This document shows, piece after piece, positions 1 to 64,000 of a stretch of 64,000 nt of DNA. Within the stretch, counting starts at the first letter, position 1, and each line of letters opens with the position of its first letter. The translations under genes and the position numbers were made by a program. Under the pieces are notes generated by a model. It did not search any database. It saw only the letters and a list, made by a program, of their open reading frames with translations, and was not told where the DNA came from. This stretch comes from an uncultured Thiothrix sp. (lineage in GTDB: Bacteria; Pseudomonadota; Gammaproteobacteria; Thiotrichales; Thiotrichaceae), in NCBI RefSeq assembly GCF_937873765.1, contig NZ_CALMZC010000039.1, positions 1 to 64,000 on the forward strand. The letters are read 5' to 3'.

Positions 1-2222
1 CTCATATCCCCGATTATCAAGAAATTCCGGGGATTTGTGTAGATACTTATGCCCTTGCGGGGGAAGGGCTGGGGAAGGGGGTAAAAGCCGGAGCTAAATT
101 ACTCTTTACCTCACGCGAGTCTTTGCCTGAGCCTTTTGCTGCGCGTCCTATTACCTTGGGGGCTTTGAGTGTGCGGGATGCTAAGGCATTGGTGTTGCAG
201 GTGATGAATCAGGAGGGGTTGCAATTGCGCACTGATGCTCAGGGGCATGAGCCAGAGCAGGTGAGGAAGTTGGTGGAGTCGGTGGGGTGTCATGCGCGGG
301 CGTTGGTGTTGTTGGCGCGGGAGTTGGCACGGTCGGGGTTGAGTGCGACGACGGAGCATATTCAGCGGATTATGCAGGATTTGCATCAGCTTTTTCCTGA
401 TCAGCGTGAGAGGTCGTTGTTTGCGAGTGTGGAGTTGTCGTTGCAGCGTTTGTCACCAGAGATGCGGGAGTGGGTGAAAGGGTTGGCGGTGTTTGAGGGG
501 GGCGGGATTCGTGATGCGGTTGCTCATGTTGTAAGTATCGAAAGAGAGCAAGCTAAACAGTTACTAGCTGGATTAATCGAGGTAGGTTTAGCCGAGGAGC
601 AAGCCTATTCCTATGTGCGTTTCGATCCTGCATTAGCGCCTTATTTAAAGTTGTGTTTGAGTGAGGATCAGTGGCAAAGCTATCAACAGCGCTGGGTAGA
701 GGTGATGGGAGCTTTGGTTGATTATTTCTATGAGCAACGTTTTCAAGATACTCAGTTAGCGGCTCAGCTTACATTGTTGGAGTTGCCTAATCTGATGCGC
801 TATTTGCAACAGCAGGTGCAGGCTTGGCAACAAAAGCAGGTGAGTAGCGATTTAGTATTAAATAAGTTGCGTTCTGTTGAGCAATTACTAGCCCCGTTAA
901 ATCAGCCTCAAGTCTTAGCAACCGTTATGCAGTGGCGGCACAGTATTGCTCAAACCATGACTGAGTGGAGTCATGCACGCTTTGAGCATGAGTTCATAAG
1001 TATTGAGCGTTTATTCCAGCAAGGTGATTTGCAGCAGGCTTTACGACATGCTCAGCAGCTATTGGCTCAATGTGAGCAAGCAGGAGCACAGGCTTATCCA
1101 GATGCTGATTATGATGGGGCATTAGCGCAATTGTTATTAGGGCGGATATTAAAAAATGGTGGTGCGTCGGCACAAGCTTTGCCCTATTTGCAAGCGGCAC
1201 AACAAGGTTTTGAGGCTTTAGGTAAGAGCGGTGCAAGGATGGTTGCTGCGTGCTTAACTGAGCAAGGCGATTGTTTTTTATATTTAGGGCAATGGGATAA
1301 AGCGGCAGAGGCATATGAACAAGCTATTCAACTAGATGAGCAAAGTGGAGCGATTAGGGATGTAGCCGTTGGGAAATTTCAACTAGCTACTGTGTACATG
1401 CAGCAACAGCGTTATGACGAGGCTTTAGCAGGTTATCAGACCGCTTTAAACCTGTTTAATCAGCTCAATGAGCCCAACACAGTGGCTGGTACATGGCATC
1501 AAATCGCTATGGTGCATCGAGAGCAACAGCACTATGCTCAAGCGGAGCAAGCCTATAAGCAATCGTTAGCGCTTAGTAGTCAGCAAAAGAATCGAGCAGG
1601 AGAGGCAAGAACTTTAGGTGAGTTAGGTAATTTATATCAGCAGTGGGGGCGCTTAGAGCAAGCTGTTACTTGTCATCAGCAAGCAGTAGATTTATATGTT
1701 GCCTTGCAAGATTTGCGGTATGAGGGTTTAGTACGCAATAATTTAGCTAATACTCTGATGCGTTTAGAGCGTTATGATGAGGCGCGTACTGAATTACAGC
1801 GAGCCATTGAGTGTAAAAAAGCATTTGGTCATGTAGCTGAACCTTGGAAAACATGGAGTATTTTATACAAGTTGGAAACAGCCTGTGACAACCCGCAAGC
1901 GGCCCAAACTGCACGGCAACAAGCCATTCAAGCCTATTTAGCCTATCGGCGTGATGGTGGGCAAACGAATACTACCGCTGCGCAGTTAGCACAGGCAGCT
2001 TTACCAGCGATGCAAGCAAAGCAATTGGATGCGATTTTGCAAAATCTACAGGAAAGAGTGGCGCAAACTCAGCAGCGCTACCTGAAAGTATTTATTCCTA
2101 AACTTAGAGAAATTATTTTAGGTAGCCGTGATAAGTCTTTAGCAGAAGATGAGGCTTTATACTATGACGATGCTGTCGAACTCTTCCTATTACTAGAACA
2201 ACTGGAAGCACTAGGCTTATAA
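1..2222 (+). CDS. STAND (NB-ARC-like) ATPase with C-terminal TPRs, 5' end missing
   Basis: The frame is open from base 3 and has no start codon of its own, so the gene begins left of the window; 739 residues are visible. The first 45 residues contain LLFTSRE and then LxALSVRDAKALV, the sensor and ARC-type features seen in NB-ARC/STAND ATPases. A winged-helix-like segment follows, and from about residue 400 on there are at least five TPR units (for example GDCFLYLGQWDKAAEAYEQA). Such proteins act as ligand-triggered switches, often in conflict or signalling roles, with the effector domain at the N-terminus, which is not visible here. Bases about 125-520 use strongly G-biased codons, while the rest is AT-richer, so the gene may be mosaic. 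A TTG at 123 is not a credible start because homology continues upstream. The family call is good; the effector is unknown. Confidence 0.75.
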   Translation, partial: HIPDYQEIPGICVDTYALAGEGLGKGVKAGAKLLFTSRESLPEPFAARPITLGALSVRDAKALVLQVMNQEGLQLRTDAQGHEPEQVRKLVESVGCHARALVLLARELARSGLSATTEHIQRIMQDLHQLFPDQRERSLFASVELSLQRLSPEMREWVKGLAVFEGGGIRDAVAHVVSIEREQAKQLLAGLIEVGLAEEQAYSYVRFDPALAPYLKLCLSEDQWQSYQQRWVEVMGALVDYFYEQRFQDTQLAAQLTLLELPNLMRYLQQQVQAWQQKQVSSDLVLNKLRSVEQLLAPLNQPQVLATVMQWRHSIAQTMTEWSHARFEHEFISIERLFQQGDLQQALRHAQQLLAQCEQAGAQAYPDADYDGALAQLLLGRILKNGGASAQALPYLQAAQQGFEALGKSGARMVAACLTEQGDCFLYLGQWDKAAEAYEQAIQLDEQSGAIRDVAVGKFQLATVYMQQQRYDEALAGYQTALNLFNQLNEPNTVAGTWHQIAMVHREQQHYAQAEQAYKQSLALSSQQKNRAGEARTLGELGNLYQQWGRLEQAVTCHQQAVDLYVALQDLRYEGLVRNNLANTLMRLERYDEARTELQRAIECKKAFGHVAEPWKTWSILYKLETACDNPQAAQTARQQAIQAYLAYRRDGGQTNTTAAQLAQAALPAMQAKQLDAILQNLQERVAQTQQRYLKVFIPKLREIILGSRDKSLAEDEALYYDDAVELFLLLEQLEALGL

Positions 2223-2301
2223 CCCTACGCCAGAGAGTGCTCTAAAAAAGACCATCATGAAATAGTTAAGCGACTGATTTAACTATCAACTAAGGCTTAG
2301 C

Positions 2302-2321
2302 ACGCCCAGTAGGCGTTTTTA
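2302..2321 (+). terminator. Rho-independent terminator after the STAND gene
   Basis: A perfect 5-bp stem (ACGCC/GGCGT) with a CAGTA loop is followed directly by TTTTT, 80 bases after the stop codon. The stem is short but the geometry is right for an intrinsic terminator. Confidence 0.55.
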
Positions 2322-2514
2322 TAGGGCATTTTAAGCACAATTTTGCTGCAGCTTGGTTAAGTAAATATAAAACTAATTTCAATTTTTTTGAAATTTATCT
2401 AAGCAAAGCTCTGTTTCACAATGAAAAAAACTAACGGGAAGCTGCTTGCCTAGGGTCAGTTTGGTTTTGATTGTTCAACTAGCTGTAAATTATTTCAAAA
2501 CTATACTAATTTTT

Positions 2515-2530
2515 AGGAATAACTCTTGCA
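2515..2530 (+). promoter_or_regulatory. Possible sigma-54 promoter for the pyrimidine-degradation operon
   Basis: AGGAATAACTCTTGCA has the GG-N10-GC spacing and a perfect TTGCA -12 element, but its -24 half matches only at GG. It lies about 105 bases before preT. The rest of the 412-base gap (2223-2634) holds only the terminator and AT-rich DNA; no other gene is seen. This is a weak call. Confidence 0.25.
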
Positions 2531-2634
2531 CGAACGCAAGCAGCACAGCTTAAACCACAGCCAAGAGAACTGCTTGACAGTAAGTCAAAGTAGTTCTGCC
2601 AGCTCTCACTAACTAGTAAAGGGAAACAAGACCT

Positions 2635-3984
2635 ATGCTTGCGAGCTTACGAAATGGTATTTGTAGTCAACGACTGGATTTAGCTACGTATCAACAAAAT
2701 TTCGCTGATGCACATCCTCCCCTCAATGCTATCCAAGCCAAAATCGAAGCTGAACGTTGTTATTATTGCTTTGCCGCACCCTGTCAAACGGCTTGCCCCA
2801 CCGGTATCGATATTCCTAGTTTTATCGCACGCATTGCACAAGATAACCCACGTGGGGCGGCTGCTAAGATTTTAGAAGAGAATGTGTTAGGTGGGATGTG
2901 CGCGCGCGTTTGCCCGACCGAGGTTTTATGTGAGCAAGCTTGTGTGCGCAATACGAACGAAGATAAGCCAGTGGACATTGGTTTATTACAACGCTTTGCG
3001 ACGGATACGTTTTTTTCTAAACCTGAACCCCCTTTATTTAGGCGAGCCGCTGATACAGGCAAGAAAATAGCTATTGTTGGTTCAGGGCCAGCCGGTTTGT
3101 CTTGTGCCCACCGTCTAGCTTGCTTAGGACACCAAATCACTTTATTTGAAGCGAAGCCTAAATTAGGCGGCTTAAATGAATATGGTTTAGCCGCCTATAA
3201 AACTCCGAATAATTTTGCTCAGCAAGAAATTGAATGGTTGCTATCGATTGGTGGCATCACTGTTCAAACTAACACCAGTCTAGGCACAGATATATTCTTT
3301 AATGATCTACTGCAAAGCTTTGATGCAGTGTTTCTAGGTTTAGGTTTAGCGGGTGTAAATGCTTTAGGGATTAGTGAACCCGAGTCTTTAGGCTTGCGCA
3401 ATGCTGTCGAGTTTATTGCTGAGTTACGCCAAGCTGAAGATTTAAGCCAATTACCTGTTGGGCGCAGAGTAGTAGTGATTGGTGGCGGGATGACTGCGAT
3501 TGATGCGGCGGTGCAAAGTCGTAAATTAGGTGCGGAGGAAGTGACGATTGTGTATCGGCGTGGGCAAGAGAGTATGAGTGCTTCTGAATATGAGCAAGAG
3601 TGGGCGAAAAGGAATGGTGTAAAAATTCGTCATTGGGCAGCTCCCCTCGAATTACACACTGGCGAAGAGGGGCAACTGACGGGAATACGTTTTGCATACA
3701 CCCAATTAGCGGAGGGTCGACTGACTCACTTGCCAGAAAGCTTTCATTTAGACGCGGATATGGTGCTAAGGGCGATTGGTCAGGCTTTTGAAGATAGTCA
3801 TGGAGTTGAAGGTTTAGAGATGCAAGGTGGCAAGATTCTCACCGATGCGAATGGCAGAACTAGTCTTAACAAAGTCTGGGCGGGTGGAGATTGCCGTTAT
3901 GGTGGGAAAGATCTCACGGTGGAGGGGGTGCAGCATGGCAAGTTAGCTGCTATCGACATTGATCGTGTCTTAAGAACAGCCTAA
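2635..3984 (+). CDS. preT: NAD-dependent dihydropyrimidine dehydrogenase, flavoprotein subunit PreT
   Basis: A 449-residue protein of the glutamate-synthase small-subunit type. The N-terminal part has the Cys clusters that bind two [4Fe-4S] centres (CYYCFAAPCQTACPTGID, then CARVCPTEVLCEQAC). An FAD-binding GSGPAGLSCA motif lies near residue 150, an NAD(P)-binding GGGMTAIDAA motif near 285, and a C-terminal GGD motif closes the flavin site. With PreA it reduces uracil or thymine with NADH, or runs in reverse, in the cytoplasm. It is first in a run of five co-directional genes and preA starts 14 bases after its stop. The ATG at 2635 sits behind AAAGGG and matches the family N-terminus. Confidence 0.92.
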   Translation: MLASLRNGICSQRLDLATYQQNFADAHPPLNAIQAKIEAERCYYCFAAPCQTACPTGIDIPSFIARIAQDNPRGAAAKILEENVLGGMCARVCPTEVLCEQACVRNTNEDKPVDIGLLQRFATDTFFSKPEPPLFRRAADTGKKIAIVGSGPAGLSCAHRLACLGHQITLFEAKPKLGGLNEYGLAAYKTPNNFAQQEIEWLLSIGGITVQTNTSLGTDIFFNDLLQSFDAVFLGLGLAGVNALGISEPESLGLRNAVEFIAELRQAEDLSQLPVGRRVVVIGGGMTAIDAAVQSRKLGAEEVTIVYRRGQESMSASEYEQEWAKRNGVKIRHWAAPLELHTGEEGQLTGIRFAYTQLAEGRLTHLPESFHLDADMVLRAIGQAFEDSHGVEGLEMQGGKILTDANGRTSLNKVWAGGDCRYGGKDLTVEGVQHGKLAAIDIDRVLRTA

Positions 3985-3998
3985 GAGAGGAGCAAGGT

Positions 3999-5303
3999 AT
4001 GGCCGATTTAAGCAGTAATTTCTTAGGTATCAAAAGTCCCAACCCTTTTTGGTTAGCCTCTGCACCGCCGACCGATAAAGAAGTCAATGTTATACGTGCT
4101 TTGGAAGCCGGTTGGGGAGGGATAGTTTGGAAAACAGTGGGTGAAGATCCGCCGGTCGTGAATGTGCATGGCCCGCGCTATGCCGCTTTATTAGGCTCTG
4201 ATCGGCGCGTGATTGGCTTCAATAATATTGAGCTGATTTCTGATCGACCGCTACAAACTAATTTAGAAGAAATGGCGCGGGTGAAAAAGCGTTTTCCTGA
4301 TCGGGCGATTATTGCCTCGATCATGGTTCCCTGTACCGAGCAAGCTTGGAAAAATATTCTGCCACAAGTGGAGGATACGGGTTGTGATGGGATTGAGCTG
4401 AATTTCGGTTGTCCGCATGGTATGAGCGAGCGCGGGATGGGTTCGGCGGTCGGGCAAGTACCTGAGTATATTCAGATGGTAACAGCGTGGTGCAAGCAAT
4501 ACAGTCGCTTACCCATTATCGTTAAACTCACCCCTAATATTACTGATATTCGTATGCCAGCGCGTGCTGCCAAAGCTGGCGGTGCAGACGCAGTATCATT
4601 GATCAATACGATCAACTCCATTATAAGCGTCGATTTGGAAAAAATGGCTATCTACCCGAATACTGATGGTGCAGGTTCGCATGGTGGTTACTGTGGCTAT
4701 GCGGTCAAACCGATTGCACTAAATATGGTAGCAGAAATTGCACGGGATCCAGAAACGGCAGGACTACCGATTTCGGGTATAGGTGGAATTACCACCTGGC
4801 GCGATGCTGCAGAATTCCTAACCCTCGGTGCGGGAACGGTACAAGTCTGTACCGCTGCAATGGTTTATGGTTTTAAGATCATTGAAGATCTTTGCGCTGG
4901 CCTTGCTAGTTTTATGGATAGTCATGGCTATCCATCCATCGACCAACTAGTCGGTAAGGCCGTACCCACCGTTAAAAACTGGAATCAACTTAATCTCAAT
5001 TATGTTGAGAAAGCGGTGATCAATCAGGATCTTTGTATCAAATGCGGGCGTTGCCACATCGTCTGTGAAGATACCTCACATCAAGCCATTTTCGCCACAA
5101 AAAATGGTGAGCGTTATTTCGAGATTAATGAAGCTGAATGTGTCGGCTGCAACTTATGTGTATCCGTTTGCCCTGTAGCGGATTGTATCAGCATGCGTGC
5201 CTTACAAGTGGGTGAGGTCGATCAACGCACAGGGCATGCAGTCAGCGGCACTTATGCCAATTGGACAACACATCCCAATAATCCGGGTGCGGGGTGTTCT
5301 TGA
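3999..5303 (+). CDS. preA: NAD-dependent dihydropyrimidine dehydrogenase, FMN and Fe-S subunit PreA
   Basis: This 434-residue protein has the dihydroorotate-dehydrogenase-like FMN barrel first, with NFGCPHGMSERGMG around residue 130; the Cys there is the catalytic acid of the family. A C-terminal ferredoxin domain carries two [4Fe-4S] motifs, CIKCGRCHIVCE and CVGCNLCVSVCPV. It reduces the 5,6 double bond of uracil or thymine using electrons relayed from PreT. The ribosome-binding site GAGAGGAG lies just before ATG 3999. Length and domain order are as usual for PreA. Confidence 0.92.
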   Translation: MADLSSNFLGIKSPNPFWLASAPPTDKEVNVIRALEAGWGGIVWKTVGEDPPVVNVHGPRYAALLGSDRRVIGFNNIELISDRPLQTNLEEMARVKKRFPDRAIIASIMVPCTEQAWKNILPQVEDTGCDGIELNFGCPHGMSERGMGSAVGQVPEYIQMVTAWCKQYSRLPIIVKLTPNITDIRMPARAAKAGGADAVSLINTINSIISVDLEKMAIYPNTDGAGSHGGYCGYAVKPIALNMVAEIARDPETAGLPISGIGGITTWRDAAEFLTLGAGTVQVCTAAMVYGFKIIEDLCAGLASFMDSHGYPSIDQLVGKAVPTVKNWNQLNLNYVEKAVINQDLCIKCGRCHIVCEDTSHQAIFATKNGERYFEINEAECVGCNLCVSVCPVADCISMRALQVGEVDQRTGHAVSGTYANWTTHPNNPGAGCS

Positions 5304-5396
5304 GTTAATGTAAACCGGTGATTTGAGTTTTGGAGGAGAGCAGTCTTAAGCCAAGTTGGATTCCTTAACCCTTTAGATGACAGGATGGTGTTAAAT

Positions 5397-8272
<2,876 letters not shown>

Positions 8273-8291
8273 CTGCATTGAGGAGGATGTG

Positions 8292-9554
8292 ATGAAACAG
8301 CAAACAGAGTTGGATATGACGAATCTGCGCGTGAATGGTGAGCGCCTCTGGGATTCCTTGATGGAACTAGCCCAAATTGGCGCGACTCCCAAAGGTGGTG
8401 TTTGTCGTTTGACACTCACCGATTTAGATAAACAAGGCCGTGATCTGGTGCTCAAATGGGCGCAAGAAGCGGGTATGACGATTACCATTGATAAGATTGG
8501 TAATGGTTTTATGCGCCGTGCTGGGCGGAATAATGCGCTACCGCCAGTAGTCACGGGTAGCCATATTGATACTCAGCCTACCGGCGGCAAGTTCGATGGT
8601 AATTATGGTGTGCTGGCGGGTTTAGAGGTGGTGCGTACGTTGAACGACTACAAAATCGAAACCGAAGCACCGATTGAAGTGGCCTTTTGGACGAATGAAG
8701 AAGGCTCGCGCTTTGTGCCTGTCATGATGGGCTCTGGTGTATTCGCTAAAGCGTTCACACTCGAACACGCTTATGCTGCGACCGATACTGAAGGTAAAAC
8801 GGTTCAAGGTGAATTAGCGCGGATTGGCTATATTGGTGAGCAAGAGCCGGGCGATCATCCGATTGGTACTTATTTTGAAACGCATATCGAGCAAGGTCCT
8901 GTACTGGAAGACAACGATAAGACCATTGGGGTCGTACAAGCCGTCTTAGGCATTCGTTGGTTTGATTGTACGGTAGTCGGGATGGAAGCACATGCAGGGC
9001 CAACCCCAATGCATTTGCGTAAAGATGCCATGCAAGGTGCGGCCGAAATCATGCAAGAAATTGTGGCTTGTGCACTCCGTCATAAGCCACATGGACGCGG
9101 TACTGTCGGCATGGTGCAGGTCTATCCGAATAGCCGCAATGTCATTCCGGGCACTGTGAAGTTCAGTATTGATCTACGTAATCATACCGATGCACTGGTC
9201 GATCAAATGGCTGATGAGGTTAAAGCATTTGCGGCAGAGGTTGCTAAGCGTCGTGGTTTAGAGATTAAAATTGAAATGGTCTCTAGTTACCCCGCACAAC
9301 CTTTTCATGCGGATTGTGTGAATGCAGTGGCTCGGGCTGCGGAAAAGCTAGGCTACTCCAATATGCCAGCCGTCTCTGGTGCTGGGCACGACGCCGTGTA
9401 TATGGCACGCCTTGCACCGAGTGGGATGATTTTCATTCCTTGCAAAGATGGCATTAGCCACAATGAAATCGAAGATGCTAAACCTGAGCATATTACCGCT
9501 GGCTGCAATGTTTTGCTGCATGCGATGTTAGAGCGAGCAGGGTTAGCAGTTTAG
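8292..9554 (+). CDS. M20-family amidohydrolase, likely beta-ureidopropionase
   Basis: A zinc-dependent hydrolase of 420 residues in the N-carbamoyl-amino-acid hydrolase / allantoate amidohydrolase family. Metal ligands are visible in GSHIDTQPTGGKFDGNYG and in FWTNEEGSRF; ETHIEQGPVLE and the dimerisation-domain motif AHAGPTPM are also typical. As last gene of the preTA operon it would release beta-alanine (or beta-aminoisobutyrate), CO2 and ammonia from the ring-opened pyrimidine. The start is ATG 8292, five bases after a perfect AGGAGG; the GTG at 8289 is too close to that site. Allantoate or hydantoin-derived substrates remain possible. Confidence 0.85.
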   Translation: MKQQTELDMTNLRVNGERLWDSLMELAQIGATPKGGVCRLTLTDLDKQGRDLVLKWAQEAGMTITIDKIGNGFMRRAGRNNALPPVVTGSHIDTQPTGGKFDGNYGVLAGLEVVRTLNDYKIETEAPIEVAFWTNEEGSRFVPVMMGSGVFAKAFTLEHAYAATDTEGKTVQGELARIGYIGEQEPGDHPIGTYFETHIEQGPVLEDNDKTIGVVQAVLGIRWFDCTVVGMEAHAGPTPMHLRKDAMQGAAEIMQEIVACALRHKPHGRGTVGMVQVYPNSRNVIPGTVKFSIDLRNHTDALVDQMADEVKAFAAEVAKRRGLEIKIEMVSSYPAQPFHADCVNAVARAAEKLGYSNMPAVSGAGHDAVYMARLAPSGMIFIPCKDGISHNEIEDAKPEHITAGCNVLLHAMLERAGLAV

Positions 9555-9566
9555 TTTCAATGGAAA

Positions 9567-9594
9567 GATAACGACCTATGCTCAGGTCGTTATC
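9567..9594. terminator. Hairpin between convergent genes
   Basis: A perfect 11-bp stem, GATAACGACCT and AGGTCGTTATC, with an ATGCTC loop lies between the operon end and the pyrC stop. There is no long T-run on either side, so this is a likely but not classical bidirectional terminator. Confidence 0.6.
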
Positions 9595-9619
9595 CTATGA
9601 CTTAAAATTACTTAAAAAT

Positions 9620-10675
9620 TTACTGTGCTTCAACTACCTGCCAGTACACATCCATCATCGGGTCAAAAGCTTGTACTTCGGTATTGCTCAATTTTAAGTT
9701 AGCTGGTGTGGCTTGAGGTTCTGTTTGTCGTTTTAAAACTAAGCGCTTTGTATTCACAGGCAAACCATAAAAAGCAGGGCCATTGAGGGAAACAAAACGT
9801 TCAAATTGATCCAAAGCATGTTCTTGCTCAAATACTTGCGCTGTGATGGCTAGTGCATTTACCACATTAAAAATCCCCGCACAGCCACAAGCCGTTTCTT
9901 TAGCATGAATGGGGTGTGGTGCTGAATCGGTACCCAAGAAAAAGCGCCGATCACCACTCACGGCAGCCGCTCGTAAAGCTAAACGATGCGATTCACGCTT
10001 AGCAACTGGCAAGCAGTAGTAATGTGGCTTAATCCCTCCGACCAGCATGGCATTACGATTAATCACTAAATGATGGGGTGTGAGCGTGGCAGCGGTATAG
10101 CTATCACAAGATACAACATAATCCACCCCGTCTTTAGTGGTCAGATGTTCAAACACAATTTTGAGATTAGGGAATTGCTTGCGGAGTGGAATCAATTTGG
10201 TTTCAATGAAGACCGCTTCCCGATCAAAAATATCTACCGCAGGATCAACGACTTCACCATGCACAAGGAAAGGCATACCCATTTCCTGCATCACCTCTAG
10301 CACGGGATAGATTTTCTCTAAATCTTTGACACCGGCTGCGGAGTTCGTGGTTGCCCCTGCGGGATAGAGTTTGACGGCTGTGACTAAACCCGATTCAAAG
10401 CCCGCTTTTACATCGGCAGCTTCAGTAGTTTCAGTCATATATAGAGTCATTAGAGGCTGAAACTGCTGGTGGCTAGGTAAAATTGCTAAGATGGCTTCAC
10501 GATAAGCTCGGGCATCTGCTGTTCTTATAACGGGAGGCTGTAGATTGGGCATAACAATCGCGCGCCCAAAATGTGCTGCGGTATAAGGCAAGACTTTCTC
10601 TAGCATTTCACCATGGCGTAAGTGTACATGCCAGTCATCAGGCATAGTGATTTCTAAGCGAGTGGGGGTAGTCAT
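9620..10675 (-). CDS. pyrC: Dihydroorotase, class II
   Basis: At 351 residues this matches the length of E. coli-type Pyr[11 protein letters not shown] gives the two metal-binding His, YPAGATTNS contains the Lys that is carbamylated, HGEV and FEHLTT supply further metal ligands, and GTDSAPH the catalytic Asp. It makes dihydroorotate from carbamoyl aspartate in de novo pyrimidine synthesis. It runs towards the degradative operon, so synthesis and breakdown genes sit back to back, perhaps by chance. Confidence 0.95.
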
Positions 10676-10848
10676 GGTTGGCTCCGCAGATAAAATAAGC
10701 GCGCCGATTTTAGCAAAAGTTCACTGAACGCTAGAGTGTTTTTCTTGGGGTTGAGTATGGATGAGGTATTTAATTCTAAGTTTGTTTAAGGCAAGAGTGC
10801 CAGCCTAAGCCGACACACTTGCTAGGGAAAGAGGAGGAGAGTCTTCGC

Positions 10849-11352
10849 TTATTGAACAGCAGCCGGTGCTGGAGTAGCTGCTGGAGCTGCTACTTGTGGC
10901 TGAACGGTTGGCGCAACTGGAGCTTGTGGCATAGACATCATCGGTGGTTGATAATAAGCCATTGGGCCATAAGGATAGCCACCATTGGATGTGGTATTGG
11001 TGAAGCCGTAGCCATTACCATAAGTATTACCCCAACCGTTGCCATTGCCTGCTAAATAGCCATTAGTATCTGCATCACCTTTGCCAACCATATCAGCATT
11101 CATGTCTGATTTGCCTTTGCCTTTGAAGGTGATTTGGAATTCAACTTCACCATCAGCATTGCCTTTGCCGCTGCCCCAACCATCTACATTGCCTTTACCA
11201 GTGCCCCAACCATTACCAGCACCGTTAGTGTAAGCACTACCATTGCCAGCGGCGGAACCGTTACCACTACCATTGCCATTGTCAAAGAATTCAGCAGAAG
11301 CAGCACCTGACAAAGCGATCAAAGCAGCGAAAGCTAAAGTTTGTAATTTCAT
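10849..11352 (-). CDS. Secreted Gly/Asn-rich protein, sulfur globule protein-like
   Basis: A 167-residue protein with a clear Sec signal peptide (MKLQTLAFAALIALSGAASA, cleaved before EFF). The mature part is built of short G-N/G-K/G-W units such as GNGNGWGNTYGNGYGF and ends in a Pro/Ala/Gln-rich tail. Low-complexity Gly/Asn/Tyr exported proteins of this kind form the envelope of periplasmic sulfur globules in Allochromatium and related sulfur oxidisers. The dsr and soe genes in the window make that role plausible. The start is ATG 11352 with AGGAG eight bases upstream; a TTG six bases earlier is less likely. A perfect AT-rich dyad lies about 60 bases upstream of the start. The assignment rests on composition and export, not on a catalytic motif. 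Confidence 0.65.
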   Translation of the reverse strand: MKLQTLAFAALIALSGAASAEFFDNGNGSGNGSAAGNGSAYTNGAGNGWGTGKGNVDGWGSGKGNADGEVEFQITFKGKGKSDMNADMVGKGDADTNGYLAGNGNGWGNTYGNGYGFTNTTSNGGYPYGPMAYYQPPMMSMPQAPVAPTVQPQVAAPAATPAPAAVQ

Positions 11353-11410
11353 GATCAAATCTCCTAACAGAATCTCTGTTTGTTTATCTTTAAGTTGAGA
11401 TAATCATAAT

Positions 11411-11426
11411 ATTAGAATTTTCTAAT
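11411..11426. promoter_or_regulatory. AT-rich dyad upstream of the sulfur-globule-like gene
   Basis: The sequence ATTAGAA-TT-TTCTAAT is a perfect inverted repeat in the promoter region of the minus-strand gene. A related dyad with the same TTAGAAT core lies before the DUF2892 gene (19902-19919). Both resemble the AT-rich operators used by ArsR-type sulfide sensors such as BigR; this resemblance is an inference. Confidence 0.4.
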
Positions 11427-11487
11427 GTAAAGAGCGCAAGGTCTAAATAATTGAAACCTACCCATTGGAGATAGGGTGGCTGGTAAG

Positions 11488-11549
11488 AAATGCATTACAT
11501 GTAATGCATTTATTGTCTTTTAGCTAAAAATGCACTATATACAATGCAT
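11488..11549. promoter_or_regulatory. hipB operator region with two AATGCA dyads
   Basis: Positions 11488-11511 are a perfect 24-base palindrome with AATGCATT at each end. A second, looser dyad (ATGCA-N10-TGCAT) at 11530-11549 overlaps the first possible start codon of hipB. Paired palindromes before an HTH antitoxin gene are typical autoregulatory operators. Confidence 0.75.
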
Positions 11550-11823
11550 GGATTTAGAAGAACTCGGTAAAGCTCTAAAACAAGCACGCAAGCAAAAGCA
11601 CTGGACTCAAGCTGAATTAGCGGAGCAGCTTGGTATGAGTCGTGCCACCGTTTCGGCCATTGAAAATGCTACGGTGAATGAAATCGGCATTCGTAAAGTC
11701 ATCGCCTTGTGCTCTCTATTAGGCTTAGAGTTACAAGTACAAACTCGCCAAACTAAACGTCCGACCTTACATGCTTTAGTCTCAGAAGCCGATCAGCGTA
11801 AACGTGGCAAAGGAAATCAATGA
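11530..11823 (+). CDS. hipB: HipB-like HTH antitoxin/repressor
   Basis: A small Xre/Cro-type DNA-binding protein. The helix-turn-helix runs through WTQAELAEQLGMSRATVSAIE, and the C-terminal LHALVSEADQRKRGKGNQ is a basic tail. It would repress its own operon through the palindromes at 11488-11549 and neutralise the kinase encoded downstream. Two starts are possible: ATG 11530 lies inside the second dyad, and ATG 11548 (MDLEELGK, 91 residues) lies just after it. Neither has a clear ribosome-binding site, so the message may be nearly leaderless. The stop overlaps the next start by 4 bases. Confidence 0.8.
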   Translation: MHYIQCMDLEELGKALKQARKQKHWTQAELAEQLGMSRATVSAIENATVNEIGIRKVIALCSLLGLELQVQTRQTKRPTLHALVSEADQRKRGKGNQ

Positions 11824-12011
11824 GTGCACAGCAGCTAGATATTTTTGTAGGTCAAGAGCGCGTGGGTGTTTTAGGGCGCAGTGAATTACAAGCGCGGACT
11901 TATTTATTCAATTATTTGCCCCAAGCTGAAGAATCCCAAGCTATTTCCCTGACGATGCCAGTCTTACCGGATCAATATAGCTTTCAACAGGGTGTGCACC
12001 CGATCTTTTAA
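11820..12011 (+). CDS. HipA N-subdomain 1 fragment (HipS-like), ends at an in-frame TAA
   Basis: Sixty-three residues matching the N-terminal subdomain of HipA kinases (LDIFVGQERVGVLGR through LPDQYSFQQGVHPIF). A TAA at 12009-12011 stops it exactly where normal HipA continues with a residue before the conserved MNLPEG. The next codon is ATG in the same frame, so a single base change at the TAA would restore one continuous HipA of about 410 residues. Either this is a nonsense mutation, or the locus works as a three-gene system like HipBST, in which a separate HipS corresponds to this subdomain and acts as antitoxin. I cannot tell which from sequence alone. Confidence 0.7.
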   Translation: MSAQQLDIFVGQERVGVLGRSELQARTYLFNYLPQAEESQAISLTMPVLPDQYSFQQGVHPIF

Positions 12012-13052
12012 ATGAATTTGCCTGAAGGTGAATTACGCGAAATGCTGCGTAATAATTTCCAGAAGACCGTACAGCATTTTGATGATTTAAGTCTGCTCGG
12101 GATTGTTGGGCACTCACAAATTGGGCGGGTGCGGATCGCTAAGGCCGGTGGTCAGCCGCTGGACGTGCCTTTACAAAGTGTGCAAGAGCTACAAACTTAT
12201 AGCGGGAGTGAGGACTTATTCATAGAGTTATTGCAACGCTTTGGGCGCTATTCAGGGATTTCAGGTGTGCAACCGAAGGTACTGGTGCGCGATGATGCCA
12301 CGGTAGTGGCTGCAAGGCAGGAGCTTGAGCAACTCAGCTATAAAGACTCTACGCATATCGTGAAAGCTTGGAATCCTGAGCGCTTTCCGCAATTAGCAGC
12401 TAACGAATATTTTTGTTTGAAAGCCGCGCACTATGCGGGTTTAGAAGTGCCTGAATTTGAATTAGCCGCGCAAGGGCGCTTATTAATCGTTAAGCGCTTT
12501 GATTTGGATGGCAAAGGTGGCTATTTAGGTTTTGAGGATTTCTGTGTACTGAATGGCTTAGCCACCGATGATAAATATGTAGGCAGCTATCAAGATATAG
12601 CCCTACGGATTCGTCAGTTTGTCTCGCCGCATCGGGTGCATGATGCACTGGAACAGTTTTTCCTATCCTTAGCGCTCACTTGTGCGGTGCGTAATGGCGA
12701 TGCGCATTTGAAAAATTTCGGGGTGATTTATGCCAATCCTGAAGCAGAAGTGAGTTTTGCACCGGCTTACGACATTGTTTCTACTACTCCTTATATTCCC
12801 AATGACAGTCTCGCTTTGTTGTTGGGGCAGAGTAAACAATTTCCCGCCCGCGCTGAGTTGATTAACTTTGCTCGCCGCTTTTGTAGTCTGACAGAGCGTC
12901 GTGCTAGCCAACTATTGAATTGGGTGATTCATGGTTTGGAGACGGCCTTGCCAGAGCTAGTCGCTTATCAACAAGAGCATGCAGAGTTTGCTGTGATTGG
13001 GGGGCGTATGCAGGTGGTTTGGCAGCAGGGTTTGCTTGAGTTGCGATCTTGA
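12012..13052 (+). CDS. HipA/HipT-like Ser/Thr kinase, body of the toxin
   Basis: The 346 residues start at MNLPEGELRE and hold the whole HipA-type kinase fold. The Gly-rich loop with the Ser autophosphorylation region is SGISGVQPK (81-89), HIVKAW holds the ATP-binding Lys, and NGDAHLKNF (228-236) is the catalytic loop with its Asp. Asp254 in DIVST binds metal. All key residues are intact, so only the junction with the 63-residue fragment is odd. HipA phosphorylates glutamyl-tRNA synthetase and HipT tryptophanyl-tRNA synthetase; the target here is unknown. The start overlaps no ribosome-binding site but follows the stop directly (TAAATG), which allows reinitiation. Confidence 0.8.
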   Translation: MNLPEGELREMLRNNFQKTVQHFDDLSLLGIVGHSQIGRVRIAKAGGQPLDVPLQSVQELQTYSGSEDLFIELLQRFGRYSGISGVQPKVLVRDDATVVAARQELEQLSYKDSTHIVKAWNPERFPQLAANEYFCLKAAHYAGLEVPEFELAAQGRLLIVKRFDLDGKGGYLGFEDFCVLNGLATDDKYVGSYQDIALRIRQFVSPHRVHDALEQFFLSLALTCAVRNGDAHLKNFGVIYANPEAEVSFAPAYDIVSTTPYIPNDSLALLLGQSKQFPARAELINFARRFCSLTERRASQLLNWVIHGLETALPELVAYQQEHAEFAVIGGRMQVVWQQGLLELRS

Positions 13053-13562
13053 AAAAGCTAAAACAGACGCTTAAACGGCTTATCGCTTCACCAATGATGG
13101 ACAGCAAGGGTTCGCTTTCCGTTGGGTTAGACAGAAGACCTCGAGCTCAAGTGCTTATCCTTATTATCTTGAGCTAGTACAAACTATCATGTCCTCAGTG
13201 GTGCTAGAAAATAAAGATTTACGGCTGGAAAATAGTCTAGCGACTCCTTTTGATATTATGGTTATAGACCGAGGGAAATGTATTAACAGCTAGTTTCTAT
13301 TATGCAATATCTATCGCCCCGCAGTCAGTCCGTTTTGAACGGCAATATGGTGAAGTTGATGTCAGAGTGCAAGCGTTGAGCGATTCAGGTTGTGTGCTTG
13401 CCGATTCATGCTATGTATTAGGATCTAATAAGCGCTAATTCTGATGGGCAAGACAAATGTTAAGTAGCGCCCTTCCTAGCTAGCCTGCATCCTAAAGCAT
13501 CGTCATCAAGCGCTATTCCAGCTACAATAAGCCCCCTTTTCCCCTATTTTTAAAGATACATT
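13053..13562. other. 510-base gap without a convincing gene
   Basis: Two open stretches in different frames can be read on the plus strand: 13075-13293 (ending FDIMVIDRGKCINS) and one to about 13438 (containing SVRFERQYGEVDVRVQAL). Neither has a good start or a recognised family. They could be the decayed end of a gene next to the hipBA locus, or chance. The argS start has no strong ribosome-binding site; the bases before it are a C-run, AT-rich DNA and TACATT. Confidence 0.35.
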
Positions 13563-15275
13563 ATGAATATCCGGCAACTGCTTGATCAACGTCTCACGGC
13601 TGCTTTGCATGCAGTCGGTGCGCCTGTGTCCACTTCTGCCATTATTAAACCCTCAGCACGCCCTGAGTTTGGTGATTATCAAGCCAATGGTGTTATGGCA
13701 GCCGCCAAGCAGTTGAAGATGAACCCACGCGACTTAGCCGCAAAGGTCTTAGAACAGGCTGATTTAAGTGAGCTAGCCGCTAAGGTCGAAATGGCCGGCC
13801 CCGGCTTTTTGAATATTCACCTCAAAACTGAATGGCTAGCCTCAGAACTGCCAAACAATACTCAGCTTGATCCAGTGACACCACAAACGGTAGTGGTGGA
13901 TTATTCCAGCCCGAATCTAGCCAAGGAAATGCATGTTGGCCATTTGCGCTCCACGATTATCGGTGATGCGGTCGTGCGTGTTCTGGAGTTTCAAGGGCAT
14001 AAGGTGATTCGCCAGAATCATGTGGGTGATTGGGGTACTCAATTCGGGATGCTGCTTGCGCACATGGCAGATTTAAAAGCGCAAGGTGGCGAGCTATCCA
14101 TGCAATTAGCGGATTTGGAAAGCTTTTATCGTGAATCCAAGCAGCGCTTTGATGCAGAGCCAGCTTTTGCTGAGCGGGCGCGTGCATATGTAGTGAAACT
14201 ACAATCTGGCGATGCTGAGTGCTTAGCACTGTGGCAGCAATTTATTGATATTTCCCTGACTCACTGTGAAGAGGCGTATCAGGAATTAGATGTCTCGCTC
14301 ACCCGCCAAGATGTGATGGCGGAAAGTGCTTATAACGCTGATTTAGCTAATGTAGTCAGTGACCTACAAGCTAAGCAATTGCTGACCGAAAGCAATGGTG
14401 CACAATGTGCTTTTATGGAGGAGTTTAAGAATAAAGACGGCTCCATCACGCCGCTGATTATTCAAAAAACGGGTGGTGGTTATTTGTATGCAACCACCGA
14501 TTTAGCCGCGATTCGTTATCGAAATAAAGTGTTTCATGCAGATCGGGTGTTATATTTTGTGGATGTGCGCCAGTCGCTGCATTTCCAGCAAGTTTATACC
14601 TTAGCGCGTAAAGCCGGTTTTGCACCAGAAACTATGTCATTGGAGCATATGGCATTCGGTACTATGTTGGGTGAAGATGGTAAGCCTTTCAAAACGCGCA
14701 CGGGTGGCACGGTTAAGCTCGCAGATTTATTGGTGGAAGCTAAAGAGCGTGCTTATCAATTAGTCAGTGCAAAAAGTCCTGAGCTAAGTGAAGATGAACG
14801 GCGCGAGATTGCGCATACGGTCGGGATTGGTGCGGTTAAATACTCTGATTTGTCTAAGAATCGCACGTCCGATTATGTGTTTAGTTGGGATTTGATGTTG
14901 AGCTTAGACGGCAATACCGCTCCTTATCTGCAATATGCCTATGCACGGATTCAAAGTATTTTTAGAAAGGCTGGAGCTATTGAACCGGCTACTATTCAAT
15001 TGCTTGAAACGAGTGAGCGCGCATTAGGTTTAAAACTGCTGCAATTTAATGAAAGTGTGGACAGTGTGGGGCGTGAAGGTCAACCGCATCATTTATGTAA
15101 TTATTTGTATGAATTAGCCGGGAGTTTCATGAGCTTTTATGAGGCTTGCCCGATGTTACGTGACGACGTACCTGCAGATATACGTGTGAGTCGCTTACAA
15201 TTAGCCCAACTCACCGCGAATACTCTGAAAACAGGTTTAGGTTTGTTAGGCATTGGTGTGTTAGAGCGGATGTAA
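13563..15275 (+). CDS. argS: Arginyl-tRNA synthetase
   Basis: A 570-residue class I aminoacyl-tRNA synthetase. The N-terminal Add-1 domain ends in GPGFLNIHL, the HIGH box reads HVGHLRS in SSPNLAKEMHVGHLRST, and the KMSK region is replaced by the ArgRS-type KTRTGGTVKL. The C-terminal anticodon-binding domain includes HHLCNYLYELAGSFMSFYE. It charges tRNA-Arg with arginine in the cytoplasm. Length is normal, and it is followed by a strong hairpin against the convergent dacB-like gene. Confidence 0.97.
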   Translation: MNIRQLLDQRLTAALHAVGAPVSTSAIIKPSARPEFGDYQANGVMAAAKQLKMNPRDLAAKVLEQADLSELAAKVEMAGPGFLNIHLKTEWLASELPNNTQLDPVTPQTVVVDYSSPNLAKEMHVGHLRSTIIGDAVVRVLEFQGHKVIRQNHVGDWGTQFGMLLAHMADLKAQGGELSMQLADLESFYRESKQRFDAEPAFAERARAYVVKLQSGDAECLALWQQFIDISLTHCEEAYQELDVSLTRQDVMAESAYNADLANVVSDLQAKQLLTESNGAQCAFMEEFKNKDGSITPLIIQKTGGGYLYATTDLAAIRYRNKVFHADRVLYFVDVRQSLHFQQVYTLARKAGFAPETMSLEHMAFGTMLGEDGKPFKTRTGGTVKLADLLVEAKERAYQLVSAKSPELSEDERREIAHTVGIGAVKYSDLSKNRTSDYVFSWDLMLSLDGNTAPYLQYAYARIQSIFRKAGAIEPATIQLLETSERALGLKLLQFNESVDSVGREGQPHHLCNYLYELAGSFMSFYEACPMLRDDVPADIRVSRLQLAQLTANTLKTGLGLLGIGVLERM

Positions 15276-15282
15276 AGGGCTT

Positions 15283-15315
15283 GAGTAAAGAGTCAGTGAC
15301 TCTGACTCTTTACTC
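15283..15315. terminator. Hairpin between convergent argS and PBP4-like gene
   Basis: A perfect 13-bp stem (GAGTAAAGAGTCA with its complement) and a 7-base loop fill the 48 bases between the two stops. No T-run follows, but the position argues for a shared bidirectional terminator. Confidence 0.6.
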
Positions 15316-15323
15316 GATTGGCA

Positions 15324-17036
15324 TTAGTAGCCAAAACCACGTGGGCCTGTGAACACCCATTCTACTAAATCATCATGGGCAGCCCTGACGGCAGCACGTG
15401 CGCGTGGGTCATTGTGCAGAATCGAAATCACATACATTTGCCCGTTAGCGGCTTGTAAGTAACCTGCCAACGCCCGTACATCACGCAAAGTACCGGTTTT
15501 GAAGCGGCCACGTCCCGCGAGATTTGAATTCTTCATACGGTTTTTCAGCGTGCCATCGACGCCTAGAACTGCCATAGAACTCATTAGGTCGTCACGATAA
15601 GGGCTATTGTAAGCATCAACTAGCATCTCGCCCATGTGACGTGGGGTAATTTGCTCAATCCGGCTTAAGCCTGAACCATTTTCTAGACGTAACTCAGGAA
15701 AAGCTAACCCACGTGCTTCTAACCATTGACCAATGGCTTGTGCGCCTTTTTGGGGAGTGCCCGGAGCGCCTAATTGCTTCGCACCGACCGACAGTAGAAT
15801 TTGTCTAGCCATGACATTGTTACTGTCTTTATTCACTTCCATGATCACTTCGCGTAACGGGTGGGAGCGATGGGTATAGACTAATTGTGCACTTTGTGGA
15901 GTACCACCCCTTACAAAACTACCTTGCATTTGTCCGCCGAGTTCACCAACCCAAAGCTTCCAGAAGCTACCGAACAGATTTACATTAAGGGCTTGGCGCG
16001 CTTGAGCATTGGCTGGCATGATCGGGCAGATTTTTTGAATCTTGCCTTTTAAATCGCGGAATTCATAACAACTACCCCGCTCTTGATAGAGGATTGCCTC
16101 AGGCTGGGCATTATAAGCTGCCCCTGCATTGCCATCAAAAGCACCGGGGTCTTGATAGGGTACATTAAAGAAGCCTGTGTCAGCGACTAGATTGCCTTTA
16201 ATGCTGCTAATCCCACGTCCCCGCAAGGCCTGCAACATTTGTCTAAAATCGTTTTCTGCAAACTGTGGATTACCATAGCCACGAATAATCACATCGCCAT
16301 ATAAAGTGCCGCCTGTGATATTGCCATTCGTATAGATTTCAGTCGGCCAACGATAATCAGGGCCAAGGATGCCTAAAGCTGCATAGGTAGTTACCAATTT
16401 CATAGTCGAAGCAGGCGTCTGCGGATTATCTGCATTCGCTGTGAGTAACGCGGGTTGGCCACCACTGGCTAGGCGTACATAAGTACCCATACCTGCTTCA
16501 GAAATGCCGTTGGCACGTAAAGTAGTGGCGACTTGATCGGGTAGGCGAGTGAAGCGGCCAGGGCCAGTATACATACGACTAGCAGCGAATTGAGCCACTG
16601 GACGACTTTCTTGTTGAGTGTAACTGTTGACCACGGGTGGAGTACTAAACTGCTGTTGTACCCGCTCCATGCGTTGACGTTGCTGTGCACGCATTTCGCG
16701 TGCGCGCTCTTGCATGGCCAACTGTTGTTGGCGAGCCGATTCGGCTTCTTGTTGAGCACGCTGTTCACGTTCCCGCCGTTCTTGCGCTAGCAAACGTAAA
16801 GCATTTTCTTGGCGTTGGGCTTCTTGTGCACGTTGTTCTTGCCAACGTTGTTGTTGCTGATAGCGCTGAGCATTGAGGCGTGGCTGTTGTTGCTGAGCAA
16901 TGTAACGCTGTTGTGGTGGTGGAGCCGCTGTTAATTCTCCGGCTGCTGGGATCTGGCTGCGCGGTGCAGGTGCTGTTCCGCAAGCACTTACCAAGGCTGA
17001 GCAAACAGCAATTACACTGAGGCGTAAAGTTAGCAT
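15324..17036 (-). CDS. dacB: D-alanyl-D-alanine carboxypeptidase/endopeptidase, PBP4 (S13) family lipoprotein
   Basis: The 570-residue product starts with a lipoprotein signal whose lipobox is LVSAC, so it should be anchored in the outer membrane on the periplasmic side. Residues about 40-135 form a long Gln/Arg/Glu-rich, probably helical stretch that ordinary PBP4 lacks. The peptidase S13 domain follows: SxxK in PASTMKLV, SxN in KDSNNVMAR and KTG in RFKTGTLRD. It trims or hydrolyses peptidoglycan cross-links. The GGGG-type site upstream supports ATG 17036. The unusual linker could span the periplasm or bind another envelope part, which is an inference. Confidence 0.88.
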   Translation of the reverse strand: MLTLRLSVIAVCSALVSACGTAPAPRSQIPAAGELTAAPPPQQRYIAQQQQPRLNAQRYQQQQRWQEQRAQEAQRQENALRLLAQERREREQRAQQEAESARQQQLAMQERAREMRAQQRQRMERVQQQFSTPPVVNSYTQQESRPVAQFAASRMYTGPGRFTRLPDQVATTLRANGISEAGMGTYVRLASGGQPALLTANADNPQTPASTMKLVTTYAALGILGPDYRWPTEIYTNGNITGGTLYGDVIIRGYGNPQFAENDFRQMLQALRGRGISSIKGNLVADTGFFNVPYQDPGAFDGNAGAAYNAQPEAILYQERGSCYEFRDLKGKIQKICPIMPANAQARQALNVNLFGSFWKLWVGELGGQMQGSFVRGGTPQSAQLVYTHRSHPLREVIMEVNKDSNNVMARQILLSVGAKQLGAPGTPQKGAQAIGQWLEARGLAFPELRLENGSGLSRIEQITPRHMGEMLVDAYNSPYRDDLMSSMAVLGVDGTLKNRMKNSNLAGRGRFKTGTLRDVRALAGYLQAANGQMYVISILHNDPRARAAVRAAHDDLVEWVFTGPRGFGY

Positions 17037-17290
17037 GTAAATTCCCCGATCTTTTCCGTCATGCTGAATTCAAGGGTCTAAGGGTAGAAGCTGTGTATAG
17101 AAAAAACAAGCTCATGATTAATTCAGGCTGCGCAATATGCGGCGCTTTAAATAAATATTCCCTGAATGGTTGAACTAAAAAATCGATTAAAAGGCGTTGC
17201 ATAAATGCCACAGCGAAAATACAACACTCAGTTTTTAACAACTTATGGTATTTTCGCCCGAAAGCAACAACTTATAGAGGGATAAATAAT

Positions 17291-17695
17291 ATGAAAAAAG
17301 TTCTCGTATCAGTGTTGGGGTCGCTGCTTATTTTAATCTGCACGACCAGCGAAGCAGCGACTCGGCATGCGATTAAGGCCAGTAAACCGGTTGCCGTGAG
17401 CGAAGGTTTAGTCGGAATGGCTTCGTTTTATGCCAAAAAATTCCACGGTCGTTTTACTGCCAGTGGACAACGTTATATGAATGATGGCTTTACGGCTGCC
17501 CATAGTTTGCTACCTTTTGGTACTAAGCTCAAGGTGACAAATTTACGTAATAAGCGCAGTGTCGTTGTGACTGTGAATGATCGAGGAGCATTTCATTCCT
17601 ATGGACGAATTATTGATTTATCGCGTGCTGCTGCTAAAGAAATTGGCATGATTAGCCGCGGTACCGCTAAAGTAAAATTAGAAGTGCTAAACTAA
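17291..17695 (+). CDS. RlpA-like double-psi beta-barrel protein
   Basis: This short secreted protein of 134 residues has a signal peptide ending near SEAATR. The rest is one RlpA-type double-psi barrel: GMASFYAKKFHGRFTASGQR, LPFGTKLKVTNL and VTVNDRGAFHSYGRIIDLS, which include the conserved His and Asp of the domain. RlpA proteins are septal lytic transglycosylases acting on denuded glycan. The SPOR domain that full-length RlpA carries at the C-terminus is absent, so septal targeting by that route is unlikely. The start has GAGGGA about ten bases upstream. Confidence 0.85.
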   Translation: MKKVLVSVLGSLLILICTTSEAATRHAIKASKPVAVSEGLVGMASFYAKKFHGRFTASGQRYMNDGFTAAHSLLPFGTKLKVTNLRNKRSVVVTVNDRGAFHSYGRIIDLSRAAAKEIGMISRGTAKVKLEVLN

Positions 17696-17727
17696 TACCT
17701 TTATTTGATAGCGGATTCTAAGTTTTC

Positions 17728-18552
17728 ATGAAATTCACTTTAGCTCAAGTAATAAGCTTAGGTTTATGTACTTGGATGGGGGCAGCACAAGCTGTTGATT
17801 GTGAGTCTGTCCGAGCGCGCTTTCAGTGTGATGCGAGTACGAAGTATCCACTGCACTTAAGCTTCGATGACGGCCCCGCTTTACAAACCACCGATGTGCT
17901 CAAAGTCTTAAAACAAGAAAAAATTCCCGCTACTTTTTTCGTCATTGCTAATAAAGTCGATTGCCCCGCCTTAGCGAAACAATGTCAAACTGAACACCCT
18001 AACGATGCTAAAGCTTGTGTACAGCCTGCGCGCGAGTGTGAACAGCGTCAGCAGATTTTGCAGCAAGCGAAGCGTGAGGGTCATGTGCTTGGGTCGCATT
18101 CTTATGAGCATTTGCGCTATTCAGAAGTGGAGCCTGCGCTGATGCATGAGCATTTTCGTCTAGCGCGCCAAGTGCTTGATCCTTACTTGAATACCTCGCC
18201 ACCTTTGTTCCGTTTGCCCTATGGGGATGGATGGTTTAATCGCGCACAAAAGCCACAAGTCCTACAAGCCTTGAAAGAGACGGGTTTTCAACATATCGCT
18301 TGGCAGCTCTCGGCTTTTGATTGGGACGAAAAGAATCAGCAAGGTGATAAAATTTTAGCGAATGTCCTTGAGCAGGTTTGCACACGTAAGCAGGGTGGAG
18401 TCGTATTGTTTCATGATGGAGTGCATGACCAATGGCATGAAGGCCGCTTATTTACTACCACGCATTTGCAAGAATGGATTCCTGCCTTGCGCTGTGTGGT
18501 GGATTTCAAACCGCTATCTTTCTTTGAAAAAGGGTATACTCCACGCCGTTAA
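17728..18552 (+). CDS. Secreted polysaccharide deacetylase, NodB domain (CE4)
   Basis: A 274-residue exported protein with a signal peptide cleaved around AAQA. The NodB motifs are all present: LSFDDGPA (catalytic and metal Asp), LGSHSYEH (the two metal His), RLPYGDGWFN, and VVLFHDGVHD near the C-terminus. Six Cys lie between residues about 75 and 105 and may form disulfides in the periplasm. It would remove acetyl groups from a cell-wall or exopolysaccharide sugar. It follows the RlpA-like gene by 32 bases, in line with a role in the wall. Confidence 0.87.
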   Translation: MKFTLAQVISLGLCTWMGAAQAVDCESVRARFQCDASTKYPLHLSFDDGPALQTTDVLKVLKQEKIPATFFVIANKVDCPALAKQCQTEHPNDAKACVQPARECEQRQQILQQAKREGHVLGSHSYEHLRYSEVEPALMHEHFRLARQVLDPYLNTSPPLFRLPYGDGWFNRAQKPQVLQALKETGFQHIAWQLSAFDWDEKNQQGDKILANVLEQVCTRKQGGVVLFHDGVHDQWHEGRLFTTTHLQEWIPALRCVVDFKPLSFFEKGYTPRR

Positions 18553-18576
18553 ATAGATGCTAGGGTAGTAACACTG

Positions 18577-19620
18577 ATGGACAGGCAACCGCGCGCTGTG
18601 GCTCTGATTTCTGGTGGGCTGGATTCTATGCTCGCTGCGAAAGCAGTGCTGGAACAGGGGGTGCATGTAGAAGGAATCAATTTCTTCACAGGTTTTTGTG
18701 TCGAGGGACATACTCATGCGGTTCGTAAACAGGAGCGTGATAAACCTAAGCGCAATAATTCACTGTGGGTCGCTGAGCAGCTCGGTATCAAATTGCATAT
18801 TGTGGATATTGTTGAGGAATATAAAGACGTAGTACTCAATCCTAAGCATGGCTATGGTGCTAATCTCAATCCTTGTCTGGATTGCAAAATCTTCATGGTG
18901 AAAAAGGCTAAAGAATGGCTTCTTAAGCATGACTTCGATTTTATTATTACTGGTGAAGTGGTCGGCCAACGCCCCATGTCACAGCGTGCCTTTACGATGC
19001 CTATCGTCGCCGCTGAATCGGGTGCGGAAGATTTATTGTTGCGCCCCTTATCTGCCCAGAACTTGCCACCGAGTCGTGCTGAGCGCGAGGGCTGGGTGAA
19101 ACGTGAGCAATTATTTAAATTCAGTGGACGCAGCCGTAAGCCACAAATTGCGCTGGCTAATCAGTGGGGCATTAATGAATTTGCTCAACCTGCGGGTGGC
19201 TGCTGTTTCCTCACGGATGCTAATTACTCAGATAAGTTGCGCGACCTTTGGGCACATCGCCCAAGCCGGAATTATGCACTAGACGATATTATGCTCTTAA
19301 AAATTGGGCGGCATCTGCGTCCACGTCCGCACTTTAAAATGATCCTGTCACGTGAAGAAGGCGAAACAAATTTTTTGGAGGGTTATAAAAACGAGTTCGT
19401 TTGGATTAAAACTGCAAGTTGCTCAGGGCCATTAACTTTATTAGATGGCGACAATCTCAGTGAGGAGGATATTCACCTAGCAGCTCAGCTAACCGCACGC
19501 TATAGCAAAGGCAAAGATGCCGCTACAGTGATCTGCAAAGTCGGGCACTCGCGTGATGAGTTCAAAGAAGTCAATGTGCAGCCTTTTAGTGAGCCTATTC
19601 CCTCGGAATGGTTGCTTTAA
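18577..19620 (+). CDS. PP-loop ATP pyrophosphatase related to tRNA thiolation enzymes
   Basis: The 347-residue protein has the PP-loop signature SGGLDSMLA at its N-terminus, as in MnmA, ThiI and QueC. NPCLDCKIFM and a Cys pair in AQPAGGCCFLTD are candidate catalytic or metal Cys. The remainder resembles the MnmA/ThiI-related family often named tRNA thiouridylase-like in sulfur-metabolising organisms. It should adenylate a substrate, probably a tRNA base, for sulfur insertion. Its start lies 24 bases after the deacetylase stop, and a strong terminator follows. Which nucleotide it modifies cannot be said. Confidence 0.65.
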   Translation: MDRQPRAVALISGGLDSMLAAKAVLEQGVHVEGINFFTGFCVEGHTHAVRKQERDKPKRNNSLWVAEQLGIKLHIVDIVEEYKDVVLNPKHGYGANLNPCLDCKIFMVKKAKEWLLKHDFDFIITGEVVGQRPMSQRAFTMPIVAAESGAEDLLLRPLSAQNLPPSRAEREGWVKREQLFKFSGRSRKPQIALANQWGINEFAQPAGGCCFLTDANYSDKLRDLWAHRPSRNYALDDIMLLKIGRHLRPRPHFKMILSREEGETNFLEGYKNEFVWIKTASCSGPLTLLDGDNLSEEDIHLAAQLTARYSKGKDAATVICKVGHSRDEFKEVNVQPFSEPIPSEWLL

Positions 19621-19625
19621 ACTGC

Positions 19626-19654
19626 AAACTGCCAGCTTATGCACTGGCAGTTTT
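19626..19654. terminator. Bidirectional terminator
   Basis: The stem AAACTGCCAG/CTGGCAGTTT (10 bp) with an 8-base loop is followed by TTTT on the plus strand. On the minus strand it follows with TTTGC. It separates the PP-loop gene from the convergent DUF2892 gene. Confidence 0.8.
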
Positions 19655-19670
19655 AGATTAGTTTAGGCGC

Positions 19671-19874
19671 TTACTTAAAAGCACAACCTGCTTGAATACC
19701 CATTTTTTTGAAGATGAGTGCTGCTGGACAAAAACCCGTAAACGCAGATTGCAGTAAATTTAAGCCCACAAAACCAGTCAGCCACAGCCAATTTATATGG
19801 TGATACACCGCTAACAACACGCTCAGCAGAATCATCACACCTGCCATTGCAAATATCATTCGATCAATAGTCAT
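19671..19874 (-). CDS. DUF2892 (YgaP C-terminal-like) small membrane protein
   Basis: Sixty-seven residues with two hydrophobic helices ([18 protein letters not shown] and [18 protein letters not shown]), followed by [15 protein letters not shown], the typical DUF2892 ending. In other bacteria the domain is the membrane part of YgaP, a rhodanese, and occurs in sulfide-responsive BigR operons. The single-gene unit here has a perfect AT-rich dyad just upstream of its start. A role in sulfur handling at the inner membrane is inferred from family and context. Confidence 0.8.
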
Positions 19875-19901
19875 CGTTGTGCTCTCAAATATTCGATTTT
19901 C

Positions 19902-19919
19902 ATTATATTAGAATATAAT
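19902..19919. promoter_or_regulatory. AT-rich dyad upstream of the DUF2892 gene
   Basis: ATTATATT-AG-AATATAAT is a perfect 8-2-8 inverted repeat, 28 bases before the start of the minus-strand DUF2892 gene. Size and position fit a repressor operator over the promoter. It resembles AT-rich BigR-type operators. Confidence 0.5.
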
Positions 19920-19957
19920 TATTAAAAGCGCTAGATTAAAGTCTAACTAACCGCTTG

Positions 19958-19987
19958 AACGCTAGCTGATGGCAGCCAGCTAGTGTT
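19958..19987. terminator. Hairpin downstream of the small lipoprotein gene
   Basis: An 11-bp stem with one G-T pair (AACGCTAGCTG / CAGCTAGTGTT) lies 18 bases beyond the stop of the minus-strand lipoprotein gene. There is no strong T-run. Confidence 0.4.
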
Positions 19988-20005
19988 TCTAAAGCAGTTG
20001 ATCGG

Positions 20006-20308
20006 TCAGGAAGGGCGGCACACGCTGAGTTTGCGAATTAGATCTTCTACTTCCTGTGGGCTGAGTTTCTGACCGGGTTTGAGGGCTGGCTCAGGTTTAA
20101 TACTCTTAACACCTACGGGGGTAAGCTTCGGTTTAGTTTGAACCACCACTTGTTTAGCCTTGTCGGCTTCGGTGCTACGTGTAGTAGCGCTGATACTAAC
20201 ACTAGGGCTTGGCGTCACCGCTTCATTACTAGGGTTTTGCATACAGCCGCTTAATAGAGTCATACTAGTGAGCAAGCTTAGGGTCACTAAGGCATAAGAT
20301 TTAGGCAT
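20006..20308 (-). CDS. Small lipoprotein of unknown function
   Basis: The 100-residue product has a lipoprotein signal with lipobox LLSGC, then a disordered Pro/Ser/Thr/Lys-rich stretch. It ends in LSPQEVEDLIRKLSVCRPS, a short predicted helix. No family is recognised. It should be tethered to the periplasmic face of a membrane. GGGAGCG precedes the start. Confidence 0.7.
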   Translation of the reverse strand: MPKSYALVTLSLLTSMTLLSGCMQNPSNEAVTPSPSVSISATTRSTEADKAKQVVVQTKPKLTPVGVKSIKPEPALKPGQKLSPQEVEDLIRKLSVCRPS

Positions 20309-20505
20309 TTAACGCTCCCTTGCATTAAGTGAATTGGGGTGACTGATGATACCACGGGCTGAATCTAGGATGTTGTATGCTCAGCAAGCAATAGTGAAGC
20401 TCATCCCTTTTTATTGCGCTGCAAATTGTCCTTTAGGTGCATAAAATCTACAATGAAATCGCCTGAATGATACATAATTCAAATATATAAGGGGAGGAGA
20501 GAAGC

Positions 20506-22170
20506 ATGGACAAAATATGGCAACAGCACTATCCGGAAGGTGTTCCGTTAGAAATAGATACGCATGTTTATAATTCTTTGCAAGATGTATTTTTGCAAAG
20601 CACTAAACGTTTTGCCGATTTGCCTGCTTATGTGAATTTAGGAAAAAGTATTAGTTATGCTGAAGCAGAGCGTTTAACCGGATATTTTGCAGCTTATCTG
20701 AGACATGAAATTGGTTTAAAAAAAGGTGATCGCATCGCGATTATGATGCCGAATTTACTCCAATATCCGATTGTTCTATTTGCAGCCTTTCGTGCAGGCT
20801 TAATTGTCGTTAATACTAATCCTTTGTATACCGACCGTGAATTAAAGCATCAACTTCAAGATTCAGGGGCAACAGCCATTGTTATTTTGGAGAATTTTGC
20901 ACATACCTTGCAGGATGTGTTGACCGATACGCAAGTTAAAACCATTATTACGACACGCATTGGCGATATGCTGGGCTTAAAAGGCTATTTAGTAAATTTT
21001 ATAGTCAAGTATATTAAGAAAATGGTAGTACCTTTTTCTCTCCCAAATGCAGTTAGTTTCAAAGAGGCTTTGCATAAAGGTAGAAATCATCCGTTTAAAG
21101 ATGAAAAAATTGAGCATGAAGATGTAGCCTTCTTGCAATATACTGGCGGTACGACCGGTGTGGCAAAGGGGGCAATGCTAACGCATCGAAATATGCTGGC
21201 TAATCTTTTGCAAGCAGAGGCTTGGACTGCACGCGATTTGAATCCGGGCGGGGAGGTGTTTATTACGGCTTTGCCGCTGTATCATGTGTTTGCGCTTACC
21301 GCGAATGCTTTATTTGCCTGTAAAATTGGTGCGAAAAATATCTTAATTACCAATCCACGTGATTTTCCTGCCTTCGTCAAAGAATTAAAAACTGAGAAAT
21401 TCTCATTTATTACTGGAGTGAATACCTTATTTAATGCGCTCTTGAATACACCCGGATTTGATCAGGTGGATTTTTCTGGTTTAAAAATCACTTTGGGTGG
21501 AGGAATGGCGGTGCAAAAAGCGGTAGCAGATAGATGGCAAGCCGTCACGGGGTGTGTACTGTTAGAAGCGTATGGTTTGACCGAAACCTCTCCGGCAGCT
21601 TGTATCAACCCTGTCGATCTTAAAGCTTATAACGGCATGATCGGTTTGCCGATCTCCTCAACTGAAGTTGACATTCGTGATTTAGATGGCAAAGGCTTAG
21701 GGATTGGTGAGGTTGGTGAGTTGTGGATTCGTGGCCCGCAAGTTATGAAGGGCTATTGGAATCGCCCTGAAGATACCGCTAAAACCATTGATGCCCATGG
21801 TTGGTTGCGTACGGGTGATATGGGTTTTGTGAATGAACATGGCTATATCAAACTGGTGGATCGTCTCAAGGATATGGTCTTAGTATCAGGCTTTAATGTC
21901 TATCCGAATGAAGTGGAGGATGTATTAGTCGCAAATCCAAAAGTCTTAGAAGCAGGTGTGATCGGTGTCCCGGACGGTGCAGCGGGGGAAGCAGTCAAAG
22001 CTTTTGTGGTGAAAAAGGATGAAAGTTTAACAGAGGCAGATTTAATGAGTTGGTGTAAAGAGCAATTAACCGGTTATAAACGTCCGAAGTCGATTGTATT
22101 TGTCAAAGAATTGCCAAAAAGCAATGTGGGTAAAATCTTACGGCGGGAATTGCGCAATTTGAATGCTTAG
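20506..22170 (+). CDS. fadD: Long-chain fatty acid-CoA ligase
   Basis: An adenylate-forming enzyme of 554 residues. The P-loop-like motif YTGGTTGVAKGAMLTHRN, the EAYGLTETSPA motif and the hinge/FACS region WLRTGDMGFVNEHGYIKLVDRLKD are all visible, as is the C-terminal catalytic Lys in PKSNVGKILRREL. It activates fatty acids to acyl-CoA at the inner membrane. AAGGGGAGGAG lies before the ATG. The interrupted dctB follows in the same frame seven bases after its stop; co-transcription with dctBD is possible. Confidence 0.93.
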   Translation: MDKIWQQHYPEGVPLEIDTHVYNSLQDVFLQSTKRFADLPAYVNLGKSISYAEAERLTGYFAAYLRHEIGLKKGDRIAIMMPNLLQYPIVLFAAFRAGLIVVNTNPLYTDRELKHQLQDSGATAIVILENFAHTLQDVLTDTQVKTIITTRIGDMLGLKGYLVNFIVKYIKKMVVPFSLPNAVSFKEALHKGRNHPFKDEKIEHEDVAFLQYTGGTTGVAKGAMLTHRNMLANLLQAEAWTARDLNPGGEVFITALPLYHVFALTANALFACKIGAKNILITNPRDFPAFVKELKTEKFSFITGVNTLFNALLNTPGFDQVDFSGLKITLGGGMAVQKAVADRWQAVTGCVLLEAYGLTETSPAACINPVDLKAYNGMIGLPISSTEVDIRDLDGKGLGIGEVGELWIRGPQVMKGYWNRPEDTAKTIDAHGWLRTGDMGFVNEHGYIKLVDRLKDMVLVSGFNVYPNEVEDVLVANPKVLEAGVIGVPDGAAGEAVKAFVVKKDESLTEADLMSWCKEQLTGYKRPKSIVFVKELPKSNVGKILRRELRNLNA

Positions 22171-22176
22171 CTTGAT

Positions 22177-23958
22177 GTGATAGTTATTAGCTTTTTCACT
22201 AAACATCGGCAGCTCTCTAAAAAAACTATTCTTGGTTTATTTTTATTGACTGCCACCTTAGTGTTATCCACTGTATATTATTCAGTAAGTTTTTCCGCAT
22301 AAAACCGTTTAGAAGAAAGCTCAAAAAACTATTTAACGCGTTTAGTCGGATCTTTAGACGCTGTGTTAGCGCGCCATAGTTATTTACCTATCTTGCTCGC
22401 TGAAGAACCCGTCATTCAAGATTACTTACAGAAAAAAACCAATACCATTAGTACGAAAGCACTTAGCGGGTATTTAGAGCGTATTAATAAAATTGCAGGA
22501 ACTTTAGATATTTATTTAATGCTGGCGAATGGCGATACCGTAGCCGCTAGTAATTGGGCTAAAGAGCAGAGCTTTATTGGAAAAAACTTTGCCTTTCGCC
22601 CTTATTTTCAACAGGCGATTCAAGGTCAATTAGGCCGCTATTATGCAGTAGGGACGACATCGAATGAGCGAGGCTACTATTTTGCTTATCCTGTCAGTGA
22701 TGAGACGGGGCGTGCGCTAGGCGTTGTGACTGTTAAGGTGAATGTGGCCGAGATTGAGGCTTTATGGCAATCCGCCCCGATTAAATTTTTAGTGACGGAT
22801 TCAGAGGGTATTATCTTTTTAGCAAGTAATAGTGATTGGTTATTTAAAACGATCAAGCCACTCACGGAGTTGCGTCGTCAAGCGATTCGCGATGTAAAAC
22901 GCTATTTGGAAAAACCGCTTGTACCTTTAGAAGAGTTTCGCTTAGTAGCGCTCAGTCCATCCTATCAACAAGCTTGGCTGGAAGACCAGCCATATCTGTT
23001 GGCAGAGCACAATATGGAGACAGCGGGTTGGCAGGTTTATGTCTTATTAGACTGGAAAGAGATTACCCGTCCAGCCGCTACTGCTGTAGCTATAACGGCG
23101 GTATTGTGCTTACTCACTAGTTTATTAGTCTTATTACTTTGGAAAAATCAATCCCAGCGCAGGCGCTATAAGCAGGCAGCAATGGAAGCGTTGGAATCGA
23201 AGGTCGAAGAACGCACGCGAGAATTACGCTTGGCTCAAGAGGGTTTGGTGCAAGCAACTAAAATGGCTGCGCTTGGACAACTATCTGCCGCGATTAATCA
23301 TGAACTGAATAACCCCTTAGGAGCAATCCGCGCTTATGCGGATAATGCTAAGCAGTTTTTAGAGCGCGGCCATCCCGATCTTGCTAAGGCTAACTTGCAG
23401 GAGATTTCCGCCTTGACCGAGCGTATGGCGACGATCACCCGCCAGTTAAAGATTTTCTCCCGAAAAAGTAGCGGGAGTATTAGTGACTGCCCTTTGCAGG
23501 TGGCTTTGGATTCAGCTTTTTTAATTGTGCATCCTAAGCTGGCTCAAACTCAAGTGATCCTCCACGATCAGCGGGCAGCCGACCTTGAATGGGTGAAGGC
23601 TGATTTGGTTTGGCTGGAGCAGATTTTGGTGAATTTGCTCAGTAATGCCATTGATGCGGCCGCGTCACAGGCTGAGGGTCAAGTTTGGCTGACTACTCAG
23701 CGCGTGGCTGATAAAGTGAGGATCCAAGTACGCGATAATGGCGCAGGGATTCAAGAACAAGATAAGCCGCATTTATTTGAGCCTTTCTTTACGACGAAAG
23801 CCTTAGGCAAGGGTTTGGGCTTAGGTTTATCCATTTCCTATCGCTTAGCCAAAGATATGCAAGGCGAATTATTAGCCGAAAATGCGCCGGAAGGTGGAGC
23901 AATTTTTAGCTTGCTGCTGCCCTATGTGGAAACTTCATCGGAGATTAAACATGACTAA
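22177..23958 (+). pseudogene. dctB: DctB-type C4-dicarboxylate sensor kinase with one in-frame TAA
   Basis: Read from GTG 22177 this is a full DctB of 593 residues plus one TAA at codon 42 (22300-22302). Before the stop lie KKTILGLFLLTATLVLS, the first membrane helix, and SVSFSA; after it NRLEESSKNYL continues the same helix into the periplasmic PDC sensor. The second membrane segment (near CLLTSLLVLLLW), the H-box ALGQLSAAINHELNNP, the N-box LLSNAIDAA, DNGAGI and GKGLGLGLS are intact. If translation began at GTG 22363 the first helix would be lost and the sensor could not be exported. It is therefore a nonsense mutant, read through, or a sequence error. The stop overlaps dctD by 8 bases. Confidence 0.7.
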
Positions 23959-25303
23959 ACTGCTGCTAGTGGATGATGAAAAAATCATTCGAGATTCAGT
24001 AGGGCAGTCATTAATGTTAGCTGGTTTTGAAGTGGAAACTTTTGCGAGTGCTGCGGAGGTTTTGCCGAAATTACAGGCCGATTTTGATGGTCTGCTGATT
24101 ACCGATATTCGCATGCCACAGATGGATGGCTTGGAGTTAATGGAGCAGGTTCACCAGCGGGATGTTGATTTTCCAGTGATTCTAATTAGTGGGCATGCTG
24201 ATGTGGCTTTAGCTGTGAATGCGATTCGGGATGGTGCGTATGATCTTCTCGAAAAACCGTTTGCGACTAATGCTTTAATTGAAAGTGTAAAGCGTGCCTT
24301 GGAAAAACGCCGTCTGACTTTAGAAAACCGTGCTTTAAAAGCGGAGTTAGCTCAACAACAAACCCGTTTAGGCCCACGGATTATTGGGCAAGCACCCAGC
24401 ATTGTTGCTTTGCGTAAAATGATTACGCGGATTGCCAATGTCGATGCAGATGTCTTAGTCTGGGGAGAAACGGGTACAGGTAAAGAGTTAGTTGCCCGCT
24501 CGTTGCACGAACAAAGTAAGCGCCGTAATCATAATTATGTAGCGATTAATTGCGGCGCGATTCCGGCCAATTTAATCGACAGCGAATTATTTGGGCATGA
24601 AGCAGGGGCTTTCACGGGCGCGAAGGGTTTACGCATCGGCAAGTTTGAACATGCCAATGGTGGCACACTCTTTTTAGATGAAATCGAAAGTATGCCCATC
24701 ACCACACAAATGCCCCTGCTGCGTGTTTTACAAGAGCGGCAGATTGAGCGTTTAGGCTCGAATCAATTATTGCCGCTGGATATTCGGGTGGTGGCAGCGA
24801 CTAAAGTCGATTTAAAAGAGGCCGCTGAGCGGGCTGAATTCCGGCGTGATCTTTATTACCGCCTCAATGTTGTCACGCTGGAAGTTCCGCCTTTGCGCAC
24901 ACGTCGTGAAGATATTCCCATGCTATTTCAACATTTTATGCTGATTGCAGCGGCTCGTTCAGAATTAGAAGTTCCGCCGCTCGATAGCAAAGCCCTGCAT
25001 GTGTTATTAGGGCATGATTGGCCGGGGAATATTCGTGAGCTGCGCAATATTGCTGAGCGCTATGTGTTGTTAGGGGACGCTTATAGTTATGATTTGGCAG
25101 CGCTGATGAATGCAGACGGTGTACCCGATGGTTTATCACTCGCTGATCAAGTGGCCTGCTATGAAAAGACGTTGATTGAGCAAGTGCTGAATCGCTACAA
25201 CGGCAATATTAAACAAGCGATGGAAGCGCTGGATATTCCACGTAAAACCTTAGCGGATAAGATGAAAAAATATGGCTTGGAGCGAGGGCTGTTTTTGGAA
25301 TAA
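23951..25303 (+). CDS. dctD: DctD-type sigma-54-dependent response regulator
   Basis: The 450-residue protein has three parts. The receiver domain is at 1-120 (VDDE, DIRMPQMDG with the phospho-Asp, Lys in EKPF). The AAA+ activator domain at about 145-375 has Walker A GETGTGKE, the sigma-54 contact loop GAFTGA and Walker B GGTLFLDEI. A Fis-type HTH (NIKQAMEALDIPRKTLADKMKK) ends it. It activates sigma-54 promoters, here most likely that of dctPQM, which has a near-consensus site at 35585-35600. I place the start at ATG 23951, overlapping dctB, since upstream residues do not belong to the receiver. Confidence 0.92.
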   Translation: MTKLLLVDDEKIIRDSVGQSLMLAGFEVETFASAAEVLPKLQADFDGLLITDIRMPQMDGLELMEQVHQRDVDFPVILISGHADVALAVNAIRDGAYDLLEKPFATNALIESVKRALEKRRLTLENRALKAELAQQQTRLGPRIIGQAPSIVALRKMITRIANVDADVLVWGETGTGKELVARSLHEQSKRRNHNYVAINCGAIPANLIDSELFGHEAGAFTGAKGLRIGKFEHANGGTLFLDEIESMPITTQMPLLRVLQERQIERLGSNQLLPLDIRVVAATKVDLKEAAERAEFRRDLYYRLNVVTLEVPPLRTRREDIPMLFQHFMLIAAARSELEVPPLDSKALHVLLGHDWPGNIRELRNIAERYVLLGDAYSYDLAALMNADGVPDGLSLADQVACYEKTLIEQVLNRYNGNIKQAMEALDIPRKTLADKMKKYGLERGLFLE

Positions 25304-25320
25304 CAAACTGATCTCTTTAT

Positions 25321-25740
25321 TCAACTTGAAAAAGGATTCACTAAGTTAAGCCCTAAACCTTCAAAGTCTTTAATATTACGGGTCGCAATCGTCAAGCCAT
25401 GCACTAGCGCAGTTCCGGCAATCAGCGCATCGGCTAAATGGATAATCCGACCTTGTTGTTTTGCCTGCGCACGTAAGCGAGCCGCTTGGCTGGCTTCTGC
25501 TTGCTGAATGGGTAGCACGAAAGCAGTGTATTGATTTAATAATAATTGAATGGTTTCGGCTAATTGACTGCGCCGATTTCCTTCGGGCAATAAATTTAAG
25601 CCATATTCCAACTCGTGTACGGTAATAATCGACAGCCATGCTTGTGCTTGTTGAGCCACAAATTGGATCAGTTTGGGGTCGGGTTGCGGCTTGCACAGTT
25701 CTGAAAGGATATTCGTGTCCAATAAATAAGCTTGGCTCAT
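25321..25740 (-). CDS. PIN-domain toxin, VapC/FitB type
   Basis: A 139-residue PIN ribonuclease. The acidic residues are visible in YLLDTNILSEL, in VHELEYGL, in HLADALIAGTAL and in ATRNIKDFEGLGL. It would cleave RNA, commonly initiator tRNA or rRNA, when free of its antitoxin. It overlaps the antitoxin gene by 4 bases (ATGA), in the usual antitoxin-toxin order. Confidence 0.9.
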   Translation of the reverse strand: MSQAYLLDTNILSELCKPQPDPKLIQFVAQQAQAWLSIITVHELEYGLNLLPEGNRRSQLAETIQLLLNQYTAFVLPIQQAEASQAARLRAQAKQQGRIIHLADALIAGTALVHGLTIATRNIKDFEGLGLNLVNPFSS

Positions 25741-26006
25741 TGAAAGGGAATCTCGCGCTCAGGTTCTTGACGTTCAGGGAGTTCCAATTCACCTACTCCA
25801 GCCATGCGTTCCACCAGCCACTGCCCTAGCGGTTGTTTAGGTTGAGACAAAGCTTGCCAAGTTTCTTGCGAGATTAAGACATAAGATTTTTTTGTGCCAA
25901 TGAATTGGGGCGTATCGTTAGCGCGACGTAATAGCTCAGAAAGCCGCGCTTTAGCTTCAGCGACACTCCAGACTTGAGTTTCGGGATTAATTTTCGCGAG
26001 TTCCAT
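25737..26006 (-). CDS. Phd/YefM-type antitoxin
   Basis: An 89-residue protein whose N-terminal half has the Phd/YefM features: WSVAEAKARLSELLRRAND, then an FIGTKKSYVLIS strand and ETWQAL. The C-terminal tail (QEPEREIPFQ) would wrap the toxin. It should repress its own promoter, where a perfect dyad sits at 26025-26039. The ribosome-binding site is AGGAGTG. Confidence 0.85.
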   Translation of the reverse strand: MELAKINPETQVWSVAEAKARLSELLRRANDTPQFIGTKKSYVLISQETWQALSQPKQPLGQWLVERMAGVGELELPERQEPEREIPFQ

Positions 26007-26024
26007 AAGTCACTCCTGTTTAAT

Positions 26025-26039
26025 AAAACTAGACTAGTT
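26025..26039. promoter_or_regulatory. Antitoxin operator dyad
   Basis: AAACTAG-A-CTAGTTT is a perfect inverted repeat 19 bases upstream of the antitoxin start. This is the place expected for autoregulation of a toxin-antitoxin operon. Confidence 0.6.
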
Positions 26040-26075
26040 TAGTCCATTTTAACAAGAGTTCAATACCTGCGATAC

Positions 26076-26106
26076 TAAAAAAATTTCGAGCAGGGGCTAG
26101 CCCCTG
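26076..26106 (-). terminator. Terminator of the caspase-FGE operon
   Basis: On the minus strand a self-complementary 18-base GC-rich element (GCAGGGGC/GCCCCTGC, 26089-26106) is followed by TCGAAATTTTTTT. This is a strong intrinsic terminator for the minus-strand gene at 26207-27925. Confidence 0.8.
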
Positions 26107-26206
26107 CACCCCTGCGTGAACGCCTCCAGCCTTCGCTGGCGCTACTCCGTAACGCGCCGGCCAACGCTTACTCCGCTCACGCCCTGCGGCTCCGCCGCCT
26201 TGAAGC
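26107..26206. other. GC-rich hairpin-dense segment after the putative variable region
   Basis: One hundred bases, much richer in GC than their surroundings. They hold a 5-bp stem with a 3-base loop (GCGGC-TCC-GCCGC, 26186-26198), only nine bases past the caspase-FGE stop codon, and a second hairpin CCAGC-CTTC-GCTGG (26125-26138). In DGRs a hairpin just 3' of the variable region helps target it for retrohoming. Nothing here codes for protein as far as I can see. Confidence 0.5.
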
Positions 26207-27925
26207 TCAATGACCTAGAGCAAAGCGGAAACCGATGTAGTTGTACCGATAATCAGGCGCGTTGCGGTTCCGGCGGGCAGAACGCAAGTACTGGCCGCCA
26301 TCGTACCATGAACCACCACGCAACACGCGGCGAGTCCCAGAAGATGACCCCTCCGGGGCACTGGCAGGGCTGATGCGGTAGTAATCTTCACCATACCCGT
26401 CTTGTACCCATTCCCACACATTTCCACTCGTATCATATAAGCCCCAAGCATTAGCGGCATACGAACCTACTGTAACGGTTTTGTCTGAATCTTTACATTC
26501 GTCTGAAAAACTACCATAACGTGCCTGAGCACAGTTAATTTTCTCACCCCAAGGATAGTCTGACTCTTCCCCCGCGCGTGCCGCATATTCCCATTCCGCT
26601 TCCGTCGGTAGCCGATAACGTTTGCCAGTTTGTTGGTTTAACCAAGGGATATATTTTTGGGTAATATCATTCCAACTGACATTAATCACTGGTCGCCGAC
26701 CTCGACCCCAGCCCATATCCTCCGCATGGGGGCAAGCCTTGGCACGTTCACAGGCATCCCATTCGTCAAAAGTCACTTCATATTTGCCGAGCTGAAAAGC
26801 AGGTAGGCTAACGGTGTGGGGTGGTTTTTCATTTTCTGCACAACGACCCTGCACATCATCGCGCCCTGCCACGCAACCCATCGTGAAGCTTCCCGCTGGA
26901 ATAGGCACCATTTCTGGCTCGAAGGGCAGGCGCTCTGTCTTGGTCTTAGCTTCTGACATCGCCTGAGTTTCTGCCGGTTGGCGTGATGTTGGTTCATCCT
27001 CTTGCTCTTTAGCAGCCGCTACGGTTTTAGGTGAAAAGAAAAAGAAATCACCCTCTTCACTATTAGGTAAACGGCTTAACTGCGGTGTAATAGGATGCTT
27101 CCATTCGACCTCAGTTCGCACATCATCCACCCGCTTTTTAATAAATAGCTCTAGCTCACGTGCTGAAATCACGCCATCTTTAACGCCATCAATGGCTAAG
27201 TCCGCTCGACCCCGCAAACCATCCAACACGGCATTGGTAAAAACACTGCTGCCCAGCTCAGGCAAGACGAAGGTTTCTTGATCAGCTAAGCCTGCGGTGA
27301 TGATTTGCCGACTAGGGCGGGCGATTTGTTTTAAGGTGCGCGCTTGATTGTCGCTTTGTGGAATCACCGCTGCACCCCCACTAAAGCAGGCATCCAATAA
27401 ATAGAGGGTTTGCTTAGCGTTTAAGCGCTTATCCCACTTAGCTAAATCTTCCATATCCAGCATTGTGGAGTATTCATCATGGCCAGAGCGTGCTGTTGGT
27501 AAATAACCGAAACTGCGCTCACCATTTTTCAAAGTCGCTCCATGCCCCGCCCAATAGAACAATAAACGATCTTGCTCACCGATTTTAGTGCGCAATTCAT
27601 CCACCATAATTTGGCGTACACGCTCTGGTGTGACCTTATCTTCAGTCAGCAGGTGCACATAATCAAAACCCGCTTCATCCAGCAAATAATTTTTAATACG
27701 CTCAGGATCTTCAGGATTACTCAAAGTGCTAAAGTCGCGAAAACTACTTACACCGATCACTACCGCATAGCTTTTATTAAAATTAGGACGTTGAAACGCT
27801 GAGAATAAGCGTTCACCCCAAGTTGTTGTGGACTCAGTTTCATAAACCTGATCAATTCCTTCAGCCGCCCAGCTTGGCTGTTGCAAGCAAGCCCATAAAA
27901 TTATCAAGCTTAAGCGCTTTTTCAT
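26207..27925 (-). CDS. Secreted caspase-like protease fused to an FGE-sulfatase (SUMF1-like) domain
   Basis: The 572-residue protein starts with a signal peptide (cut near PSWAA). Residues about 50-250 are a C14 caspase-like domain with the catalytic dyad His128 in WAGHGA and Cys180 in LLDACFSGG. A linker rich in Glu/Thr follows. From about residue 340 to the end there is an FGE-sulfatase domain: MVPIPAGSFTMG, RLPTEAEWEYAARAG, SGNVWEW and VLRGGSW to GFRFAL. FGE domains of this kind have a C-type-lectin fold and are common DGR targets. The last 35 residues fit that pattern (see 26225-26311). It would be an exported protease whose ligand-binding face may be diversified. It overlaps a small membrane-protein gene upstream by 4 bases. 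Confidence 0.88.
   Translation of the reverse strand: MKKRLSLIILWACLQQPSWAAEGIDQVYETESTTTWGERLFSAFQRPNFNKSYAVVIGVSSFRDFSTLSNPEDPERIKNYLLDEAGFDYVHLLTEDKVTPERVRQIMVDELRTKIGEQDRLLFYWAGHGATLKNGERSFGYLPTARSGHDEYSTMLDMEDLAKWDKRLNAKQTLYLLDACFSGGAAVIPQSDNQARTLKQIARPSRQIITAGLADQETFVLPELGSSVFTNAVLDGLRGRADLAIDGVKDGVISARELELFIKKRVDDVRTEVEWKHPITPQLSRLPNSEEGDFFFFSPKTVAAAKEQEDEPTSRQPAETQAMSEAKTKTERLPFEPEMVPIPAGSFTMGCVAGRDDVQGRCAENEKPPHTVSLPAFQLGKYEVTFDEWDACERAKACPHAEDMGWGRGRRPVINVSWNDITQKYIPWLNQQTGKRYRLPTEAEWEYAARAGEESDYPWGEKINCAQARYGSFSDECKDSDKTVTVGSYAANAWGLYDTSGNVWEWVQDGYGEDYYRISPASAPEGSSSGTRRVLRGGSWYDGGQYLRSARRNRNAPDYRYNYIGFRFALGH
26225..26311 (-). other. Candidate DGR variable region in the FGE domain
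   Basis: The C-terminal SWYDGGQYLRSARRN... to YNYIGFR is framed by the invariant GGSW, LRSA, PD and GFR of DGR variable regions. The residues between are coded mostly by NNC codons (TAC, GGC, GGC, TAC, CGC, AAC, CGC, AAC, TAC, AAC, TAC), as if AAC codons had been changed only at their adenines. A matching adenine-rich template repeat and a reverse transcriptase would be needed; neither is in this window. DGR homing in trans to distant target genes is known in bacteria. Confidence 0.6.
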
Positions 27926-28137
27926 GACGACTTCTTTTTCTCAATTACTTTTTCAATTAACCCAATAACGGCTGTAATTAAAGAGATAATAGAAGCACCT
28001 AAGGAAAGCCAAGCAATTAGCTCGTCATTACCGCTTTGTGGCTCAACGCCTGCTGGGATTTTGTAGTATTGATAAAGGTAGTAAGTGATTGTCGAAAAAA
28101 TTAAAAGCGCTGCAATTACCACTGTATTCTTCAACAT
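27922..28137 (-). CDS. Small two-helix membrane protein next to the caspase-FGE gene
   Basis: A 71-residue protein read from ATG 28137 (MLKNTVVIAALLIFSTITYY). Two hydrophobic helices are separated by a short polar loop (PAGVEPQSGNDELI), and the C-terminus is Lys-rich. No family is recognised. Its stop overlaps the caspase start by 4 bases, so the two are co-translated. It may anchor or regulate the exported protease, which is only an inference. An upstream TTG start at 28194 is possible but less likely. Confidence 0.6.
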   Translation of the reverse strand: MLKNTVVIAALLIFSTITYYLYQYYKIPAGVEPQSGNDELIAWLSLGASIISLITAVIGLIEKVIEKKKSS

Positions 28138-28264
28138 AAACCGATGCCCCAGCCTGAATGATGAATAAATAGAGTCATAAGCATCGCAAGCCAAGGCTCA
28201 TAAGACAAGCTAAATTAGCTGCCTTATGCTCAGGTTTAACACTTAAAGAATGGCGGTCTAAAAC

Positions 28265-28295
28265 ACGGGTTAAACTGGGAATTTGCTAAACCCGT
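28265..28295 (-). terminator. rimO terminator
   Basis: On the minus strand ACGGGTT and AACCCGT form a 7-bp stem that includes the last codons of rimO, followed by GTTTTAG. The loop is long, so this is a moderate terminator. Confidence 0.45.
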
Positions 28296-29602
28296 TCACC
28301 CCAAAGATCATGCTCATCCGCATGTGTAATCATCACAGTGGTGAACTCACCTACAGGCAATTCCGCCCCTTCAATAATGACTTGCCCGTCAATTTCCGGT
28401 GCATCGCGATAAGTCCGACCAATGCTGACATCATCACCGGCTTCATCAATCAGCACTTGCATTGTTTTACCAATTAAGCTGCTGAGTTTATTTGTGCTAA
28501 TTTCAGCCTGTAATTCCATAAAGCGTTCTAAGCGCGCTTCTTTAACTGCTTCAGGTACTGGATTGGCTAAGTCATTGGCGGGTGCGCCTTCAACGGGAGA
28601 ATAAGCAAATGCACCCACTCGATCTAATTGCGCTTCCTCCAAGAAATCTAGCAAGGTTTCAAAATCTTCGTCAGTTTCACCGGGGAAGCCGACAATAAAG
28701 GTACTGCGCACGGCAATATCAGGGCATTGTTCGCGCCATTTAGTAATGCGCTCTAACACTTTTTCCGCATGAGCGGGGCGACGCATATCCTTGAGAATCC
28801 GTGGGCTAGCATGTTGAAAGGGAATATCTAAATAAGGCAGGATTTTACCTTCGGCCATGAGCGGCAGTAGATTATCCACATGCGGATAAGGATACACATA
28901 ATGCAAACGTGTCCACACGCCCAATTCGCCCAAGGCTTCGGCTAATTGTTGGCTATGGGTTTTAATCGGGCGACCTTTCCAAAAACCAGTACGGTATTTC
29001 GTATCAATGCCATAAGCGCTGGTATCTTGGGAAATGACTAGTAATTCTTTCACGCCCGCATTCACTAAATTTTCGGCTTCCTGCATCACATCGCCAATCG
29101 GGCGCGAGACTAAATCACCACGCAAATGCGGAATAATGCAGAACGAACAACGATGATTGCAGCCCTCTGAAATTTTCAGATAAGCATAATGGCGCGGGGT
29201 TAAGCGGATACCTTGCGGGGGAACTAAATCGGTATAGGGATCATGCAGTGGCGGCAAATGCTCGTGCACCGAGTTCATCACGGCTGCATACGCATGCGCG
29301 CCGGTCACCGCGAGCACATTCGGGTAGGCGCTTAAGACTTTCTCCGCATCCGCACCTAAACAACCCGTGACAATCACTTTGCCGTTTTCATCCAAGGCTT
29401 CGCCAATCGCATCCAACGACTCTTGAATGGCAGAGTCAATAAACCCGCAGGTGTTGATGACCACCAAATCGGCATCATTATAAGTCGGACTAATCGCATA
29501 ACCTTCCGCGCGTAATTGGGTCAAAATACGCTCAGAATCGACGAGTGCTTTTGGACAACCGAGGCTAACAAAACCGACACGGGGGCTAGTGGACTGCTTC
29601 AT
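28286..29602 (-). CDS. rimO: Ribosomal protein S12 methylthiotransferase RimO
   Basis: A 438-residue radical-SAM enzyme of the MiaB/RimO group. The N-terminal UPF0004 domain starts [19 protein letters not shown], the radical-SAM cluster is [11 protein letters not shown], and the C-terminal TRAM domain ends it. It adds a methylthio group to Asp88 of ribosomal protein S12. [12 protein letters not shown] matches RimO rather than MiaB. I use ATG 29602 ([11 protein letters not shown]), which matches the family start; the open frame extends 15 residues upstream without homology. Confidence 0.93.
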
Positions 29603-29730
29603 ATGAGAATTACCGCAAAACTGCTTAGCAAAAAAGGAGGCTATCATAGCTTATTCAGTTTTGGGATGCTGCTAGAATAATAAGCTCATTGGGATTGGTA
29701 ATGCCCCTGCGGCGTTAGTTTTTTGCAGAC

Positions 29731-29931
29731 TTATCAACATACATAAGTAAAATTTATTAATGACCAATTCAGGCTCCTCAAGCTTCGATAAGTTGGTTTT
29801 TTATTACTTTTCATTACTTTAGCTTAAAAATATACAAAAACTTATTTGTCTTAGCGTAGACTTATAAAAATTCATCAACTGAGTTATCCACAGTCTGCGC
29901 TGTGAATAACGGCTAAACTGTGGATAACTCA
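29731..29931. other. DnaA-box cluster with AT-rich flank, possible origin or DnaA-controlled region
   Basis: Two perfect DnaA boxes (TTATCCACA) face each other in a perfect 15-base inverted repeat, TGAGTTATCCACAGT at 29880-29894 and its complement at 29917-29931. A third box (TTATTCACA, reversed) sits between them at 29901-29909, and TTATCAACA lies at 29731-29739. The DNA between 29740 and 29880 is very AT-rich, like a duplex-unwinding element. It lies in the 435-base divergent gap between rimO and the phosphoribulokinase gene, which otherwise holds no gene. Usual oriC neighbours (dnaA, gidA, rpmH) are absent from the window. Confidence 0.5.
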
Positions 29932-30037
29932 GTCTATCTCTAGACGCTTAGCTGTCCCTACCCAAAGACATATACAGCTAAGTCGAGACCATTGGCTAGA
30001 ATGAGTGTTATATACTTTGATTGATTAAGGGGTGGAT

Positions 30038-30952
30038 ATGTCTAAGTTGCATCCAGTTATCGCGGTGACTGGTTCATCCGGAGCAGGGACGACCTTCGTT
30101 AAACGTACTTTTGAGGGTATTTTCCGCCGTGAAAAAATCAAAGCAGCCATCATTGAAGGTGATAGTTTTCATGGCGTGACACGTGCTGAATTTAAGCAGC
30201 GCTCTAAAGAGGAGCCGAACTTTAGCCACTTTGGTCCTGGAGCCAATGACTTTCATGCTTTAGAAGCGCTGTTCAAATCTTACAGTGAAACAGGCACTGG
30301 CAAGAAGCGTTATTATCTTCACAATGAAGATGAGGCTCGTGAGCATGTCCAGCGGTTAACAAAGAAAGGTGTGGACTGTAGGGCTGGTTCAGGGGAGTTT
30401 ACGCCTTGGGAAGAGGTAGAGGCTGAGACCGATATTCTCTTTTACGAGGGTTTGCATGGCTTAGTGGTAGATGAAACCAAAGATAAGCGCTATGGCAATT
30501 ATAATGTCGCGCAATACGTAGATTTAGGGATTGGGGTTGTACCTAGTGTTAATCTAGAGTGGATTCAAAAAATTCATCGCGATCATGCAGAGCGTGGTTA
30601 CACTGCCGAAGCGACCGTGGATACGATTTTGCGTCGGATGCCTGATTATATTAATCATATTACCCCACAGTTTTCACGCACTGATATTAATTTCCAACGT
30701 GTTCCTACCGTGGATACTTCCAACCCATTTATTGCACGTGATATTCCATCACCGGACGAAAGCTTCGTGGTGATTCGTTTTCGTGATCCAAAAAAATTCG
30801 ATACTGATTTTCCTTATTTACTAGCTATGATCCATGATTCCTTCATGTCGCGGCGTAACAGCATCGTGGTACCGGGTGGGAAAATGACTTTAGCGATGGA
30901 GTTAATTCTTAACCCCATCATTCACGATATGCTGGAAGCGCGTCCGAAATAA
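30038..30952 (+). CDS. Phosphoribulokinase, proteobacterial class I type
   Basis: A 304-residue P-loop kinase. The nucleotide-binding loop is TGSSGAGTTFVK at the N-terminus, EGDSFHG and YEGLHGLVV carry the catalytic acidic residues, and the length fits the octameric class I enzymes of proteobacteria (CbbP, PrkB). In an autotrophic sulfur oxidiser it makes ribulose 1,5-bisphosphate for Rubisco. No cbb genes are nearby. ATG 30038 follows AAGGGG at the right distance; GTG 30032 overlaps that site. A PrkB-type role in a heterotroph cannot be excluded by sequence, but the context favours CO2 fixation. Confidence 0.88.
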   Translation: MSKLHPVIAVTGSSGAGTTFVKRTFEGIFRREKIKAAIIEGDSFHGVTRAEFKQRSKEEPNFSHFGPGANDFHALEALFKSYSETGTGKKRYYLHNEDEAREHVQRLTKKGVDCRAGSGEFTPWEEVEAETDILFYEGLHGLVVDETKDKRYGNYNVAQYVDLGIGVVPSVNLEWIQKIHRDHAERGYTAEATVDTILRRMPDYINHITPQFSRTDINFQRVPTVDTSNPFIARDIPSPDESFVVIRFRDPKKFDTDFPYLLAMIHDSFMSRRNSIVVPGGKMTLAMELILNPIIHDMLEARPK

Positions 30953-30979
30953 GCCAAGTTTAAATCTTTAAGGCTTGGC
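30953..30979. terminator. Weak hairpin between convergent genes
   Basis: GCCAAG and CTTGGC form a 6-bp stem with an AT-rich 15-base loop. It overlaps both gene ends (stops at 30952 and 30960). Confidence 0.35.
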
Positions 30980-31385
30980 GGAGTTGCAGCAGTAAGGCCT
31001 CTGCTGCCGCTGCTGTATAAGCGTCCGGTTTAAACTTACCCCACACCGGCGCAGGCCAAGCTTCATCCGTTTTGAAACGCGCGATATGATGCAGGTGTAA
31101 TTGCGGTACCATATTGCCTAAAGCAGCAATATTTAGCTTATCCGCTTTGAACAAGTGCATCAGTTGTCGGCTGACTAAATCGGATTCTTCCCAAAGCTGT
31201 GTGCGCTCTGCTGGAGACAGTTGATAAATCTCGCGGATTCCATGGCGCTGTGGGACTAAAATTAGCCAAGGATAACGGCTCTCGTTCATGAGCAGTACGC
31301 GGCACAAAGGCAAGTTACCGACTAAAAAAGTATCCGCTGCCAGGTGTGGATGTAATTCGAACGCTAATCCCCAATTTTTACTCAT
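30960..31385 (-). CDS. HIT-family nucleotide-binding protein
   Basis: A 141-residue histidine-triad protein. The motif reads QLHLHHIAR, the form seen in HIT hydrolases and related proteins, preceded by WLILVPQRHGIREIYQL. It would hydrolyse or transfer nucleoside phosphate conjugates; the substrate is unknown. Its start overlaps the end of the upstream reductase gene by 4 bases, so the two form a small operon. Confidence 0.88.
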   Translation of the reverse strand: MSKNWGLAFELHPHLAADTFLVGNLPLCRVLLMNESRYPWLILVPQRHGIREIYQLSPAERTQLWEESDLVSRQLMHLFKADKLNIAALGNMVPQLHLHHIARFKTDEAWPAPVWGKFKPDAYTAAAAEALLLQLRQALKI

Positions 31386-32419
31386 ACTTGTTGCTCAGCC
31401 AAAGATTTTAAAGTGTCTGGGCTGTAATCGAATGAATCTGAATATAAATTTTCAGAGTGTAAGCCGCGCGCTAAAAAGGCTTCACGTCCAGTAATAATCA
31501 TGGGTGGGGGGCCGCTCATATATACTTGATAGCCGGTCAAATCTGGAAAATCGTTCACCACGGCTTCATGTACCCAACCACTACGACCTTGCCAATTATC
31601 TTCGGGTTTAGGTTCAGAGAGTACAGGGATATATTTGAACTGTGGATAGCGATTCATCCAATCACGTGGCAAATAATCCATATACAGATCTTCTTTACTA
31701 CGCACGCCCCAATATAAATAAACGTTTTGGTCAAAGCCCTTCAGCTTTAAATACTCCATCATGCTTTTGAGTGGGGCAAAACCGGTACCACCCCCGACTA
31801 AAATGACTGGATGGGTGAGTTCACGAATATAGAAACTACCTAAAGGGCCTTGCATACGCATCAAGGCTTTTTCTTTCATATCAGTGAATACATGCGAGGT
31901 GAAATGTCCATTCGGTACATGGCGAATATGTAGCTCAAGAAAATTCTCACCTAGCGGGGCATTCGCAATCGAAAAACTGCGGCGTTTGCCATCGCGTAAT
32001 AAGAGATCAATATATTGACCGGCCATAAAGCGTAAGCGCTCAGTCGCGGGCAGCTTCAAAGTCATTTCCATCACATCGTTATTGAGCTTGCGCAGTTTTT
32101 CGACACGTACCGGTAAGGTTTTAACTTCAATATCCGCTAGCTCACCGACTTGAGGGCAATCAATTTCTAAATCAGTAAGAGCAATTGCTTGGCATAAGAG
32201 TGCTCGACCTTGCTCCATATCATAAGGGGACAGTGCAAGCGGCTCACCTTGAGGATAATCAACACTACCTTGCTTTAGAGTAACCATACAAGAACCACAA
32301 GAACCACTGCGACAGCTATAGGGAAGCGCAATACCTTGTCTTAACCCAGCATCCAGTAGATTTTCTTGTTCTTCAGCGTTAAACGTATGACCACTGGGTT
32401 GGACAATGACTTTGTACAT
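31382..32419 (-). CDS. Flavin/NAD(P)H oxidoreductase with N-terminal plant-type [2Fe-2S] domain
   Basis: A 345-residue protein of three domains: a [2Fe-2S] ferredoxin (Cys in CRSGSCGSCMV and about 30 residues later in ALLC), an FAD domain (RSFSIANAP) and an NAD(P)-binding domain (GGGTGFAPLKSMMEYL). The order matches CDP-6-deoxyglucoseen reductase-like and phenol/methane monooxygenase reductase-like proteins. It passes electrons from NAD(P)H to an unknown partner. The start is ATG 32419 behind GAGGAAG; the 29 upstream codons lack ferredoxin homology. Confidence 0.85.
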   Translation of the reverse strand: MYKVIVQPSGHTFNAEEQENLLDAGLRQGIALPYSCRSGSCGSCMVTLKQGSVDYPQGEPLALSPYDMEQGRALLCQAIALTDLEIDCPQVGELADIEVKTLPVRVEKLRKLNNDVMEMTLKLPATERLRFMAGQYIDLLLRDGKRRSFSIANAPLGENFLELHIRHVPNGHFTSHVFTDMKEKALMRMQGPLGSFYIRELTHPVILVGGGTGFAPLKSMMEYLKLKGFDQNVYLYWGVRSKEDLYMDYLPRDWMNRYPQFKYIPVLSEPKPEDNWQGRSGWVHEAVVNDFPDLTGYQVYMSGPPPMIITGREAFLARGLHSENLYSDSFDYSPDTLKSLAEQQV

Positions 32420-32543
32420 TAAGTAGGCTTCCTCTACCAAAATTAGTAGGCCTAGTGTAGCGATTACATGGGAATTAGGGAATTTAGCGGTACTTAAAAA
32501 GGGCATCTCAAGATGGATGACAGATGCCCCGACGAGAAATTGT

Positions 32544-33827
32544 TTACATAACGCCTAATAACTTAGGGAACCATAAACTAATGGCTGGTACATAAGTGAC
32601 CAATACTAAGAAAGCCAACATCGACAAGAGCCATGGCCACACGGCAATAGTGAGTTCAGTAATGCCCATTTTGGTAATTCCTGAAGCCACATATAGATTC
32701 AAACCTACCGGTGGGTGACACATCCCTACCTCCATATTCACTACCATGATGATGCCGAAGTGAATCGGGTCGATACCTAATTTCATGGCCATCGGGAATA
32801 GGATCGGTGCAAAGATCAACACAATGCTAGACGGCTCCATGAAGTTGCCTGCCAACAGTAATAAAATGTTTACGGCTAATAGGAAAATAATGGCATTCAT
32901 CCCTTGTGCTAGCATCCAATCCGCTAAGGTCTGTGGAATTTGCTCATTGGTGAGAATGAAGGAGAACATGACGGCATTGGTGATGATATACAGCAACATC
33001 GCCGACATGCTCGCAGAGTTCAGCAAGACTTTAGGCACATCTTTCAAACCCATGTCCTTATACACAAACACAGCTACAAAAAAGGCATAAACTGCGCTCA
33101 TTGCGGCGGCTTCAGTTGGGGTGAAAATACCAGTATAGATACCCCCCATGACCACAATGATCAGCATCAAGCCCCAAATCGAATCACGGAAAGCTTTCCA
33201 GCGAGTAGCCAGATCAGCTTTAGGTTGACGTGGGTAATCAAATTTGCGGGCGCGATACCAAGTGGTAAAACCTAAAAAACCCGCTAGCATTAAGCCCGGA
33301 ACAACCCCCGCCATAAACAAAGCACCGACCGAGCTATTGGTGGCGACCGCATACATAACCATGACAATAGAGGGTGGGATCAAAATGCCTAAAGCACCCG
33401 AGGTGGTGATTACACCTGCGCCAAAGTTTTTAGGAAAACCTGCTTTTAACATGGCGGGTAACAGAATAGAGCCGATGGCTACTACTGTTGCTGGGCTAGA
33501 GCCAGAAACGGCTGCGAATAAAGCACAAGCCAACACACCAGCTAGGCCTAAACCACCGTACCAGTGACCCACCATCGAAGACGCGAAGTTAATCATCCGT
33601 CGAGCTACTCCACCGTGGGTCAGGAAGTTACCTGCCAAGATGAAGAAAGGAATCGCCATGATTTCAAACTTTTCAATACCAGTGAACAGCTTTAAAGCGA
33701 CGGCTTCAATCGGCACTTCCGTCATAGTGAATAAGAAGGTCAGAACCGTTAAACCTAAAGCAATCGAAATCGGCATGCCCGTGAGCATGAGAATCATTAG
33801 TAAACCAAAGATAATTAAGGCGCTCAC
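32544..33827 (-). CDS. dctM: TRAP transporter large permease, DctM
   Basis: An inner-membrane protein of 427 residues with about twelve hydrophobic segments, of the DctM (ion transporter-like) family; typical are GMPISIALGL at the N-terminus, AAVSGSSPATVVAIGSI and GMCHPPVGLNLYV. It carries C4-dicarboxylates across the membrane with Na+ or H+. The start overlaps dctQ by 4 bases, giving dctP-dctQ-dctM order. Confidence 0.95.
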   Translation of the reverse strand: MSALIIFGLLMILMLTGMPISIALGLTVLTFLFTMTEVPIEAVALKLFTGIEKFEIMAIPFFILAGNFLTHGGVARRMINFASSMVGHWYGGLGLAGVLACALFAAVSGSSPATVVAIGSILLPAMLKAGFPKNFGAGVITTSGALGILIPPSIVMVMYAVATNSSVGALFMAGVVPGLMLAGFLGFTTWYRARKFDYPRQPKADLATRWKAFRDSIWGLMLIIVVMGGIYTGIFTPTEAAAMSAVYAFFVAVFVYKDMGLKDVPKVLLNSASMSAMLLYIITNAVMFSFILTNEQIPQTLADWMLAQGMNAIIFLLAVNILLLLAGNFMEPSSIVLIFAPILFPMAMKLGIDPIHFGIIMVVNMEVGMCHPPVGLNLYVASGITKMGITELTIAVWPWLLSMLAFLVLVTYVPAISLWFPKLLGVM

Positions 33828-34444
33828 GATTTATGCCCCACGGTAACTGTTTTCAGTTCGTCTTCTAAGCCATCGACATGTCCATGATCGTGATGGGGCA
33901 TTTCACCCGTGCGTAGATAGGTGACTAACACTTGAATAAAGCGGAAACACATCAACGAAGAGCCTAAAGGCACAGCCATGTAGACAATCCAAGTCGGCCA
34001 TTCCAAGTCAGGGGTAGTTGGCCCTTCATAATGCTCGCCTGTTTCCATACCTAGGCTGGATAAGAGTACGTAAGCCAGACCGTTTTCCCACACCATCATC
34101 GCTCCTAACAGGGCGACAATACCGGTGAATAGGATACAAGCACAGAGAGCGAAAATAGTGATAATCCGGCGCTTTTCAGGGTTCAACCGATTGACCAATA
34201 CATCTACACCTACGTGAATGCCTTGACGGACTCCATAAGCCGCACCAAATTTAGCCATCCATACAAAGAGAATGATGCACAGCTCTTGTGCCCAGCTCAG
34301 ATGAATTTTGAGTAAGAAATCCTGAAAAGCACCTAAAGGCCAACCTGATGCATAACGATGCACGACCGCTACGAAAATTACCAAGGTGGCGGCTGCAATC
34401 AGAAAGGTAATAAATATTTCTTCCAGACGATCAAGCCACTTCAT
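33824..34444 (-). CDS. dctQ: TRAP transporter small permease, DctQ
   Basis: A 206-residue membrane protein with four hydrophobic helices. SWAQELCIILFVWMAKFGAAYGVR and HVGVDVLVNRL are typical of DctQ. It pairs with DctM. The C-terminal 25 residues are hydrophilic and His-rich (HHDHGHVDGLED), which could bind metal, although this is not known for the family. Confidence 0.93.
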   Translation of the reverse strand: MKWLDRLEEIFITFLIAAATLVIFVAVVHRYASGWPLGAFQDFLLKIHLSWAQELCIILFVWMAKFGAAYGVRQGIHVGVDVLVNRLNPEKRRIITIFALCACILFTGIVALLGAMMVWENGLAYVLLSSLGMETGEHYEGPTTPDLEWPTWIVYMAVPLGSSLMCFRFIQVLVTYLRTGEMPHHDHGHVDGLEDELKTVTVGHKS

Positions 34445-34472
34445 ACACTCCTCCCGCCTATGTACTGAATTC

Positions 34473-34512
34473 AGCTAACCCGCAATAGCGGCTTCGTTAA
34501 AAGGGGTTAACT
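34473..34512 (-). terminator. Possible attenuating hairpin between dctP and dctQ
   Basis: AGCTAACCC and GGGTTAACT pair with one mismatch across a 22-base loop in the 91-base dctP-dctQ gap. Partial termination here would give more binding protein than permease, as is common in TRAP operons. Weak. Confidence 0.3.
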
Positions 34513-34535
34513 AGGCCGCAACTCATGACGAGGAT

Positions 34536-35543
34536 TTATTTGGCTGGATCGAAACCCGTTGCGGTATAGATGGAAGTAATCAAGTCTTTGCCGATACGGT
34601 CTGCCATTTCAGCATGCACAGGCGCTAAGGCTTTTTGCATAGCTTTCAATTCATCTTCAGTCGGCTGATAAACTTCAGTTTTGCCACTTGCTTTGACGGC
34701 TTCTAAGGCTTTGTCGTTTTCTTCCTTAGCGATTTGGTTCGCAAAATCAGTCGATTCTTTTAAAGCTTCATCTAAGGATTTACGCACATCCTCAGGCAAT
34801 TTATCCCAGAATGCTTTATTGGCAATAACCGCATAACCTAAATAGCCGTGATTGGTTAAAGAGGCATTCTTTTGTACTTCATGCATTTTTTGAGTGTAGA
34901 GGTTAGAAGGTGGGTTTTCAGTCCCATCCACGACACCGGTTTGCAGGGCTTGGTAGGTCTCAGAGAAAGGCAAAACTTGTGGGTTAGCTCCAAGAGCGCG
35001 CATTTCCGCTTCTAAGACTTTAGAAGATTGAATACGCATTTTTAAGCCTTTGAAATCATCTGGCGCTTTCAGTGGCTTATTCGCGCTCATGATTTTAAAG
35101 CCATTGTCCCAGTAAGCTAAGCCTTTGACACCTTTAGCTTCTAATTTAGCTAAGAGGCTGGCACCAACTTCACCTTGAGTGACTTTATGCAGATCTTCAT
35201 AGTTACGGAAAATATAAGGCAGGTCGAAAGCTTCAAATTCTTTCACGCCCAAAGGACCAAATTTGGCTAAAGAAGGTGCTAACATTTGCACTGCACCCAT
35301 TTGCAGGGCTTCCATTTCTTCTTTGTCTTTGTAGAGCGTGCTATTTGGGAACACTTCTACTTTAACCGTACCTTTGGTTTTTTCTTCAGCTAATTGCTTG
35401 AATTTCTCAGCCGCTTTGCCTTTAGGCGTATCGGGGGCAACCACGTGACTGAATTTGATAACAATCGGATCAGCGGCATAGGCATATAAACTAGATAAAC
35501 CCAATACAACCGCTGTTGCTAAGGTAAACAGTGTCTTTTTCAT
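34536..35543 (-). CDS. dctP: TRAP transporter C4-dicarboxylate-binding protein, DctP
   Basis: The 335-residue periplasmic protein has a signal peptide ending at LYAYA. IVIKFSHVVAPDTPKGKAAE, the ALKMRIQSSK-like stretch KMRIQSSKVLEAEMRALGA (with the carboxylate-binding Arg), and ENPPSNLYTQKMHEVQ are typical of DctP. It captures succinate, malate or fumarate. It is first in the operon, 42 bases downstream of a near-consensus sigma-54 promoter. Confidence 0.95.
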   Translation of the reverse strand: MKKTLFTLATAVVLGLSSLYAYAADPIVIKFSHVVAPDTPKGKAAEKFKQLAEEKTKGTVKVEVFPNSTLYKDKEEMEALQMGAVQMLAPSLAKFGPLGVKEFEAFDLPYIFRNYEDLHKVTQGEVGASLLAKLEAKGVKGLAYWDNGFKIMSANKPLKAPDDFKGLKMRIQSSKVLEAEMRALGANPQVLPFSETYQALQTGVVDGTENPPSNLYTQKMHEVQKNASLTNHGYLGYAVIANKAFWDKLPEDVRKSLDEALKESTDFANQIAKEENDKALEAVKASGKTEVYQPTEDELKAMQKALAPVHAEMADRIGKDLITSIYTATGFDPAK

Positions 35544-35584
35544 CTCTCACTCCAAGTAGAAAACATACAAAACGACACTTGTAA

Positions 35585-35600
35585 TGGAAGATTCGTGCCA
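35585..35600 (-). promoter_or_regulatory. Sigma-54 promoter of dctPQM
   Basis: Read on the minus strand, TGGCACGAATCTTCCA matches the -24 element TGGCACG perfectly, with N4 and then TTCCA in place of TTGCA. Spacing is right. The start codon of dctP is about 40 bases downstream. Confidence 0.75.
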
Positions 35601-35684
35601 ATCTAGGCAAGATTTTTAGTTTAAATAAAATTCATTTAAAACAATTATTTATATTATTTAGGGTTGAGGATTTATGCAGGCTAA

Positions 35685-35731
35685 GGCGGTTTTCCACCAG
35701 TTTGCTTATTGAGATGTGGCGAAAATCCGCC
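35685..35731. promoter_or_regulatory. Candidate DctD-binding inverted repeat
   Basis: GGCGGTTTTCCAC (35685-35697) and GTGGCGAAAATCCGCC (35716-35731) are near-complements centred about 110 bases upstream of the dctP sigma-54 site, where an enhancer-binding protein would sit. DctD is encoded at 23951-25303. The DNA between site and promoter is AT-rich and could bend. Confidence 0.5.
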
Positions 35732-35732
35732 A

Positions 35733-35762
35733 AAAAAATACAGCCCCAAGGCTGTGGGGCTG
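35733..35762 (-). terminator. Terminator of the DUF1501 gene
   Basis: On the minus strand CAGCCCC-ACAGCCTT-GGGGCTG is followed by TATTTTTTT, an intrinsic terminator 156 bases after the DUF1501 stop. It insulates the dctPQM control region. The rest of 35763-35917 shows nothing recognisable. Confidence 0.8.
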
Positions 35763-35917
35763 GGAGAAGAGAAATATACATAGGGACAAGCTAGTTATTA
35801 TAGTTTTAAGCTTAGTACAGCTTAGCGAAGCTAACTCGATCTTTAGGCAAACGGCGAGATTTTAGGGTTAACTGGCTTACTTAAGCTCATAGTCGCTAGT
35901 CCACTTTTTATGAAGGT

Positions 35918-37063
35918 CTAAACAAAAGCTAAGTTACCCGTTTGTAGCTCGCCTAAATTCCACCAATTATTGCGAATTATAGAGTAAACATCTCGAAAAT
36001 CAGTGGTATAGATTAAGTCCCCACGCTCATCTAAATCAAGCAAAGAGGGGTACTGACCATAAAAGCCACCTTTGACTTTTCCTCCTGTTACTAACTGAAC
36101 TGAGGCGGAGCCATGATCCGTACCCTTACTAGCATTCTCTTTTAGACGGCGTCCAAACTCCGAATACGTCATGATCACAACTTCGTTCCACATACCGATA
36201 TGCTTTAAGTTAGTCCGCATACTGGTGATACCCTGAGCTAACGTTGCAAGTAAGGGTTGCTGGCGTAGGTTATGATTAGTATGCGTGTCAAAATTCTCTA
36301 AGGATATTTTATAAGCAGGTACATTTAAACCTGAGGCAATCAACATATAAACTGAGTTAAGGCTTTGCCCAAAACTTCCGGTGGGAAATACCTCTTTAGC
36401 AGCAGGTATATCTTTTAAGTATTCTGCTAAGGTACTCGATAGCATATTAATTTGGGATTGGATATTAAGAATATGCTGTAAGGATTTATTGGTAGAGCTT
36501 GCTGATTTAAAACTGGCAATTTTTGAACCACTTTGTGCAAAATTTTGTGGATTAGCGATGGTGAGTGCTGAAACATTATTGCCATACAAAGGACCTAGGT
36601 TAGAGTCAATAGCAATACCTGCCAAAGTATGTTTTTTAAAGGCTTGAGCAATCCACCCATCATTAATGCCTTGTATATCGGTTCTAGCAGTATCCCAAAC
36701 TTCAATGGCCTCAAAATGTGAGCGATTTTCAGTTTCACAACCAACCCCTTGTACCCAAGCTAATTGACCCTCATTCCAAGCTGGCATTAAGGTTTGTAAA
36801 ACAGGATTTAAACCCAATTGCGCAGACAGGGTCAAAATTTTTGAGCGACTAATGGCAATGTTGGGACGTGCATTATAATAAGCTGAACTCGTATAAGGGA
36901 TAAGGGTATTTAACCCATCATTCCCTCCTTTTAATTCAATTAAGATTAAAATACGGCGATTACCCGCGACAGTAGTTAATGTATTAGCCCATAAACTGGG
37001 TGCAGTTAATAGGCTTAGTGTGCTAAGACCCAAGCCTTTCAAAAACTCACGACGATTGATCAT
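35918..37063 (-). CDS. DUF1501 protein with Tat signal
   Basis: The 381-residue protein starts MINRREFLKGLGLSTLSLL, a twin-arginine signal. IELKGGNDGLNTLIPY, a VQGVGCE motif and a MTYSEFGRRLKEN motif near the end are typical of DUF1501. The family is related to sulfatase/phosphatase folds and its role is unknown. The upstream DUF1800 gene is always its partner; the gap here is 8 bases. Export to the periplasm in a folded state is expected. Confidence 0.88.
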   Translation of the reverse strand: MINRREFLKGLGLSTLSLLTAPSLWANTLTTVAGNRRILILIELKGGNDGLNTLIPYTSSAYYNARPNIAISRSKILTLSAQLGLNPVLQTLMPAWNEGQLAWVQGVGCETENRSHFEAIEVWDTARTDIQGINDGWIAQAFKKHTLAGIAIDSNLGPLYGNNVSALTIANPQNFAQSGSKIASFKSASSTNKSLQHILNIQSQINMLSSTLAEYLKDIPAAKEVFPTGSFGQSLNSVYMLIASGLNVPAYKISLENFDTHTNHNLRQQPLLATLAQGITSMRTNLKHIGMWNEVVIMTYSEFGRRLKENASKGTDHGSASVQLVTGGKVKGGFYGQYPSLLDLDERGDLIYTTDFRDVYSIIRNNWWNLGELQTGNLAFV

Positions 37064-37071
37064 TTTTATTC

Positions 37072-38445
37072 TTAACGTAGTTGATAGGTTGGGTCTTTCA
37101 AGACAGTGCTTAAAATATTTTCTAAGGTTTGATTGCAGTTAGGCGCAGCCACTGGGCTAATAGGCAGAAGCCAACTGAGTAAGGCACTGGAATCTGTTGA
37201 GCAACTTGCAGGTGGAAAAAAGTTCCTAATTAATTTCGTTAATTTGACAGAGTTAATGCTAGTTGACGGCGAAGTCTTAATGACTAGTTGGCTGACCAGA
37301 CTTTGTAGTTCTTTACCATGCTCTGCTAAAAACTTAGGTATCAAGTCATAACGCCGGATCAAGCGAGTATTCGTTATCCAGTCTTGGCCACCCCGCCAGC
37401 CTTTAACATCAGGTGGATTGAACAACTCTTGTCCAAGTTGCTGATTAGCTATTCTCAGCGCTGTATACTCATTAAAAGGAATCTGTAATTCACGCAACAA
37501 GCCAATTGTAAATTCAACAGGGGATTTAATCAGCACACCACGTTGAGCCTTATCCCAGAATACCTCGCTGTTGAAAATCTTTAGAAGTAGTGCCTTGATT
37601 TCATAACCACTACTGCGAAAAGCAATAGCCCAGTCCTTAATAATAGTGGGATTGGGTTGGTCGTAATTAATAAATTCTTTCCAGAATTTTTCAGCGATGT
37701 ATTCGGCAGTTCGCTCTTGCTCAAGAATAATCTTGATAATATCTGTGCCATCGAAGTTGCCAGTCTTACCTAGGAATTGCTTTTGATTACTATCATGTTC
37801 ATGTGCTCTAAATAGGAATTCTGCTTTAGTAGGATTTAAATTCCAACCAGAAAAAGCCCGCGCTACATTCACTATATCCTGTTCATTATAATGTCCCACA
37901 CCTAAGGTAAATAACTCTAAAAGTTCACGTGCAAAGTTCTCATTAGGACTGCTGGCAATGTTTTTTGAGCCATCTAAGTAACTGAGCATGGCTGGATCTT
38001 TAGCGATAGCATGGAGTAATTCAGCAAAATTACCTAAGGCATGTTTACGGATCAACTGATGTTGCTTAAACATCCATTGAGGCCAAATGACTTTTTTTAA
38101 GCTAGAGGTAAAGTGATTATGCCAAAATAGAATCATGCGTTCCCATAAAGGATAAGAGGTTTTATGCAGTTGCTCTAACCACCAGCTCGTTAACACGGTT
38201 CCTTCTTGCCGAGCTAGTTTATCAAGAGCTTGATTTTGTTCAGATGGCTTTTGGTAGTAAACACTCATATCCTCCCAATCAGCAATTGAGGGCATACTAG
38301 TTAGGCTATAGTCATTAGGTGGGCATAAATCTTGGAAGACTTGCTCTATACTTTGCCCAATTCGTTGTTTACAAGCTTCGTGATTGACGCCCAGTTCGAG
38401 ACGCGCTGCAAGGTGGCGCGCAGCCGCATAGTCATGAATAAGCAT
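37072..38445 (-). CDS. DUF1800 protein
   Basis: A 457-residue protein matching DUF1800: WWLEQLHKTSYPLWERMILFWHNHF, NFARELLELFTLGVGHYNEQDI and the PPDVKGWRGGQDWI motif. The function of the family is unknown; it pairs with DUF1501 in many bacteria. I see no convincing signal peptide, so it may be carried by its partner or be cytoplasmic. Transcription runs towards the DUF1501 gene. Confidence 0.85.
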   Translation of the reverse strand: MLIHDYAAARHLAARLELGVNHEACKQRIGQSIEQVFQDLCPPNDYSLTSMPSIADWEDMSVYYQKPSEQNQALDKLARQEGTVLTSWWLEQLHKTSYPLWERMILFWHNHFTSSLKKVIWPQWMFKQHQLIRKHALGNFAELLHAIAKDPAMLSYLDGSKNIASSPNENFARELLELFTLGVGHYNEQDIVNVARAFSGWNLNPTKAEFLFRAHEHDSNQKQFLGKTGNFDGTDIIKIILEQERTAEYIAEKFWKEFINYDQPNPTIIKDWAIAFRSSGYEIKALLLKIFNSEVFWDKAQRGVLIKSPVEFTIGLLRELQIPFNEYTALRIANQQLGQELFNPPDVKGWRGGQDWITNTRLIRRYDLIPKFLAEHGKELQSLVSQLVIKTSPSTSINSVKLTKLIRNFFPPASCSTDSSALLSWLLPISPVAAPNCNQTLENILSTVLKDPTYQLR

Positions 38446-38609
38446 GGGTTTAGCTGCTCTTTTATTTGTTATGATTTTGCCTAAACCTTAAGGTTTTAAT
38501 GACTAGCAGTCTACTCTTGCAGATAAATGGTCGGAGTCGAGTTTTTAGCTGGAAGTTTATGCTAAAGTGCGGACTTGCCCTTCTCTCCCTTAATTTTAAT
38601 GAGTTGAGT

Positions 38610-39407
38610 ATGGATTTAGAAGAACTCACCTTAGTGGTCGTAGATATTGCTCAAGCTGCTGGTCAAGCCATTCTGCAAGTCTACGAATCTGCTGATTTTA
38701 ACATTGAACAAAAAGAGGATCATTCTCCACTGACTGCTGCTGATTTAGCTTCGCACCATACCATCTTAGAAGCTTTACAAGTCTTAACACCGCAGTATCC
38801 CGTTCTTTCGGAGGAGTCAGCGACGCTGCCTTTTACCACCCGCAGTCAATGGCAAACTTATTGGTTAGTTGATCCTTTGGATGGTACACGCGAGTTTATT
38901 AAGCGTAATGGTGAATTTAGCGTGTTGATTGCGTTAATTCACAAACATGAGCCTGTATTGGGGGTAGTCCATGCGCCCGTTCTGCACAAGACTTGGTATG
39001 CAAGTTTAGGGAATGGTGCTTATTTGCAATCGGCACAAAACGAGCCTGAGGGCTTACAGGTGCGTGAGCCTAGTGAGATCATAACAGTAGTAGGCAGTCG
39101 TTCGCATGCAGGCGATTCACTGACAGACTTCCTTAAGCAGTTTGAGCATTATGAGTTGCTTTCCATGGGCAGTATCTTAAAGGCTTGTTTAGTAGCCGAA
39201 GGGAAGGCCGATATTTATCCACGTTTAGGTAACACTTCGGAATGGGATACCGCTGCCGCACAGATTATTGTGGAAGAGGCGGGTGGGTCGCTGCTAGATC
39301 TGTATGGACAAGCTTTGCGCTATAACACCAAAGAATCTTTACTTAATCCACATTTTATTGTGCGTGGTAATAATTGTTTTGGACAAAGCGATTCGCCAAA
39401 TCATTGA
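38610..39407 (+). CDS. cysQ: 3'(2'),5'-bisphosphate nucleotidase CysQ
   Basis: The 265-residue protein belongs to the inositol monophosphatase superfamily. Metal-binding motifs are VLSEESA, WLVDPLDGTREFIKRNGEFSV and SEWDTAAAQIIVEEAGG. It removes the 3'-phosphate of PAP and related nucleotides left from sulfate assimilation or acyl-carrier chemistry. The frame stays open up to 38499, but homology starts at MDLEELT, so I use ATG 38610. The upstream DUF1800 gene is divergent. Confidence 0.93.
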   Translation: MDLEELTLVVVDIAQAAGQAILQVYESADFNIEQKEDHSPLTAADLASHHTILEALQVLTPQYPVLSEESATLPFTTRSQWQTYWLVDPLDGTREFIKRNGEFSVLIALIHKHEPVLGVVHAPVLHKTWYASLGNGAYLQSAQNEPEGLQVREPSEIITVVGSRSHAGDSLTDFLKQFEHYELLSMGSILKACLVAEGKADIYPRLGNTSEWDTAAAQIIVEEAGGSLLDLYGQALRYNTKESLLNPHFIVRGNNCFGQSDSPNH

Positions 39408-39494
39408 GCTTCGCACGGCTAAATTCAGAGTGACCCTGACAGTGTTTAGCCGTTGTGTTCTAATACGTCTCTTTTCGACTTAAGCTTAAGTGAA

Positions 39495-40184
39495 ATGAAT
39501 ACTCTTCATCCGCTGCGCCAAATTAAAAGTTTTGTCTTAAGACAAGGCCGTTTGACTAAAGGGCAGGAACAAGCCTTGCAAACAGGCTGGCCTTGTTTTG
39601 GCATAGATGAGACTAGTGAGTTGTTAGACTTTTCAGCTTTGTTTGGTAACAAAGCTCCTGTTACCTTGGAAATTGGTTTTGGGAATGGCGAGAGTCTAGC
39701 GCAAATGGCGTTAGCAGCACCAACGCGTAATTTTCTGGGGATTGAAGTACATACACCGGGAGTTGGGCATTTATTGCATTTAGTACAAAAGCATCAACTC
39801 ACCAATGTACGGGTGATGAATACTGATGCAGTTGAGATTATTCAGCAACGTATTCCAGAAAGCTCCTTGGATCGTGTACAAATCTATTTTCCTGATCCTT
39901 GGCACAAGAAGCGTCATAATAAACGCCGGATTATTCAAGCTGAGTTTGTGAACTTACTGGCGACTCGTTTGCAAACAAGAGGCCTCTTACATTTAGCCAC
40001 GGATTGGGAGGGTTACGCAACAGCGATGGCTGAAGTGATGCAAGCTAGCCCTGATTTTCAAACGGCCAATCCAACGGGTGAAGCTTTTTCCCCCCGCCCT
40101 GAATTTCGGCCTTTGACAAAGTTTGAGCAACGTGGCTTAAAGCTGGGGCATGGAGTTTGGGATTTGCTTTATCTTAAAAACTAG
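39495..40184 (+). CDS. trmB: tRNA (guanine-N7-)-methyltransferase
   Basis: A 229-residue SAM-dependent enzyme. The family motifs are LEIGFGNGESLAQMA (SAM binding), FPDPWHKKRHNKRR (with the catalytic Asp and basic tRNA-binding residues) and TDWEGYA. It makes m7G46 in tRNAs. The open frame reaches 39453 (GTG), but ATG 39495 agrees with the usual N-terminus. Confidence 0.95.
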   Translation: MNTLHPLRQIKSFVLRQGRLTKGQEQALQTGWPCFGIDETSELLDFSALFGNKAPVTLEIGFGNGESLAQMALAAPTRNFLGIEVHTPGVGHLLHLVQKHQLTNVRVMNTDAVEIIQQRIPESSLDRVQIYFPDPWHKKRHNKRRIIQAEFVNLLATRLQTRGLLHLATDWEGYATAMAEVMQASPDFQTANPTGEAFSPRPEFRPLTKFEQRGLKLGHGVWDLLYLKN

Positions 40185-40310
40185 CTGCTGTACTTGGCTA
40201 TGACCGATACTCCGCTAAATATAACAGCTTAATCTTACAGGCTTACTCAGAAAAATAATTGTTTGCTATTGGTTCTAGTCACACATGACTTTAGTGACTG
40301 GGACGGATAG

Positions 40311-41126
40311 ATGTTCAGTAAGCTTAAATTTTTAATCGTTTTCCTTCTATTTGTCCCCGTTTGGACGGCTGCGCTAGCACCACCTTTTAAGGTTACTGTT
40401 GATCCAGCTTGGAAAGCCGCTGATCCTAAAGACGTCCAAGCTGTCTTGGACTCTACAATTCTTGCCATCGCGCCCTATATTGGTAATCGGCATTTGGATC
40501 CAATTAGGGTCAAAAATGAGGAAAAGGGGCCTATTTCTTTATATGAGCGAGATTCCAAGGGTGACTACATAGTGCTCTTGGATGTGCATGGACGCTATTG
40601 GTCACAATTGGCCTATCAGTTCTCCCACGAAACGTGTCATTTATTGAGTAATTACGATCTAGCACCCAATAATGTCTCCAAGCAGCAATGGTTTGAAGAG
40701 TCGTTGTGTGAGGCTTTTAGCTTATTCAGTTTGGGCAAGTTAGCGGATCAGTGGGAGATTAATCCACCCTATCCAAACTGGAAAGAGTATGCGCCAGAGT
40801 TGCGCAAATACTTGGCAGATATGATGAAACAAGATCACCGCAGTTTTGCACCTAAGCTTTCTAATTGGTACAAACAAAATAAGTCCTTATTTGAAGCTGA
40901 TCCTTATGCACAAGACCGCAGTTTAAATGAGAAAATGGCTTCACACTTGTTCAAGGTCTTTGCCAAACAACCGGAAACTTGGGCAGCAATTAATTACATA
41001 AACCTAGGGGATGACAGTCAAGACAAGTCTTTAGCGAAGTATTTGAAAGATTGGCATGATAATACTCCAGTCAATTTGCGTGCTCCGATCAAAGAAATTC
41101 AGCAGCAGCTAGGTATCAAAGAATAA
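40311..41126 (+). CDS. Secreted putative zinc metallopeptidase (HExxH)
   Basis: The 271-residue protein has a signal peptide (FLIVFLLFVPVWTAALA). A single HExxH motif is seen in FSHETCHLLSN, and a downstream Glu in WFEESLCEAFSLFSL could be the third zinc ligand, as in gluzincins. No other family features are recognised. It would be a periplasmic or secreted protease of unknown target. It is followed by a degenerate M23-like gene and the tol cluster. Confidence 0.65.
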   Translation: MFSKLKFLIVFLLFVPVWTAALAPPFKVTVDPAWKAADPKDVQAVLDSTILAIAPYIGNRHLDPIRVKNEEKGPISLYERDSKGDYIVLLDVHGRYWSQLAYQFSHETCHLLSNYDLAPNNVSKQQWFEESLCEAFSLFSLGKLADQWEINPPYPNWKEYAPELRKYLADMMKQDHRSFAPKLSNWYKQNKSLFEADPYAQDRSLNEKMASHLFKVFAKQPETWAAINYINLGDDSQDKSLAKYLKDWHDNTPVNLRAPIKEIQQQLGIKE

Positions 41127-41292
41127 ACGAGTGACTTATTAACGAACTAGGTGCAAATCGTCGGTAGAAGTTTATTTCCTAGCGTTTTTGTGTGAAATTA
41201 AGAAAAAAATAGCTGAACTTTTCAACGAAACACACATCTGTAATGGGTATGGAGGTTGCCTTACATACGCGATAAAACGAGAGGGCTGAGCG

Positions 41293-41844
41293 ATGCAAAA
41301 ACCATTATTATTCTTAGGCGCACTCACCATCTTTATGATGGGTTATTGGATCCCCGAAGATCGCCATGTGCCAGTGGAAGGTGCTAAACCTTATGATTGG
41401 AACCCTGCTGCTTATTGGTATATAGGCGGCCAAAATGCACAAAAAGGTATTAATATTTTCGCGCGTGAAGGCACGCCGGTGGTCGCAAGCACCAGCGGCT
41501 GGGTGGTTTATAGTGAAAATAATCCTGAAGGCAACAACACCGTCTTAGTACTAGGTTCTAAGTGGCGCTTACACAATTATGCGAACTTAGAAAAAGTTGA
41601 TGTTAAGCCGGGAAGTTGGGTAAAAACGGGTGAGCAAATTGGCGCGGTAGGTTTGCCTAACAAAGATGCAAAGCGTCCTGCTAATTTGTACTATTCAATT
41701 CGCAGCTTGTCACCACAAGTGTCTGAGTTAAAACCAGAAAAGCCATTTTGGCTGGATCAAGTATTCTATGTAAATCCACATAAATTCTTGACTGAATATC
41801 AATCTAGTGATGCTGAAGCAGCTCATGCTGAGCCAGCACACTAA
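41293..41844 (+). CDS. M23/LytM-like domain protein without the metal ligands
   Basis: A 183-residue protein with an N-terminal membrane segment or signal. KGINIFAREGTPVVASTSGW and VKPGSWVKTGEQIGAVG follow the LytM fold. The zinc-binding residues are missing: the HxGxD site is replaced by KGINI, and the last HxH site reads YYSIR. It is thus likely a non-catalytic LytM factor that activates amidases or binds the wall, which is an inference. The start has GAGAGGG upstream. Confidence 0.7.
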   Translation: MQKPLLFLGALTIFMMGYWIPEDRHVPVEGAKPYDWNPAAYWYIGGQNAQKGINIFAREGTPVVASTSGWVVYSENNPEGNNTVLVLGSKWRLHNYANLEKVDVKPGSWVKTGEQIGAVGLPNKDAKRPANLYYSIRSLSPQVSELKPEKPFWLDQVFYVNPHKFLTEYQSSDAEAAHAEPAH

Positions 41845-41953
41845 CTACTGATTAGATTTGAATTTTTGCTAAAATATAGAGTGAAAACTCAAAGTCTATA
41901 ATCGGCGCATAAATTAATTGGTAGGCTTCTACCTTTTTCATTATCCTTGCGCC

Positions 41954-42400
41954 ATGAAAACTGAAACGACTGAACATTTACACGGCTTTATCCTGCCAGT
42001 CCGAGTTTATTATGAAGATACGGATGCGGGCAGAGTGGTCTATCACAGTAATTATATTAACTTTATGGAGCGTGCTCGTACTGAGTGGTTACGCTCCTTA
42101 GGTTATGAGCAAGACACTCTCATCCATGAGCAAGGCATTGTGTTTGTGGTGCGCAGCTTACAAGTGGATTATCTCAAGCCTGCTTTATTCAATGATCTCT
42201 TACAAGTCGAAGCTGCTATCCATGAGCTAGGGCGAACTAGTGTCCACTTTCGGCAAAATATCTGGCGCATGAACAAACATGAAAATGCACGTGAACATTT
42301 AATCGCAGGCATAGTCAGAGTGGTTTGTGTAGATGCCGAGAGTTTCCGGCCAAAACCAATTCCAGCAGAAATTCGAGGTAAGTTCAGCGGTGAGCACTGA
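41954..42400 (+). CDS. ybgC: Acyl-CoA thioesterase YbgC of the Tol-Pal cluster
   Basis: A hot-dog-fold thioesterase of 148 residues. YYEDTDAGRVVYHSNYINFMERART is the classic motif with the catalytic Asp. It is always found first in tol-pal clusters. Start ATG 41954 (MKTETTEH) is chosen because the upstream TTG 41918 adds residues without homology. It overlaps tolQ by 11 bases. Confidence 0.93.
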   Translation: MKTETTEHLHGFILPVRVYYEDTDAGRVVYHSNYINFMERARTEWLRSLGYEQDTLIHEQGIVFVVRSLQVDYLKPALFNDLLQVEAAIHELGRTSVHFRQNIWRMNKHENAREHLIAGIVRVVCVDAESFRPKPIPAEIRGKFSGEH

Positions 42401-43076
42401 TTTATCGATTTTGCATTTAATTTTTAATGCAAGTTTAGTCGTCAAAATTGTCATGGGGTTACTGGTGGTGGCTTCTTTGCTTTCATGGACGTTGATTATC
42501 GTGAAGTCCAGCAAGCTCAAACAAGCACGTCGCCAAGCAGAGCAGTTTGAAGAACGTTTTTGGAGTGGTATTTCTTTACCTGCACTCTATGATGAACTCG
42601 CTAAAGCTCCACAACGTACAGGTTTAGCGCGTATTTTTTACGATGGTTTTCATGAATATCGCAGGCTGAGCCAATTAGATAATGCGAATAGCCTCCCCAT
42701 CACTGAAGCTGTTCAACGCTCAATGCGTGTCGCTGCATCTAAGGAAATTGATGGTTTAGAGCAAAACTTAGCTTTTCTAGCCACGGTTGGTTCAACGAGT
42801 CCGTATGTAGGCTTGTTTGGCACTGTATGGGGTATCATGAACTCCTTTTTATCCTTAGGGAAAATGCAACAAGCCACTCTAGCTGTCGTTGCTCCCGGTA
42901 TTGCGGAAGCCCTGATTGCGACGGCCATTGGCTTATTTGCTGCGATTCCTGCGGTGATTGCTTACAACCGCTTTGTTGAGCATGTGGATCGTTTGGTGGT
43001 CAACTACGATAATTTCCGCGAGGAATTTACCGCCTTGTTGGAACGTCATGCTGCGACTCAACAGGTGCGGCGATGA
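42390..43076 (+). CDS. tolQ: Tol-Pal system proton channel subunit TolQ
   Basis: This inner-membrane protein has 228 residues and three membrane helices; VGSTSPYVGLFGTVWGIMNSF is the MotA/TolQ/ExbB signature. With TolR it uses the proton gradient to energise TolA. I start it at GTG 42390 (VSTDLSILHL), which fits TolQ length and sits in the ybgC stop overlap; the frame upstream is ybgC in another phase. Confidence 0.95.
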   Translation: MSTDLSILHLIFNASLVVKIVMGLLVVASLLSWTLIIVKSSKLKQARRQAEQFEERFWSGISLPALYDELAKAPQRTGLARIFYDGFHEYRRLSQLDNANSLPITEAVQRSMRVAASKEIDGLEQNLAFLATVGSTSPYVGLFGTVWGIMNSFLSLGKMQQATLAVVAPGIAEALIATAIGLFAAIPAVIAYNRFVEHVDRLVVNYDNFREEFTALLERHAATQQVRR

Positions 43077-43483
43077 AACGCACCCGTAAGTCGATGGCGC
43101 AAATGAATGTGGTGCCGTATATCGACGTAATGTTGGTTTTATTGGTGATTTTTATGGTTACTGCACCAATGTTGCAATCAGGCGTGGCCATTGATGCACC
43201 GGATGCGGATGCTGCTGTACTACAATCGGATAATCAGCAGGAACCTTTAATAATTTTAGTTGATCAAAGAGGGCAATACCTGTTGCAAGATGGTGACAGA
43301 TTGAGTTCTAAACAACTGGATAATTATGTAGCGCAACAATTAGTAGGCAAACGTAATAAGGCGGTGAATATTCGTGCTGATGCCGGTGTTGAGTACCAAT
43401 ATGTGATGACGGCGATGGTTGCAGCTCAAAAAGCGGGGGCTACAGCTATCAATTTGTTGGCTGATCCTGTTAAACCTAAGTGA
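43073..43483 (+). CDS. tolR: Tol-Pal system protein TolR
   Basis: A 136-residue protein of the ExbD/TolR family: one N-terminal membrane helix (MNVVPYIDVMLVLLVIFMV) with the proton-relay Asp in YIDVMLVL, then a periplasmic domain. The start overlaps tolQ by 4 bases. Confidence 0.95.
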   Translation: MKRTRKSMAQMNVVPYIDVMLVLLVIFMVTAPMLQSGVAIDAPDADAAVLQSDNQQEPLIILVDQRGQYLLQDGDRLSSKQLDNYVAQQLVGKRNKAVNIRADAGVEYQYVMTAMVAAQKAGATAINLLADPVKPK

Positions 43484-43540
43484 ACAGCCTGCTAAACAAT
43501 AAGGTTTTAAATGTGCAGGAACGGTAGAAATCAATAAGCC

Positions 43541-45070
43541 ATGTTCAAAGAACTGCTGAAAAATCCGGTTGCTCTGTTTTGGGCAATTGTCATTCATATT
43601 ATTGTGTTGATTCTGCTGATTATAGGCTTTCAAATGAATAAGCAGCCTAAGCCACCAGCAGAATCAGTGGCTGTGCAAGTGAAGGGTTTGCAGCCTTTAG
43701 CAGAAGCTCAAACTGCCAGTACTGAGGCTCCCTATACGTTGGAGGAGCCTAAAATTCAGCCTGAGCTTAGCGAGCCAAGTGCTAACCAAAAACAGCAAGA
43801 GCAAAATCAAAAACTGCGCGAGCAAGCGCGGCGTGAAGCTATTGCTGAGGCGGAAGCACTGGCTAAAGCTGAAAAAGAAGCTGAACGTAGGCGGCTTGCT
43901 GAGGAAAAAAAGCAAGCCCAACTTGAGCAAGCTGCTTTAGAGCAAGCACGCAAAGAAGCAGAGACCGAGCGTAAACGACAAGAAGCTGAAGAGCGTCAAG
44001 CCGAGCGTGAACGTCAGCAAGCTTTAGAGGAAGAGCGCCAAGCCGAGCGTGAGCGTAAAGAGCAAGCTAAAAAGGAGCTGGAGGAAGAGCGTCGCCAAGC
44101 GGATGAAGCCGAACAAGCTTTGGCTGAAAAAAAGCGCGAACAAGAAAAAGTTGAAGCACAAGAGCGCAAAGAAGCGGTGGAGCGTGAATTGGCTCGTGAA
44201 AAACGTAAAGCGGAAGAAGCGGAAAAACAATTAGCACAAGAGCGGGAAGAGCGCCAAAAAGCTGAGCAAGAATGGGAAGAAAAACAAAAGCAATTACAAG
44301 CTGAGCGTGATGCCGAACAACAAGCTTTAATTAAAAAAGTGGAAGAGGAAGCCCGCAAGAAAAAAGAAGAAGACGAAAAACGCGAAGCGGCTGAAATTGA
44401 GCAAAAAATCAAAGAAGCGACTGAGAAACGCTTAGCCGATGAGAAAAAGCGCCAAGAAGAAAAAGAATTAGCTGAAAAGCGCGCTGCCTACCAAGAAAAA
44501 TGGAAAGCTGAACAGGAAAAGCTCAAGCAAGAAGCTGAAGATAAGGCGAAAGCAGAAGCAGCGGCTAAACGTAAATCTGAAGAGGAGCGTAAGCTAGCGG
44601 AATCAAAAACCCGCGAAGAACAAGAGCGTCGCTTACGTGAAAGTAGCGAGCGTGCGCGTGAGCAGAGTGAGCGCGAAAAAGCGCAAGCAGAGGCTAAAGC
44701 GAAAGCCGAAGCTGAAGAAAAGGCTCAGCAAGCGGCGGCTGAAAAAGCGCGAAAAGAAGCTGAAGCTAAGCAAAATACAGGCCCTAGCTCACAAGCTATC
44801 GAGAATGCCGCTCTTGCTTGGGGGGCGCAAATTAAACGCCGCGTGAGTTCGCGTTGGAATCAACCTGCGGATACTTTTGGCATGCGTGCTACGGTTTCTC
44901 TGTCGATCAAGCCACCGGGTAATATTCGTGAATTGCGAGTCACGGATTGCAATGGTAGCCCACAATTTTGTGATTCTTTGATGGCTGCTTTGTATAAGTC
45001 TGAGCCTTTTCCTGAGCCAGATCTACCAGAACTTTATAATCAAAATTTAAGATTAATTTTTGAGCCATAA
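43541..45070 (+). CDS. tolA: Tol-Pal system protein TolA
   Basis: A 509-residue protein in the usual three domains: a single N-terminal membrane helix (ALFWAIVIHIIVLILLI), a long Lys/Glu/Ala/Arg helical domain II (about residues 75-410), and a C-terminal domain III (AALAWGAQIKRRVSSRWNQP and LRVTDCNGSPQF with a Cys pair). It links TolQR to TolB and Pal across the periplasm. Domain II is longer than in E. coli TolA (421 residues in total), which could fit a wider periplasm. The low-complexity domain produces several shadow frames on both strands. Confidence 0.93.
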   Translation: MFKELLKNPVALFWAIVIHIIVLILLIIGFQMNKQPKPPAESVAVQVKGLQPLAEAQTASTEAPYTLEEPKIQPELSEPSANQKQQEQNQKLREQARREAIAEAEALAKAEKEAERRRLAEEKKQAQLEQAALEQARKEAETERKRQEAEERQAERERQQALEEERQAERERKEQAKKELEEERRQADEAEQALAEKKREQEKVEAQERKEAVERELAREKRKAEEAEKQLAQEREERQKAEQEWEEKQKQLQAERDAEQQALIKKVEEEARKKKEEDEKREAAEIEQKIKEATEKRLADEKKRQEEKELAEKRAAYQEKWKAEQEKLKQEAEDKAKAEAAAKRKSEEERKLAESKTREEQERRLRESSERAREQSEREKAQAEAKAKAEAEEKAQQAAAEKARKEAEAKQNTGPSSQAIENAALAWGAQIKRRVSSRWNQPADTFGMRATVSLSIKPPGNIRELRVTDCNGSPQFCDSLMAALYKSEPFPEPDLPELYNQNLRLIFEP

Positions 45071-45072
45071 CT

Positions 45073-46320
45073 ATGAAACGCCAATTGATTGTATTGTTAG
45101 TATTAGTCAGCGGCTTATTTGCCTCATTGACAAGTCGTGCTGAATTGGTGATCCGTATTACCGATGGTACCAATGACGGGATTCCTGTGATGATCGTACC
45201 GTTTCAAGGCGGTGATCTAGCGGGAGTGATTGAAGCAGATTTACAGCGGACGGGTTTATTTACCTTAATTGATCCGGCTAAGGCTGGTCAAGCCTTAGCG
45301 ATGGGACAGCCTTTCCAAACCGAACCTTTGCGCGCGAGCGGTGCCGAATATGTCATTGTCGGTAAGCAGGCTGGCTCCTTGGAGTTTGAAATCTTGAATG
45401 CCGCAACCGGTAAACGCACGGCGGGTTATCGAATTGCGCAGATTGCGAGTACCCGTCGGATGGGGCATAAAGCTGCTGATTTAATTTTCGAGCGTTTGAC
45501 TGGCAAGCGTGGTGCCTTTGATACTCAAGTCGCTTATGTATCTGCTAGTGGCCCCGCCAAAGCGCAAACTTATCAACTAATTGTGGCTGATGCGGATGGT
45601 TTTAATCCACGTACTATTCTGCGCTCTAATAAGCCTGTAATGTCACCCAGTTGGTCGCCTGATGGCAATCGTTTGGCGTATGTTTCGTTTGAAAGTAATC
45701 GTTCGGTGATTTATACGCAGGATTTAGTTTCTGGTGAGAAACGCACCATTGCAGATCATCCGGGGATGAATGCAGCGCCTGCATGGTCACCCGATGGGCG
45801 TTTAATTGCCATGAGCTTATCCCAAGAAGGTAATCCTGATATTTATTTGATGGATGCTCATGGCGGTGGTTTGCGCCAGATCACCACCTCTAAAGCGATT
45901 GAGACTGAGCCGGCTTGGGCAAATAACAATACTTTAATTTATACCTCAGACCAAAGTGGTAGCCCACAGTTGTATCGGACGACAGTCGCTGGCGGTGAGG
46001 GTTCACGTTTAACTTTCACAGGTGAATATAATGCTGCACCTAGTGTAGTAGGCAATATAGTGGCAATGGTGCGGGATATTGGTAGTACTAATCGGATTGC
46101 TTTAATGAATGCCTCATCCAGTGATTCTAAGCTGGTATCAGAAGGGACTTATGATGAGTCTCCTTCGTTAGCACCGAATGGTGAAATGGTGGTTTATGCC
46201 ACCGAAGCGGGTGGGCGCGGTGTCTTAGCAGTGGCTAGCGCTAATGGCAAGGCGCGTCAGGTGTTGGCTACTCAAGTCGATGATGTGCGTGATCCCGCAT
46301 GGTCTCCTTATTTAGATTAA
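45073..46320 (+). CDS. tolB: Tol-Pal system periplasmic protein TolB
   Basis: The 415-residue protein has a signal peptide, an N-terminal alpha/beta domain and a C-terminal six-bladed beta-propeller with repeats such as SPSWSPDGNRLAYVS and APAWSPDGRLIAMS. It binds Pal and TolA. It starts 2 bases after the tolA stop. Confidence 0.96.
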   Translation: MKRQLIVLLVLVSGLFASLTSRAELVIRITDGTNDGIPVMIVPFQGGDLAGVIEADLQRTGLFTLIDPAKAGQALAMGQPFQTEPLRASGAEYVIVGKQAGSLEFEILNAATGKRTAGYRIAQIASTRRMGHKAADLIFERLTGKRGAFDTQVAYVSASGPAKAQTYQLIVADADGFNPRTILRSNKPVMSPSWSPDGNRLAYVSFESNRSVIYTQDLVSGEKRTIADHPGMNAAPAWSPDGRLIAMSLSQEGNPDIYLMDAHGGGLRQITTSKAIETEPAWANNNTLIYTSDQSGSPQLYRTTVAGGEGSRLTFTGEYNAAPSVVGNIVAMVRDIGSTNRIALMNASSSDSKLVSEGTYDESPSLAPNGEMVVYATEAGGRGVLAVASANGKARQVLATQVDDVRDPAWSPYLD

Positions 46321-46345
46321 TGCTATGAACGAGGGAGTAATAGCA

Positions 46346-47047
46346 ATGCATCGTAAACTTCTTTTAAGTTGTATGTTAGCGGTTGGAGTTTTAAGTGGCT
46401 GTCAAACAGCCCCACGGCCACTAGAGCCTATTCCTGATATTAATGCTTTCGGTGGTGCAGGTGGCGTTGGCCAAGGTGGTACGGGGCAAGTAGGTACTGG
46501 TCAAGGCCAAGGTGGTATGGGTGGAAATGGTCAGTATAGCCACGGTGCTGGCGGACGAAATCCACAGGGCGGTCAAGGTGGTGCTGGTCAGTACGGTGGT
46601 AATGGTCAAGGTCAAGGCGGCTATGGGCAGGGGGGATACGGTGGTGCTGGGATGGCAGGGCAAGGTAATAGCCCTTATACCCCTGCGGACTTAAATAACC
46701 CTAGCAGTATTCTTGCACAGCGCGTTATTTACTTCGATTATGACCAAGCGCGTATCCGTGCTGAGTATTTGCCAGTACTAGAAGCACATGCTTCGTTATT
46801 AAGCGCTTATCCTAATTTAAGGGTTAGACTTGAAGGACATGCAGACGAACGTGGTTCACGTGAGTACAATGTAGCTTTGTCAGAACGTCGGGGTTATTCG
46901 GTACGTGACTACATGGCGGCGCGAGGGCTGAAAAATCAGCAAGCTGAAATAGTGGGTTATGGGGAAGAAGTACCCGCTTCACTGGGGCATGGTGAGAAAT
47001 CATGGAGTGAAAACCGCCGAGTTGAAATTATTTATGTAGGAGAATGA
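46346..47047 (+). CDS. pal: Peptidoglycan-associated lipoprotein Pal with long Gly-rich linker
   Basis: This 233-residue lipoprotein has lipobox LSGC. Residues about 35-108 are a Gly/Gln/Asn-rich low-complexity linker (GQGGYGQGGYGGAG and similar) that ordinary Pal lacks. The OmpA-like domain follows, with YFDYDQARI and the peptidoglycan-binding HADERGSREYNVALSERRG. It anchors the outer membrane to the wall. ATG 46346 has GAGGGAG upstream and keeps the lipoprotein signal at the right length. Confidence 0.92.
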   Translation: MHRKLLLSCMLAVGVLSGCQTAPRPLEPIPDINAFGGAGGVGQGGTGQVGTGQGQGGMGGNGQYSHGAGGRNPQGGQGGAGQYGGNGQGQGGYGQGGYGGAGMAGQGNSPYTPADLNNPSSILAQRVIYFDYDQARIRAEYLPVLEAHASLLSAYPNLRVRLEGHADERGSREYNVALSERRGYSVRDYMAARGLKNQQAEIVGYGEEVPASLGHGEKSWSENRRVEIIYVGE

Positions 47048-48255
47048 AGGGTATGTGTTACAAGCTTGACCGGAGCCTATTAGGTGTTCTGGTAGCTGTT
47101 ATGCTGATGGCTCCACCTGTGCAGGCACTCAATGATGACGTGGCTGTGCAGTTGCTGGAGCGACTTAATGATTTAGAAGGGGAAGTAACCGCTTTACGCA
47201 CTGAGAACGAAAACTTAAAAGATAAGCTCGACGGTGCACCCACACGTGCAGAAGATGAAGAGCAAATTAAGGCGGAGGCTGCGCAAGCAGGCGCTGAAGA
47301 TGGGGTTCAGTTAGATGAGCAAGCACCAGCAGCAGAGGCAGAAACAACAACCGAGCCACTGATTCCCGGCGTAAATATTATTGTTGAACAAGCTACTTCG
47401 ACTGTAGATGCAACTGATATTCCATCCTTGGAACAAGAACCTTCCATGCCCGAAGCGGCTGAGTCCGTTATTGGCAGTGAAACTAAAACAGAAGATCCTG
47501 GTACAGCAGATGTACCTGCACAAACCGACTTTTTAACCACTGGTCCAACTGATGCAGCGCCTGCCTTACTTAATGCTGGAGCGGCAACGGTCACTCCTGA
47601 AGCTGCCGATCTAGCACCTACAGAAGGTAAACCCGCCGAACTAACTATCAGTACTGCAGTCACCACGCCACCCGTAGAGGCAACACTTGCACCTACTGCA
47701 GCAACTACAGAGCCACCAGCCGTACCAGTAGTTGATCCAAAAAGTAAGGATAGTTATTACTACTATGGTACCTCCGAAGCTGAGAAAACCACTGAGTTAA
47801 AGCCAGTCGCTGCAGCCGTGCCAGCAGCGCCTGCTACTTCGACTCCAGTAGCAGTGACTACAGAGGATGGGCGTAAAGCGAAAGCGGATTACAATCAAGC
47901 CTATCAGCTTTTGGTGAGCAAGCCTGTAGAAGCAGCCCCTTTATTCCGCATTTTCTTAGAAAACTATCCGCAGCATGAATTAGCAGCGAATGCTCAGTAT
48001 TGGTTAGCTGAAGCGCTGTATGCTCAAAAGAATTTTGAGGGTGCTTCTAAAGAGTTCATGAAAGTATTAAAGCAATATAAAAATAGCCCTAAATCTTCGG
48101 GTGCTGCTTTGAAGCTTGGCTACTCCTTTTATGAGCTTCAACAATGGGAGTATGCACGTCGTACTTTAGAAGACACAGTGCGTTTCTTCCCCGATAGCAG
48201 TGCAGCCAAATTAGCAGAGACGCGCTTGCAAAAGATGAAAGACGAAGGCCATTAA
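47044..48255 (+). CDS. cpoB: CpoB (YbgF) periplasmic coordinator of division
   Basis: The 403-residue protein has a signal peptide, a short trimerising coiled coil (QLLERLNDLEGEVTALRTEN) and C-terminal TPR repeats (AYQLLVSKPVEAAPLFRIFLENYP and later). In between, residues about 70-270 are a disordered Pro/Thr/Ala/Glu-rich insert much longer than usual. CpoB couples Tol-Pal to wall synthesis. ATG 47044 overlaps pal; ATG 47053 is also possible because AGGAG lies ten bases before it. Confidence 0.9.
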   Translation: MKGMCYKLDRSLLGVLVAVMLMAPPVQALNDDVAVQLLERLNDLEGEVTALRTENENLKDKLDGAPTRAEDEEQIKAEAAQAGAEDGVQLDEQAPAAEAETTTEPLIPGVNIIVEQATSTVDATDIPSLEQEPSMPEAAESVIGSETKTEDPGTADVPAQTDFLTTGPTDAAPALLNAGAATVTPEAADLAPTEGKPAELTISTAVTTPPVEATLAPTAATTEPPAVPVVDPKSKDSYYYYGTSEAEKTTELKPVAAAVPAAPATSTPVAVTTEDGRKAKADYNQAYQLLVSKPVEAAPLFRIFLENYPQHELAANAQYWLAEALYAQKNFEGASKEFMKVLKQYKNSPKSSGAALKLGYSFYELQQWEYARRTLEDTVRFFPDSSAAKLAETRLQKMKDEGH

Positions 48256-48284
48256 ACGCTCTTCCGCCTAGGCTCGAGTTTAAT

Positions 48285-48308
48285 AAACCGGCTTCTAGCC
48301 GGTTTTTC
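48285..48308 (+). terminator. Terminator of the tol-pal operon
   Basis: AAACCGGC-TTCTA-GCCGGTTT is followed by TTTCTTTT: a perfect 8-bp stem and a T-run, 30 bases after the cpoB stop. Confidence 0.85.
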
Positions 48309-48360
48309 TTTTATAAGAAAATTTTATTTATATAGATAAAAATTATTGTTGCTAGATTAA

Positions 48361-48413
48361 GTAATATAGCTGAATATGCATAGTTAAGTATATTACTGTA
48401 TTACTATATTCAG
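48361..48413. promoter_or_regulatory. Interleaved inverted repeats upstream of soeA
   Basis: GTAATATA (48361-48368) pairs with TATATTAC (48389-48396), and CTGAATAT (48370-48377) pairs with ATATTCAG (48406-48413). The arms interleave rather than nest. They occupy the very AT-rich promoter region ending 8 bases before the soeA start and may be operators. Confidence 0.4.
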
Positions 48414-48421
48414 AGGTACAG

Positions 48422-51349
48422 ATGAGCGCATTGCCAGAATTTGAAAAGCGCGGGCAGCAAGAAGTAAAAGCCACCACTTGCTATATGTGTGCTTGCCGTT
48501 GCGGTATTCATGTCACAGTCGAGAATAATAAGGTCCGCTACATTCAAGGCAATCGGGATCATCCGATCAATAAAGGCGTGCTCTGTGCCAAAGGCAATGC
48601 AGGGATTATGAAACAAAATTCGCCTGCCAAGCTCAATTCACCGTTATTGCGTAAAAAGGATACAGAGCGTGGAGAAGGTGAGTTTGAAGCCATTACGATG
48701 GCTGAGGCACTAGACATTCTCGAAGCACGCTTACGCAAAATTCGTGAAACTGATCCGCTGAAATTGGCTTATTTCACGGGGCGTGACCAGATGCAGGCAC
48801 TTACCGGCTTTTGGGCTTCGCAATTTGGTACGCTCAATTGGGCAGCACATGGTGGCTTTTGCTCAGTGAACATGGCGGCGGGCGGCCTTTATACAATGGG
48901 TCATGCGTTTTGGGAGTTTGGCGATCCGGACTGGGAGCGCACTAAGTATTTTATGCTCTGGGGGGTTGCGGATGATCATGCCTCTAACCCGATCAAAATT
49001 GGCCTCGAAAAGCTCAAGCGCAATGGTGGCAAGTTTATTGGCATCAATCCTGCGCGTACTGGCTATCAAGCTATCGCGGATGAGTGGGTGGCGATTAAGC
49101 CGGGTACGGATGCGATGCTGGCTCTCTCTATGCTGCATGTTTTGCTAAAAAATGATCAGTTCGATTGGGAGTTTCTGATTCGCTACACCAATGCAGCTCA
49201 ATTGGTGATACATACCCCTAATCAAGTAGGGCACGGTTTACTGCTACGTGACGCAGAGGGCAAAACGCTAGTTTGGGATATGCAGCTAGCAGCACCTATC
49301 GATGGTTCACGCCCGAGTATTACCCCCGCGCTGTTCTTCGAGGGTGAAGTCAATGGTAAGTCGGTTAAATCGGTGATGACATTGATTGCCGAAGAATATC
49401 TGGATGATCAATATGCACCCGAAAATGCCGCAAAAATCTGTGGAGTTCCGTCTGAGCAAATTGAGCGTTTAGCGCTGGAAATGGCGCATGTCGCTTTCAA
49501 GGAAAGTATTGAAGTTGATGTGCCGGAAGGTTGGACGGATTGGGCAGGACGTAAGCATTACAAGTTTGTGGGTCGTCCGGTTTCAATGCACGCCATGCGC
49601 GGGATTTCAGCGCACTCCAATGGCTTCCAAACCTGCCGTGCAATTCATTTCTTGCAAATCATGTTGGGTACGATTGATGTTCCGGGCGGACATTTAGCCA
49701 AGCCGCCTTATCCCAAACATATTCCACCTGCGATTAAACCGGCGAAAGATTGTGCACCGAACACACCCTTAAAAGGCCCACCACTCGGTTTTCCCACTGG
49801 TCCTGAAGATTTAGTGATGGATGCGAATGGCAAGGCTAAGCGCATCGACAAAGCTTATTCTTGGGATGCGCCGATGTCGAATCATGGCCTGATGCACATG
49901 GTGATTACTAATGCAGTGAAGGGTGATCCTTATAAAATCGACACGCTGATGATGTTCATGGCGAATATGGCGTGGAATTCAACCATGAACACCGGCCAAA
50001 TTCAGGACATGCTGCGTGAGAAAGAGGTGGACGGTGAATATAAGATTCCGTTTATCGTTGTCTCCGATGCCTTCCATTCGGAGATGGTCAATTTTGCTGA
50101 TTTGATTATTCCAGATACGACGTATTTGGAGCGTTGGGACACGATTTCCATGCTGGATCGACCGATTTCTGAGCCACATGCAGCTTGCGATTCGATTCGC
50201 CAGCAGGTGATTGAGCCAGAGCGTGATGTGCTGTCGTGGCAGGAGGTTCAAATTGAACTGGCTGGGCGTTTGGGTTTTCCGGCCTTCACTAATCCCGATG
50301 GTTCGCGCAAATATCAAGGCTATAAAGACTTCATTATTAATTGGCAACGTGAGCCGGGCATTGGCTTTCTGGCAGGTTGGCGTTTGGATGAAAACGGCAA
50401 TGAAGTGCATCTACGTGGCAAGCCCAATCCCAAACAATGGGAGCGTTATGTAGAGCATGGTGCTTTCTTTGAAATGCATTTGCCGGAGCATATTCGTTAC
50501 TATCGTCATGCCAACAAGGATTATCTAGAATTTGCAAAAAATGCTGCTTGGGTGGGTTCGACTAACCAAATTGTCATTGAGCTGTATTCCGAGGCTCAGC
50601 AGCGTTTTAAATTGGCAGGGCAGGGCTTATATGAAGGGCCAATGCCAACAGAGGCGCATCACAAAGAACGCCTAAGTACCTACTTCAATCCATTACCGTT
50701 TTACTACAAGCCTCTTGAACAATGCCGGATTGCTGAGGACGAATATCCCTTCTATGCGGTGAATCAGCGCCCGATGTTTATGTATCATTCGTGGGATTCA
50801 CAAAATGCGTGGTTGCGGCAGATTTGTGCGCAGAATTTCCTGTACATGAATCGTCAACGCGGCACGGAAATGGGTATTAAAGACGAAGCTTGGTGCTGGG
50901 TCGAATCGCATCACGGCAAAATTCGTGTGCAGGTGAAGCTCGTGGAGGCTTGTCAGTACGATACCGTCTGGACATGGAACGCAATTGGTAAGCAAAAAGG
51001 TGCGTGGGGCTTGGATGAGCAAGCCAATGAGTCGAATGATGGCTTCTTAATGAATCACCTGATTTCGGAATTGCTGCCCGTGAAAAATGATGCCCTAGAT
51101 CATGTCACTAATTCCGACCCGATTACTGGACAAGCCGCTTGGTATGACTTGAAGGTAAAAGTCTATCCCGCGGCTGATGGTGAAGTAGGTACATGGCCAA
51201 GCTTCCCTATGATTAAAGCTTTACCGAATGCTAAACCATCGCCTGAAATATTACGCTATCAAGCACATCAAGCCGTGAATTTACAGCGTCCAATGGATGA
51301 TGTATTACACCGGGGTAGTGTACATGCTGCTAAGGCGCTGGAGGAGTAA
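48422..51349 (+). CDS. soeA: Sulfite dehydrogenase (quinone) molybdopterin subunit SoeA
   Basis: A 975-residue enzyme of the DMSO reductase (CISM) family. CYMCACRCGIHV and GVLCAKG bind the N-terminal [4Fe-4S] centre; the molybdopterin-binding domains follow. No Tat signal is present, which fits SoeA, a cytoplasmic-facing enzyme, rather than periplasmic polysulfide reductases. It oxidises sulfite to sulfate and passes electrons to SoeB. The next genes are the Fe-S subunit and the membrane anchor, as in Allochromatium. Related dehydrogenases cannot be fully excluded, but the sulfur-oxidising context supports the call. Confidence 0.85.
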   Translation: MSALPEFEKRGQQEVKATTCYMCACRCGIHVTVENNKVRYIQGNRDHPINKGVLCAKGNAGIMKQNSPAKLNSPLLRKKDTERGEGEFEAITMAEALDILEARLRKIRETDPLKLAYFTGRDQMQALTGFWASQFGTLNWAAHGGFCSVNMAAGGLYTMGHAFWEFGDPDWERTKYFMLWGVADDHASNPIKIGLEKLKRNGGKFIGINPARTGYQAIADEWVAIKPGTDAMLALSMLHVLLKNDQFDWEFLIRYTNAAQLVIHTPNQVGHGLLLRDAEGKTLVWDMQLAAPIDGSRPSITPALFFEGEVNGKSVKSVMTLIAEEYLDDQYAPENAAKICGVPSEQIERLALEMAHVAFKESIEVDVPEGWTDWAGRKHYKFVGRPVSMHAMRGISAHSNGFQTCRAIHFLQIMLGTIDVPGGHLAKPPYPKHIPPAIKPAKDCAPNTPLKGPPLGFPTGPEDLVMDANGKAKRIDKAYSWDAPMSNHGLMHMVITNAVKGDPYKIDTLMMFMANMAWNSTMNTGQIQDMLREKEVDGEYKIPFIVVSDAFHSEMVNFADLIIPDTTYLERWDTISMLDRPISEPHAACDSIRQQVIEPERDVLSWQEVQIELAGRLGFPAFTNPDGSRKYQGYKDFIINWQREPGIGFLAGWRLDENGNEVHLRGKPNPKQWERYVEHGAFFEMHLPEHIRYYRHANKDYLEFAKNAAWVGSTNQIVIELYSEAQQRFKLAGQGLYEGPMPTEAHHKERLSTYFNPLPFYYKPLEQCRIAEDEYPFYAVNQRPMFMYHSWDSQNAWLRQICAQNFLYMNRQRGTEMGIKDEAWCWVESHHGKIRVQVKLVEACQYDTVWTWNAIGKQKGAWGLDEQANESNDGFLMNHLISELLPVKNDALDHVTNSDPITGQAAWYDLKVKVYPAADGEVGTWPSFPMIKALPNAKPSPEILRYQAHQAVNLQRPMDDVLHRGSVHAAKALEE

Positions 51350-51352
51350 GCC

Positions 51353-52048
51353 ATGAAATTAGGTTTAGTGATCGATTTAGATGTTTGCGTTGGTTGTCAT
51401 GGTTGCGCGGTGTCCTGCAAACAGTGGAATACTTCAGGTACCACAGGGCCTTTGACCGATTATCGTCCATATGGCGAAGATCCGAGTGGCGTGTGGTTTA
51501 ACCGTATTCGTAGCTACGAAGTAGGTGAGTATCCACATAACAAAACTATTAATTTTCCGATGTCTTGCATGCATTGTGAGCAGGCAGATTGTGTCGATGT
51601 CTGCCCTACCGGTGCAAGCTATAAGCGTAAAGAAGATGGTGTGGTACTGGTCGATCAAGATAAATGCATGGGCTGCAATTATTGCTCATGGGCTTGTCCT
51701 TATGGCGCGCGTGAGTTGGATCGCTCCTCAGGCACGATGAAAAAATGTACTCTATGTATTGATCGCATCTACGACGAGCGCTTAGATGAATATGACCGTC
51801 AGCCGTCCTGTGTGATTACTTGCCCCGCCCATGCGCGTCATTTTGGTGATTTCGATGATCCCGAATCCAAGGTCAGTAAACTGGTACGTGAACGTGGGGG
51901 CTATGCTCTCATGCCTGAACTCGGCTACAACCCTACTAACCGCTATTTACCTCCACGTGTCGCGCGGCCAGTTTCGACTGCAGATGTGAGCAAAAAATCA
52001 CTGATCAGCTCGGTGAAAGAGTGGGTAAACAAAGCGGTTGCCCGCTAA
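51353..52048 (+). CDS. soeB: Sulfite dehydrogenase Fe-S subunit SoeB
   Basis: A 231-residue ferredoxin-like protein with four [4Fe-4S] Cys sets: CVGCHGCAVSCKQW, CMHCEQADCVDVCPTGA, CMGCNYCSWACPYGAR and CTLCIDRI with CVITCPAHARHFG. It relays electrons from SoeA to the membrane subunit. It starts 3 bases after the soeA stop. Confidence 0.88.
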   Translation: MKLGLVIDLDVCVGCHGCAVSCKQWNTSGTTGPLTDYRPYGEDPSGVWFNRIRSYEVGEYPHNKTINFPMSCMHCEQADCVDVCPTGASYKRKEDGVVLVDQDKCMGCNYCSWACPYGARELDRSSGTMKKCTLCIDRIYDERLDEYDRQPSCVITCPAHARHFGDFDDPESKVSKLVRERGGYALMPELGYNPTNRYLPPRVARPVSTADVSKKSLISSVKEWVNKAVAR

Positions 52049-52059
52049 GGAGAAAAACA

Positions 52060-53004
52060 ATGCATCCAGCATTTTCGGTAATCTTTTTTACGGTAGCTTC
52101 AGGCGCGGGCTATGGTTTGTTTATTCTGATGGCTTTGGCTTATATCTTAGGCTTTGTTGAGTTTGATAAGGGCAGTATTTTAACAGGTGGTCTATTATCC
52201 CTCACGTTAATTTCTGCGGGGCTATTATCCTCAACTTTGCATTTAGCCAATCCAAAGAATGCTTGGCGAGCGTTTTTTCGTTTTAAAACCTCTTGGTTAG
52301 CGCGTGAAGGCGTATTTGCAGTGCTATTTTACCCAGTGGCACTCTTGTTTCTGTTAGGTGTTTGGGTGAATGCGGATAAACCAGATTATAATGGTTTAGT
52401 TGCAGTGATTGGCTTTGCAGCCTTGGTCTTAGCTTTAGCAACTTTATTTAGTACCGGAATGATTTACGGTTGCCTGAAGACTATTCGGCAATGGAATACG
52501 GCGTTGACACCAACAAATTATATTTTGTTAGGTTTAGCAACGGGCAGTATTTTATTGGTGTTGATTTTAGCTCTGAATAGTAAGCCGACTATAGTAGTAG
52601 CTAGTTTATCCGTGGCTTTGCTAGCAGTCGCTGCAGTGAGTAAAGCGATTTACTATTTCTGGGTGCGTACTGTTACGGGGCCAACTATTAATACCGCAAC
52701 AGGTTTTACCCGTGCGCAAGTGCGTTTATTCGATACAGGGCACACTGCCGGGACCTTTCTAACGGATGAGTTTGCCTATTTTACACCGGCTAAACTATTG
52801 CTATCACTACGGATAACAGTTTTTGTGGCTGGTTTCTTTATTCCATTATTTTTTATTGGCCTAATCGCTTTAGGCCTACAAAGCAGTATGCTGGTTTTCC
52901 TTGCAGTTTTAGCTGGTTTTACAGGTATTGGTGCTGAGCGCTGGTTATTCTTCGCTGAGGCTCGGCATGTGATTCGCCTTTATCATGGTGCGCAACATAC
53001 TTAA
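52060..53004 (+). CDS. soeC: Sulfite dehydrogenase membrane anchor SoeC
   Basis: A 314-residue DmsC-like membrane protein with about eight hydrophobic helices (for example GYGLFILMALAYILGFV). It would reduce quinone. The start is ATG 52060 with AAGGAG upstream. Confidence 0.85.
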   Translation: MHPAFSVIFFTVASGAGYGLFILMALAYILGFVEFDKGSILTGGLLSLTLISAGLLSSTLHLANPKNAWRAFFRFKTSWLAREGVFAVLFYPVALLFLLGVWVNADKPDYNGLVAVIGFAALVLALATLFSTGMIYGCLKTIRQWNTALTPTNYILLGLATGSILLVLILALNSKPTIVVASLSVALLAVAAVSKAIYYFWVRTVTGPTINTATGFTRAQVRLFDTGHTAGTFLTDEFAYFTPAKLLLSLRITVFVAGFFIPLFFIGLIALGLQSSMLVFLAVLAGFTGIGAERWLFFAEARHVIRLYHGAQHT

Positions 53005-53052
53005 AATTCAGTAGTCATTAACTATTAAAACATTAATTCGCTGCGATCTAAG

Positions 53053-53087
53053 TATCGGTCTTACAAAAGTAAGGCCGATATTTGTTT
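53053..53087 (+). terminator. soeABC terminator
   Basis: TATCGGTCTTAC-AAAA-GTAAGGCCGATA has a 12-bp stem with one G-T pair and ends in TTTGTTT. It lies 48 bases after the soeC stop. Confidence 0.75.
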
Positions 53088-53147
53088 AGATTCTTTGCTG
53101 TGGATGCTACTAGCATCGTTGTACAAAATCGGCTATGTTTCCAAGCT

Positions 53148-53930
53148 ATGAAGCATACAAATGAAGCTAGTTTAGGGTTCGGCACCTATGACTTTATTGC
53201 ACCGCCTAAATCTTTGATACGTGCAGTCGGTAAGGCGATTGGTGACTATCAATTAATTCGTGCAGGTGACCGAATTCTATTGGGGCTGTCGGGGGGCAAA
53301 GATTCCTTATCGCTGCTGCATATTTTGCGGCATTTCCAGCGTCATGCGCCGGTTCGCTTTGAGTTCGCAGCCGTCACGATTGACCCACAATCCGGTGCTT
53401 TTGACCCTTCGCCTTTGATTCCTTATATGGAAAAATTGGGTGTACCGTATTTCTATGTGCGCGAACCCATTATGAATCTGGCCGAAACGCATATGGACAA
53501 TAATTCCTATTGTGCGTTCTGTTCACGGATGAAGCGTGGTTTGATGTATAAGACCGCGCGTGAACAAGGCTATAATGTTCTAGCCTTAGCACAACATTTA
53601 GATGATTTAGCCGAAAGCTTCCTAATGTCCGCGTTTCATGGTGGCAAGCTCAAAACCATGAAAGCGCATTATCAAATTGATGCGGGCGATTTACGAGTGA
53701 TTCGTCCTTTAGTACAGGTGCGTGAGCGGCAAACTGCTGATTTTGCTAAGACAGCACAGTTGCCAGTGATCATGGAAAATTGTCCTGCTTGTTTTGATAT
53801 GCCGACGCAAAGGCAGCATATGAAAGCATTACTCGCTGCTGAAGAAGCTAGCAATTCTAATCTTTTCAAAAGCCTAGCCACGGCTATGCAGCCTTTAATT
53901 CGTGATGGGCTAAACAATACTTTCGAGTAA
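53148..53930 (+). CDS. TtcA-family tRNA 2-thiocytidine synthetase
   Basis: A 260-residue PP-loop protein. The ATP loop is LGLSGGKDSLSLL; the two CxxC motifs CAFC and CPAC, which in TtcA bind a [4Fe-4S] cluster, are intact, as is GGKLKTM. It thiolates C32 of certain tRNAs. It is somewhat shorter than E. coli TtcA (311 residues). The ATG at 53148 starts close to the homology; an upstream TTG at 53082 is possible. Confidence 0.85.
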   Translation: MKHTNEASLGFGTYDFIAPPKSLIRAVGKAIGDYQLIRAGDRILLGLSGGKDSLSLLHILRHFQRHAPVRFEFAAVTIDPQSGAFDPSPLIPYMEKLGVPYFYVREPIMNLAETHMDNNSYCAFCSRMKRGLMYKTAREQGYNVLALAQHLDDLAESFLMSAFHGGKLKTMKAHYQIDAGDLRVIRPLVQVRERQTADFAKTAQLPVIMENCPACFDMPTQRQHMKALLAAEEASNSNLFKSLATAMQPLIRDGLNNTFE

Positions 53931-54081
53931 AATTGTCGACAATCCTTGGATATTACCGGTGTTTTTCTGGACTTTTCACTAAGATTGTATAAATATAGCG
54001 TGCCAGAGAGCGATTTATACTAAAAAAATACATAAGCACCCAGTAGTTTGTAAGCCATTTTTCGTTAGTGAGGAGTCAACC

Positions 54082-56022
54082 ATGTCTATTAAGACGTATC
54101 CTGTGCCTGCTGAGTTTGCAGCTAATGCTCATGTTAATGCAGAACAATATGCCAGCATGTATAAGCAATCCGTCGAGGATCCAGCCACGTTCTGGGGTGA
54201 GCAAGCTGAGAAATACCTAACTTGGAGCAAGAAGTGGGATAACGTTCTGGATTGGAGCTTTGATGAAAGCGACATCCATATCCGCTGGTTTGAAGGTGGA
54301 CAATTAAACGTTGCTGAAAACTGCCTAGATCGTCACTTAGCGACTCGCGGTGATCAAGTTGCGATTATTTGGGAAGGTGATAGTCCCAATGAAGACCGCA
54401 AAATTACTTATAAAGAATTACACGAAGAAGTTTGTAAGTTCGCGAATGTGTTGAAAAGCCGTGGTGTGAAAAAAGGCGACCGCGTCTCTTTATATTTACC
54501 GATGATTCCTGAAGCAGCCGTAGCCATGTTAGCTTGTGCGCGTATTGGTGCTGTTCACTCTATCGTCTTTGGTGGTTTCTCCCCTGATGCTTTACGTGAT
54601 CGTATTCAAGGTGCTGAATGCGGTGTCGTTATTACCTCTGACCAATCCATGCGTGGGGGTAAGCGTGTTCCGCTGAAAACCAATGCAGACAAAGCGATTG
54701 CTCAATGCCCAACCGTACATACTTGTATCGTGGTCAAGCGTGGCGGTGATCCCGTTGAGTGGAATTCACATGACGTTTGGTATCATGAGGCTTTAGCTGA
54801 AGCTTCTGTTGATTGCCCTGCTGAGCCAATGGATGCGGATGATCCTTTATTCATCCTCTACACTTCTGGTTCTACAGGTAAGCCTAAAGGCGCACTGCAC
54901 ACCACAGGTGGTTATTTGCTGCAAGCGGCGATGACTCAGAAACTCGTATTTGATTATAAAGAAGGCGAGGTTTACTGGTGTACAGCGGATGTGGGTTGGG
55001 TAACAGGCCACTCTTATATCGTCTATGGTCCTTTAGCCAATGGTGCTACCTCTTTAATGTTCGAAGGCATTCCAACCTATCCAGATGCAGGTCGTTTCTG
55101 GGATGTCTGCGACAAGCATGACGTTGCGATTTTCTACACGGCACCCACTGCTATTCGTATGTTGATGGGGCAAGGTGAAGAATTTGTAAATCGCGCTAAG
55201 CTCGAAAAATTACGCGTACTTGGTTCAGTCGGCGAGCCGATCAATCCAGAAGCTTGGGAGTGGTATAACCGCGTGGTCGGTCGTAATCGTTGCCCAATCG
55301 TGGATACTTGGTGGCAAACTGAAACGGGTGCACATATGTTAACTCCATTGCCAGGTGCAACACCGTTGAAACCGGGTTCTGCAACCAACCCTTTCTTCGG
55401 TGTGCAACCTGTGCTCTTGGATGACAAAGGCATGGAAATCGAGGGCAACCCAGCCGAAGGTAATCTCGCGATTAAAGCACCTTGGCCATCGATGATGCGT
55501 ACCGTTTATGGCGATCATAAGCGTTTCTATGAAACCTATTTCGCGATGTATCCGGGCTACTATTTTACCGGTGACGGCGCTCGCCGTGATGAAGACGGTT
55601 ACTATTGGATCACTGGCCGGGTGGATGACGTTCTGAATGTTTCTGGTCACCGTTTAGGTACGGCTGAAATCGAATCAGCTTTAGTTCTGCATCCAAAAGT
55701 AGCGGAGGCCGCAGTAGTAGGTTACCCACATGAGCTGACGGGTCAAGGTATCTATGCTTATGTCACGCTGATGTCTGGCGTTGAGGGTACTGATGCGCTG
55801 AAAAATGATTTGATCAATTTAGTTCGTAAAGAAATCGGCCCAATCGCTAAGATCAACTTACTGCAATGGGCACCCGGCTTACCAAAAACTCGTTCTGGCA
55901 AGATCATGCGGCGTATTCTGCGTAAGATTGCTGCGAATGAGCTGGATGGTTTGGGTGATACCTCAACACTGGCTGATCCAAGCGTAGTCGATAATTTAGT
56001 CGCTCAACGTGAAAATAAATAA
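54082..56022 (+). CDS. acs: Acetate-CoA ligase (acetyl-CoA synthetase)
   Basis: A 646-residue adenylate-forming enzyme. [29 protein letters not shown] and [17 protein letters not shown] are the family motifs, and the C-terminal [13 protein letters not shown] holds the catalytic, acetylation-prone Lys. It turns acetate, ATP and CoA into acetyl-CoA. AGGAG lies before the ATG. It stands alone and is followed by a strong terminator. Confidence 0.97.
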
Positions 56023-56047
56023 ATTCACACTGAAGTTGCTATAACAC

Positions 56048-56077
56048 ATTGCCGCTTCTAGGAGCGGCAATTTTTTT
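56048..56077 (+). terminator. acs terminator
   Basis: ATTGCCGCT/AGCGGCAAT is a perfect 9-bp stem followed by TTTTTTT, 26 bases after the stop. Confidence 0.92.
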
Positions 56078-56126
56078 GGTTGATCTAAGTAAATTGAGCA
56101 TATTGCAGCCAGTAAACTGTTGATCG

Positions 56127-56441
56127 CTAAATTAATCTATGGGTAGGCTTTTTTTGTACCACCACCCAAGGCGCAACGACTACAGCCCAAAGATTATTGT
56201 CATCAGCAGCCCATTCTTTGGCGATTACATCAGGCAGAATGCGCACTTGTTGGGTATTTAGCCAGCTCGAAACTTTGCTAGCATCGTCATTCGCTAGAGC
56301 TGTTGCCACTTCAATCAGATCAAGTTCGGTTGTCGCTTGTAAGATCCGCCCACGCGCAAAGAAAAAGCCCAATTCTTTCCATGTAATACGGCCTGTTTCT
56401 AAGTTCAAACGTGTGGAGAGGGGTAGTTCAAATTCATCCAT
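56127..56441 (-). CDS. DUF2288 protein
   Basis: A 104-residue protein that follows the DUF2288 pattern: GRITWKELGFFFARGRIL, LDLIEVATALANDD and the C-terminal WAVVVAPWVVVQ. The function is unknown. It is monocistronic and convergent with acs. Confidence 0.75.
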   Translation of the reverse strand: MDEFELPLSTRLNLETGRITWKELGFFFARGRILQATTELDLIEVATALANDDASKVSSWLNTQQVRILPDVIAKEWAADDNNLWAVVVAPWVVVQKKPTHRLI

Positions 56442-56583
56442 ATACCAAATCTCAGTGCCAATGATTCATGAGGAGAGTGGCGTATTGTAAAGAGCTTGAG
56501 GGATGAATGCCAAAGAGCGTTTAACTTAGTAAATCCTCCGACTGTCGATCAGGTTTTCATAGACTCCCTTCATTTGACTGATA

Positions 56584-57309
56584 ATGTGCGCAATCAGTCA
56601 ACTCAATATGAATGAGCTTAAACACGTGGAATCCACCAGTAATAGCAAGATAGCGAATTTGGTGTGGGAATTTAATTTCCGCCCGGATCACTATATCCAT
56701 GTGAGTTGGCTTGACCAAATGCCTGATGGCCCAATCATTAAAAAATTGGTGGGTAAACAACGGAGCGCAGACCGTATTGTCCAGCACTTATTGCAACGTT
56801 TTGGTTTAGAAAATCAAGTCTTTTTCAATTTTACTAATTCGTTGACACGAATTTCCTTGTGGTCAGGTGATGATCTAGAGCGGCTGATTTTTTATGTAGG
56901 TACAGTGTTTTATTACAAAAAAGTACAAAAGATTGTAGTACGTGAAGAAGTACAAAAACTCCAAGAACAGCTCGGCTCTGACCTGTTTAGCTTTATGCAT
57001 CGGCGCGCTGCTTTAATGAAAGGTAACTTGCCCTTAGATTTAAACCTACCAGATAAGCTCGATCCACATCATAGTTTAATCGTGGCGGGGATGCTGTGCC
57101 TAAATCAAGCTTTACAAGAGTACCCCGTTGCTTTGCGCAAGCGATTAATGCTGAAGTTGCCTTACCAATGGTATCTATTACTGAAAAAGGCTGAGTCCTT
57201 AGCTAAGCAATTACACGGACAAAACAAAGAATGTGCTGCCTTAATACAAAAAATAGCCATAGAAGTGCGCATGAGGATCGATAGCGATGGACAAATTCGT
57301 TTCAATTAA
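56584..57309 (+). CDS. SctK-like type III secretion sorting-platform protein
   Basis: The 241-residue protein resembles SctK (YscK/PscK) in size and in the pattern of its middle helices (FYVGTVFYYKKVQKIVVREEVQKL). Its best support is context: the next gene, overlapping by 23 bases, is SctL-like, and sctK-sctL adjacency is typical for T3SS operons. SctK links the inner-membrane ring to the cytoplasmic pods. ATG 56584 and ATG 56608 are both possible starts. No other T3SS gene is in the window. Confidence 0.5.
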   Translation: MCAISQLNMNELKHVESTSNSKIANLVWEFNFRPDHYIHVSWLDQMPDGPIIKKLVGKQRSADRIVQHLLQRFGLENQVFFNFTNSLTRISLWSGDDLERLIFYVGTVFYYKKVQKIVVREEVQKLQEQLGSDLFSFMHRRAALMKGNLPLDLNLPDKLDPHHSLIVAGMLCLNQALQEYPVALRKRLMLKLPYQWYLLLKKAESLAKQLHGQNKECAALIQKIAIEVRMRIDSDGQIRFN

Positions 57310-57916
57310 GCCACTTGACTCGCAATTGGAGCCGGGCAAAGTCGTACTGAAAGCGAACGATTATCGGCATTTAGTTAATTATGAAACCTTAGTCCAAGAA
57401 ATGGCACTGCGCGACCAAGCACGCGAGCAGCGTGCTACTCAAGTGCTTACTGAGGCTATTCAAGCAGGTATGCAGCAAGGCCGGGCGCAAGCCCATGATC
57501 AAGTGGTACAACAGCTTTTAGGTTTTACCATCAAAATGCACGATAATTTACGCAATATTGAATTAGCCCTCGTTCAAGTTGTGATTGATTCGGTGCAGCA
57601 AATTCTACATACTTTTGAAAACCGGGAGTTAGTCGCTAGTACGGTGCGACGGGGGATGGATTTAATTCGCAGTAGCAAAAAGCTGATTATCCGCGTTCAT
57701 CCACAAATGCAAGATGTGGTCTTAGAGCAATTAGAGGAATGGCAGCGTACCATTGTCCATATTGAGGTTTTACCCGATACTCAGTTGAAGCTGGATGAAT
57801 GTGTGCTGGAATCTGATGTGGGCATTATTCATGCCAGTGTCGAGCAGCAGATGGAATCATTAATTCGGGCTTTGCGTAAGACTTTTCCTTTGCCCAAAGC
57901 ACGTCCATCACCATAA
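57287..57916 (+). CDS. SctL/YscL/FliH-family stator protein
   Basis: A 209-residue protein with a helical N-terminal half (ALRDQAREQRATQVLTEAIQ) and a C-terminal half like the peripheral-stalk/FliH fold (IIRVHPQMQDVVLEQLEEW, CVLESDVGIIHASVEQQMESL). It belongs to the HrpE/YscL/FliH family that links the secretion ATPase to the sorting platform. The start overlaps the SctK-like gene. A flagellar FliH is less likely, as no flagellar gene is near. Confidence 0.65.
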   Translation: MDKFVSIKPLDSQLEPGKVVLKANDYRHLVNYETLVQEMALRDQAREQRATQVLTEAIQAGMQQGRAQAHDQVVQQLLGFTIKMHDNLRNIELALVQVVIDSVQQILHTFENRELVASTVRRGMDLIRSSKKLIIRVHPQMQDVVLEQLEEWQRTIVHIEVLPDTQLKLDECVLESDVGIIHASVEQQMESLIRALRKTFPLPKARPSP

Positions 57917-57941
57917 AAAAAGCCGCTAGGAGACAGCGGCT
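57914..57941 (-). terminator. Terminator of the RspA-like operon
   Basis: On the minus strand AGCCGCT-GTCTCCT-AGCGGCT is followed by TTTTTTTATGG. It also ends the plus-strand sctL-like gene, whose stop lies just inside it. Confidence 0.8.
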
Positions 57942-57966
57942 ACAAAAGCTATCAAGAGAAATTCGT

Positions 57967-58161
57967 TTATTTCCAGAAATTAGCTTCTTTGGAAGCAATC
58001 TCGCGCACTTCAGCAGCTAATTCAGTGTAACGATCACGATATTCTTTCCATTCGCCGACATAATAGTCCTCGGCATTAAATTGGCCTGAATGTTCATAGG
58101 CCATGAATTTCTTTTGCATATCTAGCATTTCTTGAATTAGGGCTTGTTTACGCTCGTTCAT
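57967..58161 (-). CDS. Small helical protein of unknown function
   Basis: A 64-residue, charged, probably helical protein (MNERKQALIQEMLDMQKKF...). It is not recognised. It lies 87 bases after the DsrC-like gene, in the same direction and before a shared terminator, so it probably is in the same transcript. Confidence 0.6.
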   Translation of the reverse strand: MNERKQALIQEMLDMQKKFMAYEHSGQFNAEDYYVGEWKEYRDRYTELAAEVREIASKEANFWK

Positions 58162-58247
58162 GGTGTTGGTCTCTTAACTTAAGCAATTCATCAGGGCAGC
58201 ATAAACGCTGAGGTTTATCCAGCCCATACCTCTTAATGGTTAAAGTC

Positions 58248-58592
58248 TCAGTAGCCACCTTTGCGATTGGTAGCAGGTAAACCAGCGATCTTCAAGCCCT
58301 GCTTACTCGGGGCACGTGGAAATAAGTTGTAAAGATCTTTGCTGCTAAGTTTTTTATTATCCCATTTCTCAGCCATGGCTTTGAGAATAGCGCGCTCCAT
58401 GGGTTGGTTGCCATTATTGTTAATGTACTCTTCGCGCAAATAATTGAGTACATCCCAATGTTGCTCAGTCAATTCGCCAATCCCATCTTCGGTTGCAAGT
58501 TGTTGGGCAACTTCCTGATCCCAGTCATTCAAGTCGACCAGATAACCAGTCTCAGTCAGCTCAATAGTTTTACCATTGATTTCTAATGCCAT
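58248..58592 (-). CDS. DsrC/TusE-family protein lacking both C-terminal cysteines (RspA-like)
   Basis: The 114-residue protein matches DsrC/TusE throughout (WDVLNYLREEYI, YNLFPRAPSKQGLKIAGLP). Both redox cysteines are absent: in true DsrC a Cys precedes the KIAGLP motif and another is the penultimate residue, whereas here the sequence reads PSKQGLK and ends KGGY. DsrC-like proteins without either Cys have been named RspA and are thought to be regulatory or binding proteins, not sulfur carriers. A ribosome-binding site AGAGGAAT is present. It is likely co-transcribed with the downstream small gene. Confidence 0.85.
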   Translation of the reverse strand: MALEINGKTIELTETGYLVDLNDWDQEVAQQLATEDGIGELTEQHWDVLNYLREEYINNNGNQPMERAILKAMAEKWDNKKLSSKDLYNLFPRAPSKQGLKIAGLPATNRKGGY

Positions 58593-58694
58593 CTTTATTC
58601 CTCTTATGCTTTAAGGTGTATTCAATTCACTTTAGAAAAATTATACTTGGCGTCCAAGGCCTCACTACTGCTCTAAAGGGATAGCTGTGTGGGT

Positions 58695-59381
58695 TTATTC
58701 GGTGGGTTTGAGGGTTTTAATACCTTTGTGTGGCAGCAATAAGCCACAGCCATAGTGCCGACCTACGCCTAACCCCACTTGCTGTAAGCGGATCGAGGTT
58801 TCATTATCCAAATCGGCGAGCATTAAATGTCGAGTAAAAATAGAATTTGTACCGACACGCAAGTGCTGGCTGCGTCCACAGAGCATTTTCTTGATTTTAA
58901 ACTGGGCGATTTGTTTCACTTCTGCGGCCATGCGTTGTAGGAATTCTTTTTCCGATTCAGTCTCAGCGGAAACAACATAGCGAGCAAACAAGACGGCTGC
59001 ATTAGAGAAAGGCTTTTCTTTGGCTTCACCCACTTCAAGCTTATATTCTCCCCAACTAAGGATTTGACCGGTTAAAGCTTGTGCTGCTTGGATGCGCTGC
59101 TTAGGAATGCGTAACTCCAAACGTGTACGGCGCGAAGGTATCAATAAGCCATTTTGTTCTTCAGGACGCAGCCAGCCGTTGCCACTCTCAGCGACATGAA
59201 TCGTATGGACACCAGCTAAAGTTTCGCCCTCAAACCAAGGCAGTGCTTGATGAATTGCCACCGATAAATCCCAAGCATGATCAAGCGGTAGTTGCTTGCA
59301 ACGCATCGCAAAGCTTAAGTCTAAAATATCATCAGGAGCCTGATAGGGCAGGGTTTTGTCTTCATCTTCTTGCCAAAACAT
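58695..59381 (-). CDS. Cas6-like (Cmx6-type) protein outside a CRISPR locus
   Basis: A 228-residue protein with the pattern of the type I-MYXAN Cas6 group: LDLSFAMRCKQLPLDHAWDLSVAIHQALPWFEG, LRIPKQRIQAAQALTG, and the C-terminal Gly-rich GLGVGRHYGCGLLLPHKG. Cas6 cleaves CRISPR repeat RNA. No CRISPR repeats or other cas genes are visible within the window, so its substrate is open. It stands between the DsrC-like gene and a divergently oriented aminotransferase gene. The quoted motifs are typical but I could not run a profile search. Confidence 0.6.
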   Translation of the reverse strand: MFWQEDEDKTLPYQAPDDILDLSFAMRCKQLPLDHAWDLSVAIHQALPWFEGETLAGVHTIHVAESGNGWLRPEEQNGLLIPSRRTRLELRIPKQRIQAAQALTGQILSWGEYKLEVGEAKEKPFSNAAVLFARYVVSAETESEKEFLQRMAAEVKQIAQFKIKKMLCGRSQHLRVGTNSIFTRHLMLADLDNETSIRLQQVGLGVGRHYGCGLLLPHKGIKTLKPTE

Positions 59382-59569
59382 CAGATGTTACCTTCAGAAA
59401 ATCAGATCAGCAGCAAAGCACGCTTTGAGCCGCTTGTATATATTCAGCATGGAAGATGGATGCACATGGCAGGATGCTGTGCAGGGGCTTGCAATCATGC
59501 TAGGCATGGCGTACAAGGATTCCCCCATTTTATTTAAAGTTACTAAAAGCGAATAGGACATCAAATTTC

Positions 59570-60766
59570 ATGAGCGAGTCTCTCTCCCCTCCGAATATTG
59601 TTCCTTTAGAACAGATTTTACCAGATGAACCATTATTAATGATGGGGGCGGGACCGGTACCGATTCCGCAAAAGGTTGCAGCGGCGAATTCAATCGTTAT
59701 TAATCATCTCGGCGACACCATGAATCGTGTCATTGAGCAGGTTAAAGACATGAGCCGCTATGTCTTCCAAACTCGCTCTTCGCATGTAATGGGGGTGAGT
59801 GGCCCAGGTTCTGCGGCGATGGAAATGGCCATTGCCAATTTAGTGACGCCTGGTTCGCGAGTTTTGTGTATTACTAATGGTTATTTCAGCCAGCGCTTAG
59901 CAGAAATGGCACGGCGGGTCAGGGCAGAACCAACCCTCTTAGAAATGCCTCGTAACCAAGGTGCAGATGTCGAAGCGGTTGAGCGTGAGTTACAGCGCAC
60001 TAAATATGATGTTGTCACTATGGTGCAGGGTGAAACTTCTAATACCGTTTTCAATCGCGAGCTAGAACAAATCGCGAAACTTGCAAAGCGCTATGGCTGC
60101 TTAATCATTGTTGATGCGGTTTGTACACTCAGTACCATGCCGCTTGAAATGGATAATTGGCAAGTGGATGCGATTATCACCGGTGGCCAAAAGGGTCTTT
60201 CCTCGATCCCGGGTGTATCTTTGTTAGCCTTCTCGGAAGAGGCATGGGCACGCAAAATCGCCAATCGCCAAGACTTACCTTATCACTGGTGTTTGGACGC
60301 GCAATTAGCGGATAAATTCTGGAACCAAAAATCCTATCATTACACTGCACCAGTTTCGGGCATTTTGGCTCTGCATGAGGCTTTACGCCTAGTTTGTGAA
60401 GAAACCTTGCCGAATCGCTTTCGCCGCCACTTACGCTGCTCGGAGGCGCTGCAAGCGGGTTTAGAGGCGATGGGCTTAGAATTATTAGTGGAAAAGCAGC
60501 ATCGCTTAAATTCGGTCATTGGGGTTGTAGTGCCCGATCACGTATCTGCGGACGCGGTGCGTGCCGATATGTCTTGCATCCACAAAGTCGAAATTTCTGG
60601 TGCTTTTGGCCTGAATATCTTACGCATTGGCCAAATGGGCGAGCAGAGCCGTGCGCATAACTTATTTAGAACCTTGCATGCTTTTGGTTCGAGTATGCGT
60701 AAATGCGGTGCTAAGTTGGACTTGCCAGCCGGTATGGCTGAATTAGAGCGCGTGTTATCGCATTAA
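59570..60766 (+). CDS. Class V aminotransferase, alanine/serine-glyoxylate type
   Basis: A 398-residue PLP enzyme of the AGXT/PucG group. MMGAGPVPIPQKV starts the family homology, IIVDAVCTLSTMPLEMD holds the Asp that binds PLP nitrogen, and TGGQKGLSSIPG the Schiff-base Lys. It converts glyoxylate to glycine with alanine or serine as donor; a role in photorespiration-like salvage from Rubisco activity is likely in a CO2 fixer. Ureidoglycine as substrate is another option. Confidence 0.88.
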   Translation: MSESLSPPNIVPLEQILPDEPLLMMGAGPVPIPQKVAAANSIVINHLGDTMNRVIEQVKDMSRYVFQTRSSHVMGVSGPGSAAMEMAIANLVTPGSRVLCITNGYFSQRLAEMARRVRAEPTLLEMPRNQGADVEAVERELQRTKYDVVTMVQGETSNTVFNRELEQIAKLAKRYGCLIIVDAVCTLSTMPLEMDNWQVDAIITGGQKGLSSIPGVSLLAFSEEAWARKIANRQDLPYHWCLDAQLADKFWNQKSYHYTAPVSGILALHEALRLVCEETLPNRFRRHLRCSEALQAGLEAMGLELLVEKQHRLNSVIGVVVPDHVSADAVRADMSCIHKVEISGAFGLNILRIGQMGEQSRAHNLFRTLHAFGSSMRKCGAKLDLPAGMAELERVLSH

Positions 60767-60784
60767 GCGCTCTATTTGTCCGCA

Positions 60785-60811
60785 AGCCAGTCATTGTAGA
60801 AATGGCTGGCT
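60785..60811. terminator. Hairpin between convergent genes
   Basis: AGCCAGTCATT and AATGGCTGGCT form an 11-bp stem with one G-T pair and a GTAGA loop. No T-run; likely a shared terminator for the aminotransferase and the minus-strand gene. Confidence 0.55.
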
Positions 60812-61988
60812 ATAAGCCACAGATCCCATTTTCATAGACATTCATGACTGTTTTAAGCTCGTGATAAATATAATCTCGTTCGGCTTTTGTATAGATTTGT
60901 AGTGAGCTAGGGATTTCATCATTGTCAAGACTGGCTAGTAATAGATTAACTGCCATACAGCCTTGAGTAGCTAGGGTATCAATAGCTTGATCGAGTTTAG
61001 TGGTATCTATCACCTTAGTTTCAGTCGTTGGCTCATTAAGGTCGCCCCCAATCCAAAAGCTTAAACCTTTGCTCAGAAACTCATCGTAGCTTAGATAATG
61101 TGTGCCATCACAAGAAAAGTTTAAACCCACTTTACCATTCACAATATTCAAAGAGGCAGTCCGCAGATAGATGATTTCATCGGCAAAGCGTAAGGCTTTA
61201 AATTGGCGCAGGATTTTTTTAATCTGTTCACGCGGTACAATCGCCCGATCAAAATAAGATCGGCGTGGATAGGCAAGGCAGATATTGGTATCCGCTAATT
61301 CTTCCATCGTGAGGATGCGATACACATAAGGATCGTCGACATGCCAAATTGTGGAACGGCTGGCTGAAAAGTGCAGTTGAAAATCATGGACGCCCTGATC
61401 TACAACTAAAGCCTCATGCACCGAAAGTACGTGGTCAATTTGCTTGTCTAGTAAGCTTTCTACCCGTTCTTGAGTGAATAAGCCTTGGCGAATGGCTGGA
61501 TCACCTTTAATTTGCCGCCATTTGCTAGGTTCTTCATAAATCATTTCTGAATGTGGTAGCTCACGTAAATCATAATCCACTCCTAGAAAACCCAAGCGTT
61601 GGCCTTGTGCATCACGAATAGTTTGAATTGCAGTCAAAGATGGGCGCTTTTTGTTGCGGCTCATATAAGCAGCGGATAAATTAAAATCAATGCGGTCGTC
61701 ATAGATATGCTGCAAATAAGGTCGGGTCGAGCGGTCACGCTGATAATCGCTTAGCTCTAAGCCATAACGATTAATCGTTGAGCTAATTTGCACCGCTTGA
61801 GTATCTAATACATACACATATTTGCAATGATCAATCGCTTTGAAAATCAAGCGCAGTTGCTCATCGAGTAGCTGACGATCTTGCAAACGGGTTTGTAAGG
61901 TTGCTGCATAGTGCTTTAAAGACGCTCCTAATAATTCAATGAGGCGTGCTCGTTGGTGTTCTATCGATTTTTGTAAAGTTTGCGGCAT
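60810..61988 (-). CDS. Soluble PDC (Cache-like) sensor protein
   Basis: The 392-residue protein starts with a coiled region and then a PDC-type sensor (YVYVLDTQAVQISSTI, YLQHIYDDRIDFNLSAAYMS, FLGVDYDLREL). Such domains usually are periplasmic and flanked by membrane helices, but this protein has no signal and no membrane segment. The C-terminal half (from about residue 170) has no recognised family and no output domain. It could be a cytoplasmic ligand sensor acting through a partner. Confidence 0.6.
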   Translation of the reverse strand: MPQTLQKSIEHQRARLIELLGASLKHYAATLQTRLQDRQLLDEQLRLIFKAIDHCKYVYVLDTQAVQISSTINRYGLELSDYQRDRSTRPYLQHIYDDRIDFNLSAAYMSRNKKRPSLTAIQTIRDAQGQRLGFLGVDYDLRELPHSEMIYEEPSKWRQIKGDPAIRQGLFTQERVESLLDKQIDHVLSVHEALVVDQGVHDFQLHFSASRSTIWHVDDPYVYRILTMEELADTNICLAYPRRSYFDRAIVPREQIKKILRQFKALRFADEIIYLRTASLNIVNGKVGLNFSCDGTHYLSYDEFLSKGLSFWIGGDLNEPTTETKVIDTTKLDQAIDTLATQGCMAVNLLLASLDNDEIPSSLQIYTKAERDYIYHELKTVMNVYENGICGL

Positions 61989-62279
61989 CGTTTAGCTTCA
62001 TCGTTAAAGTCAGGAAGTTTCATCCTAAATAAACTCGCCAACTGACGCTATATAGCGAATGAGCTAAGCGAGTTCCGCGCTTTTTACAAACGGAGCTAAG
62101 TTCATTAAATTGGCTTTTCTTAGGATTCCGGATTGCCTAGGATCAATAGCCAGACAGCACTGTGGAATGAAGGACATGAGAATCTTAAGGTTTAGTGAGC
62201 TAATGTAATCTAGTGTAATGCTCGGCTTACAATTTGTAAGTTCAATTTACAATCCGCCAATATAAAGATTAAAAATAAA

Positions 62280-63143
62280 TCAATTCGCCCGTTCTAAATA
62301 CCGCCCCCGATACAACAAGCGCTTTTTTTCCGGCTCTTCCGCATCTACAAAGGCTGTTCGGCAATGCAAAACATTATTACAAATTAAGCCTTCACCGGCC
62401 TGCAGGGTATAACGCAGCTTATAAACTGACTCTTGTTCCCACAAGTTTAGTAGAAACTGCGTTGCCGCTTGAGTGCTTGGATCATCCCGCCAGAGCACAT
62501 TTTTTTGCCGTGCCGAATAGCGCATATGTAAACTACCCTCTGCATTAAAGCTAAACACAGGGCCCGTTTGCGCAGGGCGAATAACTTTTCCCTCTAAAAT
62601 ATTCGCCGGAATCGTGAAGGCTTCAGGATGCTGTAAGGCATGAATATACTCAGGGTTGGCGTCACGCAATAAAAGATAAGCCAGTTCATGATCCATCAGT
62701 TGAGTTTCACCGCCTTGTAACGCTGGGCGCGCACAATGTAAGAGCATGCCGTGGATTTGCTCATCAGGTGCATTGTAATAGCCATCGGTATGCCAGCTCA
62801 GCTTCTTATCGGTATACGGAATGTAATCGTGTTGGCCTTGATGCTGAGTTACTTGAATAGCCGTTAAACTATCGACATCTGCACAAAGATTATGCGCTAA
62901 GGTCTTTAAGCTTATGCTTTGTGCAAGCTGATGAACTTGTTGTTTGGGTGCTTTGGGTGGTTTGATAAAGCGATACAAAGCAAAGTTATAGCGCGCTAAA
63001 TAGAAGCTAAGCTGTTGTAGTTCTGCTGGCCTAGGAGTAGCGGCATCTTGGATTTCAACTAACAGGTCATTTGGATTTACCGGATAAAGCGCGAGCTTTT
63101 GCTCTCGCCAAATTTGATAAAAATCTTCATCCCATAAGTTCAT
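62280..63143 (-). CDS. TauD/TfdA-like Fe(II)/2-oxoglutarate dioxygenase
   Basis: A 287-residue protein with the HxD motif in SWHTDGYYN, the distal His in NNVLHCRTAF and the 2-oxoglutarate-binding Arg in LLYRGRY. The substrate is not evident; taurine-type sulfonates or trimethyllysine-like compounds are family examples. ATG 63143 has GGAG just upstream. The 290 bases before it (61989-62279) are AT-rich and hold no gene I can support. Confidence 0.82.
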   Translation of the reverse strand: MNLWDEDFYQIWREQKLALYPVNPNDLLVEIQDAATPRPAELQQLSFYLARYNFALYRFIKPPKAPKQQVHQLAQSISLKTLAHNLCADVDSLTAIQVTQHQGQHDYIPYTDKKLSWHTDGYYNAPDEQIHGMLLHCARPALQGGETQLMDHELAYLLLRDANPEYIHALQHPEAFTIPANILEGKVIRPAQTGPVFSFNAEGSLHMRYSARQKNVLWRDDPSTQAATQFLLNLWEQESVYKLRYTLQAGEGLICNNVLHCRTAFVDAEEPEKKRLLYRGRYLERAN

Positions 63144-63237
63144 AAACACTCCAGTAAGTTTGAAGGTTTAAATATTCTAAAATAATGATATTCTATCTTT
63201 AGCGTTGACTGAGAGAAAACTTGTCGAACTTTTTAGG

Positions 63238-63257
63238 TCTATCTCCTTAGAGATAGA
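63238..63257. promoter_or_regulatory. Inverted repeat between the dioxygenase gene and dsrA
   Basis: TCTATCT-CCTTAG-AGATAGA is a perfect 7-6-7 inverted repeat in the divergent gap, about 35 bases upstream of the candidate dsrA -35 box. It may be an operator or a small transcript hairpin. Confidence 0.35.
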
Positions 63258-63291
63258 GTCGTTTTATAGCACTCCCCATGGGTGAGATTCT

Positions 63292-63322
63292 TTGACAAGG
63301 GTCATAAGCATACACTTATAAA
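63292..63322 (+). promoter_or_regulatory. Candidate sigma-70 promoter of dsrA
   Basis: A perfect -35 TTGACA (63292-63297) is followed by TATAAA (63317-63322) at 19 bases, or TTATAA at 18. It leaves a leader of about 105 bases before dsrA. The -10 is not ideal. Confidence 0.45.
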
Positions 63323-63434
63323 CATGGTGTAACCGTGTGGCTAAGTGTCCACGCAACCGATTCTACGCTGGGCTACTCAGCTAAATTAGAGCAGTAGCTA
63401 AGCTAGTCATAAGTGCAACGATGAGGAGGCAGCT

Positions 63435-64000
63435 ATGGCAACAAAACATTATCCGACCCCGATGCTGGATGTCTTGGAAGAAGGGCCTTGGCCTAGCTTC
63501 ATTAGCGGTATTAAGAATTTACGTGACAATCACCCAAACGAACGTATTCGTAACATGAATAATGGCGTGTTAGGCCAATTAGAGCATTCTTACGAAACAC
63601 GGATGGGTTATTGGAAAGGGGGTACGATTTCGGTATTCGGTTATGGAGGGGGGATTATTCCACGCTTTTCAGAAGTGGGGCATATGTTCCCTGAGTCTAA
63701 AGAATTCCATACCCTGCGTGTACAACCGCCAGCCGGTAATTACTACACCACCGATATGCTGCGCCAGCTTGCAGATAGTTGGGAAAAATACGGCTCTGGC
63801 CTGCAAACTTTTCATGGTCAAACCGGCAATATCATGTTCATTGGCTCGGATAGCAAAAACTATCAAGGCTTCTTCGATGAAATTAATGATTATGGTTGGG
63901 ACTTAGGTGGTGCGGGACCTTGTGTGCGTACTGGGATGTCTTGTGTGGGCGCTGCACGTTGCGAAATGTCTAACTGCAATGAGCAAGCAATTCATCGGCA
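63435..64000 (+). CDS. dsrA: Reverse-type dissimilatory sulfite reductase alpha subunit, 3' end missing
   Basis: The first 188 residues of DsrA are visible: MATKHYPTPMLDVLEEGPWP, then GGGIIPRFSE and the Cys-rich CVRTGMSCVGAARCEMSNCN that binds siroheme/[4Fe-4S]. In sulfur oxidisers DsrAB works in the reverse direction, making sulfite from stored sulfur delivered by DsrC. The gene starts with GAGGAGG upstream of ATG 63435 and runs out of the window, so dsrB and the rest of the dsr cluster should follow to the right. Its presence with SoeABC gives a full path from stored sulfur to sulfate. Confidence 0.95.
   Translation, partial: MATKHYPTPMLDVLEEGPWPSFISGIKNLRDNHPNERIRNMNNGVLGQLEHSYETRMGYWKGGTISVFGYGGGIIPRFSEVGHMFPESKEFHTLRVQPPAGNYYTTDMLRQLADSWEKYGSGLQTFHGQTGNIMFIGSDSKNYQGFFDEINDYGWDLGGAGPCVRTGMSCVGAARCEMSNCNEQAIHR

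Follow-up and report, generated by a model that had tools for sequence, protein, structure and literature searches.

The C-terminus of a caspase-FGE protein of an uncultured Thiothrix sp. (positions 26207-26320 of the window, by which we mean the whole stretch of 64,000 nucleotides that was analysed) proves, on sequence comparison, to be a true variable repeat (VR) of a diversity-generating retroelement (DGR). Neither a DGR reverse transcriptase (RT) nor a template was found in the window or elsewhere in the genome assembly. We consider it likely that the VR is the product of a past DGR whose RT and template have been lost, with seven VR genes left behind as a repertoire, part of which is decaying. 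That these seven VRs are orphaned is the best reading of the evidence, and they are probably frozen.

The target gene (Table 1) lies where the sequence-only reading had placed it and encodes both of the expected domains. Pfam searches of the protein match PF00656 (Peptidase_C14) at residues 52-241 (E 3.7e-10, over the profile cut-off) and PF03781 (FGE-sulfatase) at residues 337-569 of 572 (E 1.3e-51), and the VR occupies the C-terminal part of this C-type-lectin-like/FGE domain. By profile and by its catalytic His/Cys motifs the protein is of the Peptidase_C14 caspase type. The earlier description of an exported caspase stands in its second part, given that the motif pair GHG and DACFSG looks intact; as to its first part, the N-terminus resembles a signal peptide when judged by eye, and export is probable. 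A search with the caspase half for orthologues returned one 45% relative (G034), and since the open frame of that relative is without FGE there is no orthologous VR for comparison. A radical-SAM/TRAM gene lies upstream of the target gene on the same strand, and a gene pair for a PIN-domain toxin and a small antitoxin-like protein lies just downstream. The terminator-like palindrome behind the target gene was not flagged by a consensus terminator scan; it would be the probable 3' end of the transcript rather than a part of the DGR.

Table 1. Positions of the features discussed in the text. Positions without a prefix refer to the window; prefixed positions refer to contigs (C) or fetched loci (L).
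Feature	Position	Strand	Basis or remark
Caspase (Peptidase_C14) and FGE-sulfatase protein, DGR target gene	26207..27925	(-)	Open reading frame of 572 aa and Pfam
VR, residues 537-567 (GGSW...GFR)	26225..26317	(-)	Differences from the C37 VR on relatives' template-adenine columns
VR-type homing end (IMH-like) CTAGGTCA, overlapping the last codons	26211..26218	(-)	Motif comparison with relatives' VRs and templates
Target-site hairpin GGCGC-GTTACGGAGTA-GCGCC	26138..26158	(-)	Roughly 50 bases beyond the stop codon; the window has 1 match where 0 are expected
Terminator-like palindrome GCAGGGGCTAGCCCCTGC, then T run	26077..26107	(-)	By eye; stem present in computed fold
PIN-domain toxin and small antitoxin-like gene pair	25321-26006		
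Two resident RT genes (UG17-type DRT; type XIII retron RT)	L001:967-2334 and L002:1051-2349		
Adenine-rich template-like sequence	C27:48228-48322 (L022:10229-10323)		
NACHT-FGE protein of C38	L023:14285-16900		872 aa
Tandem FGE-only genes of C32	L027, ~8300-11000		
TIR-FGE target of G005	L067:4632-6354		Open frames 4632-6032 and 5989-6354

The sequence of the tail is RGGSWYDGGQYLRSARRNRNAPDYRYNYIGFRFALGH. Variable codons in it take the form NNC, NNT or GCG, which agrees with the earlier observation of a GGSW...GFR frame filled almost only with NNC codons. Codon shape is weak evidence, because the frame GGSW...RSA...P...GFR is common to ordinary FGE tails (e.g. L008). A comparison of paralogues is more specific to adenine. 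The nearest paralogue of the window gene (contig C39) is found on contig C37, and the FGE domains of the two are 84% identical. In the aligned VRs, 36 of 99 columns hold an adenine in at least one of six template repeats that adjoin DGR RTs in relatives; the genome's own template being absent, the test rests on these relatives' templates. Differences between the C39 and C37 VRs fall on 16 of the 36 adenine columns and on 2 of the 63 others (Fisher p = 6e-7), one of the two exceptions lying just beyond the GFR core. The mark of adenine-specific mutagenesis that had been suspected from the codons alone is thus borne out. Silent sites point the same way: third codon positions account for only 1 of 17 changes in the VR but for 47 of 74 in the 201 FGE codons that precede it (p = 1.5e-5). 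In this upstream stretch 63 codons differ, 39 of the 201 synonymously, whereas 1 of the 32 VR codons does so. The two tails are therefore alike at silent sites and unlike at template-adenine sites within domains that have otherwise diverged, which argues for rewriting from one template. Most other paralogue pairs of the genome have the same excess at adenine columns, yet a greater silent divergence, so that one common template need not have served them.

Complete cassettes are present in relatives. In a genome of the same genus (G005, contig C14, L067) a target, an HRDC protein, an RT of 342 aa with the motif GLPIGSLTSQ and a template lie within 4 kb, and similar cassettes occur in G001, G074, G069, G067 and G072; in four intact cassettes of relatives the HRDC and RT genes stand between target and template. 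The nearest DGR-bearing relative is G072 (MAG JAHJJD01, JAHJJD010000058.1, L076; Gammaproteobacteria, marine rock biofilm), whose FGE comes closest to the window protein among the genome contigs searched. Four RT-linked pairs of VR and template have all of their mismatches at template adenines (14/14, 14/14, 11/11 and 8/8, or 47/47). The TIR-FGE target of G005 is apparently split by a frameshift into two open frames. All six cassettes have the VR frame and homing end in common with the window, but they own an HRDC protein, an RT and a template, whereas the window genome has VRs only. The homing end reads AGGTC in VRs and AGCTC in templates: verified templates of relatives carry CTAGCTCA or CAGCTCA where the window VR has its CTAGGTCA, the VR form.

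A second shared element is the hairpin behind the stop codon, which starts 50-60 bases past the homing-end motif. When the 4.0 Mb genome was searched with GCGCGTYACGGAGTAGCGC at up to 2 mismatches, the 5 matches were all behind VRs (C39, C37, C51 and twice on C32), and the reversed control of the pattern gave 0. The same class of hairpin follows the VR in G005, G072 and G074, with an exact match to the 19-base core in G005, and 14 stem-loops of this loop class, in VR loci, were counted in 1.7 Mb of fetched loci. The outer stem has 4-5 bp and encloses a conserved loop of 11-12 nt in which 2-3 inner pairs are possible. In a set of ten variants the stem swaps are compensatory (GGCGC/GCGCC, GCGGC/GCCGC, GGGGC/GCCCC, AGCGC/GCGCT) while the loop is conserved. 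Covariation is 0.372 against 0.136 for shuffled sequences and far above slid controls, and 96% of cells are paired, a percentage that is inflated because the ten sequences are mutually related and were chosen for stems of at least 4 pairs; loop conservation and genome-wide specificity are unaffected. A hairpin downstream of the VR is also present in the target of the Bordetella phage BPP-1, where the structure but not the sequence of the stem matters, and where the sequence of the loop matters (Guo et al., 2011, PMC3240598). In hairpins of the phage type a stem of 7-10 bp carries a GRNA loop of 4 nt, at a distance of 4-34 bp from the VR (PMC3240598), so that the stem of the window type is shorter and its loop longer. 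A role of the window hairpin in homing is presumed.

Selection could be considered as the source of the variation, the FGE genes then being ordinary paralogues under diversifying selection, with variable surface loops and no retroelement at any time. Indeed, the same tail frame is found in many other FGE proteins, and every lectin-like fold has variable loop positions. Selection on loops, however, would not erase synonymous differences, as has happened in the VR codons relative to those upstream, nor would it tie the changes to template-adenine columns. The common homing end and a hairpin outside the coding sequence, as well as the sister-species cassettes with RT and template, would be left unexplained, and we regard this account as very improbable. 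Paralogues, relatives, homing end and hairpin instead agree that the FGE (C-type-lectin-like) domain carries a DGR VR, as had been proposed.

The genome (4.01 Mb, a draft of 69 contigs rated 100% complete) contains 14 FGE matches. Seven genes have a VR-frame tail together with an intact or mutated homing end, namely C39 (the window gene), C37, C16a, C16b, C51, C32a and C32b, a repertoire beyond the reach of a reading confined to the window. Their VRs sit on caspase, TIR, PEGA or FGE-only proteins, C37 having a PEGA-type N-terminus and C51 a TIR domain. The window gene is intact in its open reading frame, caspase motifs, homing end and hairpin. Decay is seen in C37, in which the homing end is broken (GGTTAA), and in C16b, which has an internal VR deletion, a mutated homing end and an upstream stop. 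On contig C32 two FGE-only genes stand in tandem, each with VR, homing end and hairpin (GTCACGGAGTA loop); this pair differs at 14 of the 36 adenine columns and at 5 of the 63 others. In other FGEs of the genome, on C63 (with an internal stop), C5, C14, C21 and C15, the scan gave no VR homing end or hairpin. Contig C38 encodes a NACHT-domain protein with an FGE tail of another VR type, that of C27.

Exactly two proteins of the assembly match RVT_1 (PF00078), one on C12 that is assigned to RT_UG17 (E 4e-154) and one on C38 that is a type XIII retron RT (E 6e-167). The RVT_1 profile scores a relative's DGR RT at E 7e-18 and would therefore detect one in this genome. With the same-genus DGR RT as query, the only match in the assembly was the UG17 protein, at 25% identity; the profile matches and this query rule out the resident UG17 DRT and the type XIII retron as DGR RTs. 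The only match of the HRDC accessory query in the assembly spans 72 residues of a 606-aa open frame, probably RecQ. Searches of the genome with the VR itself, with the inferred all-adenine template and with a degenerate pattern gave no matching template: the inferred template hit nothing but VRs and, on C27, a sequence belonging to another VR type, and the degenerate pattern only the latter. This adenine-rich, template-like orphan lies between a TetR-like and an ABC-transporter gene, outside any FGE gene and with no RT nearby. As a template for the window VR it is rejected, being of a different type; its best partner, if any, is the NACHT-FGE tail of C38, where 15 of the 25 mismatches are at adenine and 10 at other bases, and given the former it may be the eroded template of another DGR. 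An AAC-rich stretch like that of C27 was also seen in G007 (contig C13, L166).

The sequence-only reading had noted that RT and template are missing from the window, which holds, and had proposed a target served in trans. It had looked to the rest of the genome for an adenine-rich near-copy of the VR beside a DGR RT, and took the absence of these as evidence against itself; neither was found. Current service by a resident DGR is thereby refuted in the assembly, but the origin of the VR is not, since it is shown independently by the relatives, paralogues, homing end and hairpin.

Nonetheless, with 69 contigs a DGR locus could be missing from the draft, and since the window gene is intact, members of the population that retain an RT could still diversify it. 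The VR could then be a live remote target: a DGR RT and template, carried by the cell, or by a fraction of the population, and either missing from the assembly or mobile, would diversify the seven VRs in trans. In Thiohalocapsa PB-PSB1 diversification reaches some seemingly incomplete DGR loci in trans, or through cells in which intact variants persist (PMC10907252), the homing end and hairpin of the window gene are intact, and related DGR RTs are patchy in the wider family, being present in 14 of 63 genomes. We nevertheless hold a live remote target to be unlikely. The assembly without DGR RT is rated complete, some VRs and homing ends have decayed, and a gap poorly explains why VRs without a related DGR RT also occur in G065, a genome in one contig, and in G022, where 40 contigs hold four VRs and no RVT_1 match. 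Two further one-contig genomes are in between, G070 with an RT fragment (~160 aa matched) beside a partial template, and G068 with a VR and the HRDC gene kept but no related DGR RT. Such intermediate states are best explained by repeated loss of the engine with the VRs kept, and a gap in the assembly would hardly account for all of it. We infer that the absence of RT and template from the assembly is a real loss. In a comparison of the G005 cassette with loci of the window genome, only FGE similarity was present among the matches listed, so that no empty site can be defined.

If loss is the correct reading, the genome would once have carried an HRDC-type DGR of the kind still present in the sister species, with target, HRDC protein, RT and template. 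The RT would have reverse-transcribed a template rich in adenine, introducing random changes at adenines, and the cDNA would have homed into the window gene as well as its paralogues, with the VR end and the hairpin behind the stop codon as guides, giving each target its own binding face. With the later loss of RT and template the face would now be fixed. The present protein would presumably serve as a sensor in the periplasm or outside the cell, its caspase acting upon binding. Ligand binding by the tail, with the caspase as effector, is suggested by the architecture and by a published proposal, which its authors regard as still to be tested (PMC10907252; PMC7159879).

DGR-diversified FGE sensors with caspase-like, TIR or NACHT parts have already been published, as have remote targets and incomplete loci (PMC10907252). 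The cellular DGRs of Thiohalocapsa (2024, PMC10907252) resemble the window system in their C-terminal FGE/CLec VRs on modular NACHT, TIR or caspase-like proteins, in having several targets per genome and some loci without RT or template, in CLec domains shuffled between N-termini, and in the occurrence of exported targets. However, Thiohalocapsa keeps at least some intact RTs and templates, and its diversification was measured in metagenomes, whereas the window genome has no DGR RT or matching template; the window target carries Peptidase_C14, whereas a Thiohalocapsa target has CHAT plus TIR. The main text of that paper mentions neither HRDC nor hairpins. In the literature we found nothing linking DGRs with Thiothrix or with metacaspases. 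The newer parts are thus a genome with seven VRs and no engine, the recurrence of this state in further species, and the hairpin and homing-end tags.

What began as a hunch from a codon pattern has become, after testing, an example of a DGR target that has no DGR. RT-centred surveys overlook targets of this kind, as one of them concedes for remote targets (PMC8144416), and the AGGTC homing end together with the GTTACGGAGTA-loop hairpin provides tags by which orphan VRs can be found with no RT nearby. It also becomes testable whether receptor repertoires, here on caspase, TIR, PEGA and NACHT proteins, are kept after the loss of their diversity generator. More speculatively, and we think it rather unlikely, VR sensor genes of this bacterial family might outlive their retroelements, with multi-gene repertoires being diversified in bursts as an RT/template cassette comes and goes. 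If so, chromosomal VRs would keep their homing end and hairpin, and a genome without RT would be a ready acceptor for an incoming cassette.
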